Shown here: in pieces, positions 1 through 64,000 of the stretch
Numbering within the stretch: the stretch's first letter is position 1
Layout: every line of letters starts with the position of its first letter
DNA from: Pirellulaceae bacterium
Lineage (GTDB): Bacteria > Planctomycetota > Planctomycetia > Pirellulales > Pirellulaceae
Length of the DNA stretch: 64,000 nt
Reading direction: 5' to 3'
Assembly: GCA_022448315.1 (NCBI GenBank)
Contig: JAKVCA010000002.1
Coordinates: 133,015-197,014 of the forward strand
Translations under genes and position numbers: made by a program
Notes under the pieces: generated by a model
What the model was told of the DNA's origin: nothing
Databases searched by the model: none
What the model saw: only the letters and a program-made list of their open reading frames with translations

Positions 1-210
1 CTTGATCAGCGACACGGTGTCGAGTCGCAAACCACCCTCTTGGGCCAAACCCCCATGGCATGAGTAACACTTGTTTTTTAGGGTCAATTTCAGGGTTGCG
101 GTGTACTCGAAAGTTTTTTCTGGACGGGCTTCTTGTGCATGGGCGAGCATGAGCAAGCTTGGAGCGATCCAGCCAGCGAGAAGGCATGATAGGCGAGTCA
201 TCGTATTCAT
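1..210 (-). CDS. PSD1-type planctomycete cytochrome C protein (5' end only)
   Basis: This is the first 70 codons of a gene that runs off the left edge of the window. The ATG at 210-208 opens a hydrophobic secretion signal (about residues 5-25, ending AHAQ). A single c-type haem motif, CYSCH, follows at residues 48-52, then a GGLxxEGGLRLDT stretch. That stretch is typical of the planctomycete cytochrome C domain (PSCyt1) that begins PSD1-type DUF1549/DUF1553 proteins. The downstream domains are outside the window, so full membership is inferred from the N-terminus. The protein is probably exported and haem-bearing. The biochemical role of the family is not established. Confidence 0.75.
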   Translation of the reverse strand, partial: MNTMTRLSCLLAGWIAPSLLMLAHAQEARPEKTFEYTATLKLTLKNKCYSCHGGLAQEGGLRLDTVSLIK

Positions 211-614
211 TGAAAAATGTCCGTGACACAGGTCCATTCGGACCGTCATAGGATTGGGGGTTAAGGAGATTCAATGTTACGATTTCGTCGGCAAACTGGC
301 CGAGGAAGAGTTTCGGGGATGGATCTCAGCGGCATGAATACTGGAGGCATGGGGAACTTTGGGGCGTCGCTCGTTCCTTCGGTTCCGAATCCATTCGTTC
401 AACTGCTCCCGCTCCATTGTAAGTGAACCTAGGGCCGTCTCCAAACGAATCCCACCTTCATCGTTCCGGGCACTTTGCGGATACGACGACTTGCGTTCCA
501 ATTGAGAGTTCAATTTTTCGCATGCCCTGAATCTGCGGAATGTTGTTGGTTTCAGTTCCGCTCCGAGTGTCGTTTTCTACTGAGGTCGCCCCCCCGTTTC
601 GAAGTCAGAGACAG
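211..614. other. Intergenic region between divergent genes
   Basis: These 404 bases separate the leftmost minus-strand gene from recD2 and should hold both promoters. I could not identify convincing -35/-10 boxes. A minus-strand reading frame at 277-513 begins with TTG, lacks a ribosome binding site and is low in complexity toward its end, so I do not call it a gene. No tRNA or hairpin stands out. Confidence 0.5.
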
Positions 615-2783
615 ATGCCTGAAAGTCTTACGGGAATTGTTGAGCGAATCACCTTTCATAGTCCTGAAAGCGGATTTTCAGTGCTGCGCGTCAAAGTCAA
701 GGGGCAACCGGAATTGGTGACGGTCGTTGGATCAGCCACCTCCGTCAGTTGTGGCGAGATTCTGGAGGCTCAGGGTGACTGGATCATTGATCGACAATTC
801 GGGCAGCAGTTCAAGGCGGAACAGTTGTCGACATCGCATCCTGCCTCAGTTGCCGGAATTCAACGATTTCTGGGGTCTGGGGCGGTGCGAAGTGTGGGGC
901 CCAAGATTGCGGAACGCATCGTGGAGCGATTTGGTGACCAGGCTCTGGAAGTCTTGGATCAAAAGCCGAGTTTGCTGCTCGATGTGCATGGAATCGGTGA
1001 ATCCCGCTTGAGCCGGATGCGGGAGAGTTGGCGTGAACAGAAAGAGGTGCGAAAAATCACCCTGTTCCTCAGCGAGTACGATATTAGCTCGGCGAAAGCC
1101 CTTCGCATCTATCGGACCTACGGGGGCCGCGCCATCGCGCGGATCAAGGAAAACCCCTATCAATTGGCCAACGATATTCGCGGCATCGGTTTTAAAACGG
1201 CGGATGAGCTGGCCGGAAAACTTGGCATCGCCAAGGACAGCCCGTTTCGGATCGAAGCGGGCGTGCAATACACGTTGCAACAACTCTCTTCGGAAGGGCA
1301 CTGTGCCTATCCTGCCGAAGAGGTTCACCAGAAAGCAGCCGAGTTGCTTGGGGTCGATGTGGATGCGACCCAGACTGCCGCGTCGAGGGCGATCGAACAG
1401 CGGCTATTGATCAGTGAGACCGTTGACGGGCGAGAGATGCTTTACCTTGCCGCCCTGCATCAATCTGAGGTGCTCCTGGCGAAATCCATTGGACAACTGA
1501 CTCAGAATGCCGAACTACCTTTGGCCGAGATTGATATTGAGAAGGCGATTCCGTGGGTTCAGGAAACCCTCGGCATCGAGTTGGCCGCGCAGCAGGAGAC
1601 GGCCATTCGAGAGGCGATGATGGCTAAAATGCTTGTCGTCACCGGTGGACCCGGGGTGGGTAAGACCACCCTCGTTTGTAGCCTGCTGGAAATCTTTCGA
1701 GCAAAACGAAAGCAATGCATTTTGGCGGCTCCTACAGGAAGAGCGGCAAAGCGTCTTGCAGAGACCACCGGTCAGGAAGCCAAGACGATCCATCGCCTGC
1801 TTGAATTCGATCCAGTCCGAGGCGAGTTCAAACGTCACGCCAAGAACCCACTGGAAGGTGATCTTTTTGTGATTGATGAATCCTCGATGTTGGACCTCGT
1901 TTTGGCCCAACAGTTGATGCGAGCGATTCCCGAAAAGGCTTCGGTCGTCTGGGTCGGGGATGTTGATCAATTGCCGTCGGTCGGCCCCGGCTGTGTCTTG
2001 AAAGATCTCATCCAGTCGGAGCTCGTTCCTGTCGTTCGACTGACCGAAGTGTTCCGACAGGCTCGGGAGAGCAAAATCATTTCCGCTGCGTACGAGATCA
2101 ATCAAGGATTGGTCCCTGATCTGACCTCTCCAGCAAATGATGTCTCCGACTTCTACTTCATTGAGGCCGAAGACCCTGAAAAAATCAGAAGACTGCTGGT
2201 GAAAGTCATCAAGGAACGTATTCCCCAACGATTTTCGATGGACCCCATGAGTGAAATTCAGGTCCTCGCGCCGATGAATCGGTCGGAATTGGGAGCAAGA
2301 AGCCTCAATGTCGTTCTGCAGGAGGCTCTGAACGGTGAGGGGGGGCAGGCGGAGGTTGAGCGTTACGGTTGGCGATTTCGAGTGGGTGATCGAGTCATAC
2401 AAAACGAGAACAACTACGATCGGGATGTGTACAACGGCGACTTGGGCCTCATTGAGAAGATCAATCGTGTCGAACAAACCATGACGGTGAAAATGGATGG
2501 TCGACTCGTCGAGTACGATTTCGGCGACCTTGATGAACTGTCACTGGCCTATGTCATGTCGATCCATAAGAGTCAGGGGTCTGAGTTTCCCGGCGTCGTG
2601 ATCCCACTTCATACGCAACACTTCATGATGTTGCAACGAAACCTGCTCTACACGGCCGTGACGCGCGGGAAGCAGTTGGTCGTTTTGATCGGTTCTCGCA
2701 AGGCGTTGGAAATGTCGGTTCAACGCGCGGATTCTGGAGCCCGCTGGACAACACTTTCACGTCGCTTGCGAGAATACCTCTGA
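615..2783 (+). CDS. recD2: RecD2-type SF1B DNA helicase
   Basis: ATP-dependent 5'-3' DNA helicase of the RecD2 type, the form found in bacteria without a matching RecBC partner. The N-terminal half has the OB-like start (ESLTGIVERITF) and helix-hairpin-helix segments (HGIGESRL, RGIGFKTADELAGKLG). The motor half carries Walker A GGPGVGKTT near residues 344-352, the DExx box IDESSMLD near 419 and motif VI YTAVTRGK near the C-terminus. The frame is open from 540, but the family N-terminus begins at MPESLTG, so I place the start at 615, giving 722 residues, normal for RecD2. The preceding bases are only weakly purine-rich. The gene stands alone, with the aminotransferase following after 97 bases. 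The likely role is replication-fork or break repair. Confidence 0.93.
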   Translation: MPESLTGIVERITFHSPESGFSVLRVKVKGQPELVTVVGSATSVSCGEILEAQGDWIIDRQFGQQFKAEQLSTSHPASVAGIQRFLGSGAVRSVGPKIAERIVERFGDQALEVLDQKPSLLLDVHGIGESRLSRMRESWREQKEVRKITLFLSEYDISSAKALRIYRTYGGRAIARIKENPYQLANDIRGIGFKTADELAGKLGIAKDSPFRIEAGVQYTLQQLSSEGHCAYPAEEVHQKAAELLGVDVDATQTAASRAIEQRLLISETVDGREMLYLAALHQSEVLLAKSIGQLTQNAELPLAEIDIEKAIPWVQETLGIELAAQQETAIREAMMAKMLVVTGGPGVGKTTLVCSLLEIFRAKRKQCILAAPTGRAAKRLAETTGQEAKTIHRLLEFDPVRGEFKRHAKNPLEGDLFVIDESSMLDLVLAQQLMRAIPEKASVVWVGDVDQLPSVGPGCVLKDLIQSELVPVVRLTEVFRQARESKIISAAYEINQGLVPDLTSPANDVSDFYFIEAEDPEKIRRLLVKVIKERIPQRFSMDPMSEIQVLAPMNRSELGARSLNVVLQEALNGEGGQAEVERYGWRFRVGDRVIQNENNYDRDVYNGDLGLIEKINRVEQTMTVKMDGRLVEYDFGDLDELSLAYVMSIHKSQGSEFPGVVIPLHTQHFMMLQRNLLYTAVTRGKQLVVLIGSRKALEMSVQRADSGARWTTLSRRLREYL

Positions 2784-2789
2784 TCGTTC

Positions 2790-2839
2790 TGAATCGGGAA
2801 TCGGATTCAAGAACAAATTTGTGATGCCGCGCTTGTTCT
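2790..2839 (+). terminator. Two consecutive stem-loops downstream of recD2
   Basis: Two small inverted repeats follow the recD2 stop: TGAATC (2790-2795) with GATTCA (2804-2809), then AGAACAA (2810-2816) with TTGTTCT (2833-2839). Neither is followed by a run of T, so intrinsic termination is weakly supported. They could instead be a processing site or an operator ahead of the aminotransferase gene. Confidence 0.25.
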
Positions 2840-2880
2840 GATAGAAACGTCTCCAACTTCGCCGGGAGAAGATTTGCGTC

Positions 2881-4140
2881 ATGAGTATCCCCTTCAGCCA
2901 TTTTGCTTCTCAGGTTCAACCTGAATCTGCGTTTACGGTGCTCGCGGTGGCGAAGGAATTGATGGCTGCCGGAAAACAGGTTTATGAACTCGAGATTGGA
3001 GACAGTCCATTCTGCTCCCCCCCACAAGCGGTTGAAGCTGCCGTTCAAGCCATCGAGTCGGGGCAAACACGTTATGGTCCATCGGTTGGCTTAGACGATT
3101 TTCGAGCCTCGGCTGCCGATTACGTCAATCGCGAGTTTGGCATCGAGGTAACACCAGACCATCTGATTGCCGGTCATGGCGCCAAAATCTTCGAACAGTT
3201 GTTTTGCGAAACGTTCGTCAACCCTGGCGAGTCGGTTTTGGTTTTCAGTCCGCACTTTCCGACATATCCCGCGAATATTGAACGACGAGGAGGCCGGGTG
3301 TGCCTCCAACCTCTTGAGGAAAGGCATGCATTTCGACCGCAGTTGGATTCGATCAAAGAATTCCTCGACCGAGAAGAATGCCCCCGCGCAGTTTTCCTGA
3401 ACAGTCCGCACAATCCGACCGGCGGAGTCACCACCCTGGAAGATCTTCAGGGGATTGCCCGACTGCTCGAGGGTACGGAGGTCAGCGTCTTCAGTGATGA
3501 ACCTTATGACCAAATGGTTTGGTCCGGGCGTCACCACACGATGTTGGAAGTGCCGGGAATGATCGATCGTACGGTTGCCGCCTATTCGTTCAGCAAGTCG
3601 TTCAGCATGAGCGGTTGGCGACTCGGATTCGCGGTCAGTTCCCCGGCGATCGTGGCCCGGATGGGAATGCTGATGAACACATCTCTTTCCTGCGTTCCTC
3701 CTTTTATTCAAGAGGCGGGTGTCGCGGCCATGAAGGAATCGATTCTGTTGCGTGATCAGCAAATGGCAACCTTCCGTGAAAACGTGACTCACCTTGTGCA
3801 AAGTCTGCGGCGAGTGGAGGGTGTCGATTGCTCGATGCCCGGTGGCAGTTTTTACGCGTTTCCGAATGTGTCCCAAATCTGCCGAAAGAACAACATCACC
3901 TCGCATGGACTGGCCATGTACCTGCTGGAAGGTGCTGACGATCAACGAGGTGTGGCCTGTCTGGGAGGAGAGTGCTTCGGCGACGCGGGACAGGGATTCC
4001 TGAGGCTAAGTTGTGCCGAGTCGAGAGAGAGTTTGGGGGACGCCGTTGCTTTCATTGACGAAGCATTTGGGCAGTGTGAAAAGATTGCAACCTATCTCGA
4101 CCAAAATCCGAATTATCGAATGGCGGAGTCCATGTTCTGA
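2881..4140 (+). CDS. PLP-dependent class I/II aminotransferase
   Basis: Fold-type I pyridoxal-phosphate aminotransferase of 419 residues. The PLP-binding lysine lies in SFSKSFSMSGWRLG (K239). Other family signatures are the GHGAKIFEQL turn near residue 100, NSPHNPTGG near 178-186 and SDEPYDQMV near 205. Substrate cannot be assigned; aspartate, aromatic and alanine aminotransferases all share these motifs. The ATG at 2881 follows a GGGAGA purine stretch about 11 bases upstream. The protein has no signal peptide and is cytoplasmic. The C-terminal 25 residues after FIDEAFGQ extend beyond the usual family end. Confidence 0.9.
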   Translation: MSIPFSHFASQVQPESAFTVLAVAKELMAAGKQVYELEIGDSPFCSPPQAVEAAVQAIESGQTRYGPSVGLDDFRASAADYVNREFGIEVTPDHLIAGHGAKIFEQLFCETFVNPGESVLVFSPHFPTYPANIERRGGRVCLQPLEERHAFRPQLDSIKEFLDREECPRAVFLNSPHNPTGGVTTLEDLQGIARLLEGTEVSVFSDEPYDQMVWSGRHHTMLEVPGMIDRTVAAYSFSKSFSMSGWRLGFAVSSPAIVARMGMLMNTSLSCVPPFIQEAGVAAMKESILLRDQQMATFRENVTHLVQSLRRVEGVDCSMPGGSFYAFPNVSQICRKNNITSHGLAMYLLEGADDQRGVACLGGECFGDAGQGFLRLSCAESRESLGDAVAFIDEAFGQCEKIATYLDQNPNYRMAESMF

Positions 4141-4199
4141 CCCCGTCGCTTTCATCTCAAAAAATCAGGTGACCTTTGACCACGTAGACAGGTGTCGTT

Positions 4200-5216
4200 G
4201 TGAAAAACAGGATCGTCAATCTAAGGAAATGTTTAGTTCTGGTGGTGGCCCTGCTATCCATATGCCCGTCCCTTGGTGCTCAAACGTCAAGTCGGATCAT
4301 CGAATACTACGGCTACGACGATTGTATTCTGTTGGAGAACGAATCGGTCAGGGTTGTTCTATGCCCTGCTGCCGGTGGGCGTGTGCTGGAGTACTCTCTG
4401 GACGGAGAAAACGCGTTGTATCTGCCTCCGGGGGATGAAGGCTGGATTGATGCTCCAGGAAAGTCGGGTGGAAGCATGCACGCAGGCCGTTTTGATATCG
4501 GTCCTGAGTTGACCACACCCCGTCGCCCCCTGCTGTGGAAAGGTCAGTGGCAAGGGACGATCACTGGACCCTTTTCCGCACGCTTGGTTAGCCAAAAAGA
4601 TGACTCGACCGGTGTTCAGTTGATCCGGGATTTCAGATTGGATCGGACAGGTTCTCGACTGGCGTGCAAGCAGACCATCAAGAATGTGTCGAATCGAACT
4701 TTGGAGTATTGCCACTGGAGTCGAACGTTTGCGGCCGGTGGCGGGATATGCGTGATTCCAACCAGTAAGATCAGCCGATTTCCAAAGCACTATGTCATGT
4801 ACGAGGAGGGGGCCCTGATCAACGCGCGACCGGAAGATGAAAAAATCCGTCTCCGCGAAGGGTTTCTTGAGATCCTTGGTGCGCCGCGAAAGCCCAAGCT
4901 TGGTTTTGATAGTCGAGAAGGTTGGCTCGCTTACGTCATGCCCAATGATCTGATGTTCGTGAAATCATTTAAAGTGGATCCCGATCGTGTCTATAACGAA
5001 GTGGCAGGATTGACCATTTCGGTCTGGTATCCAGATGGACCCATGTGTGAACTGGAACCTATCGGCCCGATGGAGCGACTTGCTCCCGGAGAGGCCGGTT
5101 CATTCACGGAGACCTGGATGCTTTTTTCGCAGGCGTTTCCCAAAGCAGGTCAAACATTGAACCTGAGTGGAGTCGAGGACATCGTCAACAGGAACCTTGA
5201 GAGTCCCCAGGAGTGA
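4200..5216 (+). CDS. Secreted protein, mutarotase/DUF4380-like beta-sandwich (tentative)
   Basis: A 338-residue protein opening with GTG and a clear signal peptide (KNRIVNLRK basic start, hydrophobic VLVVALLSI, cleavage near LGAQ). The mature part begins with a pattern of the type YYGYDDCILLENESVRVV followed by PAAGGRVLEYSLDG. This resembles the N-terminal strands of galactose-mutarotase-like and DUF4380 proteins, which bind carbohydrate. I do not recognise catalytic residues, so the fold assignment is inference. It lies 198 bases upstream of the ceramidase-like gene on the same strand and may share its expression. ATG alternatives inside the signal peptide are absent, which supports the GTG. 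Confidence 0.7.
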   Translation: MKNRIVNLRKCLVLVVALLSICPSLGAQTSSRIIEYYGYDDCILLENESVRVVLCPAAGGRVLEYSLDGENALYLPPGDEGWIDAPGKSGGSMHAGRFDIGPELTTPRRPLLWKGQWQGTITGPFSARLVSQKDDSTGVQLIRDFRLDRTGSRLACKQTIKNVSNRTLEYCHWSRTFAAGGGICVIPTSKISRFPKHYVMYEEGALINARPEDEKIRLREGFLEILGAPRKPKLGFDSREGWLAYVMPNDLMFVKSFKVDPDRVYNEVAGLTISVWYPDGPMCELEPIGPMERLAPGEAGSFTETWMLFSQAFPKAGQTLNLSGVEDIVNRNLESPQE

Positions 5217-5235
5217 TCGGAGCCTAAGGGCAAAC

Positions 5236-5269
5236 AAATTGTGATCCCGGTAAAATTGTGATCCCGGTA
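5236..5269. repeat. Perfect 17-bp tandem duplication
   Basis: The 17-base unit AAATTGTGATCCCGGTA occurs twice back to back (5236-5252 and 5253-5269) in the spacer 20 bases after the stop codon of the preceding secreted-protein gene. Identity is complete, which suggests a recent slippage or duplication event. Confidence 0.85.
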
Positions 5270-5414
5270 ACATCGCGTGAAAATAGACCGGCGAGGGAGG
5301 CCAACGCCACCGTCTTCAGGAGGATGTTCATTACCGTAAGTTACGGTCTCGACTGGAAGTCCTGCTGGTGAGTGACAGGTTATCCTCGGTTGTCTGATAA
5401 GGGGTTGAGTCATC

Positions 5415-7454
5415 ATGCGTCGAATTTTCACGCTTTCTTTTAGCTTTTTCGCATGCCTTCTTTATGTAGGTACGGTATGCGGAGGCGAGCCAACGCAAGT
5501 CGGTGTCGCTAAGGTCGACATTACGCCGACGCACCCGGTCGTTCTGGCGGGATACGGTGGGCGGACCGAGGAATTCGATGGGGTTGATCAGAAGCTGTGG
5601 GCGAGAGCCATGGCCATTGGCGAAATGGATCCTGTGTTGGTGATTGCGGTGGATAATTGCGGTGTTCCCAAAAAAGTGGTGGAACACATCGCAGCTCGGT
5701 TGTTGGAAAAAAAGGGGCTTCGACGCGAACGATTTGTCGTCTGCAGTACTCATACCCATAACGCACCGAGCCTGCGTGATTATGCGCCGATCTTGTGGGC
5801 AGACCGGACAACCGAAGCTCAGGAATTGAGAATCGATCAGTACACGCAGTGGCTTCAGAATCAGATCTTTGAGGTGGGGATTCAGGCACTCGAGGCGAGA
5901 GTCCCGGCAACACTCGCCTGGTCTCAGGGGAGGCTCAAATTCGGTGCAAACCGCCGTGTCCTCGCCGATGCTCAATGGAGAGGGTTTGGCTTTCAAATGG
6001 ACGGGCCCGTTGATCATAGTTTTCCGGTTCTGGTTGCTTCCTCAACGGCCGGCGAACCGGTAGGCATCTGGGCCAACTACGCATGCCATTGCACCACGGT
6101 AGGTTCCCGTAATCGAATCGGTGGTGACTGGGCCGGCTACGCGAATGAGTCGATTGAAAAAAGATGGCCGGGCCTGATCTCGCTGGTCACCATTGGTTGC
6201 GGCGCCGACGTGGGTCCGCAACCGTCTGGCACACCTGAGATTGCCCAACAGCACGGGGAGACGTTGGCCCTGGAGGTCGAGAGAATCCTTGACTCCGAAC
6301 TCACATCGTTGCCGGCTGATATCTCTGCTTCAATGGCAACGATTGACTTGCCCTTTGCTGAAATTCCGACGCGGGAGTCCTTTCGTAAGACCGCGTCAGT
6401 ACAGAACTTCGACGGTGCGAATGCGAGGAATCTGTTGGCGATCCATGAGGAAAAAGGAGCCTTCCCCCAATCGCTTGAGTATCCCATCAGCTGCTGGCAG
6501 TTTGGCGACAAGCTGTGCATGGTCTTCATGGCGGGGGAAGTGGTGGTGGATTACGCGGTGCGGCTTAAAACAGAATTGGATTGGGAAAGGACCTGGATTC
6601 ATGGCTGGAGTCACGATGTGCCGGGCTATATCCCTTCCCGTCGTGTGCTGGCCGAAGGCGGTTATGAGGCGGACTTTTCACAGGTGTATTACGGACATCC
6701 AACAAGGTATGCACCTGAGGTGGAGGATCTCGTGATTGCCGAAGTTAAACGTCAAGCGGGGCGGAAGTTTTTTTCCGAGATGCCCGACAAGCGGCCAGAT
6801 TTTTTCAGGGTTCCCGGAGCGCAAGAGCGATATGAAGAACGGATTGAGGAGTGGGTCAAGGCACTCTCTCCAAAGGATCAGGTCCATTACCGACAGCTCT
6901 TCAATTTTTCCAACGAATCAACCTCCGCTTATGCCCGTCTGGTCTCCAATGATGGCGGCGTTGATCGATGGTTCAATTACAGCGGGTATCAGGAGGATCG
7001 ACCTTACATCCGCCAGCAAAAGGTTGGGGATCGTATTGTCTGGGAGACGCCGCCGATTTCAGGGCTTGACGATGGTTCACCGGTTACGATGCTGTTCCTT
7101 GCGGGAGTCGGCTGGCAAAGTCAGCCGGAGACCGATGGTTTCAAGCTCTCCATTGAAGGCCGGTCGCCATTGCATTTTGACGTGTCTCTGAGTCCGCGGC
7201 AGTGGAAATCCGCCGAGGGTGACGTTGAGCTGCATTTTTTCCCGACGTGGATTTCCGATCTCGACGCTGCCGGGCTCTTTTACCTCGTCATGCCTTCACG
7301 CGGAATGTCTGACGGCATGCCTTTGGAGATTGCCGTAGAGTCCATGGGTGAGGGTTCACTCCGTTGGTTCTCGCTCGATCTCATTCAGAAGGTCAAACCG
7401 ATTGAATCCAAGCTTGTCGAAGCGGTTCGCAGCCTTGGCGACCTGCCTGAGTAA
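5415..7454 (+). CDS. Neutral/alkaline ceramidase-like secreted hydrolase
   Basis: A 679-residue exported protein (signal peptide to about residue 23, CGGEPTQ) with the N-terminal domain of the neutral/alkaline non-lysosomal ceramidase family. Family features are VGVAKVDITP near residues 31-40, the metal-site segment STHTHNAPS near 115, the ACHCTTVG stretch and GGDWAGYANE. In true ceramidases a conserved GDVSPN holds the nucleophilic serine; here the matching stretch reads GADVGPQPSG, so ceramide hydrolysis is doubtful. The family name describes ancestry, not a proven substrate. The C-terminal 200 residues form a separate region without a recognised motif. Confidence 0.8.
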   Translation: MRRIFTLSFSFFACLLYVGTVCGGEPTQVGVAKVDITPTHPVVLAGYGGRTEEFDGVDQKLWARAMAIGEMDPVLVIAVDNCGVPKKVVEHIAARLLEKKGLRRERFVVCSTHTHNAPSLRDYAPILWADRTTEAQELRIDQYTQWLQNQIFEVGIQALEARVPATLAWSQGRLKFGANRRVLADAQWRGFGFQMDGPVDHSFPVLVASSTAGEPVGIWANYACHCTTVGSRNRIGGDWAGYANESIEKRWPGLISLVTIGCGADVGPQPSGTPEIAQQHGETLALEVERILDSELTSLPADISASMATIDLPFAEIPTRESFRKTASVQNFDGANARNLLAIHEEKGAFPQSLEYPISCWQFGDKLCMVFMAGEVVVDYAVRLKTELDWERTWIHGWSHDVPGYIPSRRVLAEGGYEADFSQVYYGHPTRYAPEVEDLVIAEVKRQAGRKFFSEMPDKRPDFFRVPGAQERYEERIEEWVKALSPKDQVHYRQLFNFSNESTSAYARLVSNDGGVDRWFNYSGYQEDRPYIRQQKVGDRIVWETPPISGLDDGSPVTMLFLAGVGWQSQPETDGFKLSIEGRSPLHFDVSLSPRQWKSAEGDVELHFFPTWISDLDAAGLFYLVMPSRGMSDGMPLEIAVESMGEGSLRWFSLDLIQKVKPIESKLVEAVRSLGDLPE

Positions 7455-7612
7455 GGCGATCGATGACCTCCGGTGGACCCGCAGAGGGAACGGTCTTGAG
7501 GGGCGGATGATCATGATTCCGTGGTTTACTGAGGCACTTGGAGCTGGGGTTCGCGGCCAAGCGAAGCGATGAACGATGATCCCGCGTCGCTCGAGGTGGG
7601 CTTTCCGGTGAC

Positions 7613-9103
7613 TCAAGGAGACGACGGTGGCGTCAGTTTGGCCGCTTCAATCTGTTGCAGCTTTTCTTCCAGCAATTGTGCGTGATGGGCTTTGACCTTT
7701 TCCGCTTCAGGATGATCGATCCGGTTTGTGAATTGTTTGGGATCTCGTCGCATGTCGTAAAGTTCCGCTTCACCGTCTCGATACTGTATGTACGCCCAGT
7801 CGGGAGTTCGGATCAGATGGTCACGACCTCGAAAGCAATAAACGGAATCGTGGATCTTTCGATGAGGCTCATCGAAGAGTGGAGCAAAGCTCTGTCCTTG
7901 AACGTGGTCAGGGATGTCGAGTCCATTGAGTTCGGCCAACGTGGGATACAGGTCAATTTGTTGGGCCAAGCTGTCCGATATCCCCGCTTCTTTGCCGGGG
8001 ACCGTCATGATGATTGGAATTCGCGTGGACTCTTCATGCAGACTCATTTTCTGCCAAAGATCATGCTCACCCAGATGGTAGCCGTGATCACTCGTAAAGA
8101 TCACGATGGTTTTTTCATCCAATTTCAACTCCTCAAGCCGATTTAAAATCCGTCCGACCTGAGCATCCATGAACTCCACGCAGGCGTAATACGCCGCGAT
8201 GGTGTCCTGTTTTTTTGCCCGTGTGGTGAGCCCACTTTTTTGTGAGCTCTTGCTGATGCCACTTTCCGGAATATCCTCCCAGTCATCTTTGGGAACCTCC
8301 GGAACCTTCATGTCGCCACGAGGGTAGTGATCGAAGTAGGAAGCAGGTGCGACCAGGGGAACGTGGGGGCGTACCAACCCTACGGCTAGAAAGAAAGGTT
8401 GATCGTTGTACGTCTCCAGTGCCCGAATGGCCTGATCTGCGGCCATCACATCCGCTTGACGAGTGCCGTCAGGGTCTTCCCCTTTGACCACGTAAAATGC
8501 CCCTCCAAAGCCAAGGTTGTAGTGGCCATCCGGGTCCATTTTGAGTTTTTCGCGACTCAGGTGAGTGGCCGTCCCCTTGGTCATCCATTCAGGCGCATGG
8601 GCATTCCATGTTTCGTCCCATGATTCCGGATGGTCGGGTCCTGCAACACCCTTCGTGATGTCTCCCGGGACCCGCATGTGATAGATCTTGCTGATACGGC
8701 TCGCGGTCCAGCCCTTTCGTCGGAAATACTGGGACATGCTTGGCCGATTCCCCATCCATCGTGAAAACTGATCGGCCGTACCATTGCCAGTGACGCCAAC
8801 ACACTGGGCGTAGGTTCCCGACATCAACGCTGCACGGGAAGGCCCACAGATGGGAAATTGACAGTACGCACGGTTGAGCTGGAGGCCCCGCTTGGCCAAA
8901 GCATCGATATGGGGCGTCTGACATTGGGTATTTCCATAACAGCCGAGTGATTCGGCGGTCAGGTCGTCAGAGATAATCATCAAGATGTTGTAGCGTGGAC
9001 TTTCGGCTCGAGCGGCCATCGATAGGGACATGAAGCCTAGGGCGACGTTCAGGGCCACCAACGCGCGGAGGGACTTCAAGTTTTTTTGTGGTGCTTGGAT
9101 CAT
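7613..9103 (-). CDS. Secreted sulfatase, iduronate-2-sulfatase-like
   Basis: Type I formylglycine-dependent sulfatase of 496 residues. The metal-binding ISDD motif is at about residues 44-47 and the maturation motif C86-G-P-S-R90 is intact (C-x-P-x-R), so the cysteine should be converted to formylglycine. FTSDHGYHLGEHDLWQK lies in the second half, as in iduronate-2-sulfatase-like enzymes. An upstream frame reaches 9175, but it would overlap the preceding gene; MIQAPQKN at 9103 gives a normal signal peptide cleaved near ARAES. It lies 53 bases downstream of the GYF_2 gene in the same direction. Likely target: sulfate esters of polysaccharides in the periplasm or outside the cell. Confidence 0.92.
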   Translation of the reverse strand: MIQAPQKNLKSLRALVALNVALGFMSLSMAARAESPRYNILMIISDDLTAESLGCYGNTQCQTPHIDALAKRGLQLNRAYCQFPICGPSRAALMSGTYAQCVGVTGNGTADQFSRWMGNRPSMSQYFRRKGWTASRISKIYHMRVPGDITKGVAGPDHPESWDETWNAHAPEWMTKGTATHLSREKLKMDPDGHYNLGFGGAFYVVKGEDPDGTRQADVMAADQAIRALETYNDQPFFLAVGLVRPHVPLVAPASYFDHYPRGDMKVPEVPKDDWEDIPESGISKSSQKSGLTTRAKKQDTIAAYYACVEFMDAQVGRILNRLEELKLDEKTIVIFTSDHGYHLGEHDLWQKMSLHEESTRIPIIMTVPGKEAGISDSLAQQIDLYPTLAELNGLDIPDHVQGQSFAPLFDEPHRKIHDSVYCFRGRDHLIRTPDWAYIQYRDGEAELYDMRRDPKQFTNRIDHPEAEKVKAHHAQLLEEKLQQIEAAKLTPPSSP

Positions 9104-9156
9104 AACTTTTATTCGCGATTGAGAATGAAGGTCGCAAAAACGCATGGATCGAACCA

Positions 9157-10692
9157 TCACTCGGGGGTTCGCCAAGGATTGTCGGGCGTCAGCATGATCA
9201 CCAGAGCCTGCTGCTCAGAGGTTTCAACATTCGCGAGTTGACCGAGAAGTTCAATGGCCAGTGTACCTCGCAAGACAAAGGTCTCCTCAACGCCCGCGAC
9301 TCGATCGGACGCTTCGTCGTAATAAATGCGTCCCTCTGCCGTTTCCGACCGGAACTTGACGTCGACAATGTCAAAGGGCAAATCGGAGGCTTCCTCCGTC
9401 GGAGGGAAATATTCAAGATCATGCGTGTAATTGAAAAGGGTCAGTTTCTCTTTTCGATCCCCACGTCGGTAACGGGTCATGCCTGACCAGCGCCCCAGGG
9501 AACCGAAGTCATGAGTCATCTGGTGTTCCCACGTGCCTTCCTGGGCGGCGGCAGGGTCCGGCCTGAAAAAGGAAAGTTGGGTCAGCTCTTTCCAGCCATC
9601 TTCGTCCATGACGTGCGTCATGAGAAATCCGGTCAAGTCCTTGGGTTTTACTTCCAAAATTGACCGACCCGGTTTGGGGCCTGCATTCCACTCGATAACG
9701 CCTCCGTGGGAATTGAGTTTCGCAGAGAACTGCCAACCTTCCAATTCCTTCAGGGACTTCGCAAGACTGTCTTTGGACATGGGATCTGCATTCACCAGAT
9801 GAGTGGCCACGATCACTTGATCCACGGTCCGACGGCCTTGAGCGTCAGGGTGGGAGACCTGAATCTCCGATAGGATTTTGTACCGCAAGTCTTGGCCAAT
9901 GACCTGCCCCGCGACCGAGAATTGGGGAAGTCGTTGGATTTGTACCTCCTGAAAAACCCGGTAGTCCCGTTCAGGTTTTTCAACGGGCAGCGACTTTTCA
10001 GGTTCGGGGCTACGACTCGGGCCATGTTCAGTGTCTGCAGGCATCTCGGCCGGAGTCGGGTTCGCCTCGCCCTCGGTTTCCCTCGCGAACGGTTCATCAG
10101 TAGACGGTTCATCGGTAGACGGTTCAAACGCCAACTGATCTGAGTCGACTGGATCAACACCGGAGAGCGGGTTTATCGTCCCCTGCCCCACTTGCTCAGT
10201 CGGGGTACCCGTCGTCATCTCACGCGGGACTTCGCGCGACGAGGCATTAGCGACTCGTGATGCCAAATCGCTCTCGAGGGTCGGCGAAGTATGGATCGAA
10301 GTGGCGTTGGCTGCCAGTTCTGGGCCGGACAGAAGTTCCTGCAGGACCCACTGCAGACCGGCACCCAAAACGAGAGCCAAAATCAGGCCGGCAACAATCC
10401 ATGGAGCGCTTCGCCCTGATTTCTTCTGCGATGCCGCGGCGAATTGGGCGGTGGGCGGAGAGCTTGGATAATAGGTTGGCGGTGGTGGAGGTGGGACAGA
10501 GCCGACAAGTTTGACGGGGGGCGGTGTGGGAACCACCGAAGTCCGTTCGAGAGGTTGCCAGTCAGGCCAACCCTCTTGCCAGATCAAGGTCTGTAAACCG
10601 ATCTGGTTTTGCTGCAGTAATGCGAGCAACTGGGTCCTGGACACCGGTCCCTGAGGCTTGGAATCGATGAGGTAGTGCCATTGATTTGACAA
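9157..10692 (-). CDS. GYF_2-domain single-pass membrane protein
   Basis: A 511-residue protein that starts with a GYF_2 domain (WHYLIDSKPQGPVS, then TLIWQEGWPDWQPL to about residue 50). A proline-rich linker (PPPPPPTYYP), one membrane segment at about 97-118 (PWIVAGLILALVLGAG), an acidic low-complexity region with STDEP repeats and a long C-terminal extracytoplasmic domain of unknown function follow. The start is a TTG at 10692-10690, supported by GGAGA seven bases upstream and by the GYF_2 domain starting immediately after it; no suitable ATG exists. GYF_2 domains in bacteria are thought to bind peptides, and the ligand here is unknown. The sulfatase follows, so the two may be co-transcribed. 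Confidence 0.8.
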   Translation of the reverse strand: MSNQWHYLIDSKPQGPVSRTQLLALLQQNQIGLQTLIWQEGWPDWQPLERTSVVPTPPPVKLVGSVPPPPPPTYYPSSPPTAQFAAASQKKSGRSAPWIVAGLILALVLGAGLQWVLQELLSGPELAANATSIHTSPTLESDLASRVANASSREVPREMTTGTPTEQVGQGTINPLSGVDPVDSDQLAFEPSTDEPSTDEPFARETEGEANPTPAEMPADTEHGPSRSPEPEKSLPVEKPERDYRVFQEVQIQRLPQFSVAGQVIGQDLRYKILSEIQVSHPDAQGRRTVDQVIVATHLVNADPMSKDSLAKSLKELEGWQFSAKLNSHGGVIEWNAGPKPGRSILEVKPKDLTGFLMTHVMDEDGWKELTQLSFFRPDPAAAQEGTWEHQMTHDFGSLGRWSGMTRYRRGDRKEKLTLFNYTHDLEYFPPTEEASDLPFDIVDVKFRSETAEGRIYYDEASDRVAGVEETFVLRGTLAIELLGQLANVETSEQQALVIMLTPDNPWRTPE

Positions 10693-10753
10693 GGGAGCAT
10701 CTCCAATCGAAGGCCGATGGCAATACGACTCATGTGGGCCGTATTGCGATCCG

Positions 10754-11863
10754 TTATTCTACAGCATCCTTCCATATCCATCTCGCAATTCGTCCATCGG
10801 CGCCAACGGCCCAGCCTGATCCTTGGGTAAAGTCCATCGCATGGTAGCCCTGGCCCTTGAGGGCTTTCCAACTTTTGCCCCCATCGACAGAAAAGTCACA
10901 GCCGTCTGGACCGCAGGTCAAAAGAACCTGCTCTTTTCCGCGTGAAGGTGCAACAATCGAACTGCGAAAACCGCGCAGCTGATGATTTTGAGGCGTTGCC
11001 CAGGTTCGGCCGCCGTCTTCGCTGAGAGACAGGACACTCTCGGTGGCCGCCGTTTCGCGGTAGTCACCGCCCACGGCGATGCCTTGGTCCGAGTTGAGAA
11101 AGATCAAGGAAAAGACTCCAGCCGATTCGCTCCCCTTGAGTGTGGTGGTTCCGGACTGCCAGTTTTGGCCAAAATCGGTCGAATGGAATACGCGGGAGTT
11201 TCCATTTTCCGAAGGGCCTCCCAGACCGATCCAAACTTGCCCTTCGCTCCCCACCGTCAAACAGGTTCCGCTTGCGGCATAACCATGTTCTTTAGCGGAC
11301 ACGCGGGGAGACAACTCACTTGAATGCTGGGTCCATGTGCGTCCACCATCCACGGTACTGATGATGATGAGTCGTCCTTCCAGCGCGTCACTGAACGCAA
11401 TCCCCCGACGTTCATCCCAGAAGGCCATGGCGTCAAAAAACGCGGCTTTACTCGGATGCTCATAGGCCACCGACCAGGTCTGGCCACCATTCGAGGTGTG
11501 ATAAAAACGGGCCGGCTGCCCCGCCACCATCACACTGCATGTCTCAGCGTCAAACGCCTTAAGATCTCTGAAGTCCATCTCTTCTGAATTCGGAATCTTC
11601 AGGGCCTGAAACTGCTTACCGCCATTCGTGCTCCGTAAAATCGTCCCCTGCCCGCCTCCAATCCAAACCACCTGATCGCTGACCGCTGAAACACCTCGCA
11701 AGCTGGCGGTAACGGGAGACGAAATCGGTTGCCATTCGCCCGGCGCTTGGGCCCAAAGTTGACCGTGATTCCATGGCGGCAGAATGGCCCAGCAGCATGC
11801 GATCAGAATGGCCAGCGGCGTCAGTCGCTGTTTCCGCTGGGATTGTATTTTATGAATCTTCAT
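10754..11863 (-). CDS. Ycf48/Hcf136-like beta-propeller secreted protein
   Basis: A 369-residue exported protein built of repeats of the type STxGGxxWxxxxxP (for example RSTNGGKQF, HTSNGGQTWS, STVDGGRTWTQ, STDFGQNWQS, SEDGGRTWATP, SVDGGKSWKAL), the signature of the seven-bladed Ycf48-like or BNR-type propeller. In cyanobacteria this fold assists photosystem II assembly; in non-phototrophs its role is unknown, and a sialidase or adhesion role cannot be excluded. The ATG at 11863 has AGGAG five bases upstream and a signal peptide ending near LWAQA. The longer frame to 11959 lacks such support. It lies 61 bases upstream of the GYF_2 gene on the same strand. Confidence 0.82.
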   Translation of the reverse strand: MKIHKIQSQRKQRLTPLAILIACCWAILPPWNHGQLWAQAPGEWQPISSPVTASLRGVSAVSDQVVWIGGGQGTILRSTNGGKQFQALKIPNSEEMDFRDLKAFDAETCSVMVAGQPARFYHTSNGGQTWSVAYEHPSKAAFFDAMAFWDERRGIAFSDALEGRLIIISTVDGGRTWTQHSSELSPRVSAKEHGYAASGTCLTVGSEGQVWIGLGGPSENGNSRVFHSTDFGQNWQSGTTTLKGSESAGVFSLIFLNSDQGIAVGGDYRETAATESVLSLSEDGGRTWATPQNHQLRGFRSSIVAPSRGKEQVLLTCGPDGCDFSVDGGKSWKALKGQGYHAMDFTQGSGWAVGADGRIARWIWKDAVE

Positions 11864-12025
11864 ACCGGCTCCTGCGGCGAATGACAAAAGGTCGGACACT
11901 TGATGCCACGATTGGGATGACGGCCCATTTTGATGGAAGCCGCGTTGCGAAACAATCAACCGGCGTCCAGGTTGCTAGCATCTTGGTGACTTCCTTCGAA
12001 TCCCTTTAACCCCATCGCTTCCAGC

Positions 12026-12055
12026 TTGACAACGAGAGTCGAGTGACCGTAGAAC
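12026..12055 (+). promoter_or_regulatory. Possible vegetative promoter of the heptosyltransferase gene
   Basis: TTGACA (12026-12031) and TAGAAC (12050-12055) are spaced by 18 bases and lie about 57 bases before the start codon. The -35 box is perfect but the -10 is poor, and planctomycete promoters are not well defined, so this is only suggestive. Confidence 0.2.
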
Positions 12056-12112
12056 GACGGGCTGAGGGTCCGAAAGTTCCTTTCTTCCCGGTACTGGAAA
12101 TCGATCAGCCGC

Positions 12113-13168
12113 ATGAAAGTTGGAATCATCTTGCCGAACTGGATTGGCGATGTCGTGATGGCGACGCCAACGATTCGCGCCGTGCGACGGTATATCGGGA
12201 GCGATTCTCAGCTTATTGGAGTCATGCGTCCTTATGTTGGGGAAGTCTTGAAGGGCACGTCATGGCTTGATCAGACCCTGTTCTATGAGAAAAAAGCGAA
12301 GCAGGCGGAGTACGGTTACAAGTCCGTATTGAAACAACTTCAAGATCAGCCGTTGGATGCGATGCTGTTGTTGAACAACTCGTTTCGGACCGCTTGGCTG
12401 GCGTGGCGTTCTGGAGCGAAGCGACGGATTGGCTACGTGAGAAATGGCCGAGGCATGTTGCTGACGGACAAGCTCCATGCACCTCGTGAAGGACTTCAAT
12501 GGAAGCCGGTTTCCGCAGTCGACTTTTTTATGGAAACAGCAACCGCCCTTGGGTGTCCGAGTGAAGATCTTCGGCTGGAGCTTGCGACGACTGAGCACGA
12601 GGAGGCTGTTGCCGAACAAACCTGGGCAGATCTGGGACTTGGGTCCGAAGTAATTGCCTTCAATACCGGGGGAGCGAAAGGTTCAGCCAAGCACTGGCCA
12701 ATGGACCACTATATTGACCTGGCGAAGCGACTTGTCGATGAACGCCGAGAAGCTCAGGTTCTCGTGTTGTGTGGCCCCAGTGAAAGGGATGCGGCCGCTG
12801 AGATTGTTCGTCGCGTCAACCATCCCCGAGTGTTGAGCATGGCGGAGCAGGATCAAAGTCTTGGGGTATCGAAAGCCGTGATCCGTCGCTGCCAACTCCT
12901 GGTGTCCACGGACAGTGGACCTAGGCACATCGGTCACGCGTTTGACATTCCCGTGATTACGCTGTTTGGGTCCATTGATCCCAGATGGAGTGAAACGTAT
13001 CACGAAAAGGCCGTGACGATGATGCATCGGGTGCCATGCGGCCCTTGTGGAAAAAGCACATGCTCGGTTGCGGGCCATCCCTGCATGACCGGGTTGGGTG
13101 TGGATCGCGTCATGAACGCAATTCGTCACCAGCTAAGCCAGCACGTGGATCGTTATCAAGTAGCTTGA
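12113..13168 (+). CDS. waaF: ADP-heptose:LPS heptosyltransferase II-like (GT9)
   Basis: Glycosyltransferase family 9 enzyme of 351 residues. The N-terminus IILPNWIGDVVMATPTIRAV is the classic heptosyltransferase II start. The middle has FNTGGAKGSAKHWPMDHY, and the nucleotide-sugar site is STDSGPRHIGHAF followed by TLFGSIDPRWSETY. It transfers heptose from ADP-heptose to the inner core of lipopolysaccharide on the cytoplasmic side of the inner membrane, which implies a Gram-negative type envelope. A cysteine-rich stretch (PCGPCGKSTCSVAGHPC) near residue 310 is usual for this family. The gene is isolated, flanked by minus-strand genes on both sides. Confidence 0.92.
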   Translation: MKVGIILPNWIGDVVMATPTIRAVRRYIGSDSQLIGVMRPYVGEVLKGTSWLDQTLFYEKKAKQAEYGYKSVLKQLQDQPLDAMLLLNNSFRTAWLAWRSGAKRRIGYVRNGRGMLLTDKLHAPREGLQWKPVSAVDFFMETATALGCPSEDLRLELATTEHEEAVAEQTWADLGLGSEVIAFNTGGAKGSAKHWPMDHYIDLAKRLVDERREAQVLVLCGPSERDAAAEIVRRVNHPRVLSMAEQDQSLGVSKAVIRRCQLLVSTDSGPRHIGHAFDIPVITLFGSIDPRWSETYHEKAVTMMHRVPCGPCGKSTCSVAGHPCMTGLGVDRVMNAIRHQLSQHVDRYQVA

Positions 13169-13255
13169 GCGCTTCAGCGACGGGTGATGGATGGGAATGG
13201 AGATTCATCCGCATCGCTTCTCGCACCATGACTCTCGTGAAACCTGTCCTGAGTA

Positions 13256-14239
13256 CTATTCTTTTGGAAGCGCGATTGCGATCTTTCGAAACTCCACCGG
13301 ACCGTGATCACCCTGAATCATGAGCGGGCCGGGTTGGCCTTCCAGATTGTCGAGTGCTCCGCCGGTGATTCCCGGAATAGATTGGCGATCAAGGACTCTT
13401 TCGCCATTAAATACGAGCGTCAGGGCACGTCCGACAAGTGTGATTTCCATGGTTTGCCACTCGCCCGCAGGTTTTGCGGCGTTGAGCGAGGGGGTCAAAA
13501 AACCATACACACCCCCAATCTTGTGAGAATCTGGATCGTCACCAAAATTATCTTCAATCTGAACCTCGTAGCGTCCACGAAGGTAGATGCCACTGTTACT
13601 TCCCTCGGGGTAACGGAATTCAACGTTCAGTTTGAAGTCCTCAAACTTGTCCGTGGTCACAAGGTCGACGCCGGGGCGCACATTGGAAAGCAGGCCATCG
13701 ACAACTTCCCAGCCATGCGGTCGATCTTCAAATCTGGAACGCCAGCCCGATACGTTTTTCCCGTTGAAGAGTGGTGTCGGTTCGCCCCAGACCGGCGAGC
13801 CTTTTCGCTTCAGTGCAGGTGCTCGTACCGCCGTCCACTTCAATAATCCGCCTTCGCTATCGGTGGCAACCCCTGACAGTTTGCCCTCTGCAAGAGTCCC
13901 TTCGAACACCAGATCGCGGTCGCGATTCTCCCACTGGGGCGGAATCTGAAATCGCATCTCTTCGCCATCGAATCTGATCTCCGAAATGGGGCGGGCGCTA
14001 CCGAACTGTCCGACAAATGAACCGACCAGCGTCTTATGGCCGGACTTCCGGACCTCCAACCATGACGGATAGTCGCCCGTTTTGCCTTCGACGGAAATGT
14101 CCCATCGACCTAACAATTCGGAACTGTCCTGAGCCTTCACTTTCGGTCCTGTCGTGGCGAGCAGCACCATCATGCTAAGGCTAAAAACGAGTTTCATTTG
14201 TGAAAAGGGCTTGCGAGAAAAGATGGAGAGAGAGGGCAT
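13256..14239 (-). CDS. DUF1080 (3-keto-disaccharide hydrolase-like) secreted protein
   Basis: A 327-residue exported protein whose C-terminal 200 residues form a DUF1080 jelly-roll domain (PLFNGKNVSGWRSR, then GWEVVDGLLSN, FRYPEGSNSGIYLRGRYEVQI and VYGFLTP). Some members of the family hydrolyse 3-keto-glucosides. The N-terminal part has the pattern SELLGRWDISVEG. The frame stays open far upstream to 14734, but that extension lies inside the TRAP permease gene; the ATG at 14239 has GGAG eight bases upstream and begins a good signal sequence. MKLVFS at 14197 is the alternative start. The gene follows the TRAP permease after about 107 bases, so it may be the last gene of that run. Confidence 0.85.
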   Translation of the reverse strand: MPSLSIFSRKPFSQMKLVFSLSMMVLLATTGPKVKAQDSSELLGRWDISVEGKTGDYPSWLEVRKSGHKTLVGSFVGQFGSARPISEIRFDGEEMRFQIPPQWENRDRDLVFEGTLAEGKLSGVATDSEGGLLKWTAVRAPALKRKGSPVWGEPTPLFNGKNVSGWRSRFEDRPHGWEVVDGLLSNVRPGVDLVTTDKFEDFKLNVEFRYPEGSNSGIYLRGRYEVQIEDNFGDDPDSHKIGGVYGFLTPSLNAAKPAGEWQTMEITLVGRALTLVFNGERVLDRQSIPGITGGALDNLEGQPGPLMIQGDHGPVEFRKIAIALPKE

Positions 14240-14346
14240 CGTCAAAGCTCCATTGAATTTGAGTTGAACGGAAGTTGCACCTTGAGAATCGGGGGGCGTC
14301 GGGATTTGTCGTGGTGAGAAAACGACGATCCAGGGAATCAGACGTC

Positions 14347-16599
14347 TCAGGATTCCAGGGCAGATTCGAGGGCTTCTGTGGGGGGCTGGTCTGATCGACT
14401 TCGCGACCGATTCACGATGACGATCACGACAAAAAGGACCGCCCCGATCGAATTGAGTATCAGTTGATATTCGCCGGGCATCAATAACAAGATCGCCGTG
14501 GGACAAGTCAAGATCCGATTCCCAAGGGACAGCCGTCCCCAGAAAAATTGACCCGTTACCGTTCCGCCCAAGGCCATGATGCCCATCACTGCGGAGCCAA
14601 ATGCCAGGGCAACCTGAGGGATTTCGCTGACGCCGACCATCGACCCGTCGCTGCTCATCAGCAAAAGTTCGGGCCGGTAGACAAACATGAATGGAAGCGT
14701 AAAGCCGACAAGGGAAAATCGGAATGCTGCCCATGAAGTGCGCATGATTCCTGCTTCAGCAATCGAAGCGCTCGCATACGCCGCCAGTGCCACCGGGGGT
14801 GTCACCATGGACATCATGCCGAAGTAGAAGATGAAAAGGTGGGCAGCCAGCAGATCCACACCAAGTTCTCCAAGCAGAGAACCCATCAAAGTGGCCATCA
14901 GCAGGTAACAGACCACGGACGGAACACCCATCCCGAGGATCAGCGAGCAGACCATGATGCCGATCAGTGCCAAGAGCAGATTGGTTTCAACAACACTTTT
15001 GATTGCGCCGCCAAAATCATTGGCCATCGGCGTGGTTTGGACAATGCCGATGATGATCCCCACACAGGCACTTGCCGCGACAAGAGAAACACCTCCTTTG
15101 GCGGCTTTGGTCAATGCCTTCGTAATTTCTGGCCGCCAACTTCGCTGGATCAATCCGAAGATCAACAGACCATACATGCCGAAGAAGGAAGAACTCAAGA
15201 TACTTTCGAACAGCGTTCGAAATTCGATTTGGCCCGTTTCAGGCGAAGTCCAGGAGTCACCGAGAAAACCTCGCAACTGCATGGGCGCGGCGTCGCGCAG
15301 GTAAAAGGACAACTGATGAACCACAATACAGCCGGCAAAGGTCGCGAGTCCGGCCAACCGAGCGTTTAGAGTCAAATTCAGCTGCGGTCGAAACGTTGAC
15401 ATGACGAGGATGAGCATCAGCGAGCCGGTCACGGACTTAAAGGGCGAGAAGCCGAGGATAAGAAGACCTACCAAAGCTCCCAGTGCTCCAAAGAAGACCG
15501 TGCCTTCGAAGAGGGAGATCGGTTTCTTTTCGACCGCCTTCGCCTCCTGTTGATTGCCGACTCGAAGCGAGAAAAAGTGCACGATGAAGTAGATCGAAAG
15601 GTAGTACAAAACCGCGGGAATCAAGGCGGCTCGGGCTACCTCCAAAAATGTGACTTGCGGCATTCCCGCTGGACGTTTGACGAACTCCAGCATCATGTAG
15701 GCACCCGCACCCATTACGGGTGGAACCAGCGCGCCTCCACTCGCTGCGGCTGCCGTGATTCCTCCCGAGACATGCGCGGGAAAGCCTGCATTACGCATCA
15801 TCGGGATGGTAAAGCTACCCGTCGTCACCGCGTTTGCAACCGCGCTTCCCGATAGCGAGCCCATCAGCCCACTACCCAACACGGAGATCTTGGCCGGACC
15901 ACCAGGACTTCGACCGAAGATCTTCTCCGAAAAGGAGATGATGAACTGCGTGGCTCCGGACATCTCAAGGAAGGAGCCAAACACAACAAACAAAAAGACG
16001 TATTGGTACATCACCTTGGCCGCCTGCCCAAACACACCGGTTGACTGCAGAAAAGTCGCGCTGGCCAACTGCTGAACATTCTGTCCGATATGGGGTAGCA
16101 TCCATTGGGGCATCTCGGGCAGACCGTACCTGTAACTCAGGTAGCAGTAATAAGAATGTCCCAGGAATGTGAGGCTCAGCGCCGGGACGATCCAGCCGAT
16201 ACTGCGTCGCGTTGCTTCAAGTACTAGCAGAAGACCTATGATCCCAATTCCAAAATCAAACGCGGTCTCGGCACCTGCACGGTTGTCGAGACTGGTCGGT
16301 TTGGTGAAGACACCTGAATCCGGCCACGTCCACGAAAAAAAGTCGGCCGTCTGAAGGAAGACGTAACCACAACAGGCGGCAGCACCCAACGCCAGAACAA
16401 CGTCGATCCACGCCAGCCAGCGAACGTCTTTGAACCTTGGGCTGATCGGATTCGTCAGAAAGCAGATCACCAGCCCAAGAAGGACAAACAATGCGAGCGT
16501 GGACTGCTTGGGAACCCCGTAGTTCGCAAAGACTAAGGTAAACAGGCAGAGGACCACACCCAAAACGATCACGGTGGTGGAGCGGATTTTTTCGAACAC
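14347..16599 (-). CDS. TRAP transporter fused permease (4TM/12TM, TAXI-associated)
   Basis: A 750-residue integral membrane protein with the fused small and large permease subunits (DctQM type) that accompany TAXI binding proteins. The large-subunit core is visible in SGSAVANAVTTGSFTIPMM, AAAASGGALVPPVMGAGAYMM, GMGVPSVVCYLLMA and MSMVTPPVALAAYASASIAEAG. It moves an organic acid or amino acid with a Na+ or H+ gradient. The start is GTG at 16599 with AAGGAG nine bases upstream. It lies 82 bases downstream of the TAXI gene, with a stem-loop in the gap. The substrate cannot be read from sequence; published TAXI systems mostly take up glutamate or other dicarboxylate-type compounds. Confidence 0.93.
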   Translation of the reverse strand: MFEKIRSTTVIVLGVVLCLFTLVFANYGVPKQSTLALFVLLGLVICFLTNPISPRFKDVRWLAWIDVVLALGAAACCGYVFLQTADFFSWTWPDSGVFTKPTSLDNRAGAETAFDFGIGIIGLLLVLEATRRSIGWIVPALSLTFLGHSYYCYLSYRYGLPEMPQWMLPHIGQNVQQLASATFLQSTGVFGQAAKVMYQYVFLFVVFGSFLEMSGATQFIISFSEKIFGRSPGGPAKISVLGSGLMGSLSGSAVANAVTTGSFTIPMMRNAGFPAHVSGGITAAAASGGALVPPVMGAGAYMMLEFVKRPAGMPQVTFLEVARAALIPAVLYYLSIYFIVHFFSLRVGNQQEAKAVEKKPISLFEGTVFFGALGALVGLLILGFSPFKSVTGSLMLILVMSTFRPQLNLTLNARLAGLATFAGCIVVHQLSFYLRDAAPMQLRGFLGDSWTSPETGQIEFRTLFESILSSSFFGMYGLLIFGLIQRSWRPEITKALTKAAKGGVSLVAASACVGIIIGIVQTTPMANDFGGAIKSVVETNLLLALIGIMVCSLILGMGVPSVVCYLLMATLMGSLLGELGVDLLAAHLFIFYFGMMSMVTPPVALAAYASASIAEAGIMRTSWAAFRFSLVGFTLPFMFVYRPELLLMSSDGSMVGVSEIPQVALAFGSAVMGIMALGGTVTGQFFWGRLSLGNRILTCPTAILLLMPGEYQLILNSIGAVLFVVIVIVNRSRSRSDQPPTEALESALES

Positions 16600-16618
16600 C
16601 CGATGTGGCTCCTTGGAA

Positions 16619-16637
16619 GGGCGTCAAGTAGACGCCC
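16619..16637 (-). other. Intercistronic stem-loop between TAXI and TRAP permease genes
   Basis: GGGCGTC (16619-16625) and GACGCCC (16631-16637) form a perfect seven-base, GC-rich stem with a five-base loop, a few bases before the ribosome binding site of the permease. No T-run follows on the minus strand. In binding-protein transporter operons such hairpins often protect the upstream message and lower permease expression; that role is inferred here. Confidence 0.5.
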
Positions 16638-16681
16638 CAGTGTCACATAAAAATGAAAGCAACTTTCTTTGGCCTGTTCGA

Positions 16682-17764
16682 TCACTCAGAGGTTTCAGCC
16701 TCGGCGGGTGTTTCCGCTGGTGTCGCTTCTTCGGTTGCAGCGTCTTCCACTGCTGCCGATTCAGGCCAGATTTCGATTTCCTTGTAGAAGCGAATCGCGC
16801 CCGGGTGAAATTCAGTCCCCGTGAATCGCGCTGCGTTCTTTTCGTTGATCGCTTTGGCGGCCGGATGCTGCTTGGCGATCTCTTCCCGATTTTCCCAGAT
16901 GGTTTTCGTCATCTGGTAAATCAACTCTTCGTCGACGTCGGCGTGACTGATCAACTGCATGGAGCCGACATTCATGGCCTGAAAATCTTCTTCAAGGTCG
17001 GTGTACTTATCGCTCGGGACTTGAATCGGACTGTAGTAAGGATAGTCCTTGATCAATTGCGTGCGAGTCGCTTCGTCATACGGAATGAATTGAATGTCCA
17101 TGGTGGAGCAGGCCTGGGTCAAAGCGGGGGTAGGAATCGCACCACCGATGAAGGCAGCGTCTGCATTGCCGTCCGCGAGTTGGCTTACGGAATCACTGTA
17201 ATTGGCATTGATGGCTGAGAAGTTCTCATTGTCCGCCGTATATTCAACGCCATGTGCAGTCATCAGTGGTCCGAGGAACATTTCGAAGCCAGCACCGCCC
17301 GGGCCAACACAAATGCGTTTCTCAGCCAAGTCTGCCAGAGACTTGATCCCCGATCCTTTTTTCGAAACAAAAATTCCCACGTTCGGCGCTAGAGTCACAA
17401 CGGCTCGTACGTTGTAAGGTTTGTCCCAGCCACTTTCACCCTTGCCGGCGTAGTAGCTGATCGCGGAGTTTGACATGCCGAGCGACAACTCGCCTTTATC
17501 GAGCATGCGAATATTCTCTTGGGATCCCTTGGTACCCTTGGCACCAACTTTCCACTTGTTCTCGCCCTTGTTTTCGTTCAAGACGGACGCAATGGCGTTG
17601 CCTACTGGTGCGAAAGCACCGCCAGTTGGGGCCGTACCAAGATTTACGTATTGGGTTCGGCCGCTGCCTGCCCCGCTGCCTGCATTGCCACCGCCTTCGC
17701 CGCCGCAACCGTTGAGTGTCAGGGCCGCCAGGCCAATCAAAAGAATGTTTAAGAAACGTTGCAT
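16682..17764 (-). CDS. TAXI-family TRAP transporter solute-binding lipoprotein
   Basis: Extracytoplasmic binding protein of 360 residues for the adjacent TRAP permease. A lipoprotein signal ends at lipobox L17-N-G-C20, so it is probably tethered to a membrane. The TAXI domain is recognised by YVNLGTAPTGGAFAPVGNAIA, LSLGMSNSAISYYAGKG, LAEKRICVGPGGAGFEM and the later DAAFIGGAIPTPAL. An acidic, alanine- and glutamate-rich tail (EEATPAETPAEAETSE) is added at the C-terminus. The ATG at 17764 has AAGGA nine bases upstream. It follows the DUF1501 gene after 93 bases that contain a strong hairpin. Confidence 0.93.
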   Translation of the reverse strand: MQRFLNILLIGLAALTLNGCGGEGGGNAGSGAGSGRTQYVNLGTAPTGGAFAPVGNAIASVLNENKGENKWKVGAKGTKGSQENIRMLDKGELSLGMSNSAISYYAGKGESGWDKPYNVRAVVTLAPNVGIFVSKKGSGIKSLADLAEKRICVGPGGAGFEMFLGPLMTAHGVEYTADNENFSAINANYSDSVSQLADGNADAAFIGGAIPTPALTQACSTMDIQFIPYDEATRTQLIKDYPYYSPIQVPSDKYTDLEEDFQAMNVGSMQLISHADVDEELIYQMTKTIWENREEIAKQHPAAKAINEKNAARFTGTEFHPGAIRFYKEIEIWPESAAVEDAATEEATPAETPAEAETSE

Positions 17765-17824
17765 GGTGGTAGTTCCTTCGTGGGGACGAAAATCAGCACG
17801 CCAAAACCGAAAATCGTATCATGG

Positions 17825-17855
17825 CAGGGGGGAATCGAATAGTATCACCCCCCTG
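17825..17855 (-). terminator. G6/C6 stem-loop just after the DUF1501 stop
   Basis: CAGGGGGG (17825-17832) and CCCCCCTG (17848-17855) form a perfect eight-base stem with a 15-base loop, starting two bases after the stop codon of the DUF1501 gene on the minus strand. The next T-rich bases (ATTTTCGGTTTT) are more than ten bases further on. It is either a terminator or attenuator separating DUF1501 from the TRAP genes, or a 3' stabiliser. Confidence 0.45.
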
Positions 17856-17857
17856 AT

Positions 17858-19399
17858 CTAGCTGGGAATTATCTCGTGGATGACATGTCCATGGACATCG
17901 GTCAGGCGGCGCTCAAAACCGTTGTGGTAAAACGTGAGTCGTTCGTGATCCAACCCGAGTAAATGCAGAATGGTGGCGTGGAAATCGTATACCGTGGTGA
18001 CATTTTCGACCGCTCGGTGGCCGAATTCATCGGTGGCCCCGTAGCTGAACGGAGCTTTGACCCCCGCACCCGCCAGCCAGCATGTGAACCCTGAGGGATT
18101 ATGATCTCGACCACTCGCTCCCTTTTGAAAAGTCGGCATGCGGCCAAATTCCGTGCACCAGACGACCAATGTGTCTTCAAGCAAGCCTCGTTGCTTCAGG
18201 TCGGCCACCAGGGCCGCGGCTGGCTGGTCGAGGACCGGACCGTGTTTCGCATACTGTTGTTCAAGGACCTTGTGTCCATCCCAGTTGCTGACACCTTCAC
18301 CTCCCGTCTGGTAAGCCCCGTTGAATAGTTGAACGAAACGAACCCCTTTTTCGACGAGCCTTCGGGCGAGAATGCAGTTGCGCGCGAAGGATGCCTTGAG
18401 CGCATTTTCCGAATCATCGGCTCCGTACATGGATAAAGTCTCTGCCGTTTCGGTCGTGAGATCGGTCACTGAGGGCACGCTAAGTTGCATTTTGGCAGCC
18501 AGCTCGTAGCTGGAGATACGTGCGGCCAGTTCGGTGTCGCCTGGAAATCGCTCGAGGTGTCGTTGGTTCAACTGCTTCAGGAAATCACGGGTTTTCCTGT
18601 CGGTCTGCGCCTGTGTGTTGCGAGGTAACTTCAGATTCCGAATCGGCTTGCCTGCGTTGAAGTCCGTGCCCTGAAATGCCGCAGGCAGGAATCCCGGTCC
18701 CCAATTATTGACGCTGGACTGAGGTGTTCCACGAGGATCCGGAATGGCCACGTAGGCGGGCAGTTCCTGATTCTCGCTACCTAGAGCGTAAGTTAACCAG
18801 GCACCCATGCTTGGAAAGCCATCGAGCGTGTAGCCGGTCGACATGAAGTTCTCGCCTGGGCCGTGGGTATTTGTCTTGCTCGTCATGCCATGAAGAAAAC
18901 ACATGTCATCGGCCAGGTCGCCCAGTTTCGGGACCAGATCCGAAACCATTTTTCCGCTTTGCCCACGGGGCTTAAACTTCCAGGGACTCTGCGTCAGATT
19001 TCCCTGGGCACCCTGAAACGTGATCAGTTCTTCGCCTCCCGGCATCGGTTTGCCGTTGTACTCAATCAGGCTTGGTTTGTAATCGAAGGTATCGAGGTGA
19101 CTGCATGCCCCAGAGCAAAAGATGACGATGACGTTTTTTGCCTTGGCAGCGAAATGCGGGTCTCGCGATGCAAAAGGTTGGCGGGGGTCGATAGGCGGGC
19201 GAATCGGGGTCTTGTCGCTCGCCCCGTTCTGAATTTCGTCATCCGATGCGAGCAAGCCATCGCTGCCGAGCAAACTGGCCAAGGCAATGCCACCGAGTCC
19301 CTGGACCATCTCGCCCATAAATCGTCGACGGACAGGAGGAGCGGATTGTGCGTGAGGACCATGGTTTGTCATTTCAATAGTCTCTTGGCGAAAATTCAT
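17858..19399 (-). CDS. DUF1501 protein, first copy
   Basis: A 513-residue DUF1501 protein, part of the alkaline phosphatase/sulfatase-like superfamily by fold. The N-terminus carries a twin-arginine-like signal ([21 protein letters not shown]), suggesting export of a folded, cofactor-containing protein. Signature segments are [55 protein letters not shown] and the C-terminal [17 protein letters not shown]. The catalytic activity of DUF1501 is unknown. The start at 19399 is the outer ATG; the ATG at 19372 has a better purine stretch upstream (AAGAGA) and may be the true start. It follows the large PSD1 gene after 70 bases, the usual planctomycete pairing. Confidence 0.88.
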
Positions 19400-19469
19400 C
19401 GGCTGGGCTGCGGGGTGCCCCTGGAATCAGGCTTTTCGGGGGTTCTAATTGGGCAACCGCGGGCATGTT

Positions 19470-22400
19470 TTAGGGGATAAAAAGGAACTCATTGGAGTTG
19501 AACAGGGCACGGCAGAACTGTTCCAGCCCTTGGTCCTGAATGAAGTCAACGCTCAGAGACAACTCGTCTTCGGTGATTGGCCGGCCGTAGCAAAGGTCAA
19601 ACGCCCTGATCGCTTGAGCCAACGGATCGGGAGTACTGGCATCATGCAAACGTTGGGCCATCAAATCCGCCTGAGTCATGGTGAATTCGCTGTTGAGCAA
19701 ATTCAAAGCCTGAAGGGGTGTTGTTGATCGACTCCGTCGGGAAACGACCTGGCTTGCATCAGGACAGTCAAAAACGCCAAACACGGATTCACGTTCTTGA
19801 CGAACGACGGTCATGTAGACCATGCGGCGAAAGTCCTCAGGACCGTACTTCGTCTTGGGGAAAAAGTGACGGACGTTTTCCATTTGGACCTCGAAACCAC
19901 TGAACCCCGGTCCACCCATGGTCAGATTCAGAACGCCACTGGCTGCAAGCATGCTGTCTCGGATTGCTTCTGCCTCCAGACGTCGAGGCGGAAATCGCCA
20001 TAGAAGTTGCGAACCCGCGTCCCGCGTCAGACCCTGTTCCGTGGGACGGCTGTCCTGTTGCCAAGTGCTGGACAACAGGATCTGCCGGTGCATCTTTTTC
20101 AGGGACCAGTTTTGCGACATCAACTCGTCGGCAAGCCAATCCAGTAATTCCGGATGAGATGGAGGAACCCCGTTGCCACCGAAATCGTTGGGGGTCGATA
20201 CAATCCCGGTCCCGAAGTGAAATTGCCAGAGACGATTCATGATGACTCGGGCGGTTAACGGATTGCCACGGCTTGCAATCCACTGGGCAAACTTCAGTCT
20301 GCGTTCCTGCTCGTTGGCCTTCGTGGTCATTCCCAGTGATCCCAGCAGCGAAATGGTGTCGGGATTGACCTCCTCGCGCTTTGCCAACGGGTCACCCCGA
20401 TAGAGACGGTAGGTCGGTGGGGGGGATTTGAAAGTTCCCGCGTAGACGGTAGGAGTCTTTTGAAGTTGCTCCTGCTCCTTGGAAAGCTGGTCAAGTTCTT
20501 TGAGTGCTTCTCGCCCTCGCGCAGCGATCTCCGGTGCAACGTCATCAAAGACATAGGTGGGGATCTGCGAGCCGTCAGTCCCGAAGGGGAGTCGATCGCC
20601 TGAACTGGCAATCGTTTTCCAGGTTTCTCCGTCCAGTGAAGCTTCAATACGATATTCAGTCGCGACCCGATCGCTGAACTTTCCAATGCGATCTCGTCCC
20701 CACTCGATGCGATCGATCCGCGACGGTTGGCCAAGCTCGATCTGTATCCAGCCTTTGCCTGCTTCATTCGAGATCCAGCTCCGAGGATTCCCGTACTGAC
20801 CGTCATTGATGTGTTTGAGCTGGTGAATCTCGTAGCCGGGTAAAGTGGAGGAGCATGTCGCTACTCCGCCTCCATCGGCAAGGGCGACGTTTTCAGCTTC
20901 TGAGAAAATTTCAAGTTCGTCGAGACAGGGTTCCGCGCCACTGGTACCCAGAATCGTAAAACGAACGAACTGTGCTTCGAGTGGGGAAATCCACTCGACA
21001 TTTCGCTTGCTGTTGACCGGTGGACGTAAACGAGGTCGGGGGGGCCGAGTTTTACCGGGTTGGTTCGGGAGCGGTTCGAGGGCAACCAGATCTGAGGTAA
21101 TCGCAGAGCCGGTTTCGCCACCGCGAACCAGCAACGTTTCCTGTCCCGTCAGCTCGTAGGTACCGGTCGGAAAAAGGCCACTCCAAAGTGACTGGTTGGG
21201 GGCCGCCGCCGCCTCGTCTGAGTCCTGTTGTTCGGCCAACCACCGTTGGTCAATGCGGGCCACTTCGAGTTGATCCTCGTTCGTCAAAGGGTCGCCGTCA
21301 CGGTCGAGTATGTATCGAGCGTCCTGAGTGTGCGTTGCATGTCCTGCCCCCCACGAGATCCAAAGGCGATGCCAGCCCTCAGCCTCCAGCCGATAAACAA
21401 TGACATCTTTGTTCGGCGTATTTTTCCACCACGTGTATTTGCCCTGGCTCAAATTGGGCGCACGTTCCCGGGAACCCGGATCCGAAAGAAAGCCGGGCTG
21501 AGTCCCCGCGGGATTGCTCCCCTCCCCTTGGGGTGTCGCAAGATGCTCGACGCCCGATCCAAGGTCAGCTGACGTTATCGCTTCGTCGAGCAGGACCAGG
21601 GCCTTGCCTGCTTTCGGAATGAAGGGGCGAAGGGTTTTCTGCAACTGTTGGATGCGAGGTCTTAACGTTTCGAGCCGCGTCTGGGAGGCGGTTGAGACTG
21701 GCAGTTTGCGTTCGCCATGCTCAACACCAGCAAAAATCGCCTGAATGGAATAGAAATCTTTTTGCGAGATCGGATCGAATTTATGGTTGTGACATCGTGC
21801 ACAACCCAGTGTCAAACCCAGAAAACTGGTCCCTGCGGTGTTGACCAGATCCGAAAGCTCGTCCTGTTTCTGCATGAGCGTCAGGTTGATGTCTGGACTC
21901 TTGACGATGTCATGAGGCCCTGCCACGAGGTAACCTGTCCCGATTGGCTCGCCGAGAGCATCGCCGGCAATTTGCTGGAGGATGAATTGATCATAAGGTT
22001 TATCCGTATTAAGAGCTTCGATGACCCAGTCGCGGTAAGGCCAGGCATTTGGGCGTTCTCGATTCGTCTCAAATCCTTGCGTTTCCCCAAACCGAATCAG
22101 GTCCAGCCAATGGCGAGCCCACCGCTCTCCGTAGCGAGGGCTTTCGAGAACATCATCGACCAAGTTTGTCCATGCGTTCGGGGAGTCGTCATTTAAAAAC
22201 TGTTCGATCTGCTCCGGCATGGGCGGCAGGCCGTGCATGACCAGATAGAGCCTTCGAATTCGGGTGCGACGATCGGCCCTAGGCGAGAGCGTTAAATCGT
22301 TCTGCTTAAGCTTCCGTGATATCAGGGCATCGATCGGGTGGAGCGTGATTCCATCGACTTTGGAAACTTTTGGGCGCGTGACGGGTTGAAACGACCAGTG

Positions 22401-22844
22401 GTTCGCACCTTTGATCGGGTCGTCAACGAGTTGAGGCATGGCGGCTCCTGATTCGATCCACTTCCGAATCAGGGTTTGCTGCTCCAATGTTAAACGCCCG
22501 CCATCCGGTGGCATGCTGAGGTCTTCATCTTCGACGGTGATGACATGAAGTAGAAAACTTTGTTCAGGCTTTCCAGGAACCACCGCGGGTTCTCCCGAGT
22601 CGCCTCCTTGGAGTAATGAACGTCTGGAATCGAGCCGAAGCTGGCTTTCCTGTTCATCGGCACCATGACACTCGAGGCAGTGTGTTTGGAAAATCGGAAG
22701 AATTTTTTCGGAGAAGACGGAGTTGTCGACTTCGGTGAGAGCTTCCTCGGATTCCTGAGCAAGTCCGATGCTTGAAAACAGGCTCCACGCGATGAAAAGT
22801 GCTCTGACGTGTCTAAAGGGAGACTGGGGCAGTTGAGGTCGCAT
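19470..22844 (-). CDS. PSD1 protein: PSCyt1 + DUF1549 + discoidin-like + DUF1553
   Basis: An exported 1124-residue multidomain protein. The signal peptide ends near residue 29 (IGLAQE), then one haem motif CLECH at 56-60 in the planctomycete cytochrome C domain, then DUF1549 (HPIDALISRKL, RWARHWLDLIRFGETQGFE, LGLTLGCARCHNHKFDPI). A long insert holds a discoidin/F5-8C-like segment (NEAGKGWIQIELGQPSRIDRI, EYRIEASLDGETWKTI), a likely carbohydrate-binding unit. The C-terminal DUF1553 has NPLTARVIMNRLWQFHFG and ALNLLNSEF. The frame continues to 23027, but the signal peptide fixes the start at 22844. It is paired with the DUF1501 gene that follows. The reaction is unknown; haem and sugar-binding parts suggest redox chemistry on a glycan. 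Confidence 0.88.
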   Translation of the reverse strand: MRPQLPQSPFRHVRALFIAWSLFSSIGLAQESEEALTEVDNSVFSEKILPIFQTHCLECHGADEQESQLRLDSRRSLLQGGDSGEPAVVPGKPEQSFLLHVITVEDEDLSMPPDGGRLTLEQQTLIRKWIESGAAMPQLVDDPIKGANHWSFQPVTRPKVSKVDGITLHPIDALISRKLKQNDLTLSPRADRRTRIRRLYLVMHGLPPMPEQIEQFLNDDSPNAWTNLVDDVLESPRYGERWARHWLDLIRFGETQGFETNRERPNAWPYRDWVIEALNTDKPYDQFILQQIAGDALGEPIGTGYLVAGPHDIVKSPDINLTLMQKQDELSDLVNTAGTSFLGLTLGCARCHNHKFDPISQKDFYSIQAIFAGVEHGERKLPVSTASQTRLETLRPRIQQLQKTLRPFIPKAGKALVLLDEAITSADLGSGVEHLATPQGEGSNPAGTQPGFLSDPGSRERAPNLSQGKYTWWKNTPNKDVIVYRLEAEGWHRLWISWGAGHATHTQDARYILDRDGDPLTNEDQLEVARIDQRWLAEQQDSDEAAAAPNQSLWSGLFPTGTYELTGQETLLVRGGETGSAITSDLVALEPLPNQPGKTRPPRPRLRPPVNSKRNVEWISPLEAQFVRFTILGTSGAEPCLDELEIFSEAENVALADGGGVATCSSTLPGYEIHQLKHINDGQYGNPRSWISNEAGKGWIQIELGQPSRIDRIEWGRDRIGKFSDRVATEYRIEASLDGETWKTIASSGDRLPFGTDGSQIPTYVFDDVAPEIAARGREALKELDQLSKEQEQLQKTPTVYAGTFKSPPPTYRLYRGDPLAKREEVNPDTISLLGSLGMTTKANEQERRLKFAQWIASRGNPLTARVIMNRLWQFHFGTGIVSTPNDFGGNGVPPSHPELLDWLADELMSQNWSLKKMHRQILLSSTWQQDSRPTEQGLTRDAGSQLLWRFPPRRLEAEAIRDSMLAASGVLNLTMGGPGFSGFEVQMENVRHFFPKTKYGPEDFRRMVYMTVVRQERESVFGVFDCPDASQVVSRRSRSTTPLQALNLLNSEFTMTQADLMAQRLHDASTPDPLAQAIRAFDLCYGRPITEDELSLSVDFIQDQGLEQFCRALFNSNEFLFIP

Positions 22845-23180
22845 GAACGAAAACCTGGCGGGAGGACGGAGGAGCGGATGCCGATGGCATGGAGAGTGAC
22901 CAGCATGTTCGCGTCGGCCGAAACGGATCGGCGTGTCAGCGAAAGAGTTTTCAGATGCTGAACGTCTAGTCGCTAAAACAGCGTTTCCAGATCTCTCTAT
23001 GATTTCGTATCCGTGGGGCAGATGCAAGTTAAACTCGGTTTCGGGGCCGGTCGCCGTTCCGGCTTCGCGGTCTGCTTGAGGCGTCAGAAGAATGGCCCCC
23101 CATTGCGAGTCGCCTCAACCGATTAAAGTCGAGGGAGCTCCGGATTGAATCGGACCGAAATTCCAATCATGCCATGCAGG
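22845..23180. other. Intergenic region between PSD1 and second DUF1501
   Basis: These 336 bases lie between two minus-strand genes. A short inverted repeat, GCCGG/CCGGC, is present near 23048-23065. The remainder shows no reading frame with a ribosome binding site and no RNA gene. The length suggests that the PSD1 gene has its own promoter here. Confidence 0.45.
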
Positions 23181-24587
23181 TCAGGCGATGATCTCGGTCA
23201 GAATTCTCCCCTTCGGTACAACTTCGTGAGGGCGACCAAGTGCATCATACAGCTGATAGGTTGAGTCGACGCCCAGCAGGCGATAGACGGTCGCGATCAC
23301 GTCGCCGGGAGTCACGGGAGATTCAATCGGTAGTCCGCCCGTCCGATCACTCGCTCCGTAGATCGTCCCCGCCTGAATGCCTCCTCCGGCGAGAAGAATC
23401 GAATAGCATGCATTCCAATGGTCGCGACCCGCATTGTTGTTGATCTTTGGCGTTCGGCCGAAGTCGCCGAGGACTGCGACGAGCGTTCGTTCCAACATTC
23501 CCCGTTCTACCAGGTCTTCCAGCAGACTGCTGAAAGCGGCGTCAAACTGTGGTAAGAGTGTGTTCTTTAACGCGTTGAAATTGTTGCCATGGGTGTCCCA
23601 CGTGGCGTTGGCGTCGGGTGCCCATGACAGGGTGACAAATCGAGTTCCAGCTTCCAGCAAGCGACGGCCCAGGAGCGTGCTTTGGCCATAGATGTTTCGG
23701 CCGTACCGATCCCGAGTGGCAGAATCTTCGCGTTCCAGCTGAAAGGCCTCTTGGGCTGCCTTCGAGGTCAACAGTTCGAAAGCCTGATGTTGGAACGAAT
23801 CCATGGCACCGAGGCTCGCTTCGGGTTGCGCCTGCATGCTCCGCCCCAGGCCGGAAAGGAGTTGGCTTCGTTCTCTCAGGCGATCTGGGGGAATATCCGT
23901 TGGGAGGGAGAGGTTCTGAACTTTAAATTCTGGAGCATTGGGATCATTTAAAACCCAAAAGGGGTCGTAGGCTGGCCCCATGAAACCCGCAAGAAATCCA
24001 GGTTGCAATGGCCCACCAGCCCCCTCTTTGGTTTTGTAAGGAAGCGCAATGTAGGGCAGCGACTTTCCTCCTGAGGGTCTTAGTTTTGCCAGCACCGATC
24101 CGGGTGAAGGGTGATCGGTGGGCTTGGCCCCTCCTCCCAGTTCACCGCGGTCATGGCCGGTTAACGCGGCATAAACCGCCGCGGCATGCGAATTGTTGAC
24201 GCTGTGGTTCATGGAACGAATCAATGTGACGTGGTGCATGTTTTTTGCCAGACGCGGCAAATGTTCACATACCGGTTCACCAACGAGTGTCGATGCGATC
24301 GGATTGAATTCGCCACGGATATCGACCGGGCCCTGAGGTTTCATGTCCCACATATCAAGATGACTCGGCCCGCCATTGAGAAACAGGACGAGACAGCGAT
24401 CAGCTCGAGGCGCGATCGACTCCAGTGCCGTGGCATGGCTCGCTCGATTCGAAAGCCATTGGGGAAGCGTGAGGCCAAATGCGGAAGCTGCTCCCGCCCG
24501 TAGAATTTCGCGTCGATGAAAGCGGGGTTCTCGTTTGAGCCCGTGGGGAAAACCGGGAGACGAAATAGAGCGTTTCGCGATCGGCAT
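23181..24587 (-). CDS. DUF1501 protein, second copy
   Basis: A 468-residue DUF1501 protein with a twin-arginine-type signal, RREILRAGAASAFGLTLPQWL, at about residues 25-45. Family segments are LVLFLNGGPSHLDMWDMKP, SMNHSVNNSHAAAVYAALTGHDRG, GDFGRTPKINNNAGRDHWN and the C-terminal GDVIATVYRLLGVDSTYQLYD. It is clearly a different subfamily from the copy at 17858-19399: the C-terminal motif and the spacing of the central block differ. The ATG at 24587 has GGAA eight bases upstream. It is divergent from the sulfatase at 24867, with 279 bases between them. Export by Tat is inferred; the activity is unknown. Confidence 0.88.
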   Translation of the reverse strand: MPIAKRSISSPGFPHGLKREPRFHRREILRAGAASAFGLTLPQWLSNRASHATALESIAPRADRCLVLFLNGGPSHLDMWDMKPQGPVDIRGEFNPIASTLVGEPVCEHLPRLAKNMHHVTLIRSMNHSVNNSHAAAVYAALTGHDRGELGGGAKPTDHPSPGSVLAKLRPSGGKSLPYIALPYKTKEGAGGPLQPGFLAGFMGPAYDPFWVLNDPNAPEFKVQNLSLPTDIPPDRLRERSQLLSGLGRSMQAQPEASLGAMDSFQHQAFELLTSKAAQEAFQLEREDSATRDRYGRNIYGQSTLLGRRLLEAGTRFVTLSWAPDANATWDTHGNNFNALKNTLLPQFDAAFSSLLEDLVERGMLERTLVAVLGDFGRTPKINNNAGRDHWNACYSILLAGGGIQAGTIYGASDRTGGLPIESPVTPGDVIATVYRLLGVDSTYQLYDALGRPHEVVPKGRILTEIIA

Positions 24588-24766
24588 GGCTTGAATTCCG
24601 GCGACTGGATCTGAAAGTGCGGAGGTGTCATGCTGTTGGCAGTGTTTGAACAGCCATTCGAGTTGTTCGTCCCGCCGTCACGCCATTTCCGAGTTTGCTT
24701 GGAGTTGGCGACGTCATGATCGGACACTGGGGTGCGCTTGCTCGAACTGGATTGTAAGCCACGGTG

Positions 24767-24804
24767 TTTGAGTGTCGCAAAGATATTTGAGTGTCGCAAA
24801 GATA
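24767..24804. repeat. Perfect 19-bp tandem duplication
   Basis: The unit TTTGAGTGTCGCAAAGATA occurs twice in direct tandem (24767-24785 and 24786-24804), 63 bases before the sulfatase start, within the presumed promoter or leader. It could duplicate an operator half, or be slippage without function. Confidence 0.85.
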
Positions 24805-24866
24805 AAAGTGCGGCGAATCGTTGTTCCTTGCGGAAACGCGGGACTTCGCCGCCTGAAGGAGCCCCG

Positions 24867-26327
24867 ATGAAACGAATCGTCCACGTCATTGCGTTCGGAA
24901 CTTTGGTGTTATTCTGTTTGAGCACCAGAACGACTGTCGCGGCGGAATGGCCTCACGTCTTGGTCATTCTGGTCGATGATATGGGGTATGGAGACCTGCG
25001 TTGTTTCAACGAGGCATCAAAGATACTCACGCCCCAAATCGATCAACTCGCAAGGCAGGGGATGCGTTTTACAGATGCCCACGCCTCAGGGCCCCTGTGT
25101 CACCTTTCCCGTTATGGCCTGATGACGGGTCGCTATCCATTTCGAACAGACTGTGGCGCCTGGCGTCGCCGTCCGGTGATCACGGAAGATCAAATGACGA
25201 TCGCATCGCTTCTCGAACAGAGAGGATATGCGACTGCGATGGTTGGAAAGTGGCATCTTGGTTTCGACGAAAAGGGCTACGACCAACCGTACTCGGGTGG
25301 CCCCGTGGATCGAGGATTTGGATCATTTTTCGGAATCCGCGCCTCGACAGATATACCCCCTTATTTTTACATCCGCGATGACCAAGTCGTCATGCCACCG
25401 ACTCAAGACATTGAGGCGCGTCAAACGGAAGGTTGGTCTCCGATTCAAGGAGAGTTTTGGCGCGCGGGAAAGATCTCGCCCGATTTCAAGCTCGAGGACG
25501 TCTTACCGCGATTCGCCGATGAGGCGGTAAAGGTCATCGAGTCGCATGCGGCCAAGGCCGACGATCAACCCTTGTTTCTTTATTTGGCGTTGCCAGCACC
25601 GCATACCCCTTGGCTGCCCACGAAGGAGTTCGTCGGTCGAACGTCGATCCCACTTTACGGCGATTTTACCTTCATGGTCGACGCCATGGTGGGGCGAGTG
25701 CTCACGGCGTTGGAGCAGGCCCAAATGGACAAAGAGACCCTCGTGATCTTCACTTCAGACAATGGGCCCGTCTGGTACCAGGACGACGTGGACAAGTACG
25801 AGCACGACGCATCAGGGGGATGGCGAGGTATGAAAGCGGATGTGTGGGAGGCAGGTCATCGCATGCCCTTCATCGTCCGCTGGCCGGGGCGAGTTCGAGC
25901 AGGGAGCATCCATACCCAACTCATTTCGTTTGTCGACGTTTTCGCCACCCTTGCGGAATTGACCGAGCAGCCTTTGGAAGGCAATGCCGGACCGGACAGC
26001 TTCAGCTTTCTGGGCGCCCTGTTGGAAGCCGCCGAAGCCGACCAACCCAAACGAACCACTCTCGCACTCGCTTCAGGCAACAACACCATGAGTTTTCGCC
26101 AAGGACCTTGGAAACTGATCCAAGGTTTGGGTTCGGGTGGGTTCAGCAAGCCCTCGAGAATGAAGCCTGAACCTGGCGGCCCGCAGGGCCAACTTTATCA
26201 TTTGGGGGATGATCCAGAGGAAACCAACAACCTCTACTTGCGGGAAAAATCACGCGTGCAGGCCATGCTCAAAGAGTTGCAGCAGATAAAGGAGTCGCAG
26301 GTCAGCCGCCTCTTGGGCAAGCCATGA
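24867..26327 (+). CDS. Secreted sulfatase with CHLSR in place of CxPxR
   Basis: Arylsulfatase-type protein of 486 residues with a signal peptide (FGTLVLFCLSTRTTVAAE). The metal-binding VDDMGYGD is at about residues 36-43, the maturation site is C78-H-L80-S-R82 followed by YGLMTGRYPFR, and the later blocks are VGKWHLGFD and FTSDNGPVW, all family-typical. In nearly all sulfatases position +2 after the cysteine is proline (or alanine in some); here it is leucine. Formylglycine formation may therefore be weak or absent, so catalysis is uncertain although every other visible motif is kept. The ATG at 24867 has AAGGAG six bases upstream; the frame upstream of it has no coding support. Confidence 0.88.
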   Translation: MKRIVHVIAFGTLVLFCLSTRTTVAAEWPHVLVILVDDMGYGDLRCFNEASKILTPQIDQLARQGMRFTDAHASGPLCHLSRYGLMTGRYPFRTDCGAWRRRPVITEDQMTIASLLEQRGYATAMVGKWHLGFDEKGYDQPYSGGPVDRGFGSFFGIRASTDIPPYFYIRDDQVVMPPTQDIEARQTEGWSPIQGEFWRAGKISPDFKLEDVLPRFADEAVKVIESHAAKADDQPLFLYLALPAPHTPWLPTKEFVGRTSIPLYGDFTFMVDAMVGRVLTALEQAQMDKETLVIFTSDNGPVWYQDDVDKYEHDASGGWRGMKADVWEAGHRMPFIVRWPGRVRAGSIHTQLISFVDVFATLAELTEQPLEGNAGPDSFSFLGALLEAAEADQPKRTTLALASGNNTMSFRQGPWKLIQGLGSGGFSKPSRMKPEPGGPQGQLYHLGDDPEETNNLYLREKSRVQAMLKELQQIKESQVSRLLGKP

Positions 26328-26437
26328 TGCCAAGGGTTGAGCCTCTCTGGGAACTTTGAGGTCGCGCTTTGGCGGCGAGGCGGGTTGCCGCGTCTCAAGC
26401 GGAGTAAGAGATTGCCGAGTGGGGCGGGTGTCAAAAG

Positions 26438-26470
26438 AAGTCTTTCTAGTGGATAGAAAATCGACTTTTT
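26438..26470 (+). terminator. Probable intrinsic terminator of the sulfatase gene
   Basis: A two-part stem: AAGTC (26438-26442) with GACTT (26463-26467), enclosing TTTCTA (26443-26448) with TAGAAA (26454-26459) around a five-base loop, with a three-base bulge on the right side. The sequence runs straight into TTT. It lies about 110 bases after the sulfatase stop and before the lipoprotein gene. Confidence 0.4.
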
Positions 26471-26610
26471 CTGGGGGGCGCGACCCGCGAAACTTTCCGG
26501 AATCGGTCGGCTTTGCATAGTACCTGTGGAGGCGGGTAACTAAACTCGTAAAGCACAGTGGTGCTCCCTGCCGAAGCCCACTCCGATCCCAATTATGATC
26601 AGAGATTGAT

Positions 26611-28506
26611 GTGAAGAGGTACGGTTGGAAAAGGCGATGGTTTGCAGCCATTTTGTTTTCGACGTCTTTGATTCAGGGCTGTGGGCGCTCTGACTCTACG
26701 GATTCTGGAGCAGGCGGTGGGCGTCCAATTGCTTCCCAGAAACCACCGATTTACGAAGCCGAAAACGGTACGAAGCCGGTCGAATCCAAACCTTCAAAGA
26801 AACGCTCGAGTCAGCCCGTTCAACCCGCTTCTGGCAGCAAGCCGAATCGCCCCGCCAAATCTCCTTCTCCAAAACCAGTTGGGGTTGAGGACAAAGGACC
26901 TGAGCCAGAGGCCTTTTGGAGCGATGGGCTAAAACAGGGCTTTGTTCCCCAGACTTGGCCGGCTGCGCCTGAAACCATGCTGGTTGCGGATCCGAAAGGA
27001 ATGGAGTCACAGAGTCTCGAGTCCCTCGAGGGGAAACTGCGCCTCTCGCTTCGGTCAGAAGGGGCGGGTGATCGACGGAATGTAGGGGGGTTCCGAGTCA
27101 AGGCCCGCAAGGCCAGGGGGGCCATGATTGATTTCGAACTGGATCCTGTTGAGAGTCGCGACGTTCAATTTGTCTCTGTTCTGGTCACCGATAAAAGCGG
27201 ACGACGAATCGGGCGATATCGCTCTAAATTGCCAAAACCCAAACAGCGAGCCGCCCCTTTACGCGTCGTCCGGGATTTCCATTTCGACAAAGCGTCCCCC
27301 GAGTTTCTAGTGACGAGTGAAGATGCGGATCTTGAAGAAACTTACTGGGTCGAAGTCCTATTTCAGGTGACTCCTGATTCGGAGGCCACCGTCGGGCTTC
27401 GTCAATTGGCCATTCTTCCCCCTCCGAGACCCGAGGTGCGAACGATCGATGCGGATGCTTTCCTGCAGGCGACGTCGTTGCCAACCAGGTCGAGTCAGCA
27501 AGAGTGCATCAACACGCGACAAGAATTGCTGGTTCGACATGGCGGGAATTACAGAGACTGGCACGCTTCACTCCAGCCGGCACGGCAGGAAATTCTGCTC
27601 CAACTGGAGACGGCCCGCGGCCCGCTCGTGAGTCCCGAAGGCCACGCATTTGTTGATTTTGACCGACTCAGCCATCCCCCGAGCGAGGCTTGGCCAGGTC
27701 CGCAGTTGAAAGCGTTGACGGCACTGGATACCGAGCTTTCGAGACGCGGGATTTCACTCTGGATTGTTCCCGTGCCGTCGGTCGAGCAGGTATTCGCCGA
27801 TCAATTTATCTCCATTCCTCCAGAAGATGGCAGGGTCGACGTTTATCGAGAATCTCTATTTCAAACCCTGCTGAGGCAAAACCTGAAAGTGCTGGACGTG
27901 TGGGAGAATTTTCGAGCCGCCGCTCTTCAGGGAAAAAGCACACCTGGGGAAGTCGCCGCGAAACGTTCCATCTTTTTCCCCGGCGATACCCGGTCGCTGA
28001 CTCCGCTCGGCATTTCCGTCGTGGCACAACAGATTGCAGAAGCCGTGGTGTCACTTGACTTGTCACCCGACGTAAAGAAGCTCGGAGTGATCGACGTGGA
28101 GTTTGAGGTTCCGGCAAAATGGTCGGATAACGATCCACATGGTCTATGGGAAGATTACTATGTGTCGGAACAGGTCCTAGATGCGACTGGCGAGCCTCTC
28201 AGCAGCAGCGATCCATCCGCGACTCTGTTATTGGTTGAGGCCTCGGAGTTGACCCGAGTCACACGCTCGAGTTTGTCGGGGGCCGGCCTTGCGGAGCATG
28301 TGACACTCTTCAATGGATTACTTGTGGAGTCTCTCATTTCGGGGGATCCTTTTCCTGCAACGCTGGCCGAACTTATAGATGCTCAAGCTGATCGCCTGGA
28401 AGGGAAACAAGCGTGCGTGCTGGTTTTTCCCGAGTCTCTCCTTTACCAGAACGGACGCGTGGACCAGCCACTCTGGAAATCACTGCGGACTCAATTGTCT
28501 CCTTAA
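26611..28506 (+). CDS. Lipoprotein resembling AlgX/AlgJ SGNH-like domain (tentative)
   Basis: A 631-residue predicted lipoprotein; the signal ends at I21-Q-G-C24. A serine-, proline- and lysine-rich linker (to about residue 95) precedes a beta-rich domain. The second half (about 350-480) contains ALDTELSRRGISLWIVPVPSVEQVFADQF and FPGDTRSLTPLGISVVAQQIA, which match the layout of AlgX/AlgJ-type SGNH-like O-acetyltransferase domains (pattern: helper helix, GIxLxxxPVP, then DxHWTPxG). The usual D-x-H-W catalytic pair is replaced by D-T-R-S, so acetyl transfer may be lost. The match is my inference from pattern order, not from a full alignment. The start is GTG at 26611 without a strong ribosome binding site. 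Confidence 0.6.
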   Translation: MKRYGWKRRWFAAILFSTSLIQGCGRSDSTDSGAGGGRPIASQKPPIYEAENGTKPVESKPSKKRSSQPVQPASGSKPNRPAKSPSPKPVGVEDKGPEPEAFWSDGLKQGFVPQTWPAAPETMLVADPKGMESQSLESLEGKLRLSLRSEGAGDRRNVGGFRVKARKARGAMIDFELDPVESRDVQFVSVLVTDKSGRRIGRYRSKLPKPKQRAAPLRVVRDFHFDKASPEFLVTSEDADLEETYWVEVLFQVTPDSEATVGLRQLAILPPPRPEVRTIDADAFLQATSLPTRSSQQECINTRQELLVRHGGNYRDWHASLQPARQEILLQLETARGPLVSPEGHAFVDFDRLSHPPSEAWPGPQLKALTALDTELSRRGISLWIVPVPSVEQVFADQFISIPPEDGRVDVYRESLFQTLLRQNLKVLDVWENFRAAALQGKSTPGEVAAKRSIFFPGDTRSLTPLGISVVAQQIAEAVVSLDLSPDVKKLGVIDVEFEVPAKWSDNDPHGLWEDYYVSEQVLDATGEPLSSSDPSATLLLVEASELTRVTRSSLSGAGLAEHVTLFNGLLVESLISGDPFPATLAELIDAQADRLEGKQACVLVFPESLLYQNGRVDQPLWKSLRTQLSP

Positions 28507-28585
28507 GAACGATGCCACAACTCGGCCCGCTGTGTTTTGGATCAGCCGACTCGATTGCCTGCGAGGGTGGGTGAGCCTCGGCCTT

Positions 28586-30616
28586 TTAGGGCAAAATCCC
28601 TTTGGGGTTGGTCCATTCCACTTTGTCGCCCAGATGGTCAACAAGGTCAGGGATGTCGTACGCGGTTAGGCCGCCATGCACGACATTCACCAACTGGTCC
28701 TTGGAGTATTTTCCGCGAACCAATGCGGTCCAAGACTCCAGGCATCCATCAAGGTGGACATGCTCAAACCGCTTCGGCTCCACCGCAGCGGCATGCAATG
28801 CGGGCAATGCCATCTCACCTGAGCCCACCAGTCGAAGCGGAACATTTGCGGCATCCACCATTTCTATGGCAGCATTCCCGGCGGTCAGGATATCTGCCGC
28901 CCGCATCCCGACATAAGACTTTCCGAGAAGATACGCCGTGACCAGATGTTTCCCATCTTTCCCGAAACGCGGGTCGTACCAGACGGCATTCTCGGGTTGT
29001 GTCTCACCCGTGCCCCGAACATCGACCGCCAAAACAATGTGGCCTTGCTTGACCCAGTCGAGAGGCGTCATCGTCTCAGAATGGCCTTTTTTTCCCGCCG
29101 GGTGGACAAAAATGGTGATTCCAGCTTTAGGGGGCGCGTCGCCAGTTGGACGGTACAGGTTGACCGGAAGTGGGATGCCATCTGGCGTCTGCAGCATCCA
29201 TCTGGCAACGGAGTAATCCTCTTCCTGCTCCATCCCCAGTCGCTTCATGCTGGTCGGAGTCAGTTTGTCAAAAGTCGGAATCCCTGCCACCTGACGGACA
29301 TGGGCAATCAACGATTCTGGAGTCGCACAGATTTGTTCCCGCTGTGCTTTCAAGCGTTGATTGGTCTCCACGTTTAGATCAAATCCAGATTTGGCACCCG
29401 GCATCATCAGGACTTGTCCTTGCGGCGAGGCCCACAGGTCTTGTTCGTCGATCAGTTTGATGTCGTCCTCAGTCACCGTAATGTCGCGGCCAGCGAGCCA
29501 ACGGACCATCCACTGAACAGCGGCCTCACGCAGGGGTTGATGCCAACCATGTTGGTTGTCAGTTTCGACCAGGGAGATTCGTTCAGGATAGCCCAGTCTT
29601 TCGTAAAGACGTTTCGCGCGTCGAAAGGAGTCCCATGTCCCTTCAATATCAAAGAAGTCACGTGTGGAACAGCAGATCAGGATGGGTGTTGGCGCGCGCA
29701 TCATGAGGTAATCGGCGTGATCCATGCCAAACGCCAGTTGGGCGTGAATGTTCTGTTCGGCGTCTTGAGGACCAATGGTGTTGAGGAGTTTTGAAAAACT
29801 GGTGATGTAGCACGCGGGGGAAGCGGCCACGATGCGATCATCGAGCGCCATCAAATAGGAAGTCTGCGTTCCACCACCACTGTTTCCCATGCAACCAATT
29901 TTGGTGCCATCGATGTCCTCTCGAGACTGAAGATAGTCAATCGCACGCATGCCATCCCAGATTTCAAAACGGCCGACATTCTGTCCGAGCAACATGCAGC
30001 CGACGCCTAGCAGTGAGTGCCCCGCCGTAGTGCTGGTGAGTTCAACTTTTCCATCGGCGGTCAAGTGCTGGTAACGCTCCCCTTGGCAGATCGGATCAAT
30101 GATGAATGCGGCAAGTCCGTTCTTGGCCGCCAGGGCGCAAGCTGTTTGATAGGCGGAGTACGCTTTCGCTTGAGCCGAGTGTCCGCAAACCACCAGAACT
30201 CCAGGGTAAGGTGCTTTGTATTCCGATGAATCGGGAAGGAAGAGGGCTGAACTTACGACCAGTCCCGGTTGGCTTTCAAAGAGGACTTTCTCAACCCGAT
30301 AACCTTCGCGTTGGATCGTCCCCGTCATTTTGGGATTCAGCGGAGTCCGCTGGGGGAACCCACCCAGCTGTTCCACAAAAAACTCGCGCTGCCGTTTCTG
30401 GTAAGCCGCAATCTGCTCCGGAGTTTTCCGATTCTCGAAGTCAGCGTTCCAGTTTGAAAAACGTTTCTGAGTCTGACTTTGCAACCACTGCTCCATCACT
30501 TTGGAGGAGGGTTCCAAACGAGAGGTGTCCGCAGTCAAATCTTGTGCCACGGACGTGGTGTCCGCAAGGAACAATGTTAGGGCCATCGTCAGACCGAGGC
30601 TCAAGATTCGTTGCAT
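28586..30616 (-). CDS. Tandem alpha/beta-hydrolase, acetyl xylan esterase-like
   Basis: An exported 676-residue protein (signal ending near SVAQD) with two alpha/beta-hydrolase units. The first has GVLVVCGHSAQAKAYSAYQ, then IDPICQGER and the nucleophile elbow CMGNSGGGTQTSYLMA (serine 246), as in acetyl xylan esterase and related peptide- or ester-cleaving families. The second (about 470-660) repeats the pattern (ITIFVHPAGKKGHSETM, VLAVDVRGTGETQP), but its elbow reads VGSGEMALPALHA, with no serine at the nucleophile position, so it is probably non-catalytic. The ATG at 30616 has GGAG six bases upstream. A plausible role is deacetylation or de-esterification of plant or algal polysaccharide. 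Confidence 0.8.
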   Translation of the reverse strand: MQRILSLGLTMALTLFLADTTSVAQDLTADTSRLEPSSKVMEQWLQSQTQKRFSNWNADFENRKTPEQIAAYQKRQREFFVEQLGGFPQRTPLNPKMTGTIQREGYRVEKVLFESQPGLVVSSALFLPDSSEYKAPYPGVLVVCGHSAQAKAYSAYQTACALAAKNGLAAFIIDPICQGERYQHLTADGKVELTSTTAGHSLLGVGCMLLGQNVGRFEIWDGMRAIDYLQSREDIDGTKIGCMGNSGGGTQTSYLMALDDRIVAASPACYITSFSKLLNTIGPQDAEQNIHAQLAFGMDHADYLMMRAPTPILICCSTRDFFDIEGTWDSFRRAKRLYERLGYPERISLVETDNQHGWHQPLREAAVQWMVRWLAGRDITVTEDDIKLIDEQDLWASPQGQVLMMPGAKSGFDLNVETNQRLKAQREQICATPESLIAHVRQVAGIPTFDKLTPTSMKRLGMEQEEDYSVARWMLQTPDGIPLPVNLYRPTGDAPPKAGITIFVHPAGKKGHSETMTPLDWVKQGHIVLAVDVRGTGETQPENAVWYDPRFGKDGKHLVTAYLLGKSYVGMRAADILTAGNAAIEMVDAANVPLRLVGSGEMALPALHAAAVEPKRFEHVHLDGCLESWTALVRGKYSKDQLVNVVHGGLTAYDIPDLVDHLGDKVEWTNPKGILP

Positions 30617-30789
30617 GTCGTTCTCCAGAAGAGTGGCGGCGGGATGATCGGCATTCGTAGGTGGGTTCCCGCTCGACGTTACACGGGGGGGTGCGTTAGA
30701 CGCATGGTAGCTGGGAGGCAAGTCGTTTTACGACGCAGTCTCTTGGCGACCCGTTCCACATCCTGTCAAAAAGTGACATCCGGAGGATC

Positions 30790-32292
30790 TTAACGGCGGG
30801 AACCCTCTGAATCAACGAACTTGCCCGCTTGAAGAAGTTCTTCAACGAGTTTCGGTTTCGTTGACGCGAGGTTTTCTAGTGGGTCCTTTGAATCTCGCAG
30901 ATCATAGAGTTCAACATTTTCCATTCCCGACGTTCCTGCGCGAACGATGAGGCGGTAATCCCGGGAGCGTATCGAAATCGCTTTTCGCCAGTAACTTATC
31001 GATACATCGCGACCGGGGCTTTGGGGATCAACGAGCAAGGGCTTTAGGCTCTGGCCATCCAGAGTGTGCTGAGTATGCGGTTTGAGTCCGCAAAGGTCGA
31101 CGAGCGTTGGATAGACATCGACCGTCTCCACCAGAGCGTGGCACATGGAGGGCGCGTTTCCGAGTTGTGGGGCGCGAATCATCAACGTACTGTTGAGCGC
31201 TCGCTCATATGGGGCGTGCTTCGCCCAAATGGCAGATTCTCCGAGATGCCAGCCATGATCACCCCAAACCACCACGATCGTCTCATCCGCCAAGCCAATT
31301 TGATCAAGGTGTTCAAGGACCTTCCCGATCTGACGGTCGACATAACGAACGCAGGCCAGATAGGCGCGACGCGCTGTTACCGCATCCTCCGTCGCGAGTG
31401 GATTCTGCTTCGGAAAATCCATTTTGTATCTGTAGAACTCACCACTCCGATGCCAATAGTCTGAATCCGGTCGATTGGGCGAGGTCGGTGGCTGGACGTC
31501 CACCTGCTCCATGGCCTTCCAGTCTGATCTAGTGGCGACAAATGGCAGATGAGGTTTGAAGAATCCAAGACCCATGAAGAACGGCTGGTCCTGATCCTTA
31601 AGTTCAGTGAGTCGGCGGATGGCCACATCGGCCATCAAGCCATCGGGCAAATCGCGGTCGTTTTCGGCCTTGAATTCCATCAGGTCCTCGTGGCCGTTTC
31701 CATCTTCTCGATGCCGTCCTCCAGCATAGGCAAAGAAAGTGCCCCAGCCTCGCTTCCACGGACCGAAGGGTGTTGCCAGTTCATCCCACGCGTTGGGCAG
31801 TTCGTGCCGACCATCGCCCTGTCCGTTGTATGCAAACACACGGCCGTCAGGGGTATGCGAGATTTTGCCGATGCAGATCGTCCGGTAACCGCTCATGCGA
31901 AATAATTCAGGCATTGATGCGGCCCCTTGGGTCGCGTTGACCTTCAACGCCGAAGGGCCCTGATAGAGCGCCGCGTTGTTGGACGTGACCCCAGAGTTTC
32001 GCGGGCTACGACCGGTGAGCAACGCATATCTCGAAGCCCCACAGGTGGGGACTTGAACATAGTGATGATCAAAGACGATCGATTGTCGGGCGAATTGATC
32101 GAGGTAAGGACTCTGTGCCTCTTTCACACCGTAGCATCCCAGTTCGGTGCGAAGGTCATCCACCGCAATAAACAAAACGTTCTGCCGTGGTTGGCTCCAG
32201 CAGGGTGTAGTCACCCATAGAAGTCCCAATAATGCGAGGGGCCAAGGCATTTTGAGTCGGGCATTCAACAGTTCTGTCCCTGTCATGGTCAT
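30790..32292 (-). CDS. Secreted sulfatase, iduronate-2-sulfatase-like, CGASR type
   Basis: A 500-residue sulfatase. The signal peptide spans about residues 15-33, the metal motif FIAVDDLRTELGCYG follows, and the maturation site is C84-G-A-S-R88, an accepted variant (C-x-A-x-R). WGDHGWHLGESAIWAKHA lies in the second half. The start codon ATG at 32292 overlaps the stop of the DUF1080 gene in ATGA, so translation is probably coupled; ATGs at 32286 and 32250 are alternatives. The DUF1080 partner and the esterase-like gene that follows on the same strand suggest combined removal of sulfate and cleavage of a sugar chain. Confidence 0.92.
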   Translation of the reverse strand: MTMTGTELLNARLKMPWPLALLGLLWVTTPCWSQPRQNVLFIAVDDLRTELGCYGVKEAQSPYLDQFARQSIVFDHHYVQVPTCGASRYALLTGRSPRNSGVTSNNAALYQGPSALKVNATQGAASMPELFRMSGYRTICIGKISHTPDGRVFAYNGQGDGRHELPNAWDELATPFGPWKRGWGTFFAYAGGRHREDGNGHEDLMEFKAENDRDLPDGLMADVAIRRLTELKDQDQPFFMGLGFFKPHLPFVATRSDWKAMEQVDVQPPTSPNRPDSDYWHRSGEFYRYKMDFPKQNPLATEDAVTARRAYLACVRYVDRQIGKVLEHLDQIGLADETIVVVWGDHGWHLGESAIWAKHAPYERALNSTLMIRAPQLGNAPSMCHALVETVDVYPTLVDLCGLKPHTQHTLDGQSLKPLLVDPQSPGRDVSISYWRKAISIRSRDYRLIVRAGTSGMENVELYDLRDSKDPLENLASTKPKLVEELLQAGKFVDSEGSRR

Positions 32293-33497
32293 TGTCCAGA
32301 AGCGGTACTTCGAATGTAGGGGTTTGAAAATTCTGTCGGACCAGTTGGGCGAATGATCCAGTGGCCCGATGGGGGCAAAGATGGTAGCCGAAGGTCGGTG
32401 TGAAGCGATGTTCCGTCTACGGATAGATTCAGTTTTTCACCGACCAGCGTCCCCTCGAGACGATGCCAACCTTTACCCTTCATAGCCTTCTTGAGTTGCG
32501 GGTTGCCTGGGTCGAGTGTGATTGATTCTCCAGATTTCCCTCTCATATCGAGATGGAGAGGGGCGGCTTTAGCTCCAAATTTGACATCCAAAATAAAGCC
32601 GTAATCCTCGAGGTTGCGATTTAATCGAATTTCGCTCGGTGTTTCTCCCGTATAGGCAAAAATCCAGTCGCGGCTATGCCATGTCTGTTCCGCATCGTTT
32701 GGCAATGTCCATCCTGAAAAATCTACGCCAGAGTATTGGCACTGATAACCTCGATTGGCGATCGCAACGTCGCCAGGGGCAAGTTTCGTTTCAGGGAGCT
32801 CCTTGATTCGGGCGTTCCGATAATGCACGACCCCTCCTTCCGACTCCAAGCAGATGTATCCCTTCTTGGGCCAGCAGTCGCGACCCTGAGTCACGAGTTT
32901 GCCGTTCACTTCGAGGGCGATGTTTCCATCGAGGCACGTAATCCGGTAATGGTTCCATTCGGGACTTGGGTTCGAGCGGTTTTCGATTGGAAACGCACGA
33001 CTGCCGCCCCGCCCATTGATCGGAGTCATTTTCGCGCCGTGGATCGGAAAGATGTCGCCGTGTGTGGTGTAGCCCCGCGTGTTTCCGTAGTCATTTTCTA
33101 GCACTTGTACTTCAATGCCTCGGTGGAAAGGCTGACCGCGAGCGGTAATGTCATCTGCCCACACAAAGATTCCGGCATTCCCTCGAGGGACCATGTGACG
33201 CCATTCAATTTCCATCACAAAGTTCTGATACATTCTCTCCGTTCTTATTTCGCCGATCGGCTTCCCCGAGCAAATCAACATTCCTTCTTCAAATTTCCAG
33301 GTCGACGGTGCGGTATTGACCGTCACCCACCCGTTGAGATCTTGGCCATTCAATAGAGGGACGAAGCCTTCTTCATCCTGAACCGTCAAGCGACTGGCAA
33401 TTGCCGGGCTGGACTGCGCGAACGTCGCCTGGATGTGGGGGTCAGCAATGATCAAAACGAGTGAGAGAGTCAGCCAAAGTGTCGGGGTCCGGTGCAT
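32289..33497 (-). CDS. Secreted protein with two DUF1080-like jelly-roll domains
   Basis: A 402-residue exported protein (signal through about residue 28, IQATFAQS). The first DUF1080 domain is typical: PLLNGQDLNGWVTVN, TWKFEEGMLICSGKP, GNAGIFVWAD and the closing GYICLESEGGVVHYRNARIKEL. A second, shorter jelly-roll-like unit follows (VDFSGWTLPNDAEQTW, then LEDYGFILDVKFG). Its stop codon overlaps the sulfatase start by four bases. The open frame extends to 33845, but the signal peptide starts at the ATG at 33497. Glycoside-cleaving activity is inferred from characterised DUF1080 members. Confidence 0.85.
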   Translation of the reverse strand: MHRTPTLWLTLSLVLIIADPHIQATFAQSSPAIASRLTVQDEEGFVPLLNGQDLNGWVTVNTAPSTWKFEEGMLICSGKPIGEIRTERMYQNFVMEIEWRHMVPRGNAGIFVWADDITARGQPFHRGIEVQVLENDYGNTRGYTTHGDIFPIHGAKMTPINGRGGSRAFPIENRSNPSPEWNHYRITCLDGNIALEVNGKLVTQGRDCWPKKGYICLESEGGVVHYRNARIKELPETKLAPGDVAIANRGYQCQYSGVDFSGWTLPNDAEQTWHSRDWIFAYTGETPSEIRLNRNLEDYGFILDVKFGAKAAPLHLDMRGKSGESITLDPGNPQLKKAMKGKGWHRLEGTLVGEKLNLSVDGTSLHTDLRLPSLPPSGHWIIRPTGPTEFSNPYIRSTASGQ

Positions 33498-33863
33498 GAG
33501 AATAACCAATGAAATAAAGGAGGGGTGGTTTGCGAAGGTCCGGCAGTGCTGGCGACACGAGCTTTCCGCAGGGAACGCGGCTTTCCGACGACGAAGGTTG
33601 CGGTGCAAATTCGGGGTGCTCGCGTCGTATTTGATTGCATTTCTCAACGTGACGTTAACAGTGTAACGATCACGGAGGAGGGTTCCCACTTGCTCATTCT
33701 GAAATCTCGATCGAACACTGCGTCTTTCAGATCCCTTCACTACAATGGTGCGACACTCCTGGGGTGCAACTATCTTGTCCGTCTCCGTGTTGGAATCCGT
33801 ATCCGGGACGAAGGCAAGAGATCCCTTGAGAAGCATGTTGTCCAACGGAACCTCAATGTTGGG
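33498..33863. other. Divergent intergenic region, DUF1080/metalloprotease
   Basis: These 366 bases separate two divergent genes and must hold both promoters. The metalloprotease frame happens to be open back to 33525 but gives no domain. A small inverted repeat, CGTTA (33653-33657) with TAACG (33664-33668), is a possible operator. No RNA gene was recognised. Confidence 0.45.
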
Positions 33864-36398
33864 ATGAAGCCGATGAAATCCTGCTTGTTGAAAATCATTT
33901 CTCTTTCTGTCTTTTGCGTGTGGGGCCCATGGGCAGTTGCCGATGAATCCAACGTCCAGCTTCCCTCACTGGCTGAATTGAATCGCGAAGCCGAGAAGCA
34001 TGAAGGTTTTTTCACGTTCTACTGGGATGCCCGCAAGGGGCAGCTTCGTTTGAAAGTCGATCGCTGGGAACCTTTTCTCTACCTTCAGGGGCTTTCCTCA
34101 GGACTTGGCTCGAATCCTGTCGGTTTGGATCGCGGCCAGTTGGGCAAAGAGAGGGTTGTCCATTTTCGAAGGGTAGGCCCCAAGGTTTTTTTGATTCAGC
34201 CTAACCTGCGTTTTCGAGCTGACAGCATAAATGAGGAGGAACGTCGAGCCGTCGAAGAATCCTTTGCAAGTTCGGTTCTGGCGAGCTTTGACGTCTTGGC
34301 CGAAGACGAAGATGGGTCTGTGCTGATTGATCTGACTCCGTTCCTAATGACGGATGCTCATGATGTGGTGGGAACACTGCGGGAGACGAATCAGGGAGCC
34401 TATCAACTCGATGGGAACCGCAGTTATTTGTACTGGCCTCGAATCAAAGGATTTCCCAAGAACTGCGAGTTCGAGGCTGCTCTGACCTTTTCGGCGACAG
34501 AACCGGGGAGCCATGTTCGAGAGACCGCCGCGAATCCGAATGCGGTGACACTCCGCCAGCATCATTCATTTATCGAGCTCCCAGATGCTGGGTATCAAAC
34601 AAGGAAATTTGATCCCCGCGTTGGCACATTCAAAATGAGTTACGCCGACTACGCCGCGGACATCGGCGATCCACTATGGAAGCACTTCGTTACGCGTCAC
34701 CGTCTGGAAAAACGAGATCCCGATCAACCGCAGTCAGTCGCGAAGGAGCCGATTGTCTACTACGTCGATTCGGGCGCTCCCCCAGAGATTAAGCAGGCGC
34801 TGATCGAAGGGGCGAGTTGGTGGAATGCCGCTTTCGAGACCGCGGGTTATATCGACGCGTTTCAGGTGCGAGAGCTTCCCGAAGACGTCGATCCCATGGA
34901 TGTTCGCTACAACGTGATCCAATGGGTCCATCGTTCGACTCGAGGTTGGTCCTATGGCGCGAGTGTCGTGGATCCAAGGACCGGAGAAATCATTAAGGGA
35001 CATGTTTCTTTAGGGTCGCTTCGAGTCCATCAAGACCATTTGATCATCGAAGGTCTTCAGTCAAAAGGACGAGTCAATGCTCGTTCAGGTCAGAACCTGC
35101 GGCAGTGCGATTGCTGCGCTCTTGAAGGACCCGCCATTGAGATGGCTTGGACGACCATGCTGGAAACTGTCGAAGCCAAAGAAGTCGCTCTAGCTCGGAT
35201 ACGGCAACTTTCGGCCCACGAAGTCGGGCATACGCTTGGGTTTTCCCATAATTTTGCTGCGAGTACCTACGATGATCGAGCTTCCGTGATGGATTACCCT
35301 GCTCCGAAGGTGAATATCGCGGATGACGGGTCTTTGGATTTTTCGGAAGCCTATGGAGTAGGTATCGGGTCGTGGGATCATTTTGTGGTCAATTATGCTT
35401 ATCGTGAGTTTTCGGAAAAGACGCGCGAAGCGGACGGTCTGGCAGGGTTGATCGATCAATCGATCGAAGATGGGTTGCTCTATATTTCTGATGCAGACGC
35501 GCGACCCTCAAGTGCGGCTCACCCGGCGGCAAGCCTTTGGGATAATGGGAGCGACCCGGTGCAGCAGTTGATGCATGAGATGCGAGTTCGGCGAATTGCG
35601 CTTGAGCAATTCGATGTGAGCCAACTCCCGCTAGGGGAGCCTCGGTCGGACTTCGAAATTCGATTAGTTCCGCTCTACCTGCACCATCGCTATCAGGTTG
35701 AGGCGACGGCCAAGATGATTGGTGGGGCCAACTATAATTACGGCGTTGTAGGCGACGCGATGCCGGGTGTCGAATGGGTTTCTGCAAATCGACAGCGTCA
35801 GGCTGTCCAGGCCCTCATGCAAACTTTGCAGACCAACGCCTTGATCCTCAGACCAGCGTTGGTGTCCCAGTTGGTGCCGAAGTCTTATGCCGGGTTGGAG
35901 GATCGAGAACGATTCTCAAGTCAGACCTCGCCACTCGTGGACCCCGTTGGACTGTCCTACCAGGCGGCAAGTTGGACCCTGATGCATGTGTTGCAACCTC
36001 AGCGTCTGGCAAGAATCGAAAGCCAGGCTCAGCGGAGTTGGACGGTCGGTGATGTTTACCAGCTCGTCAGCCAGGCCACCTGGGAGCAAGAGCCGGAACA
36101 AGACCCCCGGAGGGCCGCGATTCAAAGGGCCGTCCAAACTGCCGTGATCGATCATTTTTTCAGGCTGGCTCAGGACACGAATGCGTCGCCCTCGATTCGA
36201 GCTCAAGCGGAGTATCACCTTGCCCAGTTGGGACAAAAGATCAAGCGAGATTCACAGTCGACGGAAGGCACTTTTGCCGAACGATCGCATCGGCAGCAGG
36301 CCCTTAATCGAATTCAGCGATACGTATCGAGACCTGAGGGAACGTTCAGGCAAAGCCCGAACACGGAGCTTCCTCCCGGCAGTCCTATTGGTCAATGA
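33864..36398 (+). CDS. Zinc metalloprotease (DUF5117/DUF4953 type)
   Basis: A large exported protease of about 844 residues. The signal is KSCLLKIISLSVFCVWGPWAVADE. The N-terminal DUF5117-like part has GFFTFYWDARKGQLRL. The catalytic zinc motif H452-E-V-G-H456 is followed by TLGFSHNFAAS and then SVMDYPAP, the metzincin-like Met-turn order of this family. Blocks such as QWVHRSTRGWSYGASVVDPRTGEI and LRPALVSQLVPK belong to the DUF4953 region. Members are common in Bacteroidetes and planctomycetes, and substrates are unknown. ATGs at 33864 and 33873 are both possible; the former gives the fuller signal. The upstream extension to 33525 would lie in the divergent promoter and is not used. Confidence 0.87.
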   Translation: MKPMKSCLLKIISLSVFCVWGPWAVADESNVQLPSLAELNREAEKHEGFFTFYWDARKGQLRLKVDRWEPFLYLQGLSSGLGSNPVGLDRGQLGKERVVHFRRVGPKVFLIQPNLRFRADSINEEERRAVEESFASSVLASFDVLAEDEDGSVLIDLTPFLMTDAHDVVGTLRETNQGAYQLDGNRSYLYWPRIKGFPKNCEFEAALTFSATEPGSHVRETAANPNAVTLRQHHSFIELPDAGYQTRKFDPRVGTFKMSYADYAADIGDPLWKHFVTRHRLEKRDPDQPQSVAKEPIVYYVDSGAPPEIKQALIEGASWWNAAFETAGYIDAFQVRELPEDVDPMDVRYNVIQWVHRSTRGWSYGASVVDPRTGEIIKGHVSLGSLRVHQDHLIIEGLQSKGRVNARSGQNLRQCDCCALEGPAIEMAWTTMLETVEAKEVALARIRQLSAHEVGHTLGFSHNFAASTYDDRASVMDYPAPKVNIADDGSLDFSEAYGVGIGSWDHFVVNYAYREFSEKTREADGLAGLIDQSIEDGLLYISDADARPSSAAHPAASLWDNGSDPVQQLMHEMRVRRIALEQFDVSQLPLGEPRSDFEIRLVPLYLHHRYQVEATAKMIGGANYNYGVVGDAMPGVEWVSANRQRQAVQALMQTLQTNALILRPALVSQLVPKSYAGLEDRERFSSQTSPLVDPVGLSYQAASWTLMHVLQPQRLARIESQAQRSWTVGDVYQLVSQATWEQEPEQDPRRAAIQRAVQTAVIDHFFRLAQDTNASPSIRAQAEYHLAQLGQKIKRDSQSTEGTFAERSHRQQALNRIQRYVSRPEGTFRQSPNTELPPGSPIGQ

Positions 36399-36448
36399 CA
36401 AGTGGGTGTCGACACGGACATCTCAGTGTGAACAAATGGCGTTTCATC

Positions 36449-37915
36449 TCACGCAAGAATCTCATCGACGACCCGGGGTTGGGAGACGCCCGTGATTCGC
36501 TCATCGAGCCCGTTCCGCGGATAGGCGAGTTTCTGGTGGTGAAGCCCGAGGAGGTGGAGAATGGTGGCATGCCAGTCCTCGACACTCACCGGTTCATTGG
36601 CGACCGCGAGTCCAAGATCATCTGTTGAGCCGTGACTGATTCCACCGCGTACGCCCCCGCCCGCCATCCAGGTCACCATCGCATTTTTGTTGTGATCTCG
36701 ACCCGCTTTGGATGCATCTTTGTCACCGGGAAGTTGGGCGATGGGAAGTCGGCCGAATTCACCCCCCCAGATCACAAGGGTCGAGTCGAGTAAACCTCGT
36801 TGCTTCAGATCTTTGAGCAAGGCCGCAATCGGGCGATCCGTTCTTTCACAGGCGCCCTTCAAGCCGCCTGCCAGATCCGTATGGTTGTCCCAGATCTGGT
36901 TGTCGATGAACAGTTGAACAAACCGAACGCCCCGTTCCACCAGACGCCGTGCGTAAAGGCAGCGACGACCGTAGGAATCCGTCGGTTCCTGCCCAATGCC
37001 ATAGAGATCGTGTATGGCTTCGGATTCCTGACTTAGATCCAATGCATCGCTGGCGGAAAGCTGCATTCGTGCCGCCAAAGCATAGGCTTTCATGCGTGCT
37101 TGCAGCCTGGGTTGCCCGGGGTGAGTTTCAAGATGCAATCCATCGAGGGCCTCGCGAAACTGGCGTTCCATTTGCGTAATCCCATCGGGTTCTTCGAATC
37201 CCCGTTGCAAATCGAGAACGGGAGAACCAGTCGATCGAAAACGAGTTCCCTGGAACTGGGGTGGCAAAAAACCGGCTTGCCAATTCTGCGTCCGATTGAT
37301 GGGGAGGCCGCGGGGGTCATCCAGAACAATGTAGGCGGGGAGATTCTCATTCTCTGATCCGAGTCCATAGGTCACCCAAGAGCCAAGCGAGGGGTAGCCC
37401 GGCAGTAGGCTGCCCGAATGAATCTTGTACAACGCGGGTTCATGAGTAAGGCTAGGGGCATGCATCGATCGAATCAAAGCGAGGTCGTCGGTGCATTTGG
37501 AAAGATGTGGCAACGCATCGGAGACCCACATGCCGGATTCACCATGCTGGGCAAATTTGAATGGACTCTGCATTAAAGCGCCGGCCGATTGTGGATTTTC
37601 AACCTCTCCGGCAATCTTGCTGAAATAGGCTTCGCCATGGTGCTTGGTCAACATGGGTTTTGGATCGAAGAGATCCATCTGACTTGGCCCGCCGTTCATG
37701 AAGAGCTGAATGACACTTCTGGCACGAGGCGTATAGTGGGGATTGCCCGATTCGTCACTCGGATGACCGGTCGGTGAGTGTCCTCTTTCCTTTGCGCGGG
37801 TGGCCGTAGAGCCTGATAAAGCGAGGAGAGCTGCGCCCAGCAATCCATCTGCGGTCCGGTTGAAAAACCTTCGACGATGGGGGAGCGTCTGGGTAGAGGT
37901 TGAGTAAGGAGGCAT
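36449..37915 (-). CDS. DUF1501 protein, third copy
   Basis: A 488-residue DUF1501 protein with a twin-arginine-like signal RRRFFNRTADGLLGAALLAL at about residues 14-33. It shares with the copy at 17858-19399 the order PSQMDLFDPKPML, SPFKFAQHGESGMWVSDALPHL, IWGGEFGRLPIAQLPGDKDASKAGRDHN and [15 protein letters not shown], so these two are closer to each other than to the copy at 23181-24587. It follows the PSD1 gene after about 53 bases on the same strand, the standard pair. No ribosome binding site is obvious before the ATG at 37915. The activity is unknown; extracytoplasmic location is inferred. Confidence 0.9.
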   Translation of the reverse strand: MPPYSTSTQTLPHRRRFFNRTADGLLGAALLALSGSTATRAKERGHSPTGHPSDESGNPHYTPRARSVIQLFMNGGPSQMDLFDPKPMLTKHHGEAYFSKIAGEVENPQSAGALMQSPFKFAQHGESGMWVSDALPHLSKCTDDLALIRSMHAPSLTHEPALYKIHSGSLLPGYPSLGSWVTYGLGSENENLPAYIVLDDPRGLPINRTQNWQAGFLPPQFQGTRFRSTGSPVLDLQRGFEEPDGITQMERQFREALDGLHLETHPGQPRLQARMKAYALAARMQLSASDALDLSQESEAIHDLYGIGQEPTDSYGRRCLYARRLVERGVRFVQLFIDNQIWDNHTDLAGGLKGACERTDRPIAALLKDLKQRGLLDSTLVIWGGEFGRLPIAQLPGDKDASKAGRDHNKNAMVTWMAGGGVRGGISHGSTDDLGLAVANEPVSVEDWHATILHLLGLHHQKLAYPRNGLDERITGVSQPRVVDEILA

Positions 37916-37968
37916 GGCGAGTTCGACTCAAGCTAATTGAGGAAACGACGGTCAACGCAACGAGAAAG

Positions 37969-40728
37969 TCAGTCAATGAACAGGAGGGAGGCCGAATTGA
38001 AAAGGGTGTGGCAGATCGTTTCAAGTGACTTTTGCTGGGCCAGTTGTATACGTTTTTGTTCGGGTAACTTGGGCTGCTGGGTTTGAAGTTGAACGCTCCA
38101 GGATTCCGTCAGCTTTGCGTCCATGCGTTGAAGGACGGCTCGTTCACGCTCCGTTGCGTGACGACCCATCGTCAGGCTGAACGCCTGATCCATCGCGTTG
38201 GAAACGACTCCATCAGGATTCCGCTGGATACGTTCCGCCAAGGCGACAGCAAGACTCTGGACCACCTGGTTATTCATCAGGTGGAGGGCTTGCGGGGCGA
38301 CCGTCGACTCGGTCCGTTCGATGCAATTGGGGCTCATCGCGGGACGATCGAATGTTGAGAGTAACGTTAACGGTTCGGTTCGACGTTTTTGCACGTAGAT
38401 GCTACGACGTTGCTGTCCTCGGTGTTCCGACGCGACGAATACACCTTCGCCCTGGGCAACGACAGGGTCGGCAGGTCCAAATCGTTTCAATGACAGGCGC
38501 CCCGAGGTAAGTAAAAAAGTGTCTCGCAGTTCCTCAGCATCCATCCGCCGCATCGGCATTCGCGTCCAGTATTGGTTGTCTGGGTCGTGGAGTTCGTGTG
38601 AGGACGTGACCTCGGACGCTTGACGCCAGGTTGCAGACGTCAGCATCTTGCGATGGATGCGTTTGAGTCGCCAGTCACCGTCTTGCAAATCAATCGCAAG
38701 CCAGTCCAGGAGAGCCGGGTGGCTTGGCCCTGACCCTGCCCGTCCAAAATCGTCCAGCGTTCGCACAATCCCTCGCCCGAAATGATGGTGCCAAAGACGA
38801 TTGACCATCACGCGAGCGGTCAGCGGATGATCAGGCTGGACCAACCAGTCCGCGAACGCAAGTCTTCGACCTGTTTTCAAGGCATCAGGGCGAGACTTTG
38901 GAATCTCAAAGCTTGTCTTGCCATCGGTCAGGACCGAAGGGACGCCGGGCCCGATAAGGCGACCCGCCAATTGATAGTTTCCTCGGCGGAGGAGGTAGGT
39001 TGGCGATGGATCACCCGAATCCCAAAGGGCTCGAACTCGGGGTTCAGGTTGGCGTCTCGCCTGAATGGCCTTAATCGCTTCCTCAGTGCCGCCGGCGTCG
39101 CGAACTTTCTGTAATTCCGAATCAAGAGCAGCCTCGTGGTTCAACCACAACTGCCGTTCTTCACTTGATACATACGGCAGATGGCGAACCCCAATCCCTG
39201 GCAATGTGGTTTGCTGAATCGGTTGGAGCCAACCGTGCTCATCGAGCGCCCCCTTGAAGATCGCGGAAAGTCGGTAGTAGTCACGCTGGGGAATGGGGTC
39301 GAACTTATGGGAATGGCACCGAGCACAGCGGATGGTCAAACCCATGACGGCCGAACTCAGGACCTCGAGCGAGTCGTCAATCACTTCCAGACGATCAGGA
39401 ACAAATCCGGTGATCCCCGCGAACGTGCCATCCGGTGACAGTTTCATGAACGCGGTTGCAACCAGACTTTCGTACATCGTATCAGTGATGGTCGACGCAT
39501 TTTCATAGTCGTAGAGTTCATCGCCCGCCAACTGTTCCCGAAGGAACTCGGCATACGACTTGTCTGCATTCCAAGATTGGATCACGTAGTCTCGGTAACG
39601 CCAGACATAGGGACGAACTGGATCTGAGTGTTGGACGCCTTCAGAATCGGAGTAGCCTGCCGCATCCAGCCAGAAGCCTCCCCATTTTTCACCGTATCGA
39701 GGGGACGCCAGCAACCTGTCGACCCAGCGAGGCCAAGTACTTTCTCCGTGGGTCGAATAGTCTGAGAGAAATTCTTGGATTTCATCTGGGGTTGGAGGCA
39801 GGCCAAGAAGGTCATAGTACAGCCTGCGAATCAAAACACTGGGAGCCGCCATGCTGGATGGGGTCAACCCGCGACTCGATTGTTGATCCAGAATGAACGC
39901 ATCAACCGCTTCATAGGTCCGCCCATCCTGCGGCACTCCGATGGTTGGCGTGGGCTGGCGTTTTGGCGATTGAAAAGCCCAGAAATCACGGTCCAGATCT
40001 GAGACCAGAGGATCCGGGGCCGCCGTCGCGACATCCTCCGCGATTTCGACGTGGGTAGCGCCCGTGGAGATCCAGCGTTCCAGCACTTCGATCTCCTGAG
40101 ATTCCATCGGTTTGACACTGTACTTCGCGAGGTCGTCACGTGGCGGCATCTCCTCGGCGTGAATTCGCTTGAGAAGCAGGCTATTGCCAGGATCGCCTGG
40201 AATGATGGCTGGGCCCTGTTTTCCGCCTTGGAGTAACGAAGCGACCGACCGGATATCCAGTCCGCCCTGCTGTTGTTGCCTGCCGTGGCAGGTCGCGCAT
40301 CGCAGCAGCAAAATGGGAAGAACGTCGTGTTGGGTAACCGTTTGCTCTCTTTGCCACGGTTTCCAGTCATTGGAGGTCAGCCACTCTCGCAATTCCGTCA
40401 ATTCTTGGGCCGTGAGTCGAGGCGCGTCTTCTGGAGGCATTTCTCCGGCCGTGATTTTTTCCCAGAGCAGGCTTTTGAGCGGAGCAGCCGTATTGAACGT
40501 GGGTCCAGATTCGCCCCCTTGCTGAATCCCTTCTGCGGATGCCAAATTCAAGTCACCCTCTCTGGAGTCGTTGGAGTGGCATTCCACGCAATGTTTAGAA
40601 AGGATCGCCTTGATGGTTCCCGGAATCAGCGAATCCTTTAGCTCAGCAGCCGAAATCCTAACCGTGGATAATAGGCATCCAAGTACCAGAAGAGCGTGAG
40701 CGGCGGTGATCGGCGTCAATATCTTCAT
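37969..40728 (-). CDS. PSD1 protein with two cytochrome C motifs
   Basis: An exported 919-residue protein. Two tandem haem motifs are visible: C47-V-E-C-H51 and C144-A-T-C-H148, each followed by a GGxxGP stretch and MPPxDA/MPPRDD, where the methionine is a likely axial ligand. DUF1549 follows (EAVDAFILDQQ, LLASPRYGEKWGGFWLDAAGYSDSEG, LGLTIRCARCHSHKFDPIPQ-type block) and DUF1553 (HPLTARVMVNRLWHHHFGRGI, QALHLMNNQVV). The frame is open to 40965, but MKILTPITAAHALLVLGC at 40728 starts the signal peptide. It is paired with the following DUF1501 gene. Its role is unresolved; two haems would allow electron transfer. Confidence 0.9.
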   Translation of the reverse strand: MKILTPITAAHALLVLGCLLSTVRISAAELKDSLIPGTIKAILSKHCVECHSNDSREGDLNLASAEGIQQGGESGPTFNTAAPLKSLLWEKITAGEMPPEDAPRLTAQELTELREWLTSNDWKPWQREQTVTQHDVLPILLLRCATCHGRQQQQGGLDIRSVASLLQGGKQGPAIIPGDPGNSLLLKRIHAEEMPPRDDLAKYSVKPMESQEIEVLERWISTGATHVEIAEDVATAAPDPLVSDLDRDFWAFQSPKRQPTPTIGVPQDGRTYEAVDAFILDQQSSRGLTPSSMAAPSVLIRRLYYDLLGLPPTPDEIQEFLSDYSTHGESTWPRWVDRLLASPRYGEKWGGFWLDAAGYSDSEGVQHSDPVRPYVWRYRDYVIQSWNADKSYAEFLREQLAGDELYDYENASTITDTMYESLVATAFMKLSPDGTFAGITGFVPDRLEVIDDSLEVLSSAVMGLTIRCARCHSHKFDPIPQRDYYRLSAIFKGALDEHGWLQPIQQTTLPGIGVRHLPYVSSEERQLWLNHEAALDSELQKVRDAGGTEEAIKAIQARRQPEPRVRALWDSGDPSPTYLLRRGNYQLAGRLIGPGVPSVLTDGKTSFEIPKSRPDALKTGRRLAFADWLVQPDHPLTARVMVNRLWHHHFGRGIVRTLDDFGRAGSGPSHPALLDWLAIDLQDGDWRLKRIHRKMLTSATWRQASEVTSSHELHDPDNQYWTRMPMRRMDAEELRDTFLLTSGRLSLKRFGPADPVVAQGEGVFVASEHRGQQRRSIYVQKRRTEPLTLLSTFDRPAMSPNCIERTESTVAPQALHLMNNQVVQSLAVALAERIQRNPDGVVSNAMDQAFSLTMGRHATERERAVLQRMDAKLTESWSVQLQTQQPKLPEQKRIQLAQQKSLETICHTLFNSASLLFID

Positions 40729-41218
40729 GGGTGATCTTGGCGTGAAAGCAAAGGTCGGGATGAATCTCAGCGGGCAGCTTGAGGCTTGCCTTTCCGCGTG
40801 CCCTGCCCTGTTGAAACACTCGCTCACACTGCCATGTCCCCAACGCAGATGGAAAGGAATCGGGAGTCTCAGGGGGTCGTGTCTTGTCGAGTTCCGCCTC
40901 AATTGTAACGATAAACAGCTGCCGGTGCCTTGTTTTAAAGCCGAGTTGAATCCAATTGAGTCCACTCCAATCTTACGATTGACCGATCGTGTTCTGAGTT
41001 GAGATTTTGGAGCTCGTCATCCATGGAGTGTCCGTTTGAGAGTTCTGATTTTCGGCGGGGCTTCAATATGGAACCATTGTTGATCGCTCAAGAAGCACGC
41101 GTTGGTCATCTCGCAAAGAAAATATTCAAGGGCTGGTTGGATTTGTTTGACCAAGGTGCATTCAAGGAGAGGGCGGCTTGTCAAAATACTCATTCAACTT
41201 CCTGGTAGGGACGCTGTC
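40729..41218. other. Divergent intergenic region, PSD1/asparaginase
   Basis: These 490 bases lie between a minus-strand and a plus-strand gene. They include one small plus-strand frame, listed separately with low confidence. No RNA gene, strong hairpin or promoter pair was recognised in the remainder. Confidence 0.4.
41023..41208 (+). CDS. Possible small hypothetical protein
   Basis: A 61-codon frame starting with ATG at 41023, with GGAG about ten bases upstream, and ending eleven bases before the asparaginase start, an operon-like spacing. The product has a helix-like core (HLAKKIFKGWLDLFDQGAF). I do not recognise it and no motif is present. Codon use is lower in GC at third positions than in neighbouring genes, so it may be chance. 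Confidence 0.28.
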   Translation: MECPFESSDFRRGFNMEPLLIAQEARVGHLAKKIFKGWLDLFDQGAFKERAACQNTHSTSW

Positions 41219-41707
41219 GTGACCATTCATATTTTGACCACTGGTGGAACCATCGATAAGGTTTATTTCGATGCCAAGAGTGATTACGAGATCGGCGACC
41301 CTCAAATCGCGGATATCCTCAGATCCGTGAATGTGCAGATTGACTATCAAGTGCACACGCTTTTTCGGAAAGACAGCCTCGATTTGACGGATGAAGATCG
41401 TCGCGAAATCGTTTCTTTCGTATCTGCCATGACGGCCGATCGAATCTTGATTACGCACGGGACCGATACCATGGTTCAAACGGCCAATGAATTGAAGCAG
41501 GTTCCCGAAAAGACGATTGTTCTTGTCGGTTCTCTAAGCCCTGCCCGGATGAAGGCAAGCGATGCGGAGTTCAATGCCGGCTTTGCCCTCGCCGCCGTTC
41601 AGGCATTGACTGCCGGGGTGTACATCGCCATGAATGGTCGAATTTTCAACGCGGACCATGTTCGAAAGAACCGTGAAATGAATCGGTTCGAGCTTTCCAG
41701 CGATTGA
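41219..41707 (+). CDS. Single-domain asparaginase-family protein
   Basis: A 162-residue protein equal to the N-terminal domain of type I/II asparaginases. The start TIHILTTGGTIDK carries the first catalytic threonine loop, and LITHGTDTMVQTA carries the second Thr-Asp pair. The usual C-terminal domain is missing by design: short stand-alone members of this length are known, so it is not a truncation. The GTG start at 41219 follows AGGGA and begins at the conserved residue; the frame continues upstream without support. The substrate is not proven, since the second domain normally completes the active site by dimerisation. Confidence 0.85.
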   Translation: MTIHILTTGGTIDKVYFDAKSDYEIGDPQIADILRSVNVQIDYQVHTLFRKDSLDLTDEDRREIVSFVSAMTADRILITHGTDTMVQTANELKQVPEKTIVLVGSLSPARMKASDAEFNAGFALAAVQALTAGVYIAMNGRIFNADHVRKNREMNRFELSSD

Positions 41708-41805
41708 TGCTCAGCTTGTTTGCGTGAATTCCACAAAATATTGCCGTCGGTTACTTAACAATAAACTGGAGCCAATACCGTGCTCTAGATGCCCTTCGGA
41801 TCGTA

Positions 41806-42930
41806 TTAGTGACCGTCAAAATGAACGCAGATGGGTGTCGGGCACTGGACCGTTTTTCCGGTCCAAATCAGATTGCCATTCTCCTGATCGATGGAAAAAA
41901 CCGTCAGCGTATTGGAGTTTCTGCCGGCTGCGATCAGCCACTTTCCAGTCGGGTCCAAATTGAAATTTCGAGGCCAACTTCCGCGAATGGCTTCAGTCTC
42001 GATCAGCTCCAGCGTACCGTCCTTGTTGATGCGAAATGCCGAGATTGAATCGTGGCCACGATTTGCTGAGAAAAGAAACTTGCCCCGCGGGTGGATGCGA
42101 ATCTCGGAAGCCTTGTTTGCGACTTCGCGTTCGTCTTGAGGTAAGGCGATCACCGTGGCCTTGGGTGCGAGTGCCCCGGTGGTGGATGTGTAGTCAAAAT
42201 GTGTGACCGATAACGCCATCTCATTGAGGACGTAGGCCCATTTCCCATTCGGGTGGAATTTCATGTGACGTGGACCCGCGCCTGGCGGAACTTGGCCTTC
42301 ACCTTGAGGAACAAGTTGTTTTTTAGAGCGGTCGATGCGATAGACCACAACCTCGTCGATTCCGAGGTCTGGAACCATCAAAAATTGATCACTCGGGTCG
42401 ACGCCAACCCAGTGAGGGTGCGGGGATTTCTGCCTTGCAGGGTCGGGACCATTGCCAGTGTGTTTTTTTAAATCACAGCGAGGTTGGATCAGGCCTTCAG
42501 AATCAATCGGGAACATGGCGACGGAGCCACTGCCGTATTGAGCCGTAAAAAGGAACTGCCCTTGCGCGTCAATGGCGAGGTGGGTCGCGCCTCCATCGGC
42601 AATCGGTTGGGTACTCAATAACTGCAGCGAGGCCGTCTTACCGATTTGCCAGGCAGCAACCCCGGGACCTCCACCTTCTGGCAACTGGCAAACAGAATAC
42701 AGGATGGGAAGAGAGGGGTGTTGAGTCAGGAAACCCGGAGAGCGGATTGAAGCGGCCAATGTTGGTGGGGTCAGGCTTCCCGTTTCCGTATCGAAATCAC
42801 ACCGATAGATCCCTTGGCTTTGGCCGCCTTGTGGGGTCGTTGTTCCCAGCCAGAGGGAAAGAGTTTCCGCTGAGGTAAACCGGAGACTCAAGAGCGCAAG
42901 AAGACAGGCAAGGAGCAGCGGTACACGCAT
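41806..42930 (-). CDS. Secreted beta-propeller lactonase (YkgB/6-PGL-like)
   Basis: A 374-residue seven-bladed propeller of the lactonase family (Pgl/YkgB type) with a signal peptide (RVPLLLACLLALLSLRFTSAE), so it acts outside the cytoplasm, unlike cytoplasmic 6-phosphogluconolactonase. Signatures are SIRSPGFLTQHPSLPILYSV, NGPDPARQKSPHPHWVGVDP, GAGPRHMKFHPNGKWAYVLNE and the last blade IRGSWPRNFNLDPTGKWLIAAG. It is last in a minus-strand run with a DHDPS-family enzyme and a sugar-acid dehydratase. The likely reaction is opening of an aldonolactone to the free sugar acid. The start is the ATG at 42930. Confidence 0.88.
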   Translation of the reverse strand: MRVPLLLACLLALLSLRFTSAETLSLWLGTTTPQGGQSQGIYRCDFDTETGSLTPPTLAASIRSPGFLTQHPSLPILYSVCQLPEGGGPGVAAWQIGKTASLQLLSTQPIADGGATHLAIDAQGQFLFTAQYGSGSVAMFPIDSEGLIQPRCDLKKHTGNGPDPARQKSPHPHWVGVDPSDQFLMVPDLGIDEVVVYRIDRSKKQLVPQGEGQVPPGAGPRHMKFHPNGKWAYVLNEMALSVTHFDYTSTTGALAPKATVIALPQDEREVANKASEIRIHPRGKFLFSANRGHDSISAFRINKDGTLELIETEAIRGSWPRNFNLDPTGKWLIAAGRNSNTLTVFSIDQENGNLIWTGKTVQCPTPICVHFDGH

Positions 42931-42991
42931 CGGATCGGGGTTCCTTGGAGTGAGGATGCAGCAGGTTTGGAAGTGTTTTTGTCGAGTGGGA

Positions 42992-43072
42992 CATGGGCCG
43001 AGTCTGTTGAACCATGAACGGCAAAAATCGGGCGAATGATTCATCCCTTGAGGTCCAAGGACTCGGCCTATG
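42992..43072. repeat. 13-bp inverted repeat, 55-base spacer
   Basis: CATGGGCCGAGTC (42992-43004) and GACTCGGCCTATG (43060-43072) are inverted copies with one mismatch in thirteen. They lie between the small membrane protein gene and the lactonase gene. They could be an operator, a folded leader or the ends of a degraded small element; no coding sequence lies between them. Confidence 0.6.
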
Positions 43073-43092
43073 TTTGGTGGCCCCTTTCTCGC

Positions 43093-43491
43093 TTATTCTG
43101 TGGGCTCAGCCGTTTCACTTTGCCGTTTCTTTCTTGCTTCGATAAACGACTTGACGCACAGGCCGGTTAAGAGCCCGCAAAATAAAGCCATAAGGCCCAG
43201 CGAGGCACCCGAAGTCGGCTTAACACCATCCTCCGACGCAAGCGTCATCATGAGGCGACCTGCCGACAGGATGAACCCGAGCAAAGCCAAAAGGACGACG
43301 CCGTGCATCGCGTGCATGCGAAGTTGTTCCTTAAGAGCAAGCAGGCCACCCAGCAAAATGGGTATACCAAAAAAGCTGGGAATCAACGCCGTGATACTTG
43401 TTGCTTTTCCCTCTTCAGGCTGGATTCCGAGATAGAACCCCAGCCCTTCGAGGATCAGCAATCCACCAAAAATAATGGCCGTCTTTGCCAT
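43093..43491 (-). CDS. Small four-helix membrane protein
   Basis: A 132-residue protein with about four hydrophobic segments (TAIIFGGLLILEGLGFYLG, TALIPSFFGIPILLGGLLAL, MHGVVLLALLGFILSAGRLM, LGLMALFCGLLTGLCVKSFI) and a charged C-terminus. I do not recognise the family. The ATG at 43491 has AAGGA seven bases upstream, and the upstream extension to 43599 overlaps the previous gene and is unsupported. It lies 49 bases after the DHDPS-family gene and before the lactonase, so it probably belongs to the same operon. A membrane partner role is possible but unproven. Confidence 0.75.
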   Translation of the reverse strand: MAKTAIIFGGLLILEGLGFYLGIQPEEGKATSITALIPSFFGIPILLGGLLALKEQLRMHAMHGVVLLALLGFILSAGRLMMTLASEDGVKPTSGASLGLMALFCGLLTGLCVKSFIEARKKRQSETAEPTE

Positions 43492-43540
43492 GGTTCGTTC
43501 CTTAATTTTTAAAGTGTGATGACACCACCCTCGGCAAAAT

Positions 43541-44464
43541 TTATTCCGAGGAAGTTTCAAGTGTGAGGAGTTTTTGTGCCGCTTCAGACACGGCTTCAAG
43601 TTCCGTGGGTTCCAACGAGCTCAGGAGTGGCGTGAGGGGTCCACTCTGACAGATTCCTGCAGCCGAGACGGCTTCGTGTAGGACACGAATCGGATGGATC
43701 GCATTGCGTAGATCTTCCAAGCCCGTGAATCGTTCCCGGATTTCTTCCGCTTGATTCCAATCCCCCTGCCGGCATGCTGCAAGCATATTCATGCTGAGAC
43801 TTGGAGCGACGCAAACGCAACCGGAAGTAAAGCCGGCCAATCCGAATTGTTTCATATGGGTAATCGCTGGTTGTTCCCCGATGCCACTGACAATCAATTC
43901 TGGCCCGACCGTATCCACCAGTGAACGCAGGTAGGGATCGTCTGCCGGGTCGTCTCGGACGATGGCATACTTGATCGCAGAAACCACTCCATCGCTCATC
44001 AAGCTTTTAACCAGGCTGACGTCCATGTAGTGGTCATGCTTGATGTAGAGGACGATGGGCTTGCCGTATGCCTCGGCGAATTTTCTCGCTCCAGTGGCCC
44101 GCCCCTCAGGTGTCGCAACTTCGACTTGAGGGAGGACCATGGCGGTTGGAAACTCAAAACGTTTCAGGATGTCGGCTTGATCCAACATGGTGCCGAAGGT
44201 CGGGCCAACGGATGGAATCACGAGGGTCTCTTCGCCACTCAAGTCGGCGAGCATCTGCAAAGTCTCGGCATATTCTCGAAGGGCGATGTGGTAGAAGACG
44301 GCGTTGCCACCATACAGCAAAGTGGTGATTCCTCCCTGTTCGAGGAATTGAATCATGGCCTTGTTGGCGACGGGGTCCACCTGCAATTGAGCCGATCGTG
44401 CCAGCGGGGGCACCGCGATGACTGATTGCGAGAGTCGCTCGGAGGTGATCGGGCGAGTATCCAT
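43541..44464 (-). CDS. DHDPS/NAL-family lyase, probable 2-keto-3-deoxy sugar acid enzyme
   Basis: A 307-residue (beta/alpha)8 barrel of the dihydrodipicolinate synthase/N-acetylneuraminate lyase superfamily. The Schiff-base lysine is K165 (SAIKYAIVRDDP), and Y140 in VLYIKHD lies 25 residues before it, the expected distance for the catalytic tyrosine. The usual GGTTG-type loop is replaced by LLYGGNAVFY. Being directly downstream of an IlvD/Edd dehydratase, it probably cleaves or dehydrates the 2-keto-3-deoxy acid product rather than making lysine precursors. A TTG at 44476 is an alternative start; the ATG at 44464 is preferred. Confidence 0.88.
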   Translation of the reverse strand: MDTRPITSERLSQSVIAVPPLARSAQLQVDPVANKAMIQFLEQGGITTLLYGGNAVFYHIALREYAETLQMLADLSGEETLVIPSVGPTFGTMLDQADILKRFEFPTAMVLPQVEVATPEGRATGARKFAEAYGKPIVLYIKHDHYMDVSLVKSLMSDGVVSAIKYAIVRDDPADDPYLRSLVDTVGPELIVSGIGEQPAITHMKQFGLAGFTSGCVCVAPSLSMNMLAACRQGDWNQAEEIRERFTGLEDLRNAIHPIRVLHEAVSAAGICQSGPLTPLLSSLEPTELEAVSEAAQKLLTLETSSE

Positions 44465-44492
44465 GGTTTTACTCAAGCGATTGAGGTCAAAA

Positions 44493-46241
44493 TTAGAAAA
44501 TGTCCGGCTCCGGGACTTCTCCCTGCTTTTCCAGGAAGTCGAAGTCGCAGCCTTCGTGGGCCTGCGTCACATGGTTGATAAACATCTTTCCATACCCCCG
44601 TTCGTACTTGGGTTGAGGAGGGACCCATGCCGCGCGTCTTCGTTCGATCTCCTCCTCATCCACGAGAAGGTCGAGAGTTCGGCCAGGCACATCCAGACGA
44701 ATAAGGTCTCCCGTTTCGACCCATGCCAGTGGGCCGCCGACGTGAGACTCTGGTGAAATATGCAGCACGCAGGTTCCATAGCTGGTTCCACTCATGCGTG
44801 AATCCGAAATGCGGATCAGATCGCGGACTCCGGACTTCAGCAGTTTATTCGGGATCGGAAGCATGCCCCACTCGGGGAGTCCGGGGGCCCCCAGAGGTCC
44901 TGCACTTCGTAAAACCAGGACGGAATCTTCAGTGATCTCCAGTGAATCTTCGTGCAGGCCTGCCTTCAACGAAGCGTAATCGTCAAACACGACGGCAGGT
45001 CCGGTGTGCTGCTGGAGTCGAGGTTCTGCAGCCACCGGTTTGATCACGCAGCCGTGGGGAGCAAGGTTGCCTCGAAGGACGAACGTCCCGCCCTCTTCTG
45101 ACAGCGGTTCGTCCAGAGGGCGAATCACATCGTTGTCGATCACCTCGCTGCCGGCAATATTCTCTCCCAAGCTTCGACCGGTAATGGTGGGGCAATCGAG
45201 ATGCAAAAAGTCCTTGATCCGCCAGAGTAAAGCTTTGAGTCCCCCCGCGTTATAAAAATCTTCCATGAGGTACCGATCACCTGCCGGACGAACATTGGCA
45301 ATTACCGGGGTCTTTCGGGAAATCTCATCAAACCGGTCGAGTTGCAGAGGGATACCGGCTCGTCGTGCCATGGCGAGTAAGTGAATGATGGCATTGGTCG
45401 AGCCTCCCACCGCCATGTCCATGGTGATTGCGTTATCGAAAGACCGTTCATCGAGCAGGTCACGAGGGCAGAGATTCTTCCAGACCATCTCGACGATCCA
45501 CCGTCCCGTTGCGGTGGCAAGTCTTGAGTGTTCGGAGAGCATCGCCGGAATGGAGGAGGCACCCGGGAGTGTGAGTCCAAGCGTTTCTGCAATCGCGGTC
45601 ATGGTGGACGCGGTCCCCATGGTCATGCAATGGCCCGGGGAGCGGGCAATGCTGTTTTCGATGTCTTTCCAATCCTGATCACAGAGGTTGCCTGCACAGC
45701 GCTCGGCCCAAAATTTCCAAGCATCACTCCCACTCCCCAAAGTTTGGTCTCGCCATCTTGCGTTCAGCATGGGGCCACATGGGAAGTAAATGGTGGGAAG
45801 GTTCATCGTGATGGCGCCCATGAGCAAGGCGGGGGTCGTTTTATCGCACCCGCCAAGCAAGACGGCACCATCGATGGGATGACATCGCAGAACCTCTTCC
45901 GTTTCCATCGCCAACAGGTTGCGATAAAGCATGGTGGTGGGCTTCATCAACATCTCACCCAACGACATGACAGGGACTTCAACCGGGAATCCACCCGCTT
46001 GCCAAACCCCTCGCTTGATTTCTTCAGCGCGCTCTCGAAGGTGAGAGTGACACGTGTTGAGGTCACTCCAGGTGTTGAGAATACCGATGACAGGCTTGTC
46101 ACGGTAATCGTCGTCGGCCCAACCCATCCCTTTGAGACGCGAGCGATGTCCGAAAGAGCGAAGGTCATCGGGTTGGAACCACCGTGCGCTTCGCAATTCG
46201 TCAGGGGAGCGGCGGTCCTTGTTGGAGGGTGGCGAAGTCAT
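44493..46241 (-). CDS. IlvD/Edd-family sugar-acid dehydratase
   Basis: A 582-residue Fe-S dehydratase. Three cysteines expected for the [2Fe-2S] cluster are in LNTCHSHL, LLGGCDKTTPA and SPGHCMTMGTAST. The arrangement MGWADDDYRDKPVIGI, MKPTTMLYRNLLAMETEE and YNAGGLKALL matches the L-arabinonate/D-xylonate/galactonate dehydratase branch more than the branched-chain ilvD branch. It should turn an aldonic acid into a 2-keto-3-deoxy acid in the cytoplasm. The gap to the downstream DHDPS-family gene is 28 bases, so they are almost certainly one operon. The exact sugar acid cannot be chosen. Confidence 0.9.
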   Translation of the reverse strand: MTSPPSNKDRRSPDELRSARWFQPDDLRSFGHRSRLKGMGWADDDYRDKPVIGILNTWSDLNTCHSHLRERAEEIKRGVWQAGGFPVEVPVMSLGEMLMKPTTMLYRNLLAMETEEVLRCHPIDGAVLLGGCDKTTPALLMGAITMNLPTIYFPCGPMLNARWRDQTLGSGSDAWKFWAERCAGNLCDQDWKDIENSIARSPGHCMTMGTASTMTAIAETLGLTLPGASSIPAMLSEHSRLATATGRWIVEMVWKNLCPRDLLDERSFDNAITMDMAVGGSTNAIIHLLAMARRAGIPLQLDRFDEISRKTPVIANVRPAGDRYLMEDFYNAGGLKALLWRIKDFLHLDCPTITGRSLGENIAGSEVIDNDVIRPLDEPLSEEGGTFVLRGNLAPHGCVIKPVAAEPRLQQHTGPAVVFDDYASLKAGLHEDSLEITEDSVLVLRSAGPLGAPGLPEWGMLPIPNKLLKSGVRDLIRISDSRMSGTSYGTCVLHISPESHVGGPLAWVETGDLIRLDVPGRTLDLLVDEEEIERRRAAWVPPQPKYERGYGKMFINHVTQAHEGCDFDFLEKQGEVPEPDIF

Positions 46242-46503
46242 GTGCTTTTTGAGCGTTCAGCAAAAGGTCAAAGTTCAATCGGGATTCGCCGTCTTGGTTC
46301 GAGCCGTAATGATTCCCCCGGGGAAAGAGGGGTTCGATTTTTCAATGCTTGTGGCTAGGCGGCTTGGGAGATTCTAACATGGCCGTTTGAACGACGAAGC
46401 CCATGGGAGCAAACGCCTTATCCAAGGTGGATTCCTTCGCTCCATTTTCAGTTCAACCGTGTCTTGGAAGAGATCCATCACTTGATTTTTCAATGGTGAG
46501 CCC

Positions 46504-48129
46504 ATGAGTGCGCTGATTGCCTTGGCCATCGGGGTCGCAGTGGTTATCGGTGGCATTGTCTTGCTTCGACAGCATGCATTTATTGCATTGTTGGCGGCTG
46601 GACTGGCCGTCGGCATGCTTTCGAGTTCCGAGGATATTTTTCGAAGTCAGCTTCGTGGGGACGCTTTGAAAATCGGTAAAGTGCTGTCGGATGGGTATGA
46701 CCTCGAAGGAATGTCGGACGACTTCAAGTCGGGGGAATACCAAGTTTATCGAGACGAAGTCAGTAAGGGATGGATCCTTCAGGGAACCGCGACCGTCACC
46801 GCAATAAATGGGAAACAGGCCACCATTCAAACGGGCAGGTCGCTTCATCGTGACGACATGCTGGTCACCGCCGCAGTCGCTGACCAGGCTCGGAAGGTCG
46901 CCGAGCAGCCGACCGTGGTTCGGTTGGTGAATGGGTTCGGGGAGACTTGCCGAAAAATCGGCATCTTGATTGCCATGGCCTCGGTCATCGGCGCATGCTT
47001 ATTGGAAAGCGGAGCTGCTGCACGAATTGTGCAAGCGATCACGGCGAGTTTGGGCGAAAAAAGGACACCGACAGCATTTGCTCTCAGTGGATTTACCTTG
47101 GGTGTCCCTGTTTACTTCGATACCGTTTTTTTTCTTTTGATTCCTCTCGCCAAAGCCCTCTATCGCCGAACCCGCCGGCACTACATGTTTTACGTCCTTG
47201 CCGTCGTTGTGGGAGCGACGATGGCCCACTCGCTTGTGCCACCAACGCCCGGACCACTTTTTGCTGCGGAAGAACTTGGGGTCAATCTCGGACTCACGAT
47301 CCTCTGCGGTTTGGCGATCGGATGTGTGTGTGCCATCTCCGGATATGTTTACGCCATCTGGCTGGACCGGAGACTTCCGAATCTCCAGCCAACAGAACAC
47401 GAGGAGGTTTCGCCACCCGCCGGAAATCAGGCTTCTTCTCCTCCACCTCTTTGGCTTGCCCTGTTTCCGGTCATGCTCCCAGTGATCCTGTTGGGTTCGG
47501 TGGGTGTGCTCGACTTTTTGCAGTGGCAGCCCTCAGTCCAATGGTTTGATGACTTGGTGCAACTTCTTGGCGATAAGAACGTCGCGTTATCGATGGCGGC
47601 GGCCGTTGCGTTGGTCATGCTGTACCGGAGTAAGAAAGATGCAAATGCGGCACACCAGAGCATTCAGTCGGCGTTGTCCAACGCAGGGGTCGTGATCCTC
47701 ATTACCGCCGCGGGCGGGGCGTTTGGCCAGATGATCCGACAGACCGACATCGCCAGCCAGTTGGCCCAGTGGGTCCCCTCAAGCGGCTCCGCGTACGCTT
47801 TGTTGGTGATCGCTTTTTTTGCAACCGCTTTGGTTCGCGTGGCACAAGGGTCAGCCACGGTTGCCATGATCACTTCGATTGGCATCATTGGGCCGTTGGC
47901 AGCCACCATGGAGTTGCCCTTCAATTCCGTCTATTTGGTCATGGCGATCGGCTGCGGTTCGAAACCGTTGCCATGGATGAATGACAGTGGATTCTGGGTC
48001 GTGGGAAAGATGAGTGGTCTGACACCGGGGCAAACGTTCAAGGGATTTTCGATCATGTTGACCCTGATGGGGCTGACGGGGCTCCTTGTGACTCTGGCGG
48101 CCGCCCGGCTTTTCCCATTGGTCCCTTGA
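46504..48129 (+). CDS. GntP-family sugar-acid permease with an inserted soluble domain
   Basis: A 541-residue transporter of the gluconate:H+ symporter (GntP) family. Core blocks: VNGFGETCRKIGILIAMASVIGACLLESGAA, GVPVYFDTVFFLLIPL, HSLVPPTPGPL and CGSKPLPWMNDSGFW. Unusually, about 95 residues (about 42-136) are inserted between the second membrane helix and the first core block: DGYDLEGMSDDFKSGEYQVY followed by a beta-rich stretch (GWILQGTATVTAINGKQATI). A typical GntP member is about 450 residues. The ATG at 46504 follows GGTGA. It is divergent from the sugar-acid dehydratase, so it likely imports its substrate. Confidence 0.9.
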   Translation: MSALIALAIGVAVVIGGIVLLRQHAFIALLAAGLAVGMLSSSEDIFRSQLRGDALKIGKVLSDGYDLEGMSDDFKSGEYQVYRDEVSKGWILQGTATVTAINGKQATIQTGRSLHRDDMLVTAAVADQARKVAEQPTVVRLVNGFGETCRKIGILIAMASVIGACLLESGAAARIVQAITASLGEKRTPTAFALSGFTLGVPVYFDTVFFLLIPLAKALYRRTRRHYMFYVLAVVVGATMAHSLVPPTPGPLFAAEELGVNLGLTILCGLAIGCVCAISGYVYAIWLDRRLPNLQPTEHEEVSPPAGNQASSPPPLWLALFPVMLPVILLGSVGVLDFLQWQPSVQWFDDLVQLLGDKNVALSMAAAVALVMLYRSKKDANAAHQSIQSALSNAGVVILITAAGGAFGQMIRQTDIASQLAQWVPSSGSAYALLVIAFFATALVRVAQGSATVAMITSIGIIGPLAATMELPFNSVYLVMAIGCGSKPLPWMNDSGFWVVGKMSGLTPGQTFKGFSIMLTLMGLTGLLVTLAAARLFPLVP

Positions 48130-48180
48130 GGTAGGTACCGCGAGATCGAAGATCATCAAACGCGAGAGAAGATTGGGGAG

Positions 48181-49671
48181 TCAGAGGCTCCCGTGTTCTG
48201 ACGGGGTTGTTTCATCCGGGGCAGGCAGTCCGAAGTATTCATGAATGAACGCCTTACGATCCTGCTCGGTCTTGGCGTACTGAACAAGCGCGTAGAGTTT
48301 CTGCTGATCATTCTTGAGCTTTTCCGCGAGGCGTTCTTCGTCTTTCAACGGGTCTGGAAGCGGGGCCAGTCGCTGAATCGTCCACGGCTCGATCTGACCT
48401 TCAATGGTGTGATATCGTTCCAGCATGGACAATGCCGTGTCCAGACGGTGATCCCGTTTGTTTTTGGCATGTAATTTCTCTCGAAACCAATCCAGACCGT
48501 AGGCGGCCAGCCTCTCCGATTCATGTTCGAGAAGATGATCGACCCGTTCATAAAATTCCCGGTCGGGATTCGACCAGCGTATGAACTCCATTTGAGTGTT
48601 CAAGTCACGTTCGTCGTAAAGAAGTGTGCAGACTGCCGGTCGGCCATCCCGCCCTGCCCTGCCGATTTCCTGATAATATGATTCCATCGAACCCGGCACT
48701 TCGGCGTGGACGACCGCTCGAATGTCTTCTTTGTCGATTCCCATGCCGAATGCGTTGGTCGCCAGCACGATCGAGTCATTTTCCATGAACGCGTTCTGCA
48801 AACGCCGACGTTCCTTGCGATCTAAATCGCCATGGTAAACGAAGTGCCCTATTTTTCTTTCCCTGAGTTGTTCGCTGAAAGACTCCAGCGACTTGATCAG
48901 GGTGAAGTAAATGATCCCGCTTCCGCCCTCCGACTGAACAAAGTCGATCGTTTGCACGATTTCGGAAAGTTTCTCGTCGTCGCCCCAGATGTCTCTGACT
49001 TCAAGGCGGAGATTGGGGCGATCGATTCCTTCGTGGTAGAGGGTCACTTCATCGGGGGTAAGACCCAGTTGCCTGACAATATCGGACTGCACTTCCGGGG
49101 TCGCCGTTGCCGTCAGTGCAATGGTTGTCGGGTGATTCAGCAGACGCCGGAACTCTTCGAGTCGAGTGTAGTCCGGCCGAAAATCATGCCCCCACTCACT
49201 GATGCAGTGCGCTTCATCTACTGCGAGTAAAATAATTTCACGGTGGGAAAGCGCTTCGAGAAACTCGGCTTTCCGAAATCGTTCCGGCGTGACGTAGAGA
49301 AGATCATATTCACCTTTGCCAAGCTTGTCGTATCGCTCTTCACGTTCGCGGCGTCCAAGGGATGAGTTGATGAAGGACGCATCGATGCCTTTGCGACGCA
49401 GGCCGTCCACCTGATCTTTCATGAGTGCGATCAGGGGCGAAATCACAAGGCTCAGCGCTTGGGTATTGTTCGCCTGTTGCCGTTTCACCAACGCTGGAAT
49501 CTGATAACAGAGGGACTTCCCCATCCCCGTTGGCATGATGACCAATGCGTGCTCGCCATTGAGGACGTGTTGGATGATCCTGTCTTGCGGACGGCGAAAT
49601 TCGCAAAGTCCAAATTGCTCTTTCAGAATCTGCGTCGCCAGGTCGTCGGTTGGCTCGGGAGACATCATCAT
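48181..49671 (-). CDS. recQ: RecQ-family DNA helicase lacking zinc-binding and HRDC modules
   Basis: A 3'-5' DNA helicase of 496 residues. Motifs: Q-like FRRPQDRIIQ, Walker A T48-G-M-G-K-S53, DEAH in LAVDEAHCISEWGHDFRPDY, TATATPEVQ, YYQEIGRAGRDG. After the second RecA-like domain, the family's zinc module begins (LVQYAKTEQDRKAFIHEYFG), but the first cysteine is replaced by Asp and the CxxCD part is absent. There is no HRDC domain. Canonical RecQ proteins are about 600 residues. The start is one of three consecutive ATGs at 49671-49663. Such short forms exist, so it may be functional; the role in repair is inferred. Confidence 0.9.
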   Translation of the reverse strand: MMMSPEPTDDLATQILKEQFGLCEFRRPQDRIIQHVLNGEHALVIMPTGMGKSLCYQIPALVKRQQANNTQALSLVISPLIALMKDQVDGLRRKGIDASFINSSLGRREREERYDKLGKGEYDLLYVTPERFRKAEFLEALSHREIILLAVDEAHCISEWGHDFRPDYTRLEEFRRLLNHPTTIALTATATPEVQSDIVRQLGLTPDEVTLYHEGIDRPNLRLEVRDIWGDDEKLSEIVQTIDFVQSEGGSGIIYFTLIKSLESFSEQLRERKIGHFVYHGDLDRKERRRLQNAFMENDSIVLATNAFGMGIDKEDIRAVVHAEVPGSMESYYQEIGRAGRDGRPAVCTLLYDERDLNTQMEFIRWSNPDREFYERVDHLLEHESERLAAYGLDWFREKLHAKNKRDHRLDTALSMLERYHTIEGQIEPWTIQRLAPLPDPLKDEERLAEKLKNDQQKLYALVQYAKTEQDRKAFIHEYFGLPAPDETTPSEHGSL

Positions 49672-50232
49672 GGCGAGGGAACACTCATATCGAAGCGACT
49701 GGAAAGAGCCCCAACTTGTCCCTGGTGCGATTTCGCAGGGTCGATTTTCTTAAGGAGGACAAACCTGTGGCAGCATGTCAGGGGTGCTAGTCAACTATTG
49801 CGTAGGTCTTTTGCGGTGGCTCTTGTTTAGTCATATCGTGAAATCAGGGAAAGCAAAAGGTGCCTGAACATGCGATTGAACCTTCTGGGCATGAGTAGAA
49901 TCGTTTTTCCTCGATAGCCTGCTGCCTCTGGGACCGCAGCCATGCGATGGATAATCGTTCTGGCAGGTCGTTTTCAAGTCGACACGGACACGCAGTGTTG
50001 CTCCATTCAACCCACATAATCCGGACTCGCAACGTTGAAAGAAATACGGGGCAAGGGAACAGACCAAATCATTTCATGAGATCAAACTTCTTACTGACTA
50101 TGATGGAGGGGCGGACTCGAGGTGAGCACTCGACGTGAGGCTCGAAAGGAATTTATTCCGAGGTCGGTTTCGCATGGAACGGCCTTTTGCATTCAACCAC
50201 AAGATGCCTTCATTCCTTATTCAAGGTTTACC
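49672..50232. other. Divergent intergenic region, recQ/M61 peptidase
   Basis: These 561 bases separate divergent recQ and peptidase genes. No tRNA-like T-loop, rRNA, repeat or good open frame is present; the frames in this stretch lack ribosome binding sites and recognisable motifs. Both promoters must lie here but could not be located. Confidence 0.45.
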
Positions 50233-52140
50233 ATGACAGCTTTTCGGTCGCATCGATGGTCTTCGCGGTTCCACTCTGATGCATCGGCCATGTTAGGCAT
50301 GTGCTTGGCCGGGGTGTTGATGGGGGGGGTGGTCGCACTTCCAGTGTTCGCTCAGGAGTCGGCGCCGCCGGCTCAAACGGAGTACGTTCTCGGATTCAGC
50401 GACGCAAATAAACACTTCATTGACGTTCAGCTCAGGTGCAAGTCTCCGCGCCCAGATTCCTGCGAGTTGATGATGGCGACCTGGACACCGGGATCCTACC
50501 TGATTCGGGAGTATGCCCGAAACGTCGATCAAATCCATGCTGAAGATGCACAAGGTCAGCCTCTTCGTCTTCAGAAGACCACCAAGAACAGATGGGTGAT
50601 CCAAGGGAAAAAACTCAAGGAAATCACCGTCAACTATCGGGTTTACTGTCGGGAAATGTCGGTGCGAACCAACTTTGTCGATCGCGATTTTGCCGTCCTC
50701 AATGGTGCTCCAACCTTCATCATTCCCGTGGCTTATATCGATCAACCCATCGAGGTGAAGGTGGATCTGCCTTCGGGGTGGAGGCAGTCGGTGACGGCTT
50801 TGGATTCGAAGGAGGCAGGTCCGGCGGGGATCTACGTTGCCCGGGACTTTGACCATCTGGTCGACAGTCCCATCGTCGTGGGCAACCCTGAAGTCCAGTC
50901 ATTCAAGGTGGGCGAAATCGAGCATGTTCTCGTCAATGTTGGCGGGAATGGACTTTGGGATGCGGCGAAAGCGACAGGTGATGTCGCCAAAATCGTTGCG
51001 GAACAACAAAAGCTCTGGCGGAGCGTTCCTTACCGGAAGTACTTCTTTTTGAACGTCATTGGAGAATCCGGTGGCGGACTTGAGCATGACGAGTCGACAT
51101 TGATGCTCACCAGTCGATGGGCTTTTCGACGGCCCGAGGACTACAAGCGATGGTTGGGTCTGGTCAGCCATGAGTTTTTTCATGTCTGGAATATTCGTAC
51201 TTTGAGGCCGAAGGTTCTGGTCGATTACGATTACGAAAACGAGAACTATTTTCCCTCGTTGTGGATCGCCGAGGGGATCACCAGTTACTACGACGATCTC
51301 AGTCTGGTTCGCAGTGGGGTAATTGGGCGGGAAGATTACTTCAAATCACTTTCGGGGCAGATCGAGCGACTGGAGGCTACTCCAGGTCGACTTCAGCAGA
51401 GTTTACGGGACGCTTCTCACGACGCCTGGATCAAGTATTACCGCCAGGATGAACACTCGCGAAACTCGCAGGTCAGCTATTACGTCAAAGGCGCCGTGGT
51501 TGCTTTTTTGCTCGATGCTCGGATCCGGGAGTTGACCCAGAATAAAAAATCGCTGGACGATGTGATGCGTGAAGTGTATCGAGGTTACTCCGGGGAGCGG
51601 GGCTACACGGAGCAGGAGTTTCGCAAGGTGGCCTCAAAAGTGGCGGGCAAAAATCTGGCACCGTGGTTCGATCAGCATGTGGATCAGGCGATCGAGCTTG
51701 ACTACCAACCGGCGTTGAACTGGCTGGGCCTTGAGATGCAGGGTTGGGGGCCGTCATCCGACGATGGCGAGCCTGAGGACAAGGAGGCAAGCCGGCCCAT
51801 CACGCCATGGCTTGGCGCGAAGACTGGAGACGACAATGGAAAGCTGGTGGTGACCAGCGTGACGATGGAATCACCCGCTTATGAATCCGGAGTGAATGTC
51901 GACGACGAGTTGATCGCCATCAATCGGTTTCGTGTTCACGGGACCACGCTTGAGCGAGTATTGGCACAATTCTCGAAAGAGCCAGAAGTGATGCTGACGC
52001 TTGCACGAAGGGGCGAACTGTTGGAATTGCCGATGGTGATTCGCCAAAAGCCCAAAACGGCATCCAAATTGCAGCCAAGTCAAGAGGCTTCCGAGAAACA
52101 GGAGGCTCGTCTCGAGGCTTGGCTGGGAGCTTCTCAATAA
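50233..52140 (+). CDS. M61-family (glycyl aminopeptidase) peptidase with PDZ domain
   Basis: An exported 635-residue peptidase. The signal peptide is preceded by about 20 residues (SRFHSDASAMLGMCLAGVLMGGVVALPVFAQ). An N-terminal beta-domain contains TWTPGSYLIREYARNVDQI, typical for M61. The zinc site is H313-E-F-F-H317-VWNIRTLRPK, and the third ligand is in WIAEGITSYY. A C-terminal PDZ domain (about residues 540-610) is recognised by WLGAKTGDDNGKLVVTSV, YESGVNVDDELIAINRFRV. The ATG at 50233 has AAGG six bases upstream. It probably works in the periplasm on peptides with N-terminal glycine or acidic residues. Confidence 0.9.
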   Translation: MTAFRSHRWSSRFHSDASAMLGMCLAGVLMGGVVALPVFAQESAPPAQTEYVLGFSDANKHFIDVQLRCKSPRPDSCELMMATWTPGSYLIREYARNVDQIHAEDAQGQPLRLQKTTKNRWVIQGKKLKEITVNYRVYCREMSVRTNFVDRDFAVLNGAPTFIIPVAYIDQPIEVKVDLPSGWRQSVTALDSKEAGPAGIYVARDFDHLVDSPIVVGNPEVQSFKVGEIEHVLVNVGGNGLWDAAKATGDVAKIVAEQQKLWRSVPYRKYFFLNVIGESGGGLEHDESTLMLTSRWAFRRPEDYKRWLGLVSHEFFHVWNIRTLRPKVLVDYDYENENYFPSLWIAEGITSYYDDLSLVRSGVIGREDYFKSLSGQIERLEATPGRLQQSLRDASHDAWIKYYRQDEHSRNSQVSYYVKGAVVAFLLDARIRELTQNKKSLDDVMREVYRGYSGERGYTEQEFRKVASKVAGKNLAPWFDQHVDQAIELDYQPALNWLGLEMQGWGPSSDDGEPEDKEASRPITPWLGAKTGDDNGKLVVTSVTMESPAYESGVNVDDELIAINRFRVHGTTLERVLAQFSKEPEVMLTLARRGELLELPMVIRQKPKTASKLQPSQEASEKQEARLEAWLGASQ

Positions 52141-52173
52141 ACCGCTTCTCAATAAACCGCTTCTCAATCAAAC
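52129..52173. repeat. Three-copy 15-bp tandem repeat across a stop codon
   Basis: The unit GCTTCTCAATAAACC is present in two perfect copies (52129-52143, 52144-52158) and one degenerate copy (52159-52173). The first copy contains the TAA stop of the M61 gene at 52138-52140, so the unit was expanded across the 3' end of the gene. Confidence 0.85.
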
Positions 52174-52325
52174 GCGACACCGCTGCGACCCCGTGAGGCG
52201 GAATGCTTTGCCGCCCATTGCCAAAAACCCAAGAGGAACGTGCGTCTTCCGTTTTTTCAGTTGCACGTTGAGGGCTCTTGCGTCCCTCGAGATTCCGAAA
52301 GATTTCCTGTGGTCTGAGCCAAAGG

Positions 52326-54386
52326 TCAATCTACTTTGGACTTGGCCAATTGGGGCTGAAGTTTCCATTGCTCGTCAAAGAAACCACTCGCTTTGATTGC
52401 GCCGGGAGCCGTGTCGTTTGGGGGCGTTTCAAGATTGACAATCGCCCAGTCTGGAAGCTTGGGATTTTGAAGTGAGTTGGTTCGGTCGTGACCCTCCCGG
52501 AATGTGGGTCCACTGTTGAGAACCAGATATCGATTGGGTGATTCTGGATTTGGATAGATCATTACGGGGACACAATTTTCTGCGTTGTATACGTCATCCC
52601 CAAGCACGACCTTTTTTGCATCCCAATGAAATGGGAGTTGAGGCATGATCCGTCTGATGATCGCATTCGATTGAGGGTCTCCCCACAGAATCAGGTTTTT
52701 ATTCTCGACATCTTCCTGAGTCACTTCCGTATCGAACTTCACAGGTAGCGTCCCGCGAAAAAGCGCCTGCCAGCGATCTTGAAAGTGTTCCAGTTCAAAA
52801 TTGACCCAAGACGCAACCTGAGCGTTTGAGGGTTTGCCAGACGGTTTGACCACCAGAAACGGTCGGAGCCAGGCATCATCAATGGGGCCCTGAAGTCCCG
52901 GTCTTTTTCGCAAGCCTGAATACGGGAGGGGACCGTGATGCCATTGATCGTTGGCATCACGATGGAAAACGAGAGTTTGATCATTTCCGGAGATGCCAAC
53001 TTCTTGTCCATCGATGTCAACCGTTTCCAGGGGGCGTGGGTCGGTGACGATGAACTCAGTGACATTTTCGGTTTCGAATTGGGCAGCCCCATCCTGATAC
53101 CGAACATTGAGTCGCGAGTCGACCCAATGCTCCCGCAGCCCTGAAATCTGGAATCCATGGATCTTCGAATACCGGAGGGTCGGTGTCTGGAAAGTGAGTC
53201 GGGACGGTTGTCGATCGAGTCCCTGTTTGACCGCCTCGTTCATTTGCCGCAGGATTTCGGCAAGTGAATCGGGATGATATTTGTGACCCATGCCTGGGCC
53301 GATGATGTGTTTCAGAGTATGTCCTTCGCGAGCCAGAGCCGATTCCATCACGCGAGCTGCCTGAATCTGTTTGTCTTTCTCTCCGCTGTAAGCCACGACG
53401 GGGAGGTTGAGAAGATTCCTCGCATAATTTGGACAGTCGTACACTTTCCAGAGCGTCTGTTCGAAGTCAGCCGGATATCGATCGGGCGTCAGCCGATTGT
53501 ATTGAGCGGTCTCCGCAAAACCCGCGCCGGGGCTCATGGCAACCCACTGGTCCGTGTAGTGGGCCCCCAAGTGCCACACACCAGCTCCTCCCATGGAGAA
53601 GCCCATCAAGACAATGCGATCCGGATCGATGGAGTATTGACGCTGCACCTGTTCGACCACTTCAAGGACATCCACCTCGCCCGCCGATTTGAAACCCATG
53701 CAATGTCGTCCAAATGGGTGAACCACCAAAGCGTTGTCGACTCTCAAAGTCCCGGGGCTCTTCATCCGTTGGTAGATGAAATGAAGGTCGGTTGTCTTGT
53801 CACCCCGGCCATGGAGCCAGACAAATAGGGGTGAAGGGCGAGAGGGATCCCAGGAGTCAGGAATCTCCAAGACGTACGGTTGAGGCGATCCGTCGATACT
53901 CGAATAGTAACCTCGGACGACCCGCCCTTTTTCGCTTTCCCATGGACGCTTTTGACGCTTGAGAGACTGAGCGCGATCGGCTGCCATTTCAAGGAGCGCG
54001 TTGGCTTTCCCGAGATCGGTTGGCGAATAAAATTCGTCCAATTCAATGGCAAAGGTGACTGCCTTGAGCAAGACCTCGATGTCGGCATGATCGGCTTCAG
54101 ACGACAGTTTTTGAAGTTGTTTGCGGATCCGCTCGATCTCACCCTTCAGAGACTGTCGACTCGCCTCGGGGAGTGGAACTCCCGCGGGGGGGATTTTCCT
54201 CGCAATCGTCGCGCGTTCCTTTTCATCTTGAAGGGTCACACCGGTTGGAGCGCTGATCAAGAGGGATCTGTTCTCAACGGCGGTTCGTTCCGCCTTGATG
54301 TCGTTTGAATGAATTTGCTGGGCGAATGCTCCCGGCAGCCATGCCAAAACCAGGAGTAGGCCGAGTGTTTGAGCCGATGGTTTCAT
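52326..54386 (-). CDS. Prolyl-oligopeptidase-type alpha/beta-hydrolase
   Basis: An exported 686-residue hydrolase with a signal peptide (LGLLLVLAWLPGAFAQQ). The catalytic region has LFVWLHGRGDKTTD, the nucleophile elbow MGFSMGGAGVWHLG (serine 264) and later the GPGMGHKY block with the likely catalytic histidine. A helical segment (REIERIRKQLQKLSSEADH-type, about residues 80-130) precedes it and a C-terminal domain of about 300 residues follows, related to planctomycete secreted esterase/peptidase proteins. A peptidase versus carbohydrate esterase choice cannot be made. It is divergent from the TPR gene. Confidence 0.82.
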   Translation of the reverse strand: MKPSAQTLGLLLVLAWLPGAFAQQIHSNDIKAERTAVENRSLLISAPTGVTLQDEKERATIARKIPPAGVPLPEASRQSLKGEIERIRKQLQKLSSEADHADIEVLLKAVTFAIELDEFYSPTDLGKANALLEMAADRAQSLKRQKRPWESEKGRVVRGYYSSIDGSPQPYVLEIPDSWDPSRPSPLFVWLHGRGDKTTDLHFIYQRMKSPGTLRVDNALVVHPFGRHCMGFKSAGEVDVLEVVEQVQRQYSIDPDRIVLMGFSMGGAGVWHLGAHYTDQWVAMSPGAGFAETAQYNRLTPDRYPADFEQTLWKVYDCPNYARNLLNLPVVAYSGEKDKQIQAARVMESALAREGHTLKHIIGPGMGHKYHPDSLAEILRQMNEAVKQGLDRQPSRLTFQTPTLRYSKIHGFQISGLREHWVDSRLNVRYQDGAAQFETENVTEFIVTDPRPLETVDIDGQEVGISGNDQTLVFHRDANDQWHHGPLPYSGLRKRPGLQGPIDDAWLRPFLVVKPSGKPSNAQVASWVNFELEHFQDRWQALFRGTLPVKFDTEVTQEDVENKNLILWGDPQSNAIIRRIMPQLPFHWDAKKVVLGDDVYNAENCVPVMIYPNPESPNRYLVLNSGPTFREGHDRTNSLQNPKLPDWAIVNLETPPNDTAPGAIKASGFFDEQWKLQPQLAKSKVD

Positions 54387-54461
54387 GGTGAGTATTCCTG
54401 AGGGGTGACGTGGGCGGAGGATGTCGAGATGAATTCACTCAAGTTCACGGTCGTTCGAAGG

Positions 54462-54477
54462 CGAGGCCTGCGCCTCG
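54462..54477. other. Perfect GC-rich hairpin between divergent genes
   Basis: CGAGGC (54462-54467) and GCCTCG (54472-54477) pair around a four-base loop in the 196-base region between the hydrolase and TPR genes. It may be an operator or leader hairpin. There is no T-run, so a terminator is unlikely. Confidence 0.35.
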
Positions 54478-54582
54478 GGTTTGTCGACGTCAACGCCATT
54501 TTCGGCGGGTCGCAATATAAACGCTGAGCTCTTTCACGGCTAGTTTCGTCGGTGAGCGACAGAAGAATGACGAAGGGCTAGA

Positions 54583-55719
54583 ATGAAACAGCAAGACTTC
54601 GGTTACCGGGCGGCGGTTTTTGCAGGCTTACACGCCTCAGTCTTCACATTCAGTCTTCACATTCAGTCAACAGTCCGTTTTCTTTCTTGGGTCGGTATTT
54701 TTCTTATGGTGGCACGTGATCCAGATCTGCAAGCTCAATCCTATGTCGACCAAGGGCTCGATGCCTCGGACGAAGGGAATCCCGCACTGGCGCTCCAGTA
54801 CTTGGATCAAGCGTTGATTTTGGACCCCAACCACGCTCAGGCATGGTATTGCAAAGCGTCGTTACTTGCCGAGACAGGTCAATTTGAAGAAGCGATCGAG
54901 TGTTACCATAAGAGTGCAGAGCGGGCTGAAGATCATGCACATCTGCCGCTCTTTAACATGGGGAACCTGTATCAGGAACTGCAAAAATACGACCAGGCGC
55001 TGGCCTGTTTCAGCCTTGCGACCGAGGTCAATCCAGACATGGCGGATGCATGGATCAATCGTGGACGCTTGCTGGATGAGCGGGCCCATCACCTTGAGGC
55101 TATTGACTGTTATGATCAGGCCCTCACGCTCAATCCTCTAGATCTGACGGCTTGGACCAATCGGGGTAACAGCTATGTTGCGTTGAGGAAGATTCCTGAG
55201 GCACAGCGGTCCTACCAAAAGGCATTGGACATCGACGACAGTGATGCCTTGGCCCAACTCGGTGCAGCCGTTTGTATCGCTCGCCTTGGCGAGTGGGAGC
55301 GGGGACTCGAGATGATGGACCAAATCGATGAGCTTAGAACAAGCCCACTTTGGATGATGGAACGGGCTCAGATACTCGTCCACCTGGAACGGTGGAGCGA
55401 AGCCGTGAATCTGGTGAACCAGGCGGTTGAAGCGGCCCCTGACTTTCCCGAATCATGGAGTATGCATGGAAATATCCTTGAACTGGCCGGCGAATATGAC
55501 CAGGCACTCGCAAGTTTTAAGAAGGCGTTGGAATACGATTCCAGGCATGCAGCAGCTTGGTGGGGACAGGTTCGAATGCTGGCGAGGGACGAAGTGAATG
55601 AAGCCGTGGTCGCCAGCCTGAAGTCATTCTTTGACTGTGCCGGCAATGACCACGAAGACTATGATGCCGCTCTCAAATTTGCAGAAAAGCACGGAATACC
55701 GATCTCAGGAGCATCTTAG
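54583..55719 (+). CDS. TPR-repeat protein with N-terminal hydrophobic segment
   Basis: A 378-residue protein with about seven to eight tetratricopeptide repeats from residue 50 on (NPALALQYLDQALILDPNHAQAW, QFEEAIECYHKSAE, YDQALACFSLATEVNPDMADAW, HLEAIDCYDQALTLNPLDLTAW and so on). The N-terminal 41 residues contain hydrophobic stretches (AAVFAGLHASVFTF, FLSWVGIFLM) that could anchor it in the membrane. The ATG at 54583 has AAGGG five bases upstream; the ATG at 54706 gives a soluble version but has no ribosome binding site. TPR proteins are scaffolds; the partner is unknown. Within the N-terminus a 13-base unit (CAGTCTTCACATT) is duplicated. Confidence 0.8.
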   Translation: MKQQDFGYRAAVFAGLHASVFTFSLHIQSTVRFLSWVGIFLMVARDPDLQAQSYVDQGLDASDEGNPALALQYLDQALILDPNHAQAWYCKASLLAETGQFEEAIECYHKSAERAEDHAHLPLFNMGNLYQELQKYDQALACFSLATEVNPDMADAWINRGRLLDERAHHLEAIDCYDQALTLNPLDLTAWTNRGNSYVALRKIPEAQRSYQKALDIDDSDALAQLGAAVCIARLGEWERGLEMMDQIDELRTSPLWMMERAQILVHLERWSEAVNLVNQAVEAAPDFPESWSMHGNILELAGEYDQALASFKKALEYDSRHAAAWWGQVRMLARDEVNEAVVASLKSFFDCAGNDHEDYDAALKFAEKHGIPISGAS

Positions 55720-55770
55720 CTTCATTGCTTTGTACGTCTGGTGTCCCCACTTTATTTCGGCAGTCTCATT

Positions 55771-55792
55771 AGGTTAGTCTTCAGACTTACCT
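55771..55792. promoter_or_regulatory. 22-bp near-perfect palindrome upstream of the alcohol dehydrogenase
   Basis: AGGTTAGTCT (55771-55780) and AGACTTACCT (55783-55792) are inverted with nine matches in ten and a two-base centre. The size and symmetry fit the binding site of a dimeric repressor, 85 bases before the dehydrogenase start. It may alternatively end the TPR transcript, but no T-run follows. Confidence 0.4.
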
Positions 55793-55876
55793 CAGTTGAT
55801 TCAGCGCGCAATCCAATCCTGTGTAAGGGATTCTCGCGTCGCACAGCAAGCCAATAAAACGAAAGTCACGCCGGAG

Positions 55877-56977
55877 ATGAAAGCACTCGTATTTCATGGC
55901 CAAGAGGTTGTCCGTTACGAGTCGGGTCTGGACGATCCACAGATTTGGGACGAGGGGGATGTCATTGTCCGCGTCCTTCGAGCTGGGATCTGCGGGTCGG
56001 ATTTGCACCAATTTCATGGTCGAGAGCCAGTCGCAGATGGAACGATCCCGGGCCACGAGTTTGTGGGTGAAATTGTGGAAGTCGGTTCTGCGGTCCGTTC
56101 GTTTTCGATCGGCCAACGCGTTTTCAGTCCATTTACGACGTGTTGTGGGAAATGTTTCTTTTGTCAGAACGGACTCAGTGCGCGTTGCAATCATCACTAT
56201 TGTTTTGGTTACCAGCCGCCTGTCGGTGTCGACGATGGTGGTAAGGGAATTCAGGGGGCTCAGGCGGAACTTCTGCGAGTTCCTCAAGCGGAAACGACTC
56301 TGGTCAGTTTACCCAGCGATCTTTCGATCGAGACAGCCTTGTTGTTGGGGGATAATTTCACAACGGGCTTTTTTTGTGCGGATTCTGCCGAGATTCGTCG
56401 CGAAGGGATCACGGTGGTGATCGGGTGTGGAGCGGTAGGGCTTTCGGCTATTTGTGCCGCGAAATATCTTGGAGCCGAGCAGATCATTGCTGTGGATCGC
56501 GTCGCTTCGCGCCGACAACGAGCTGCTTCACTAGGCGCAAAATCCGTATCCCCAGAAGAGGCGCTGGAATGTGTCCAGAAATATGCGGCAAGGACTGGCC
56601 AGAATGGAGCGGATTCAGTGCTCGAGGCGGTGGGGCACCCCCAGGCACAACGGCTGGCCTTTGAACTTGTGCGTCCCGGGGGAGTAATTTCAGCTGTGGG
56701 GATGCATACTTCGGAGCACTTCAGCTTTTCTCCGCTCGAGGCGTACGACAACAATGTGCAGTATAAAGCCGGTAGATGCCCCGTCCGATCTTATCTGGAC
56801 CGTCTGGTCCCCGAGGTTTTAGAGGGACGGCTTCACGTTCCCGTTGAAAAAATTGTGACGCACAATGGCGTGGCCCTGAGGGATGGTCCTCAGGCTTACG
56901 AGCAGTTCAGTCAACGCATGGACGACTGTGTTAAAGTGCTTTTAGATCCAACGCTTGGTTCATCGACGTTGAAGTGA
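55877..56977 (+). CDS. Zinc-dependent alcohol/sugar-alcohol dehydrogenase (MDR family)
   Basis: A 366-residue medium-chain dehydrogenase. The catalytic zinc site is C39-G-S-D and H60-E61; four structural-zinc cysteines are C90, C93, C96 and C104. The NAD(P) fold is shown by VVIGCGAVGLSAICAAKYLGA. GxHLHQFHGRE-like features agree with alcohol dehydrogenase or sorbitol/threonine dehydrogenase families, but the substrate cannot be told. ATG at 55877 follows GGAG closely; a longer TTG-initiated frame to 55796 would cover the palindrome upstream and is not used. The catalytic zinc and cofactor fold are complete, so it should be active. Confidence 0.9.
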   Translation: MKALVFHGQEVVRYESGLDDPQIWDEGDVIVRVLRAGICGSDLHQFHGREPVADGTIPGHEFVGEIVEVGSAVRSFSIGQRVFSPFTTCCGKCFFCQNGLSARCNHHYCFGYQPPVGVDDGGKGIQGAQAELLRVPQAETTLVSLPSDLSIETALLLGDNFTTGFFCADSAEIRREGITVVIGCGAVGLSAICAAKYLGAEQIIAVDRVASRRQRAASLGAKSVSPEEALECVQKYAARTGQNGADSVLEAVGHPQAQRLAFELVRPGGVISAVGMHTSEHFSFSPLEAYDNNVQYKAGRCPVRSYLDRLVPEVLEGRLHVPVEKIVTHNGVALRDGPQAYEQFSQRMDDCVKVLLDPTLGSSTLK

Positions 56978-57031
56978 TACAAGGCTGGATCAGGTTTTCG
57001 TATTTTTAACGGACTGAGTACGGCTCGGTGA

Positions 57032-57069
57032 CCTCAGTTCGTCGGGGTGATCTCAGTTCGTCGGGGTGA
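57032..57069. repeat. 19-bp tandem repeat with 18 identical bases
   Basis: The core CTCAGTTCGTCGGGGTGA is present at 57033-57050 and 57052-57069; with the base before each core (C or T) the period is 19. It sits in the leader between the dehydrogenase and peptidase genes. Confidence 0.75.
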
Positions 57070-57177
57070 CCTGTTCAAGGATGGTGGCCAGAGATCGAAT
57101 TCTGATCTTGGATCTGGCACAATGCCGACAGGTTGAAGATGCCGACACGATAAAGATGAAGAGATGGAGATTCGCAG

Positions 57178-58338
57178 GTGACTCAAATTGCAACTCTGAT
57201 GGCCGGCGTGCCGGTGACCAACACAACCCTTTACCACCAGATTCGCTTTCTGGTTGGAGACTCTGCGGCACTCATTCGATTTCAAGAGACCGACGGAAGT
57301 GAACAGTCCCTGCTGCTTGTCCGTGATATCGAAGTGGGGCGTGCCAAGCAGGTCGCGCGGGCTGACACTGTTGGATGTGCAGCGGATTACTGTCCAGAAT
57401 CTGGGTTGAGCGGAGATCGAGATACGGCATTGGCTCAGGCCGTCGCGGAATGCTTGGGTCAAAAAGGAGTAGCGCGAGTGGTGGCAGACCGAACGCTGCC
57501 CTTCATCTTCGCACACCACATCCAGCAGCGGGGGTTGACCTTGGATTACGACGGTGAGCTTGGCGTAATGGCCCGCCGCATCAAGGACGAAGACGAGATC
57601 CAGATGCTGCTCAAGGCCCAGAAAATGACCCATGACGCGATGAAAATGGCTTGCGAAATGATTGCGCGAGCCGATGCTGACGCGGAGGGCGTTTTGCATC
57701 ATGGGGGAGAGGTTTTGACGTCCGAGCGGGTCCGCCGTCAGATCACGCGGTATTTGATGGACCAAGATTTTTCCAACCCTCATGATTCCATCGTGGCCAC
57801 GGTTCCCCATGTCGCCGATTGCCATCACAAAGGGACCGGACCGCTGAAGACGGGGGCTCCGGTCATCGTCGATATTTTCCCTTGCGATGAAGAAACCCGA
57901 TATTGGGGCGATTGCACTCGTACGGTGGTTCATGGCGACGTGACCGACGAGGTCGCGCGAATGCACTCGGCGGTCAAGGCGGCCAAAGATGCAGGGACAA
58001 ATGCGCTTCAACCCGGAGTGACAGGAGAGCAGGTGCATGCCGCGGTCACCGAACAAATCCTTGCGCATGGTTATCAAATGAGTCGAGGGGCGACACCTGA
58101 GGATCCTGAATCACCTGCCATGCGTCACGGAACCGGGCACGGGATCGGGCTTGATGTCCATGAACCGATTCTGTTGGATGACGGCGCCGGTGAGATTCTC
58201 GAAAGGGAAGTTTTTACGGTGGAACCCGGCCTCTACTCGCAAACTCACGGAGGCGTGCGGATTGAGGACATGGTTGTGGTACGAGAAACGGGTCCCGAGA
58301 TTCTTGGTGAACTCCACGAAGGTTTAAACTGGGACTGA
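57178..58338 (+). CDS. M24-family metallopeptidase, Xaa-Pro aminopeptidase-like
   Basis: A 386-residue pita-bread peptidase. Predicted metal ligands are Asp in VIVDIFPCDEE, Asp in YWGDCTRTVVHG, His in RHGTGHGIGLDVHE, Glu in FTVEPGLY and Glu in GVRIEDMVVV. An N-terminal domain precedes (about residues 1-150). These features match Xaa-Pro aminopeptidase/prolidase-like enzymes; which peptides it cuts is unknown. The start is GTG at 57178 with GGAG eight bases upstream. No signal peptide, so cytoplasmic. The methyltransferase gene follows after about 170 bases. Confidence 0.9.
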   Translation: MTQIATLMAGVPVTNTTLYHQIRFLVGDSAALIRFQETDGSEQSLLLVRDIEVGRAKQVARADTVGCAADYCPESGLSGDRDTALAQAVAECLGQKGVARVVADRTLPFIFAHHIQQRGLTLDYDGELGVMARRIKDEDEIQMLLKAQKMTHDAMKMACEMIARADADAEGVLHHGGEVLTSERVRRQITRYLMDQDFSNPHDSIVATVPHVADCHHKGTGPLKTGAPVIVDIFPCDEETRYWGDCTRTVVHGDVTDEVARMHSAVKAAKDAGTNALQPGVTGEQVHAAVTEQILAHGYQMSRGATPEDPESPAMRHGTGHGIGLDVHEPILLDDGAGEILEREVFTVEPGLYSQTHGGVRIEDMVVVRETGPEILGELHEGLNWD

Positions 58339-58511
58339 TTTTTTCGCAGCCCGGGCCATCTTCAAGAAGCGGTTCACGAGTGTCAGTCGGGGGCCAGCGA
58401 CATTGATTCGAGGAATCGGGATTCAAGAGACTGGGGCTCAGTCCGTGTGCAACCCTTGCTCGAGCTGCACTGTGACCAAATGGATCTGCAAAGTGACTTG
58501 GAGGGTCGACC

Positions 58512-59342
58512 GTGGATGCCAATGTCTTTGAGTTGAATTCAAAGATTGAGATGACTCACTGGTGGTTTGTCGCCAGACGCCGAATCATTTCCCGGTTGGT
58601 TACGCATTTGATTCCCCCAAGTCCAAGTCGGACTGTTGTCGATGTTGGCTGCGGGACTGGAGGAAATCTCAGTCAGCTCGCCAACGATTATCGATGCATT
58701 GGGATTGATCCCTCTGAAGAGGCCATTCGTTGGGCAAAAAAACGATTTCCGCATATGACGTTCGTCAACGGGTATGCGCCTGAGGATTTGAACGATGACC
58801 AACGGCAGGCAGACATCTTCATGTTGAATGATGTTCTGGAGCATGTCCCAGACGATTTTTCCCTGTTGTCAAATTTACTCACCGCCAGCAAGCCCGGATC
58901 GTATTTTGTGATTACCGTGCCTGCCGACATGTCCTTGTGGAGTCCGCATGATGTCAGTCATGGGCATTATCGACGCTATACGATGCAGCGATTATCTGCC
59001 GTGTGGAAAGGGTTGCCGGTCCGTTGCGTCTTGTGTTCTCACTTCAACTCCCGCCTGTATCCAATAGTCAAGTTTTTGAGAGGGATCAATCGGCGGAATG
59101 GTGCCGCCAGCGGTGATCAGGGAACTGACCTGAAAGTGCCCTCTCGCTGGGTCAATGCCTCGTTGACCCAAGTATTTGAAGGGGAATCTCGACGTTTATT
59201 GGATTTGCTCGATCAGGGGGACGGCGAGGGATATCGACGGGGTGTCAGTCTCGTCGCCATTCTGAGTCGGAACGAAGGTGAGATGGCTCCTCGCAATCGA
59301 CCTCCGGCACTCGACGATGACCCTGCACTGCGGGAATCTTAA
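58512..59342 (+). CDS. Class I SAM-dependent methyltransferase
   Basis: A 276-residue methyltransferase. Motif I is VVDVGCGTGG near residues 42-51, followed by GIDPSEEAIRWAKKRFP and the FMLNDVLEHVPDD block of motif II-III. The N-terminal pattern HWWFVARRRIISR recalls methyltransferases linked with polysaccharide or lipid modification. Substrate is unknown. GTG at 58512 with GGAGG seven bases upstream sets the start. Confidence 0.85.
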   Translation: MDANVFELNSKIEMTHWWFVARRRIISRLVTHLIPPSPSRTVVDVGCGTGGNLSQLANDYRCIGIDPSEEAIRWAKKRFPHMTFVNGYAPEDLNDDQRQADIFMLNDVLEHVPDDFSLLSNLLTASKPGSYFVITVPADMSLWSPHDVSHGHYRRYTMQRLSAVWKGLPVRCVLCSHFNSRLYPIVKFLRGINRRNGAASGDQGTDLKVPSRWVNASLTQVFEGESRRLLDLLDQGDGEGYRRGVSLVAILSRNEGEMAPRNRPPALDDDPALRES

Positions 59343-59366
59343 AAAAGTTAGTGCGAATCGAACATG

Positions 59367-59420
59367 GCATCGATCAAACGCATCGATCACGACCTTGTTC
59401 ACTTTCGGTGTTAAAGTGAA
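59367..59420. promoter_or_regulatory. Direct and inverted repeats upstream of the aquaporin gene
   Basis: GCATCGATCA is repeated directly at 59367-59376 and 59380-59389, and TTCACTTT (59398-59405) pairs with AAAGTGAA (59413-59420) around a seven-base loop. The region is between the methyltransferase and the aquaporin-arsC pair and could hold an operator, for example for an ArsR-type repressor; no such repressor gene is in the window, so this is speculative. Confidence 0.3.
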
Positions 59421-59581
59421 TCACTCGCTCGCTCCTGTGTGGATCCTGTGAAGATGGAGCGACAATCTCTAGCCTCCCTGCTACGATGTGCCAATGACCC
59501 TCAACCCACCAGGTCTTGTGGGCCGTAATTCGCAAACGCTTTGGCACTGAGAAGCAAGTTTTGGGCCTTATGAAGAATTCA

Positions 59582-60265
59582 ATGTCAAAATCGCTGACTG
59601 CGGAGTTCTTTGGAACTTTCAGTCTGGTATTTGCCGGGACGGGCGCCATCGTTGTGAACGACTTTTCGGCCGGTGCGATCGGTCACGTGGGAATCGCGTT
59701 GACATTTGGGCTCATTGTCATGGCGATGATTTATTGTCTCGGTGATATTTCGGGCGCTCACCTTAATCCCGCGGTCACCCTCGGTTTTTGGTTCGCTGGC
59801 CGTTTTGGTGGGAAAAATGTGATCCCCTATATCCTCGCTCAATGCGGGGGTGGTCTATTCGCCAGCGGACTTTTGAGGGGGATGTTTCCAGATGGCGGAA
59901 GCTACGGTGCGACGATTCCTGAAATTTCTGCCGGCAGTGCCCTGATTTTTGAATTCATTTTAACGCTGATCTTGATGATGACCATTTTGGGCGTGACGAC
60001 CGGTGCGAAAGAAGAGGGTGTGACGGCCGCGTTGGCGATAGGCGGGGTCGTCGCTCTTGAGGCCATGTTCGCAGGGCCGATCACGGGGGCCTCCATGAAT
60101 CCAGCTCGGTCGCTTGGGCCCGCCCTGGTTTCGGGGCAACTCGGCGATCTTTGGGTCTACATCCTTGGCCCCATTCTCGGGGCGATCGTGGCATTTCCCC
60201 TGTGCCGTTTTTCACGCGATTCAGACTGCTGCTCCGGATGTCATGCCGTCAATCGTCAATCTTAG
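59582..60265 (+). CDS. Aquaporin/MIP channel with Cys-rich tail, next to arsC
   Basis: A 227-residue aquaporin with six hydrophobic segments and both NPA motifs (HLNPAVT at 60-66 and SMNPARS in the second half). The C-terminus ends with a cysteine cluster: C208, then C216-C217-S-G-C220-H. Because arsC follows after only 25 bases, the channel probably conducts arsenite out of the cell, as known for AqpS beside arsC in rhizobia. The ATGs at 59570 and 59582 are both possible starts. The cysteine tail could bind As(III); that is inference. The N-terminal half looks like an ordinary aquaglyceroporin. Confidence 0.85.
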   Translation: MSKSLTAEFFGTFSLVFAGTGAIVVNDFSAGAIGHVGIALTFGLIVMAMIYCLGDISGAHLNPAVTLGFWFAGRFGGKNVIPYILAQCGGGLFASGLLRGMFPDGGSYGATIPEISAGSALIFEFILTLILMMTILGVTTGAKEEGVTAALAIGGVVALEAMFAGPITGASMNPARSLGPALVSGQLGDLWVYILGPILGAIVAFPLCRFSRDSDCCSGCHAVNRQS

Positions 60266-60290
60266 TGTCGAATCAAGGATCGAGGCTGCA

Positions 60291-60716
60291 ATGAAAAAAG
60301 TCTTATTCGTCTGTATTCATAACAGTGCCCGAAGTCAGATGGCAGAGGCCTTCATCAACACTTACCACGCGCAGCATCTTATCGCGGAGAGTGCGGGTCT
60401 TGAAGCCGGAAAACTCAACCCGGTTGTCGTTGAAGCCATGGCAGAACTTGAAATCGACATTTCGAATAATGAAGCCAAGACCGTGGACGAAATCCTCGCA
60501 AGAGGAACCGAGTACGACTATGTCGTGACGGTGTGTGATGAAGCGAATGCCGAGAGATGCCCGACATTTCCGGGGCCAGGACATCGTATTCACTGGGGAT
60601 TTCCTGATCCTTCGGCGCTCAGTGGAGACCCGGGGGACAAGCTTCAACAAACTCGGATCATTCGCGATGCGATCGCCGAACAGATCAACCAGTGGTGCTC
60701 AGAGGCGTTTGCCTAG
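60291..60716 (+). CDS. arsC: Thioredoxin-coupled arsenate reductase
   Basis: A 141-residue enzyme of the low-molecular-weight phosphatase-like arsenate reductase family. The catalytic loop is C8-I-H-N-S-A-R14, and the resolving pair is C82 and C90 in VTVCDEANAERCPTF, one residue farther apart than in the Bacillus enzyme. It reduces arsenate to arsenite with electrons from thioredoxin in the cytoplasm. The ATG at 60291 has GAGG five bases upstream, and the gene follows the aquaporin by 25 bases, so they are co-expressed. Its stop codon TAG shares the CTAG palindrome with the stop of the convergent HEAT gene. Confidence 0.93.
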   Translation: MKKVLFVCIHNSARSQMAEAFINTYHAQHLIAESAGLEAGKLNPVVVEAMAELEIDISNNEAKTVDEILARGTEYDYVVTVCDEANAERCPTFPGPGHRIHWGFPDPSALSGDPGDKLQQTRIIRDAIAEQINQWCSEAFA

Positions 60717-63070
60717 GAGCCATCTTCGTCCGTGTCGATCCGAGCAATGGCACGCTCGAGGGGACGCCGAACTCGACTGTTGGCGTTCTCCAACATCTTC
60801 TTGAGGGTCGGGAGTGCTGCTTTGGCCTCAGGTCCCAATTTGCCCAGAAAAAACGCAGCAAAGTAAACCGTCCGACCGTCGCCACTGTTGAGCGCTTGAA
60901 TCAACGCGGGCAGCGCTTCGGCGTCGACCGCATCGATCGCCCTGAGTGTGGTCTGAGCCATTTCTCGATCCTCTTCGCTGCCAAGCAGTTCAAATAACTT
61001 CGGTACGGCCGAACGGGCGGACTCGCCAACGCTTGCAAGGGTTTGGCCCGCCGCTTTCCTCACGGTCCAATCTTCATCTTCGAGAAGTTTTTTGGCTGCA
61101 ATCACCACCGCATTCGGGTCGGGTTCGCATTTGGCGAGCGCCTCAATCGCCCGACTTCGAATCGCACTGCGTGAATCTCCAAGTGCATCGTAAAGTTGCT
61201 TCCCTGCTCCCTGAGCCGTGAGTCCCAATCCGGAAAGCGATTCGATGCAGGCCAAGGCCAGTGTCTCAGATTCTTCAGTCACACGCTGCGAGAGTGCGTC
61301 GATTGCCGGTTCGGCTGCGGGTCCAAGGCGTCCCAATGTTCGCGCCGCCGCGACCTGCACCTTGGGTTCTTCGTCTTCAAGTGCCTGGGTCAACGCGTCG
61401 ACCGCTTCTCCGGCCTCTTGGCCCAAACCCGAGATGGTTTCAGCGGCTTGAAGACGAATTTCGGAGGCCGGGGAGTCCAAAGCTGCAATGAGGTAGGACA
61501 AAAAGGGCAATGCCAGTTCGCGGTTGTCCAAAAGTCCTTTCATGGCGAGACGTCGCACAGGTTCTGAAGGGTCTTTCAACGCGCGGGATAAAAGCCGGCG
61601 AATCTGTTCACTCTCCAGATCCAGTGACAGGATGGCGAAGGTCGCGTTGGCGCGAACTTCGGATTCTGAGTCCTGAGAGGCCTTCCAAAGTTGGTTCATG
61701 GCGACTTCGGATGGCTTGCCAAAAGATGCGACGTGGGTCGCGGCAGTCGCTCGAACACTCGTATCGTTGTCGGTAAGACAGTCAGCGATTTTTGGCCCGG
61801 CTTCGGTGGGGCGTGGTTGCATCTGGCTTAATGCGTTAATGGCACAGCACTTCACCTCGGGGCTGGAATCGGTCAAAGCACTGACCAACGCCGGCGTAAT
61901 GCCTGGTCCCATGAAAGCGAGGGCTCGCGAGCAGGGGGCCACCAGGTCGTCATTTCCCGATACAGCATTCAAGAGTCCGGGGACCGCGGCAGGGCCGACT
62001 CGACTGATGGAAACGAGCATGGTGTCGTCATTATCGGAGGCAATCGTCAGGGCATGGATCAGTTCAGCGATGGCAGATTCCGCTCGAGAACCAAGACGCC
62101 CCACTGCGAATGCTGCGGAATTACGGGTGGACTCATCGGAGTCTTTCAGCATGTCTTTCAGCATCGGTAAGACGGCGTCAGACTGACGACTCAGTTTGAC
62201 CAGGGCAGCAAAGCCGGCATTCTTGACGCTGCCGTCGGGGTCTTCCAAAGCCGTTCGAATGATCGGAATCAGTTGCTCGATACGGATCGTGGAATTTGCG
62301 AGTGCACGAAGGCCTGCGACTCGAACCTGGCTCGACGGGTCCGACATCAGCGATTGAAGATTCTTCAAGGTCGCCTGCGACGCGGCTCCAACCTCGGCCA
62401 GTGCCAAGGCCGCTGACTCACGCGTGGTGGACGATTCATTGCTGAGGGTGAGGTTCAACGGTTGTTCTGCGGCCTCACCGATACTTCCAAGTGCAAAGGA
62501 AGCCTGTTGACGAACCAGAGGATCCTCGTCTCCCAGCAGGGTGATCAATGCGGGCATGGCCGGAGCGGCTTTGGGACCCATCCACGCGAGGGCTCTTGCG
62601 ACGCTTTCGCGTTGATTGCGATCACCCTCTTCGAGTTGTTCCAGGAGGGGCGCGATGGAGGCGGGACCGATCTTACCAAGGCAGTACGCGGTTCGGTAAC
62701 GCCGCTGTTCACCACGATCACCAAGTTTGCCGAGCAATTTTGGGATCGCGGCTTCGGCGTCGGGTCCGATTCTGGCCAAGGCCATCGTCGATTGAAACCA
62801 GATCTGCTGGTCTTTGTCGTCGATCAAATCGGTCAATGCGGGAACGGCAGGAGTCGCCTTTTCGCCGAGATCGGCCAAGGCATAGACGGCATCTCGACGG
62901 GCATTGAGGTCACCGCTCTTGAGTTGCTCGATCAACTCGGAAACCGTAGGCGTCTCTTGTCCGACAAGGCCGTGAGATGGCCCAACACAAACGCCGCAGG
63001 CGAGCAGCCAAATGAGGACGAAAGGATACCGTATGGTTAACCTGCAACGAGACGATTTCGCACCATCCAC
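60713..63070 (-). CDS. HEAT-repeat secreted/membrane protein
   Basis: A 785-residue protein of about twenty HEAT-like repeats (units of the type PALTDLIDDKDQQIWFQSTMALARIGPDAEAA, about 35-40 residues each) behind a signal-like hydrophobic segment (RYPFVLIWLLACGVCVG). The repeats form an extended scaffold; no catalytic motif is visible. The start is GTG at 63070; AGGAG is eleven bases upstream, a little far. HEAT-repeat proteins of this kind are frequent in planctomycetes, with unknown partners. It ends in a shared CTAG with arsC. Confidence 0.85.
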   Translation of the reverse strand: MDGAKSSRCRLTIRYPFVLIWLLACGVCVGPSHGLVGQETPTVSELIEQLKSGDLNARRDAVYALADLGEKATPAVPALTDLIDDKDQQIWFQSTMALARIGPDAEAAIPKLLGKLGDRGEQRRYRTAYCLGKIGPASIAPLLEQLEEGDRNQRESVARALAWMGPKAAPAMPALITLLGDEDPLVRQQASFALGSIGEAAEQPLNLTLSNESSTTRESAALALAEVGAASQATLKNLQSLMSDPSSQVRVAGLRALANSTIRIEQLIPIIRTALEDPDGSVKNAGFAALVKLSRQSDAVLPMLKDMLKDSDESTRNSAAFAVGRLGSRAESAIAELIHALTIASDNDDTMLVSISRVGPAAVPGLLNAVSGNDDLVAPCSRALAFMGPGITPALVSALTDSSPEVKCCAINALSQMQPRPTEAGPKIADCLTDNDTSVRATAATHVASFGKPSEVAMNQLWKASQDSESEVRANATFAILSLDLESEQIRRLLSRALKDPSEPVRRLAMKGLLDNRELALPFLSYLIAALDSPASEIRLQAAETISGLGQEAGEAVDALTQALEDEEPKVQVAAARTLGRLGPAAEPAIDALSQRVTEESETLALACIESLSGLGLTAQGAGKQLYDALGDSRSAIRSRAIEALAKCEPDPNAVVIAAKKLLEDEDWTVRKAAGQTLASVGESARSAVPKLFELLGSEEDREMAQTTLRAIDAVDAEALPALIQALNSGDGRTVYFAAFFLGKLGPEAKAALPTLKKMLENANSRVRRPLERAIARIDTDEDGS

Positions 63071-63172
63071 TTGACTCGGATCTCCTGCTGCGGTGTGAGG
63101 GAATTGACGCGATTTTGGCCGCCCCTGACAAACGCCGAATACAACGATTTTTGCAGCCGGGAACGTGTTGGC

Positions 63173-64000
63173 CTAGACCTCCAGGCCATGGAGCTTGCCG
63201 GTGCTGTCCCCGATGAAATCTACGGGAGCACCCATCCGGTCCAGCATCGACATGAAAAGGTTGCACATGGGCGTCTCTTCGGGGAAACGCAGATGTCGGC
63301 CTGTCGTGATGGAGCCTCGCCCTGAGCCGGCCATCAGGACCGGAAGGTTTTCGTTGTTGTGGCGGTTGCCGTCGCTCAGGCCACTGCCGTAAACGATCAT
63401 GCTGTTGTCCAGCAGCGTACTTTCGCCTTCACGAATTGACTTCAGTCGCCCCAACAGATATGCAAGCTGTTCCACATGGAATCGGTTGATTTTGCGAATT
63501 TTGGCGAGTTTCTCTGCGTTTCCGCCGTGATGCGACAGGTCATGGTGACCGTCGGGAACTTCGATGTTGCGGTAATTCCTGTTGCTTCCGGCGTTCGCGA
63601 ACATGTAAGTGGCGATTCGGGTGGTATCGGATTGGAACGCCAGAACCATCATGTCGGCCATCAATCGGAGATGCTCTCGGTAATCTTTGGGCTCACCATC
63701 GGGGCCGTTGTACTCAAACTCCCCATTCGAGGCCGCGATTTTGTCGTTCGACTCAAGGCGACGTTCAATTTCTCGAACCCCATTGAGGTATTCCTCGAGT
63801 TTTTGTTGATCATTTCCACCGAGCTGCTTTTGCAATCTCCTTGTGTCTTCCGTGATAAAATCGAGAACGCTCTTCTTCATGGCTTGGCGACGCGCATAGC
63901 CTTTCTCCACCTGCGCTGGACTGTCTCCTCCGAAGAGCCTTTCAAAAACGGCTCGCGGATTGGTTTCTTTACCTACAGGCGTTGATTCTCCGGCCCACGC
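63173..64000 (-). CDS. DUF1552 protein (3' part only)
   Basis: The gene enters from the right edge, so the start is missing; the frame is open through 64000. Visible segments are NPRAVFERLFGG, RRQAMKKSVLDFITEDTRRLQKQLG, YLNGVREIERRLESND and NDGNRHNNENLPVL-like text, all typical of DUF1552, which in planctomycetes is usually next to a haem-containing DUF1587/DUF1592-type partner. The likely location is extracytoplasmic and the activity is unknown. The HEAT gene lies 102 bases further on in the same direction. The C-terminus ends normally at the TAG at 63173. Confidence 0.88.
   Translation of the reverse strand, partial: AWAGESTPVGKETNPRAVFERLFGGDSPAQVEKGYARRQAMKKSVLDFITEDTRRLQKQLGGNDQQKLEEYLNGVREIERRLESNDKIAASNGEFEYNGPDGEPKDYREHLRLMADMMVLAFQSDTTRIATYMFANAGSNRNYRNIEVPDGHHDLSHHGGNAEKLAKIRKINRFHVEQLAYLLGRLKSIREGESTLLDNSMIVYGSGLSDGNRHNNENLPVLMAGSGRGSITTGRHLRFPEETPMCNLFMSMLDRMGAPVDFIGDSTGKLHGLEV

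Follow-up and report, generated by a model that had tools for sequence, protein, structure and literature searches.

The sulfatase encoded at positions 24867-26327 of the window (the whole 64,000-nucleotide stretch of DNA analysed here) reads C-H-L-S-R where the usual formylglycine motif is CxPxR, and this departure belongs to its whole subfamily: 84 of 99 orthologues (~85%) lack Pro at the second position after the cysteine (+2) and have Met, Leu or Val instead. Judging from sequence conservation, we consider it fairly probable that the protein is a working, exported sulfatase of the formylglycine type, from a widespread subfamily in which the proline of CxPxR is replaced by Met, Leu or Val and is sometimes kept. 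The subfamily appears to be centred on Planctomycetota and Verrucomicrobiota. The proline rule thus looks looser than textbooks say, since about 85% of the relatives do without Pro yet keep all other catalytic residues.

The gene starts with ATG and encodes 486 amino acids on the forward strand without an internal stop. Its motif is C78-H79-L80-S81-R82, within the surrounding sequence FTDAHASGPLCHLSRYGLMTGRYPFRT (SGPLCHLSRYGLMTG); the codon of Cys78 occupies 25098-25100 and that of Leu80 (CTT) 25104-25106. Both the coordinates and the motif had been given correctly in an earlier note on this DNA, as had the motifs CGPSR and CGASR of the two other sulfatases in the window (L183 and L190). That His at +1 also lies outside the published signature was missed there. 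The signal-peptide-like start predicts an exported product. The features are as follows.

24867..26327, forward strand: Cys-type S1-like sulfatase gene with CHLSR motif (open reading frame, PF00884 score, S1 fold match)
24867..24944, forward strand: putative signal-peptide-like N-terminal stretch MKRIVHVIAFGTLVLFCLSTRTTVAA (translation; predicted helix at residues 2-19)
24975..24980, forward strand: metal-ligand pair D37-D38 (99/99 orthologues)
25098..25112, forward strand: formylglycine motif C78-H79-L80-S81-R82 (C, H, S and R in 99/99; position 80 M47/L26/P15/V11)
25248..25256, forward strand: K128-W-H130, active-site Lys and His (99/99 orthologues)
25602..25604, forward strand: H246, active-site His (99/99 orthologues)
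25758..25763, forward strand: D298-N299, second metal-ligand pair (99/99 orthologues)
25833..25835, forward strand: K323, active-site Lys (conserved orthologue column)

The protein matches the Pfam Sulfatase profile PF00884 with 185.8 bits (cut-off 25) over profile positions 1-299 of 301, and this match across the catalytic domain bears out its membership of the S1 family. The Cys nucleophile position, the Arg at +4, the metal ligands and the active-site Lys and His are all present. The updated core of the PS00523 signature, C-[STACGMV]-[PA]-[STAGF]-R (PMC5066984), is not matched, because +1 is H and +2 is L. PS00523 is a diagnostic signature, and the mismatch lowers the signature match, not the S1 homology. 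The original PS00523 signature presumably excludes the protein as well.

In an AlphaFold model of the protein (mean pLDDT 77, pTM 0.83), Cys78 heads helix 78-87, and the start of such a helix is what we take to be the usual location of formylglycine in sulfatases. The top structural match is the S1_15 lambda-carrageenan sulfatase 9bas (Z 35.0, rmsd 3.3, 392 residues aligned); further matches are the Pedobacter sulfatase 7stv, S1_19 carrageenan sulfatases, the S1_15 GalNAc-6-O-sulfatase 6s20 and arylsulfatase A (Z about 32). The closest solved structures by sequence profile are also S1_15 enzymes, in agreement with the fold search, at about 30-33% identity; S1_19, S1_16 and arylsulfatase A fall within about 3 Z. 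Because S1_15 enzymes are nearest, the substrate is probably, by a weak analogy, a sulfated sugar of galacto configuration.

Orthologues were gathered from the GTDB collection and from 98 genomes around that of the window, giving a set of 99 CHxSR sequences (window gene included) at 55-64% identity to the window gene. Position +2 is Met in 47 of them, Leu in 26, Pro in 15 and Val in 11 (CHMSR, CHLSR, CHPSR and CHVSR), and none of the 99 has Ala, Ser, Thr, Ile or a charged residue there. All 99 share C78, H79, S81, R82, D37, D38, K128, H130, H246, D298 and N299, in line with the earlier observation that the remaining sulfatase motifs are kept. Most members come from Planctomycetota and Verrucomicrobiota; isolated metagenome-assembled genomes assigned to Bacteroidota, Acidobacteriota, Myxococcota and Hydrogenedentota also contribute, and these assignments may be wrong. 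No relatives were found among viral contigs. The stretch FGIRASTDIPPYFYI (residues 155-169, orthologue alignment A2) is invariant in 20 aligned members and is possibly a substrate-pocket signature of the CHxSR subfamily.

A tree was computed without the motif columns, with ten CVPTR/CVPSR-like sequences as outgroup. The CHxSR clade is separated from these with an SH-aLRT of 100, and position +2 changes 20-21 times on the tree, nine of these changes being between Pro and non-Pro. The partner of the window gene is a Verrucomicrobia CHVSR protein (L077; support 89). For eleven pairs of closely related genes with a CHLSR, CHMSR or CHVSR motif, dN/dS is 0.04-0.18, and the genes are therefore under purifying selection. 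The residue spectrum at +2, the changes on the tree and dN/dS together indicate that +2 is free among bulky hydrophobic residues and not beyond, and that the gene is retained.

These data also bear on how the leucine is to be seen. The earlier note had proposed alignment with the nearest homologues, and held that Pro in all close orthologues would point to a recent mutation or a sequencing error; the alignment makes non-Pro at +2 a clade property, with Pro in just 15 of 99. Its picture of one base change turning Pro into Leu is not supported as an account of how this gene acquired its leucine: the clade exchanges several hydrophobic residues at +2, Leu among them, and the closest neighbour in the tree has Val. 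The idea that the leucine is a sequencing artefact, or an inactivating mutation newly arisen in this strain, draws on the one-base distance from CCT to CTT and on nothing more, whereas CHLSR recurs in 25 other orthologues, CHMSR or CHVSR occurs in 58, and the clade genes are under purifying selection. The orthologue survey refutes this explanation, to which we give practically no chance.

Pro at -2 (P76, window 25092-25094) accompanies a non-Pro residue at +2 in 83 of 84 sequences, against 5 of the 15 with Pro at +2; the CHPSR members mostly have Ala at -2 (10/15). We do not call this a compensating change for the lost proline, since the three independent contrasts are too few.

An objection from known enzymes comes from human iduronate-2-sulfatase, where P86L, at the same position, destroys activity and causes severe disease; the equivalent substitution in the mouse enzyme is impairing as well (PMC10185571). 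Furthermore, FGE is described in the literature as requiring CXPXR. Both points count against a working formylglycine-type enzyme, although iduronate-2-sulfatase evolved without Leu and meets a different maturase. The same inactivation of a human sulfatase (PMC10185571), together with the replacement of a maturation residue that is otherwise strongly conserved, would fit a maintained non-hydrolytic protein, for example a binder of sulfated sugars on the sulfatase fold. However, the metal ligands and the catalytic Lys, His and Arg are invariant in the 99 orthologues, and 15 orthologues inside the clade retain Pro, so that we regard such a protein as distinctly unlikely. Of the two interpretations in the earlier note, a maturase that tolerates leucine fits better than a non-catalytic protein, given that none of the known catalytic or metal-binding residues varies among the orthologues.

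Departures from Pro and Ala at +2 are not confined to this gene. Among 4058 aligned S1 sulfatases, 87% have Pro and 369 have Ala at +2, each other residue accounts for <1%, and about 4% have neither Pro nor Ala (PMC5066984). The genome that contains the window (G000; 5.03 Mb, 97% complete) has 96 PF00884 matches, and a profile-based census yielded 90 motifs: 74 with Pro, seven with Ala and nine with another residue at +2 (CETTR, CEHTR, CASSR, CAETR, CHSSR, CTNTR, CWVSR, CSVAR and CHLSR; the eight other genes are L013, L018, L019, L146, L152, L153, L162 and L195). The CHLSR gene is therefore one of several departures in its own genome, which we count in favour of our preferred reading. The earlier statement that nearly all sulfatases have CxPxR and some CxAxR holds for the literature average; in this genome, however, 9/90 have neither. 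CWVSR and CSVAR recur in the complete genome G006 (70 sulfatase matches), and thus other subfamilies have dropped Pro too.

In related genomes, three proteins (L311, L350 and L424) have Leu in place of the motif Arg (CCPSL, CRASL and CRPSL) in a common RRGYVPT(S/A)LC context, and probably form one subfamily that lost this Arg. They resemble the inactive-looking planctomycete sulfatases mentioned in PMC5066984.

Neither of the two known maturases was found in the window's own genome. Its four FGE-domain proteins read RGGSFEMTAAECR, RGGSWKSDSDQCR, RGGNYQSKPEDCR and RGGSWKDRASSLR at the Cys-pair site, and the copper-binding Cys pair (GGSxxCxxxxC) is absent from all four. The planctomycete FGE profile has no match at E 1e-30 in this 97% complete genome, and the best hit to the anSME profile TIGR03942 scores 23.3 bits against a curated cut-off of 349 and lies in a MoaA-like frame; anSME was accordingly rejected as the maturase of the CHLSR sulfatase. 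We then screened 60 genomes of the same family, Pirellulaceae, with the planctomycete FGE profile plus Cys-pair motif for FGE and the cut-off for anSME. An FGE with both cysteines is present in 6/60 (G010, G015, G034, G048, G057 and G058) and an anSME above cut-off in 1/60 (G024), whereas neither was found in 53/60, including G006 and G028, two complete single-contig genomes that bear CHMSR sulfatases. We found no account of this absence in Pirellulaceae in the open-access literature.

Absence of FGE is nevertheless not a simple cause of the leucine. Two FGE-bearing genomes, G048 and G034, have a CHLSR and a CHMSR member, respectively, and the clade therefore does not simply track FGE absence. 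Non-P/A motifs are somewhat rarer with FGE: they make up 9/90 (own genome) and 6/69 (G006), or 15/159, in the genomes without it and 3/105 in two genomes with it, a weak difference (pooled Fisher p=0.046) from four genomes with relatedness ignored. G048 and G034 lend some weight to the view that canonical FGE converts the site, accepting a bulky hydrophobic residue at +2, and that the window's genome carries its FGE gene in the 3% missing from the assembly. Since the complete CHMSR-bearing relatives G006 and G028 also lack canonical FGE, missing sequence is unlikely to account for every case, and we hold this view to be very unlikely.

A dedicated maturase encoded beside the gene was rejected as well, as the 99 loci, most examined with up to 3 kb per side, share no conserved neighbour. 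In the window, the gene is flanked on one side by a DUF1501 and PSCyt1/PSCyt2/PSD1 operon on the opposite strand and on the other side by an AlgX-like gene.

The apparent lack of FGE and anSME would also suit an unmodified cysteine that either acts as the nucleophile itself or supports a slower or different ester hydrolysis, with loss of Pro marking release from maturation. There is precedent for this, as a choline sulfatase (CAPAR) without formylglycine turns over many times (PMC6189696). Release from maturation should, however, let +2 drift freely, yet only M, L, V and P are seen over about 20 changes, and both Ser at +3 and Arg at +4 are kept in 99/99. In addition, about 90% of the genome's other sulfatases keep the P/A rule, and thus some maturase seems to be active in this genome. 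A sulfatase with unmodified Cys is elsewhere much slower (PMC6189696), and selection for activity should therefore favour conversion. We consider an unmodified cysteine unlikely.

Most likely, then, the enzyme is active with its Cys78 converted, because the catalytic residues are kept, selection is strong and +2 stays hydrophobic. The hydrophobic side chain at +2 would fill the maturase contact that is normally made by Pro, and Cys78 would become formylglycine because the maturation site would need just a hydrophobic contact at +2 and the Arg at +4. Once hydrated, the aldehyde would attack the sulfate ester in the way known from other S1 enzymes. It is less certain which enzyme carries out the conversion: as neither canonical FGE nor anSME was found in the own genome, it may be neither of the two but a so far undescribed system with less strict specificity, which would act on the CHLSR protein and on the genome's other Cys-type sulfatases. 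More broadly, and as a tentative proposal, Pirellulaceae might convert many Cys-type sulfatases by a non-FGE, non-anSME maturase that reads a relaxed C-x-[hydrophobic/other]-x-R, letting subfamilies such as CH[MLV]SR drop Pro.

CxPxR is treated as the minimum formylglycine site; genome searches for sulfatases and the design of aldehyde tags both make use of it. A native clade in which Met or Leu is usual at +2 offers ready test substrates for the reach of this rule, and signature searches miss the CH[MLV]SR clade. A search of the open-access literature for CxMxR or CxLxR motifs turned up nothing relevant; the chief studies of FGE specificity are published by subscription. The wider lead, and perhaps the more important one, is that no known maturase was found in planctomycete genomes rich in sulfatases. 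It raises the question of what activates their dozens of sulfatases.

The proposed conversion resembles the 'third sulfatase maturation system' of E. coli, in which Cys-type sulfatases are converted without an identified maturase (Benjdia et al. 2007, cited in PMC6189696). As represented in the citing paper, that system differs in being known as an activity only, without a gene, and a link to tolerance at +2 is not part of it. With S1 sulfatases (PF00884), the CHLSR protein shares the predicted fold (Z about 33-35), the active-site Cys, the Arg at +4, the metal ligands and the Lys and His; it differs in having His at +1 and neither Pro nor Ala at +2, and therefore lies outside the updated PS00523 signature. 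The nearest solved structures are those of S1_15 (the lambda-carrageenan galactose-6-sulfatases 9bas and 9bau, the BT GalNAc-6-O-sulfatase 6s20 and BT1624, 7oze), but the S1_15 enzymes compared have Pro at +2, whereas the CHxSR proteins are a separate group with the invariant FGIRASTDIPPYFYI. The planctomycete CVPTR/CVPSR/CIPSR sulfatases that form the outgroup of the clade (L054-L063) are 45-52% identical; they differ in that nine of the ten have Pro at +2 (Gln in one) and none has His at +1.
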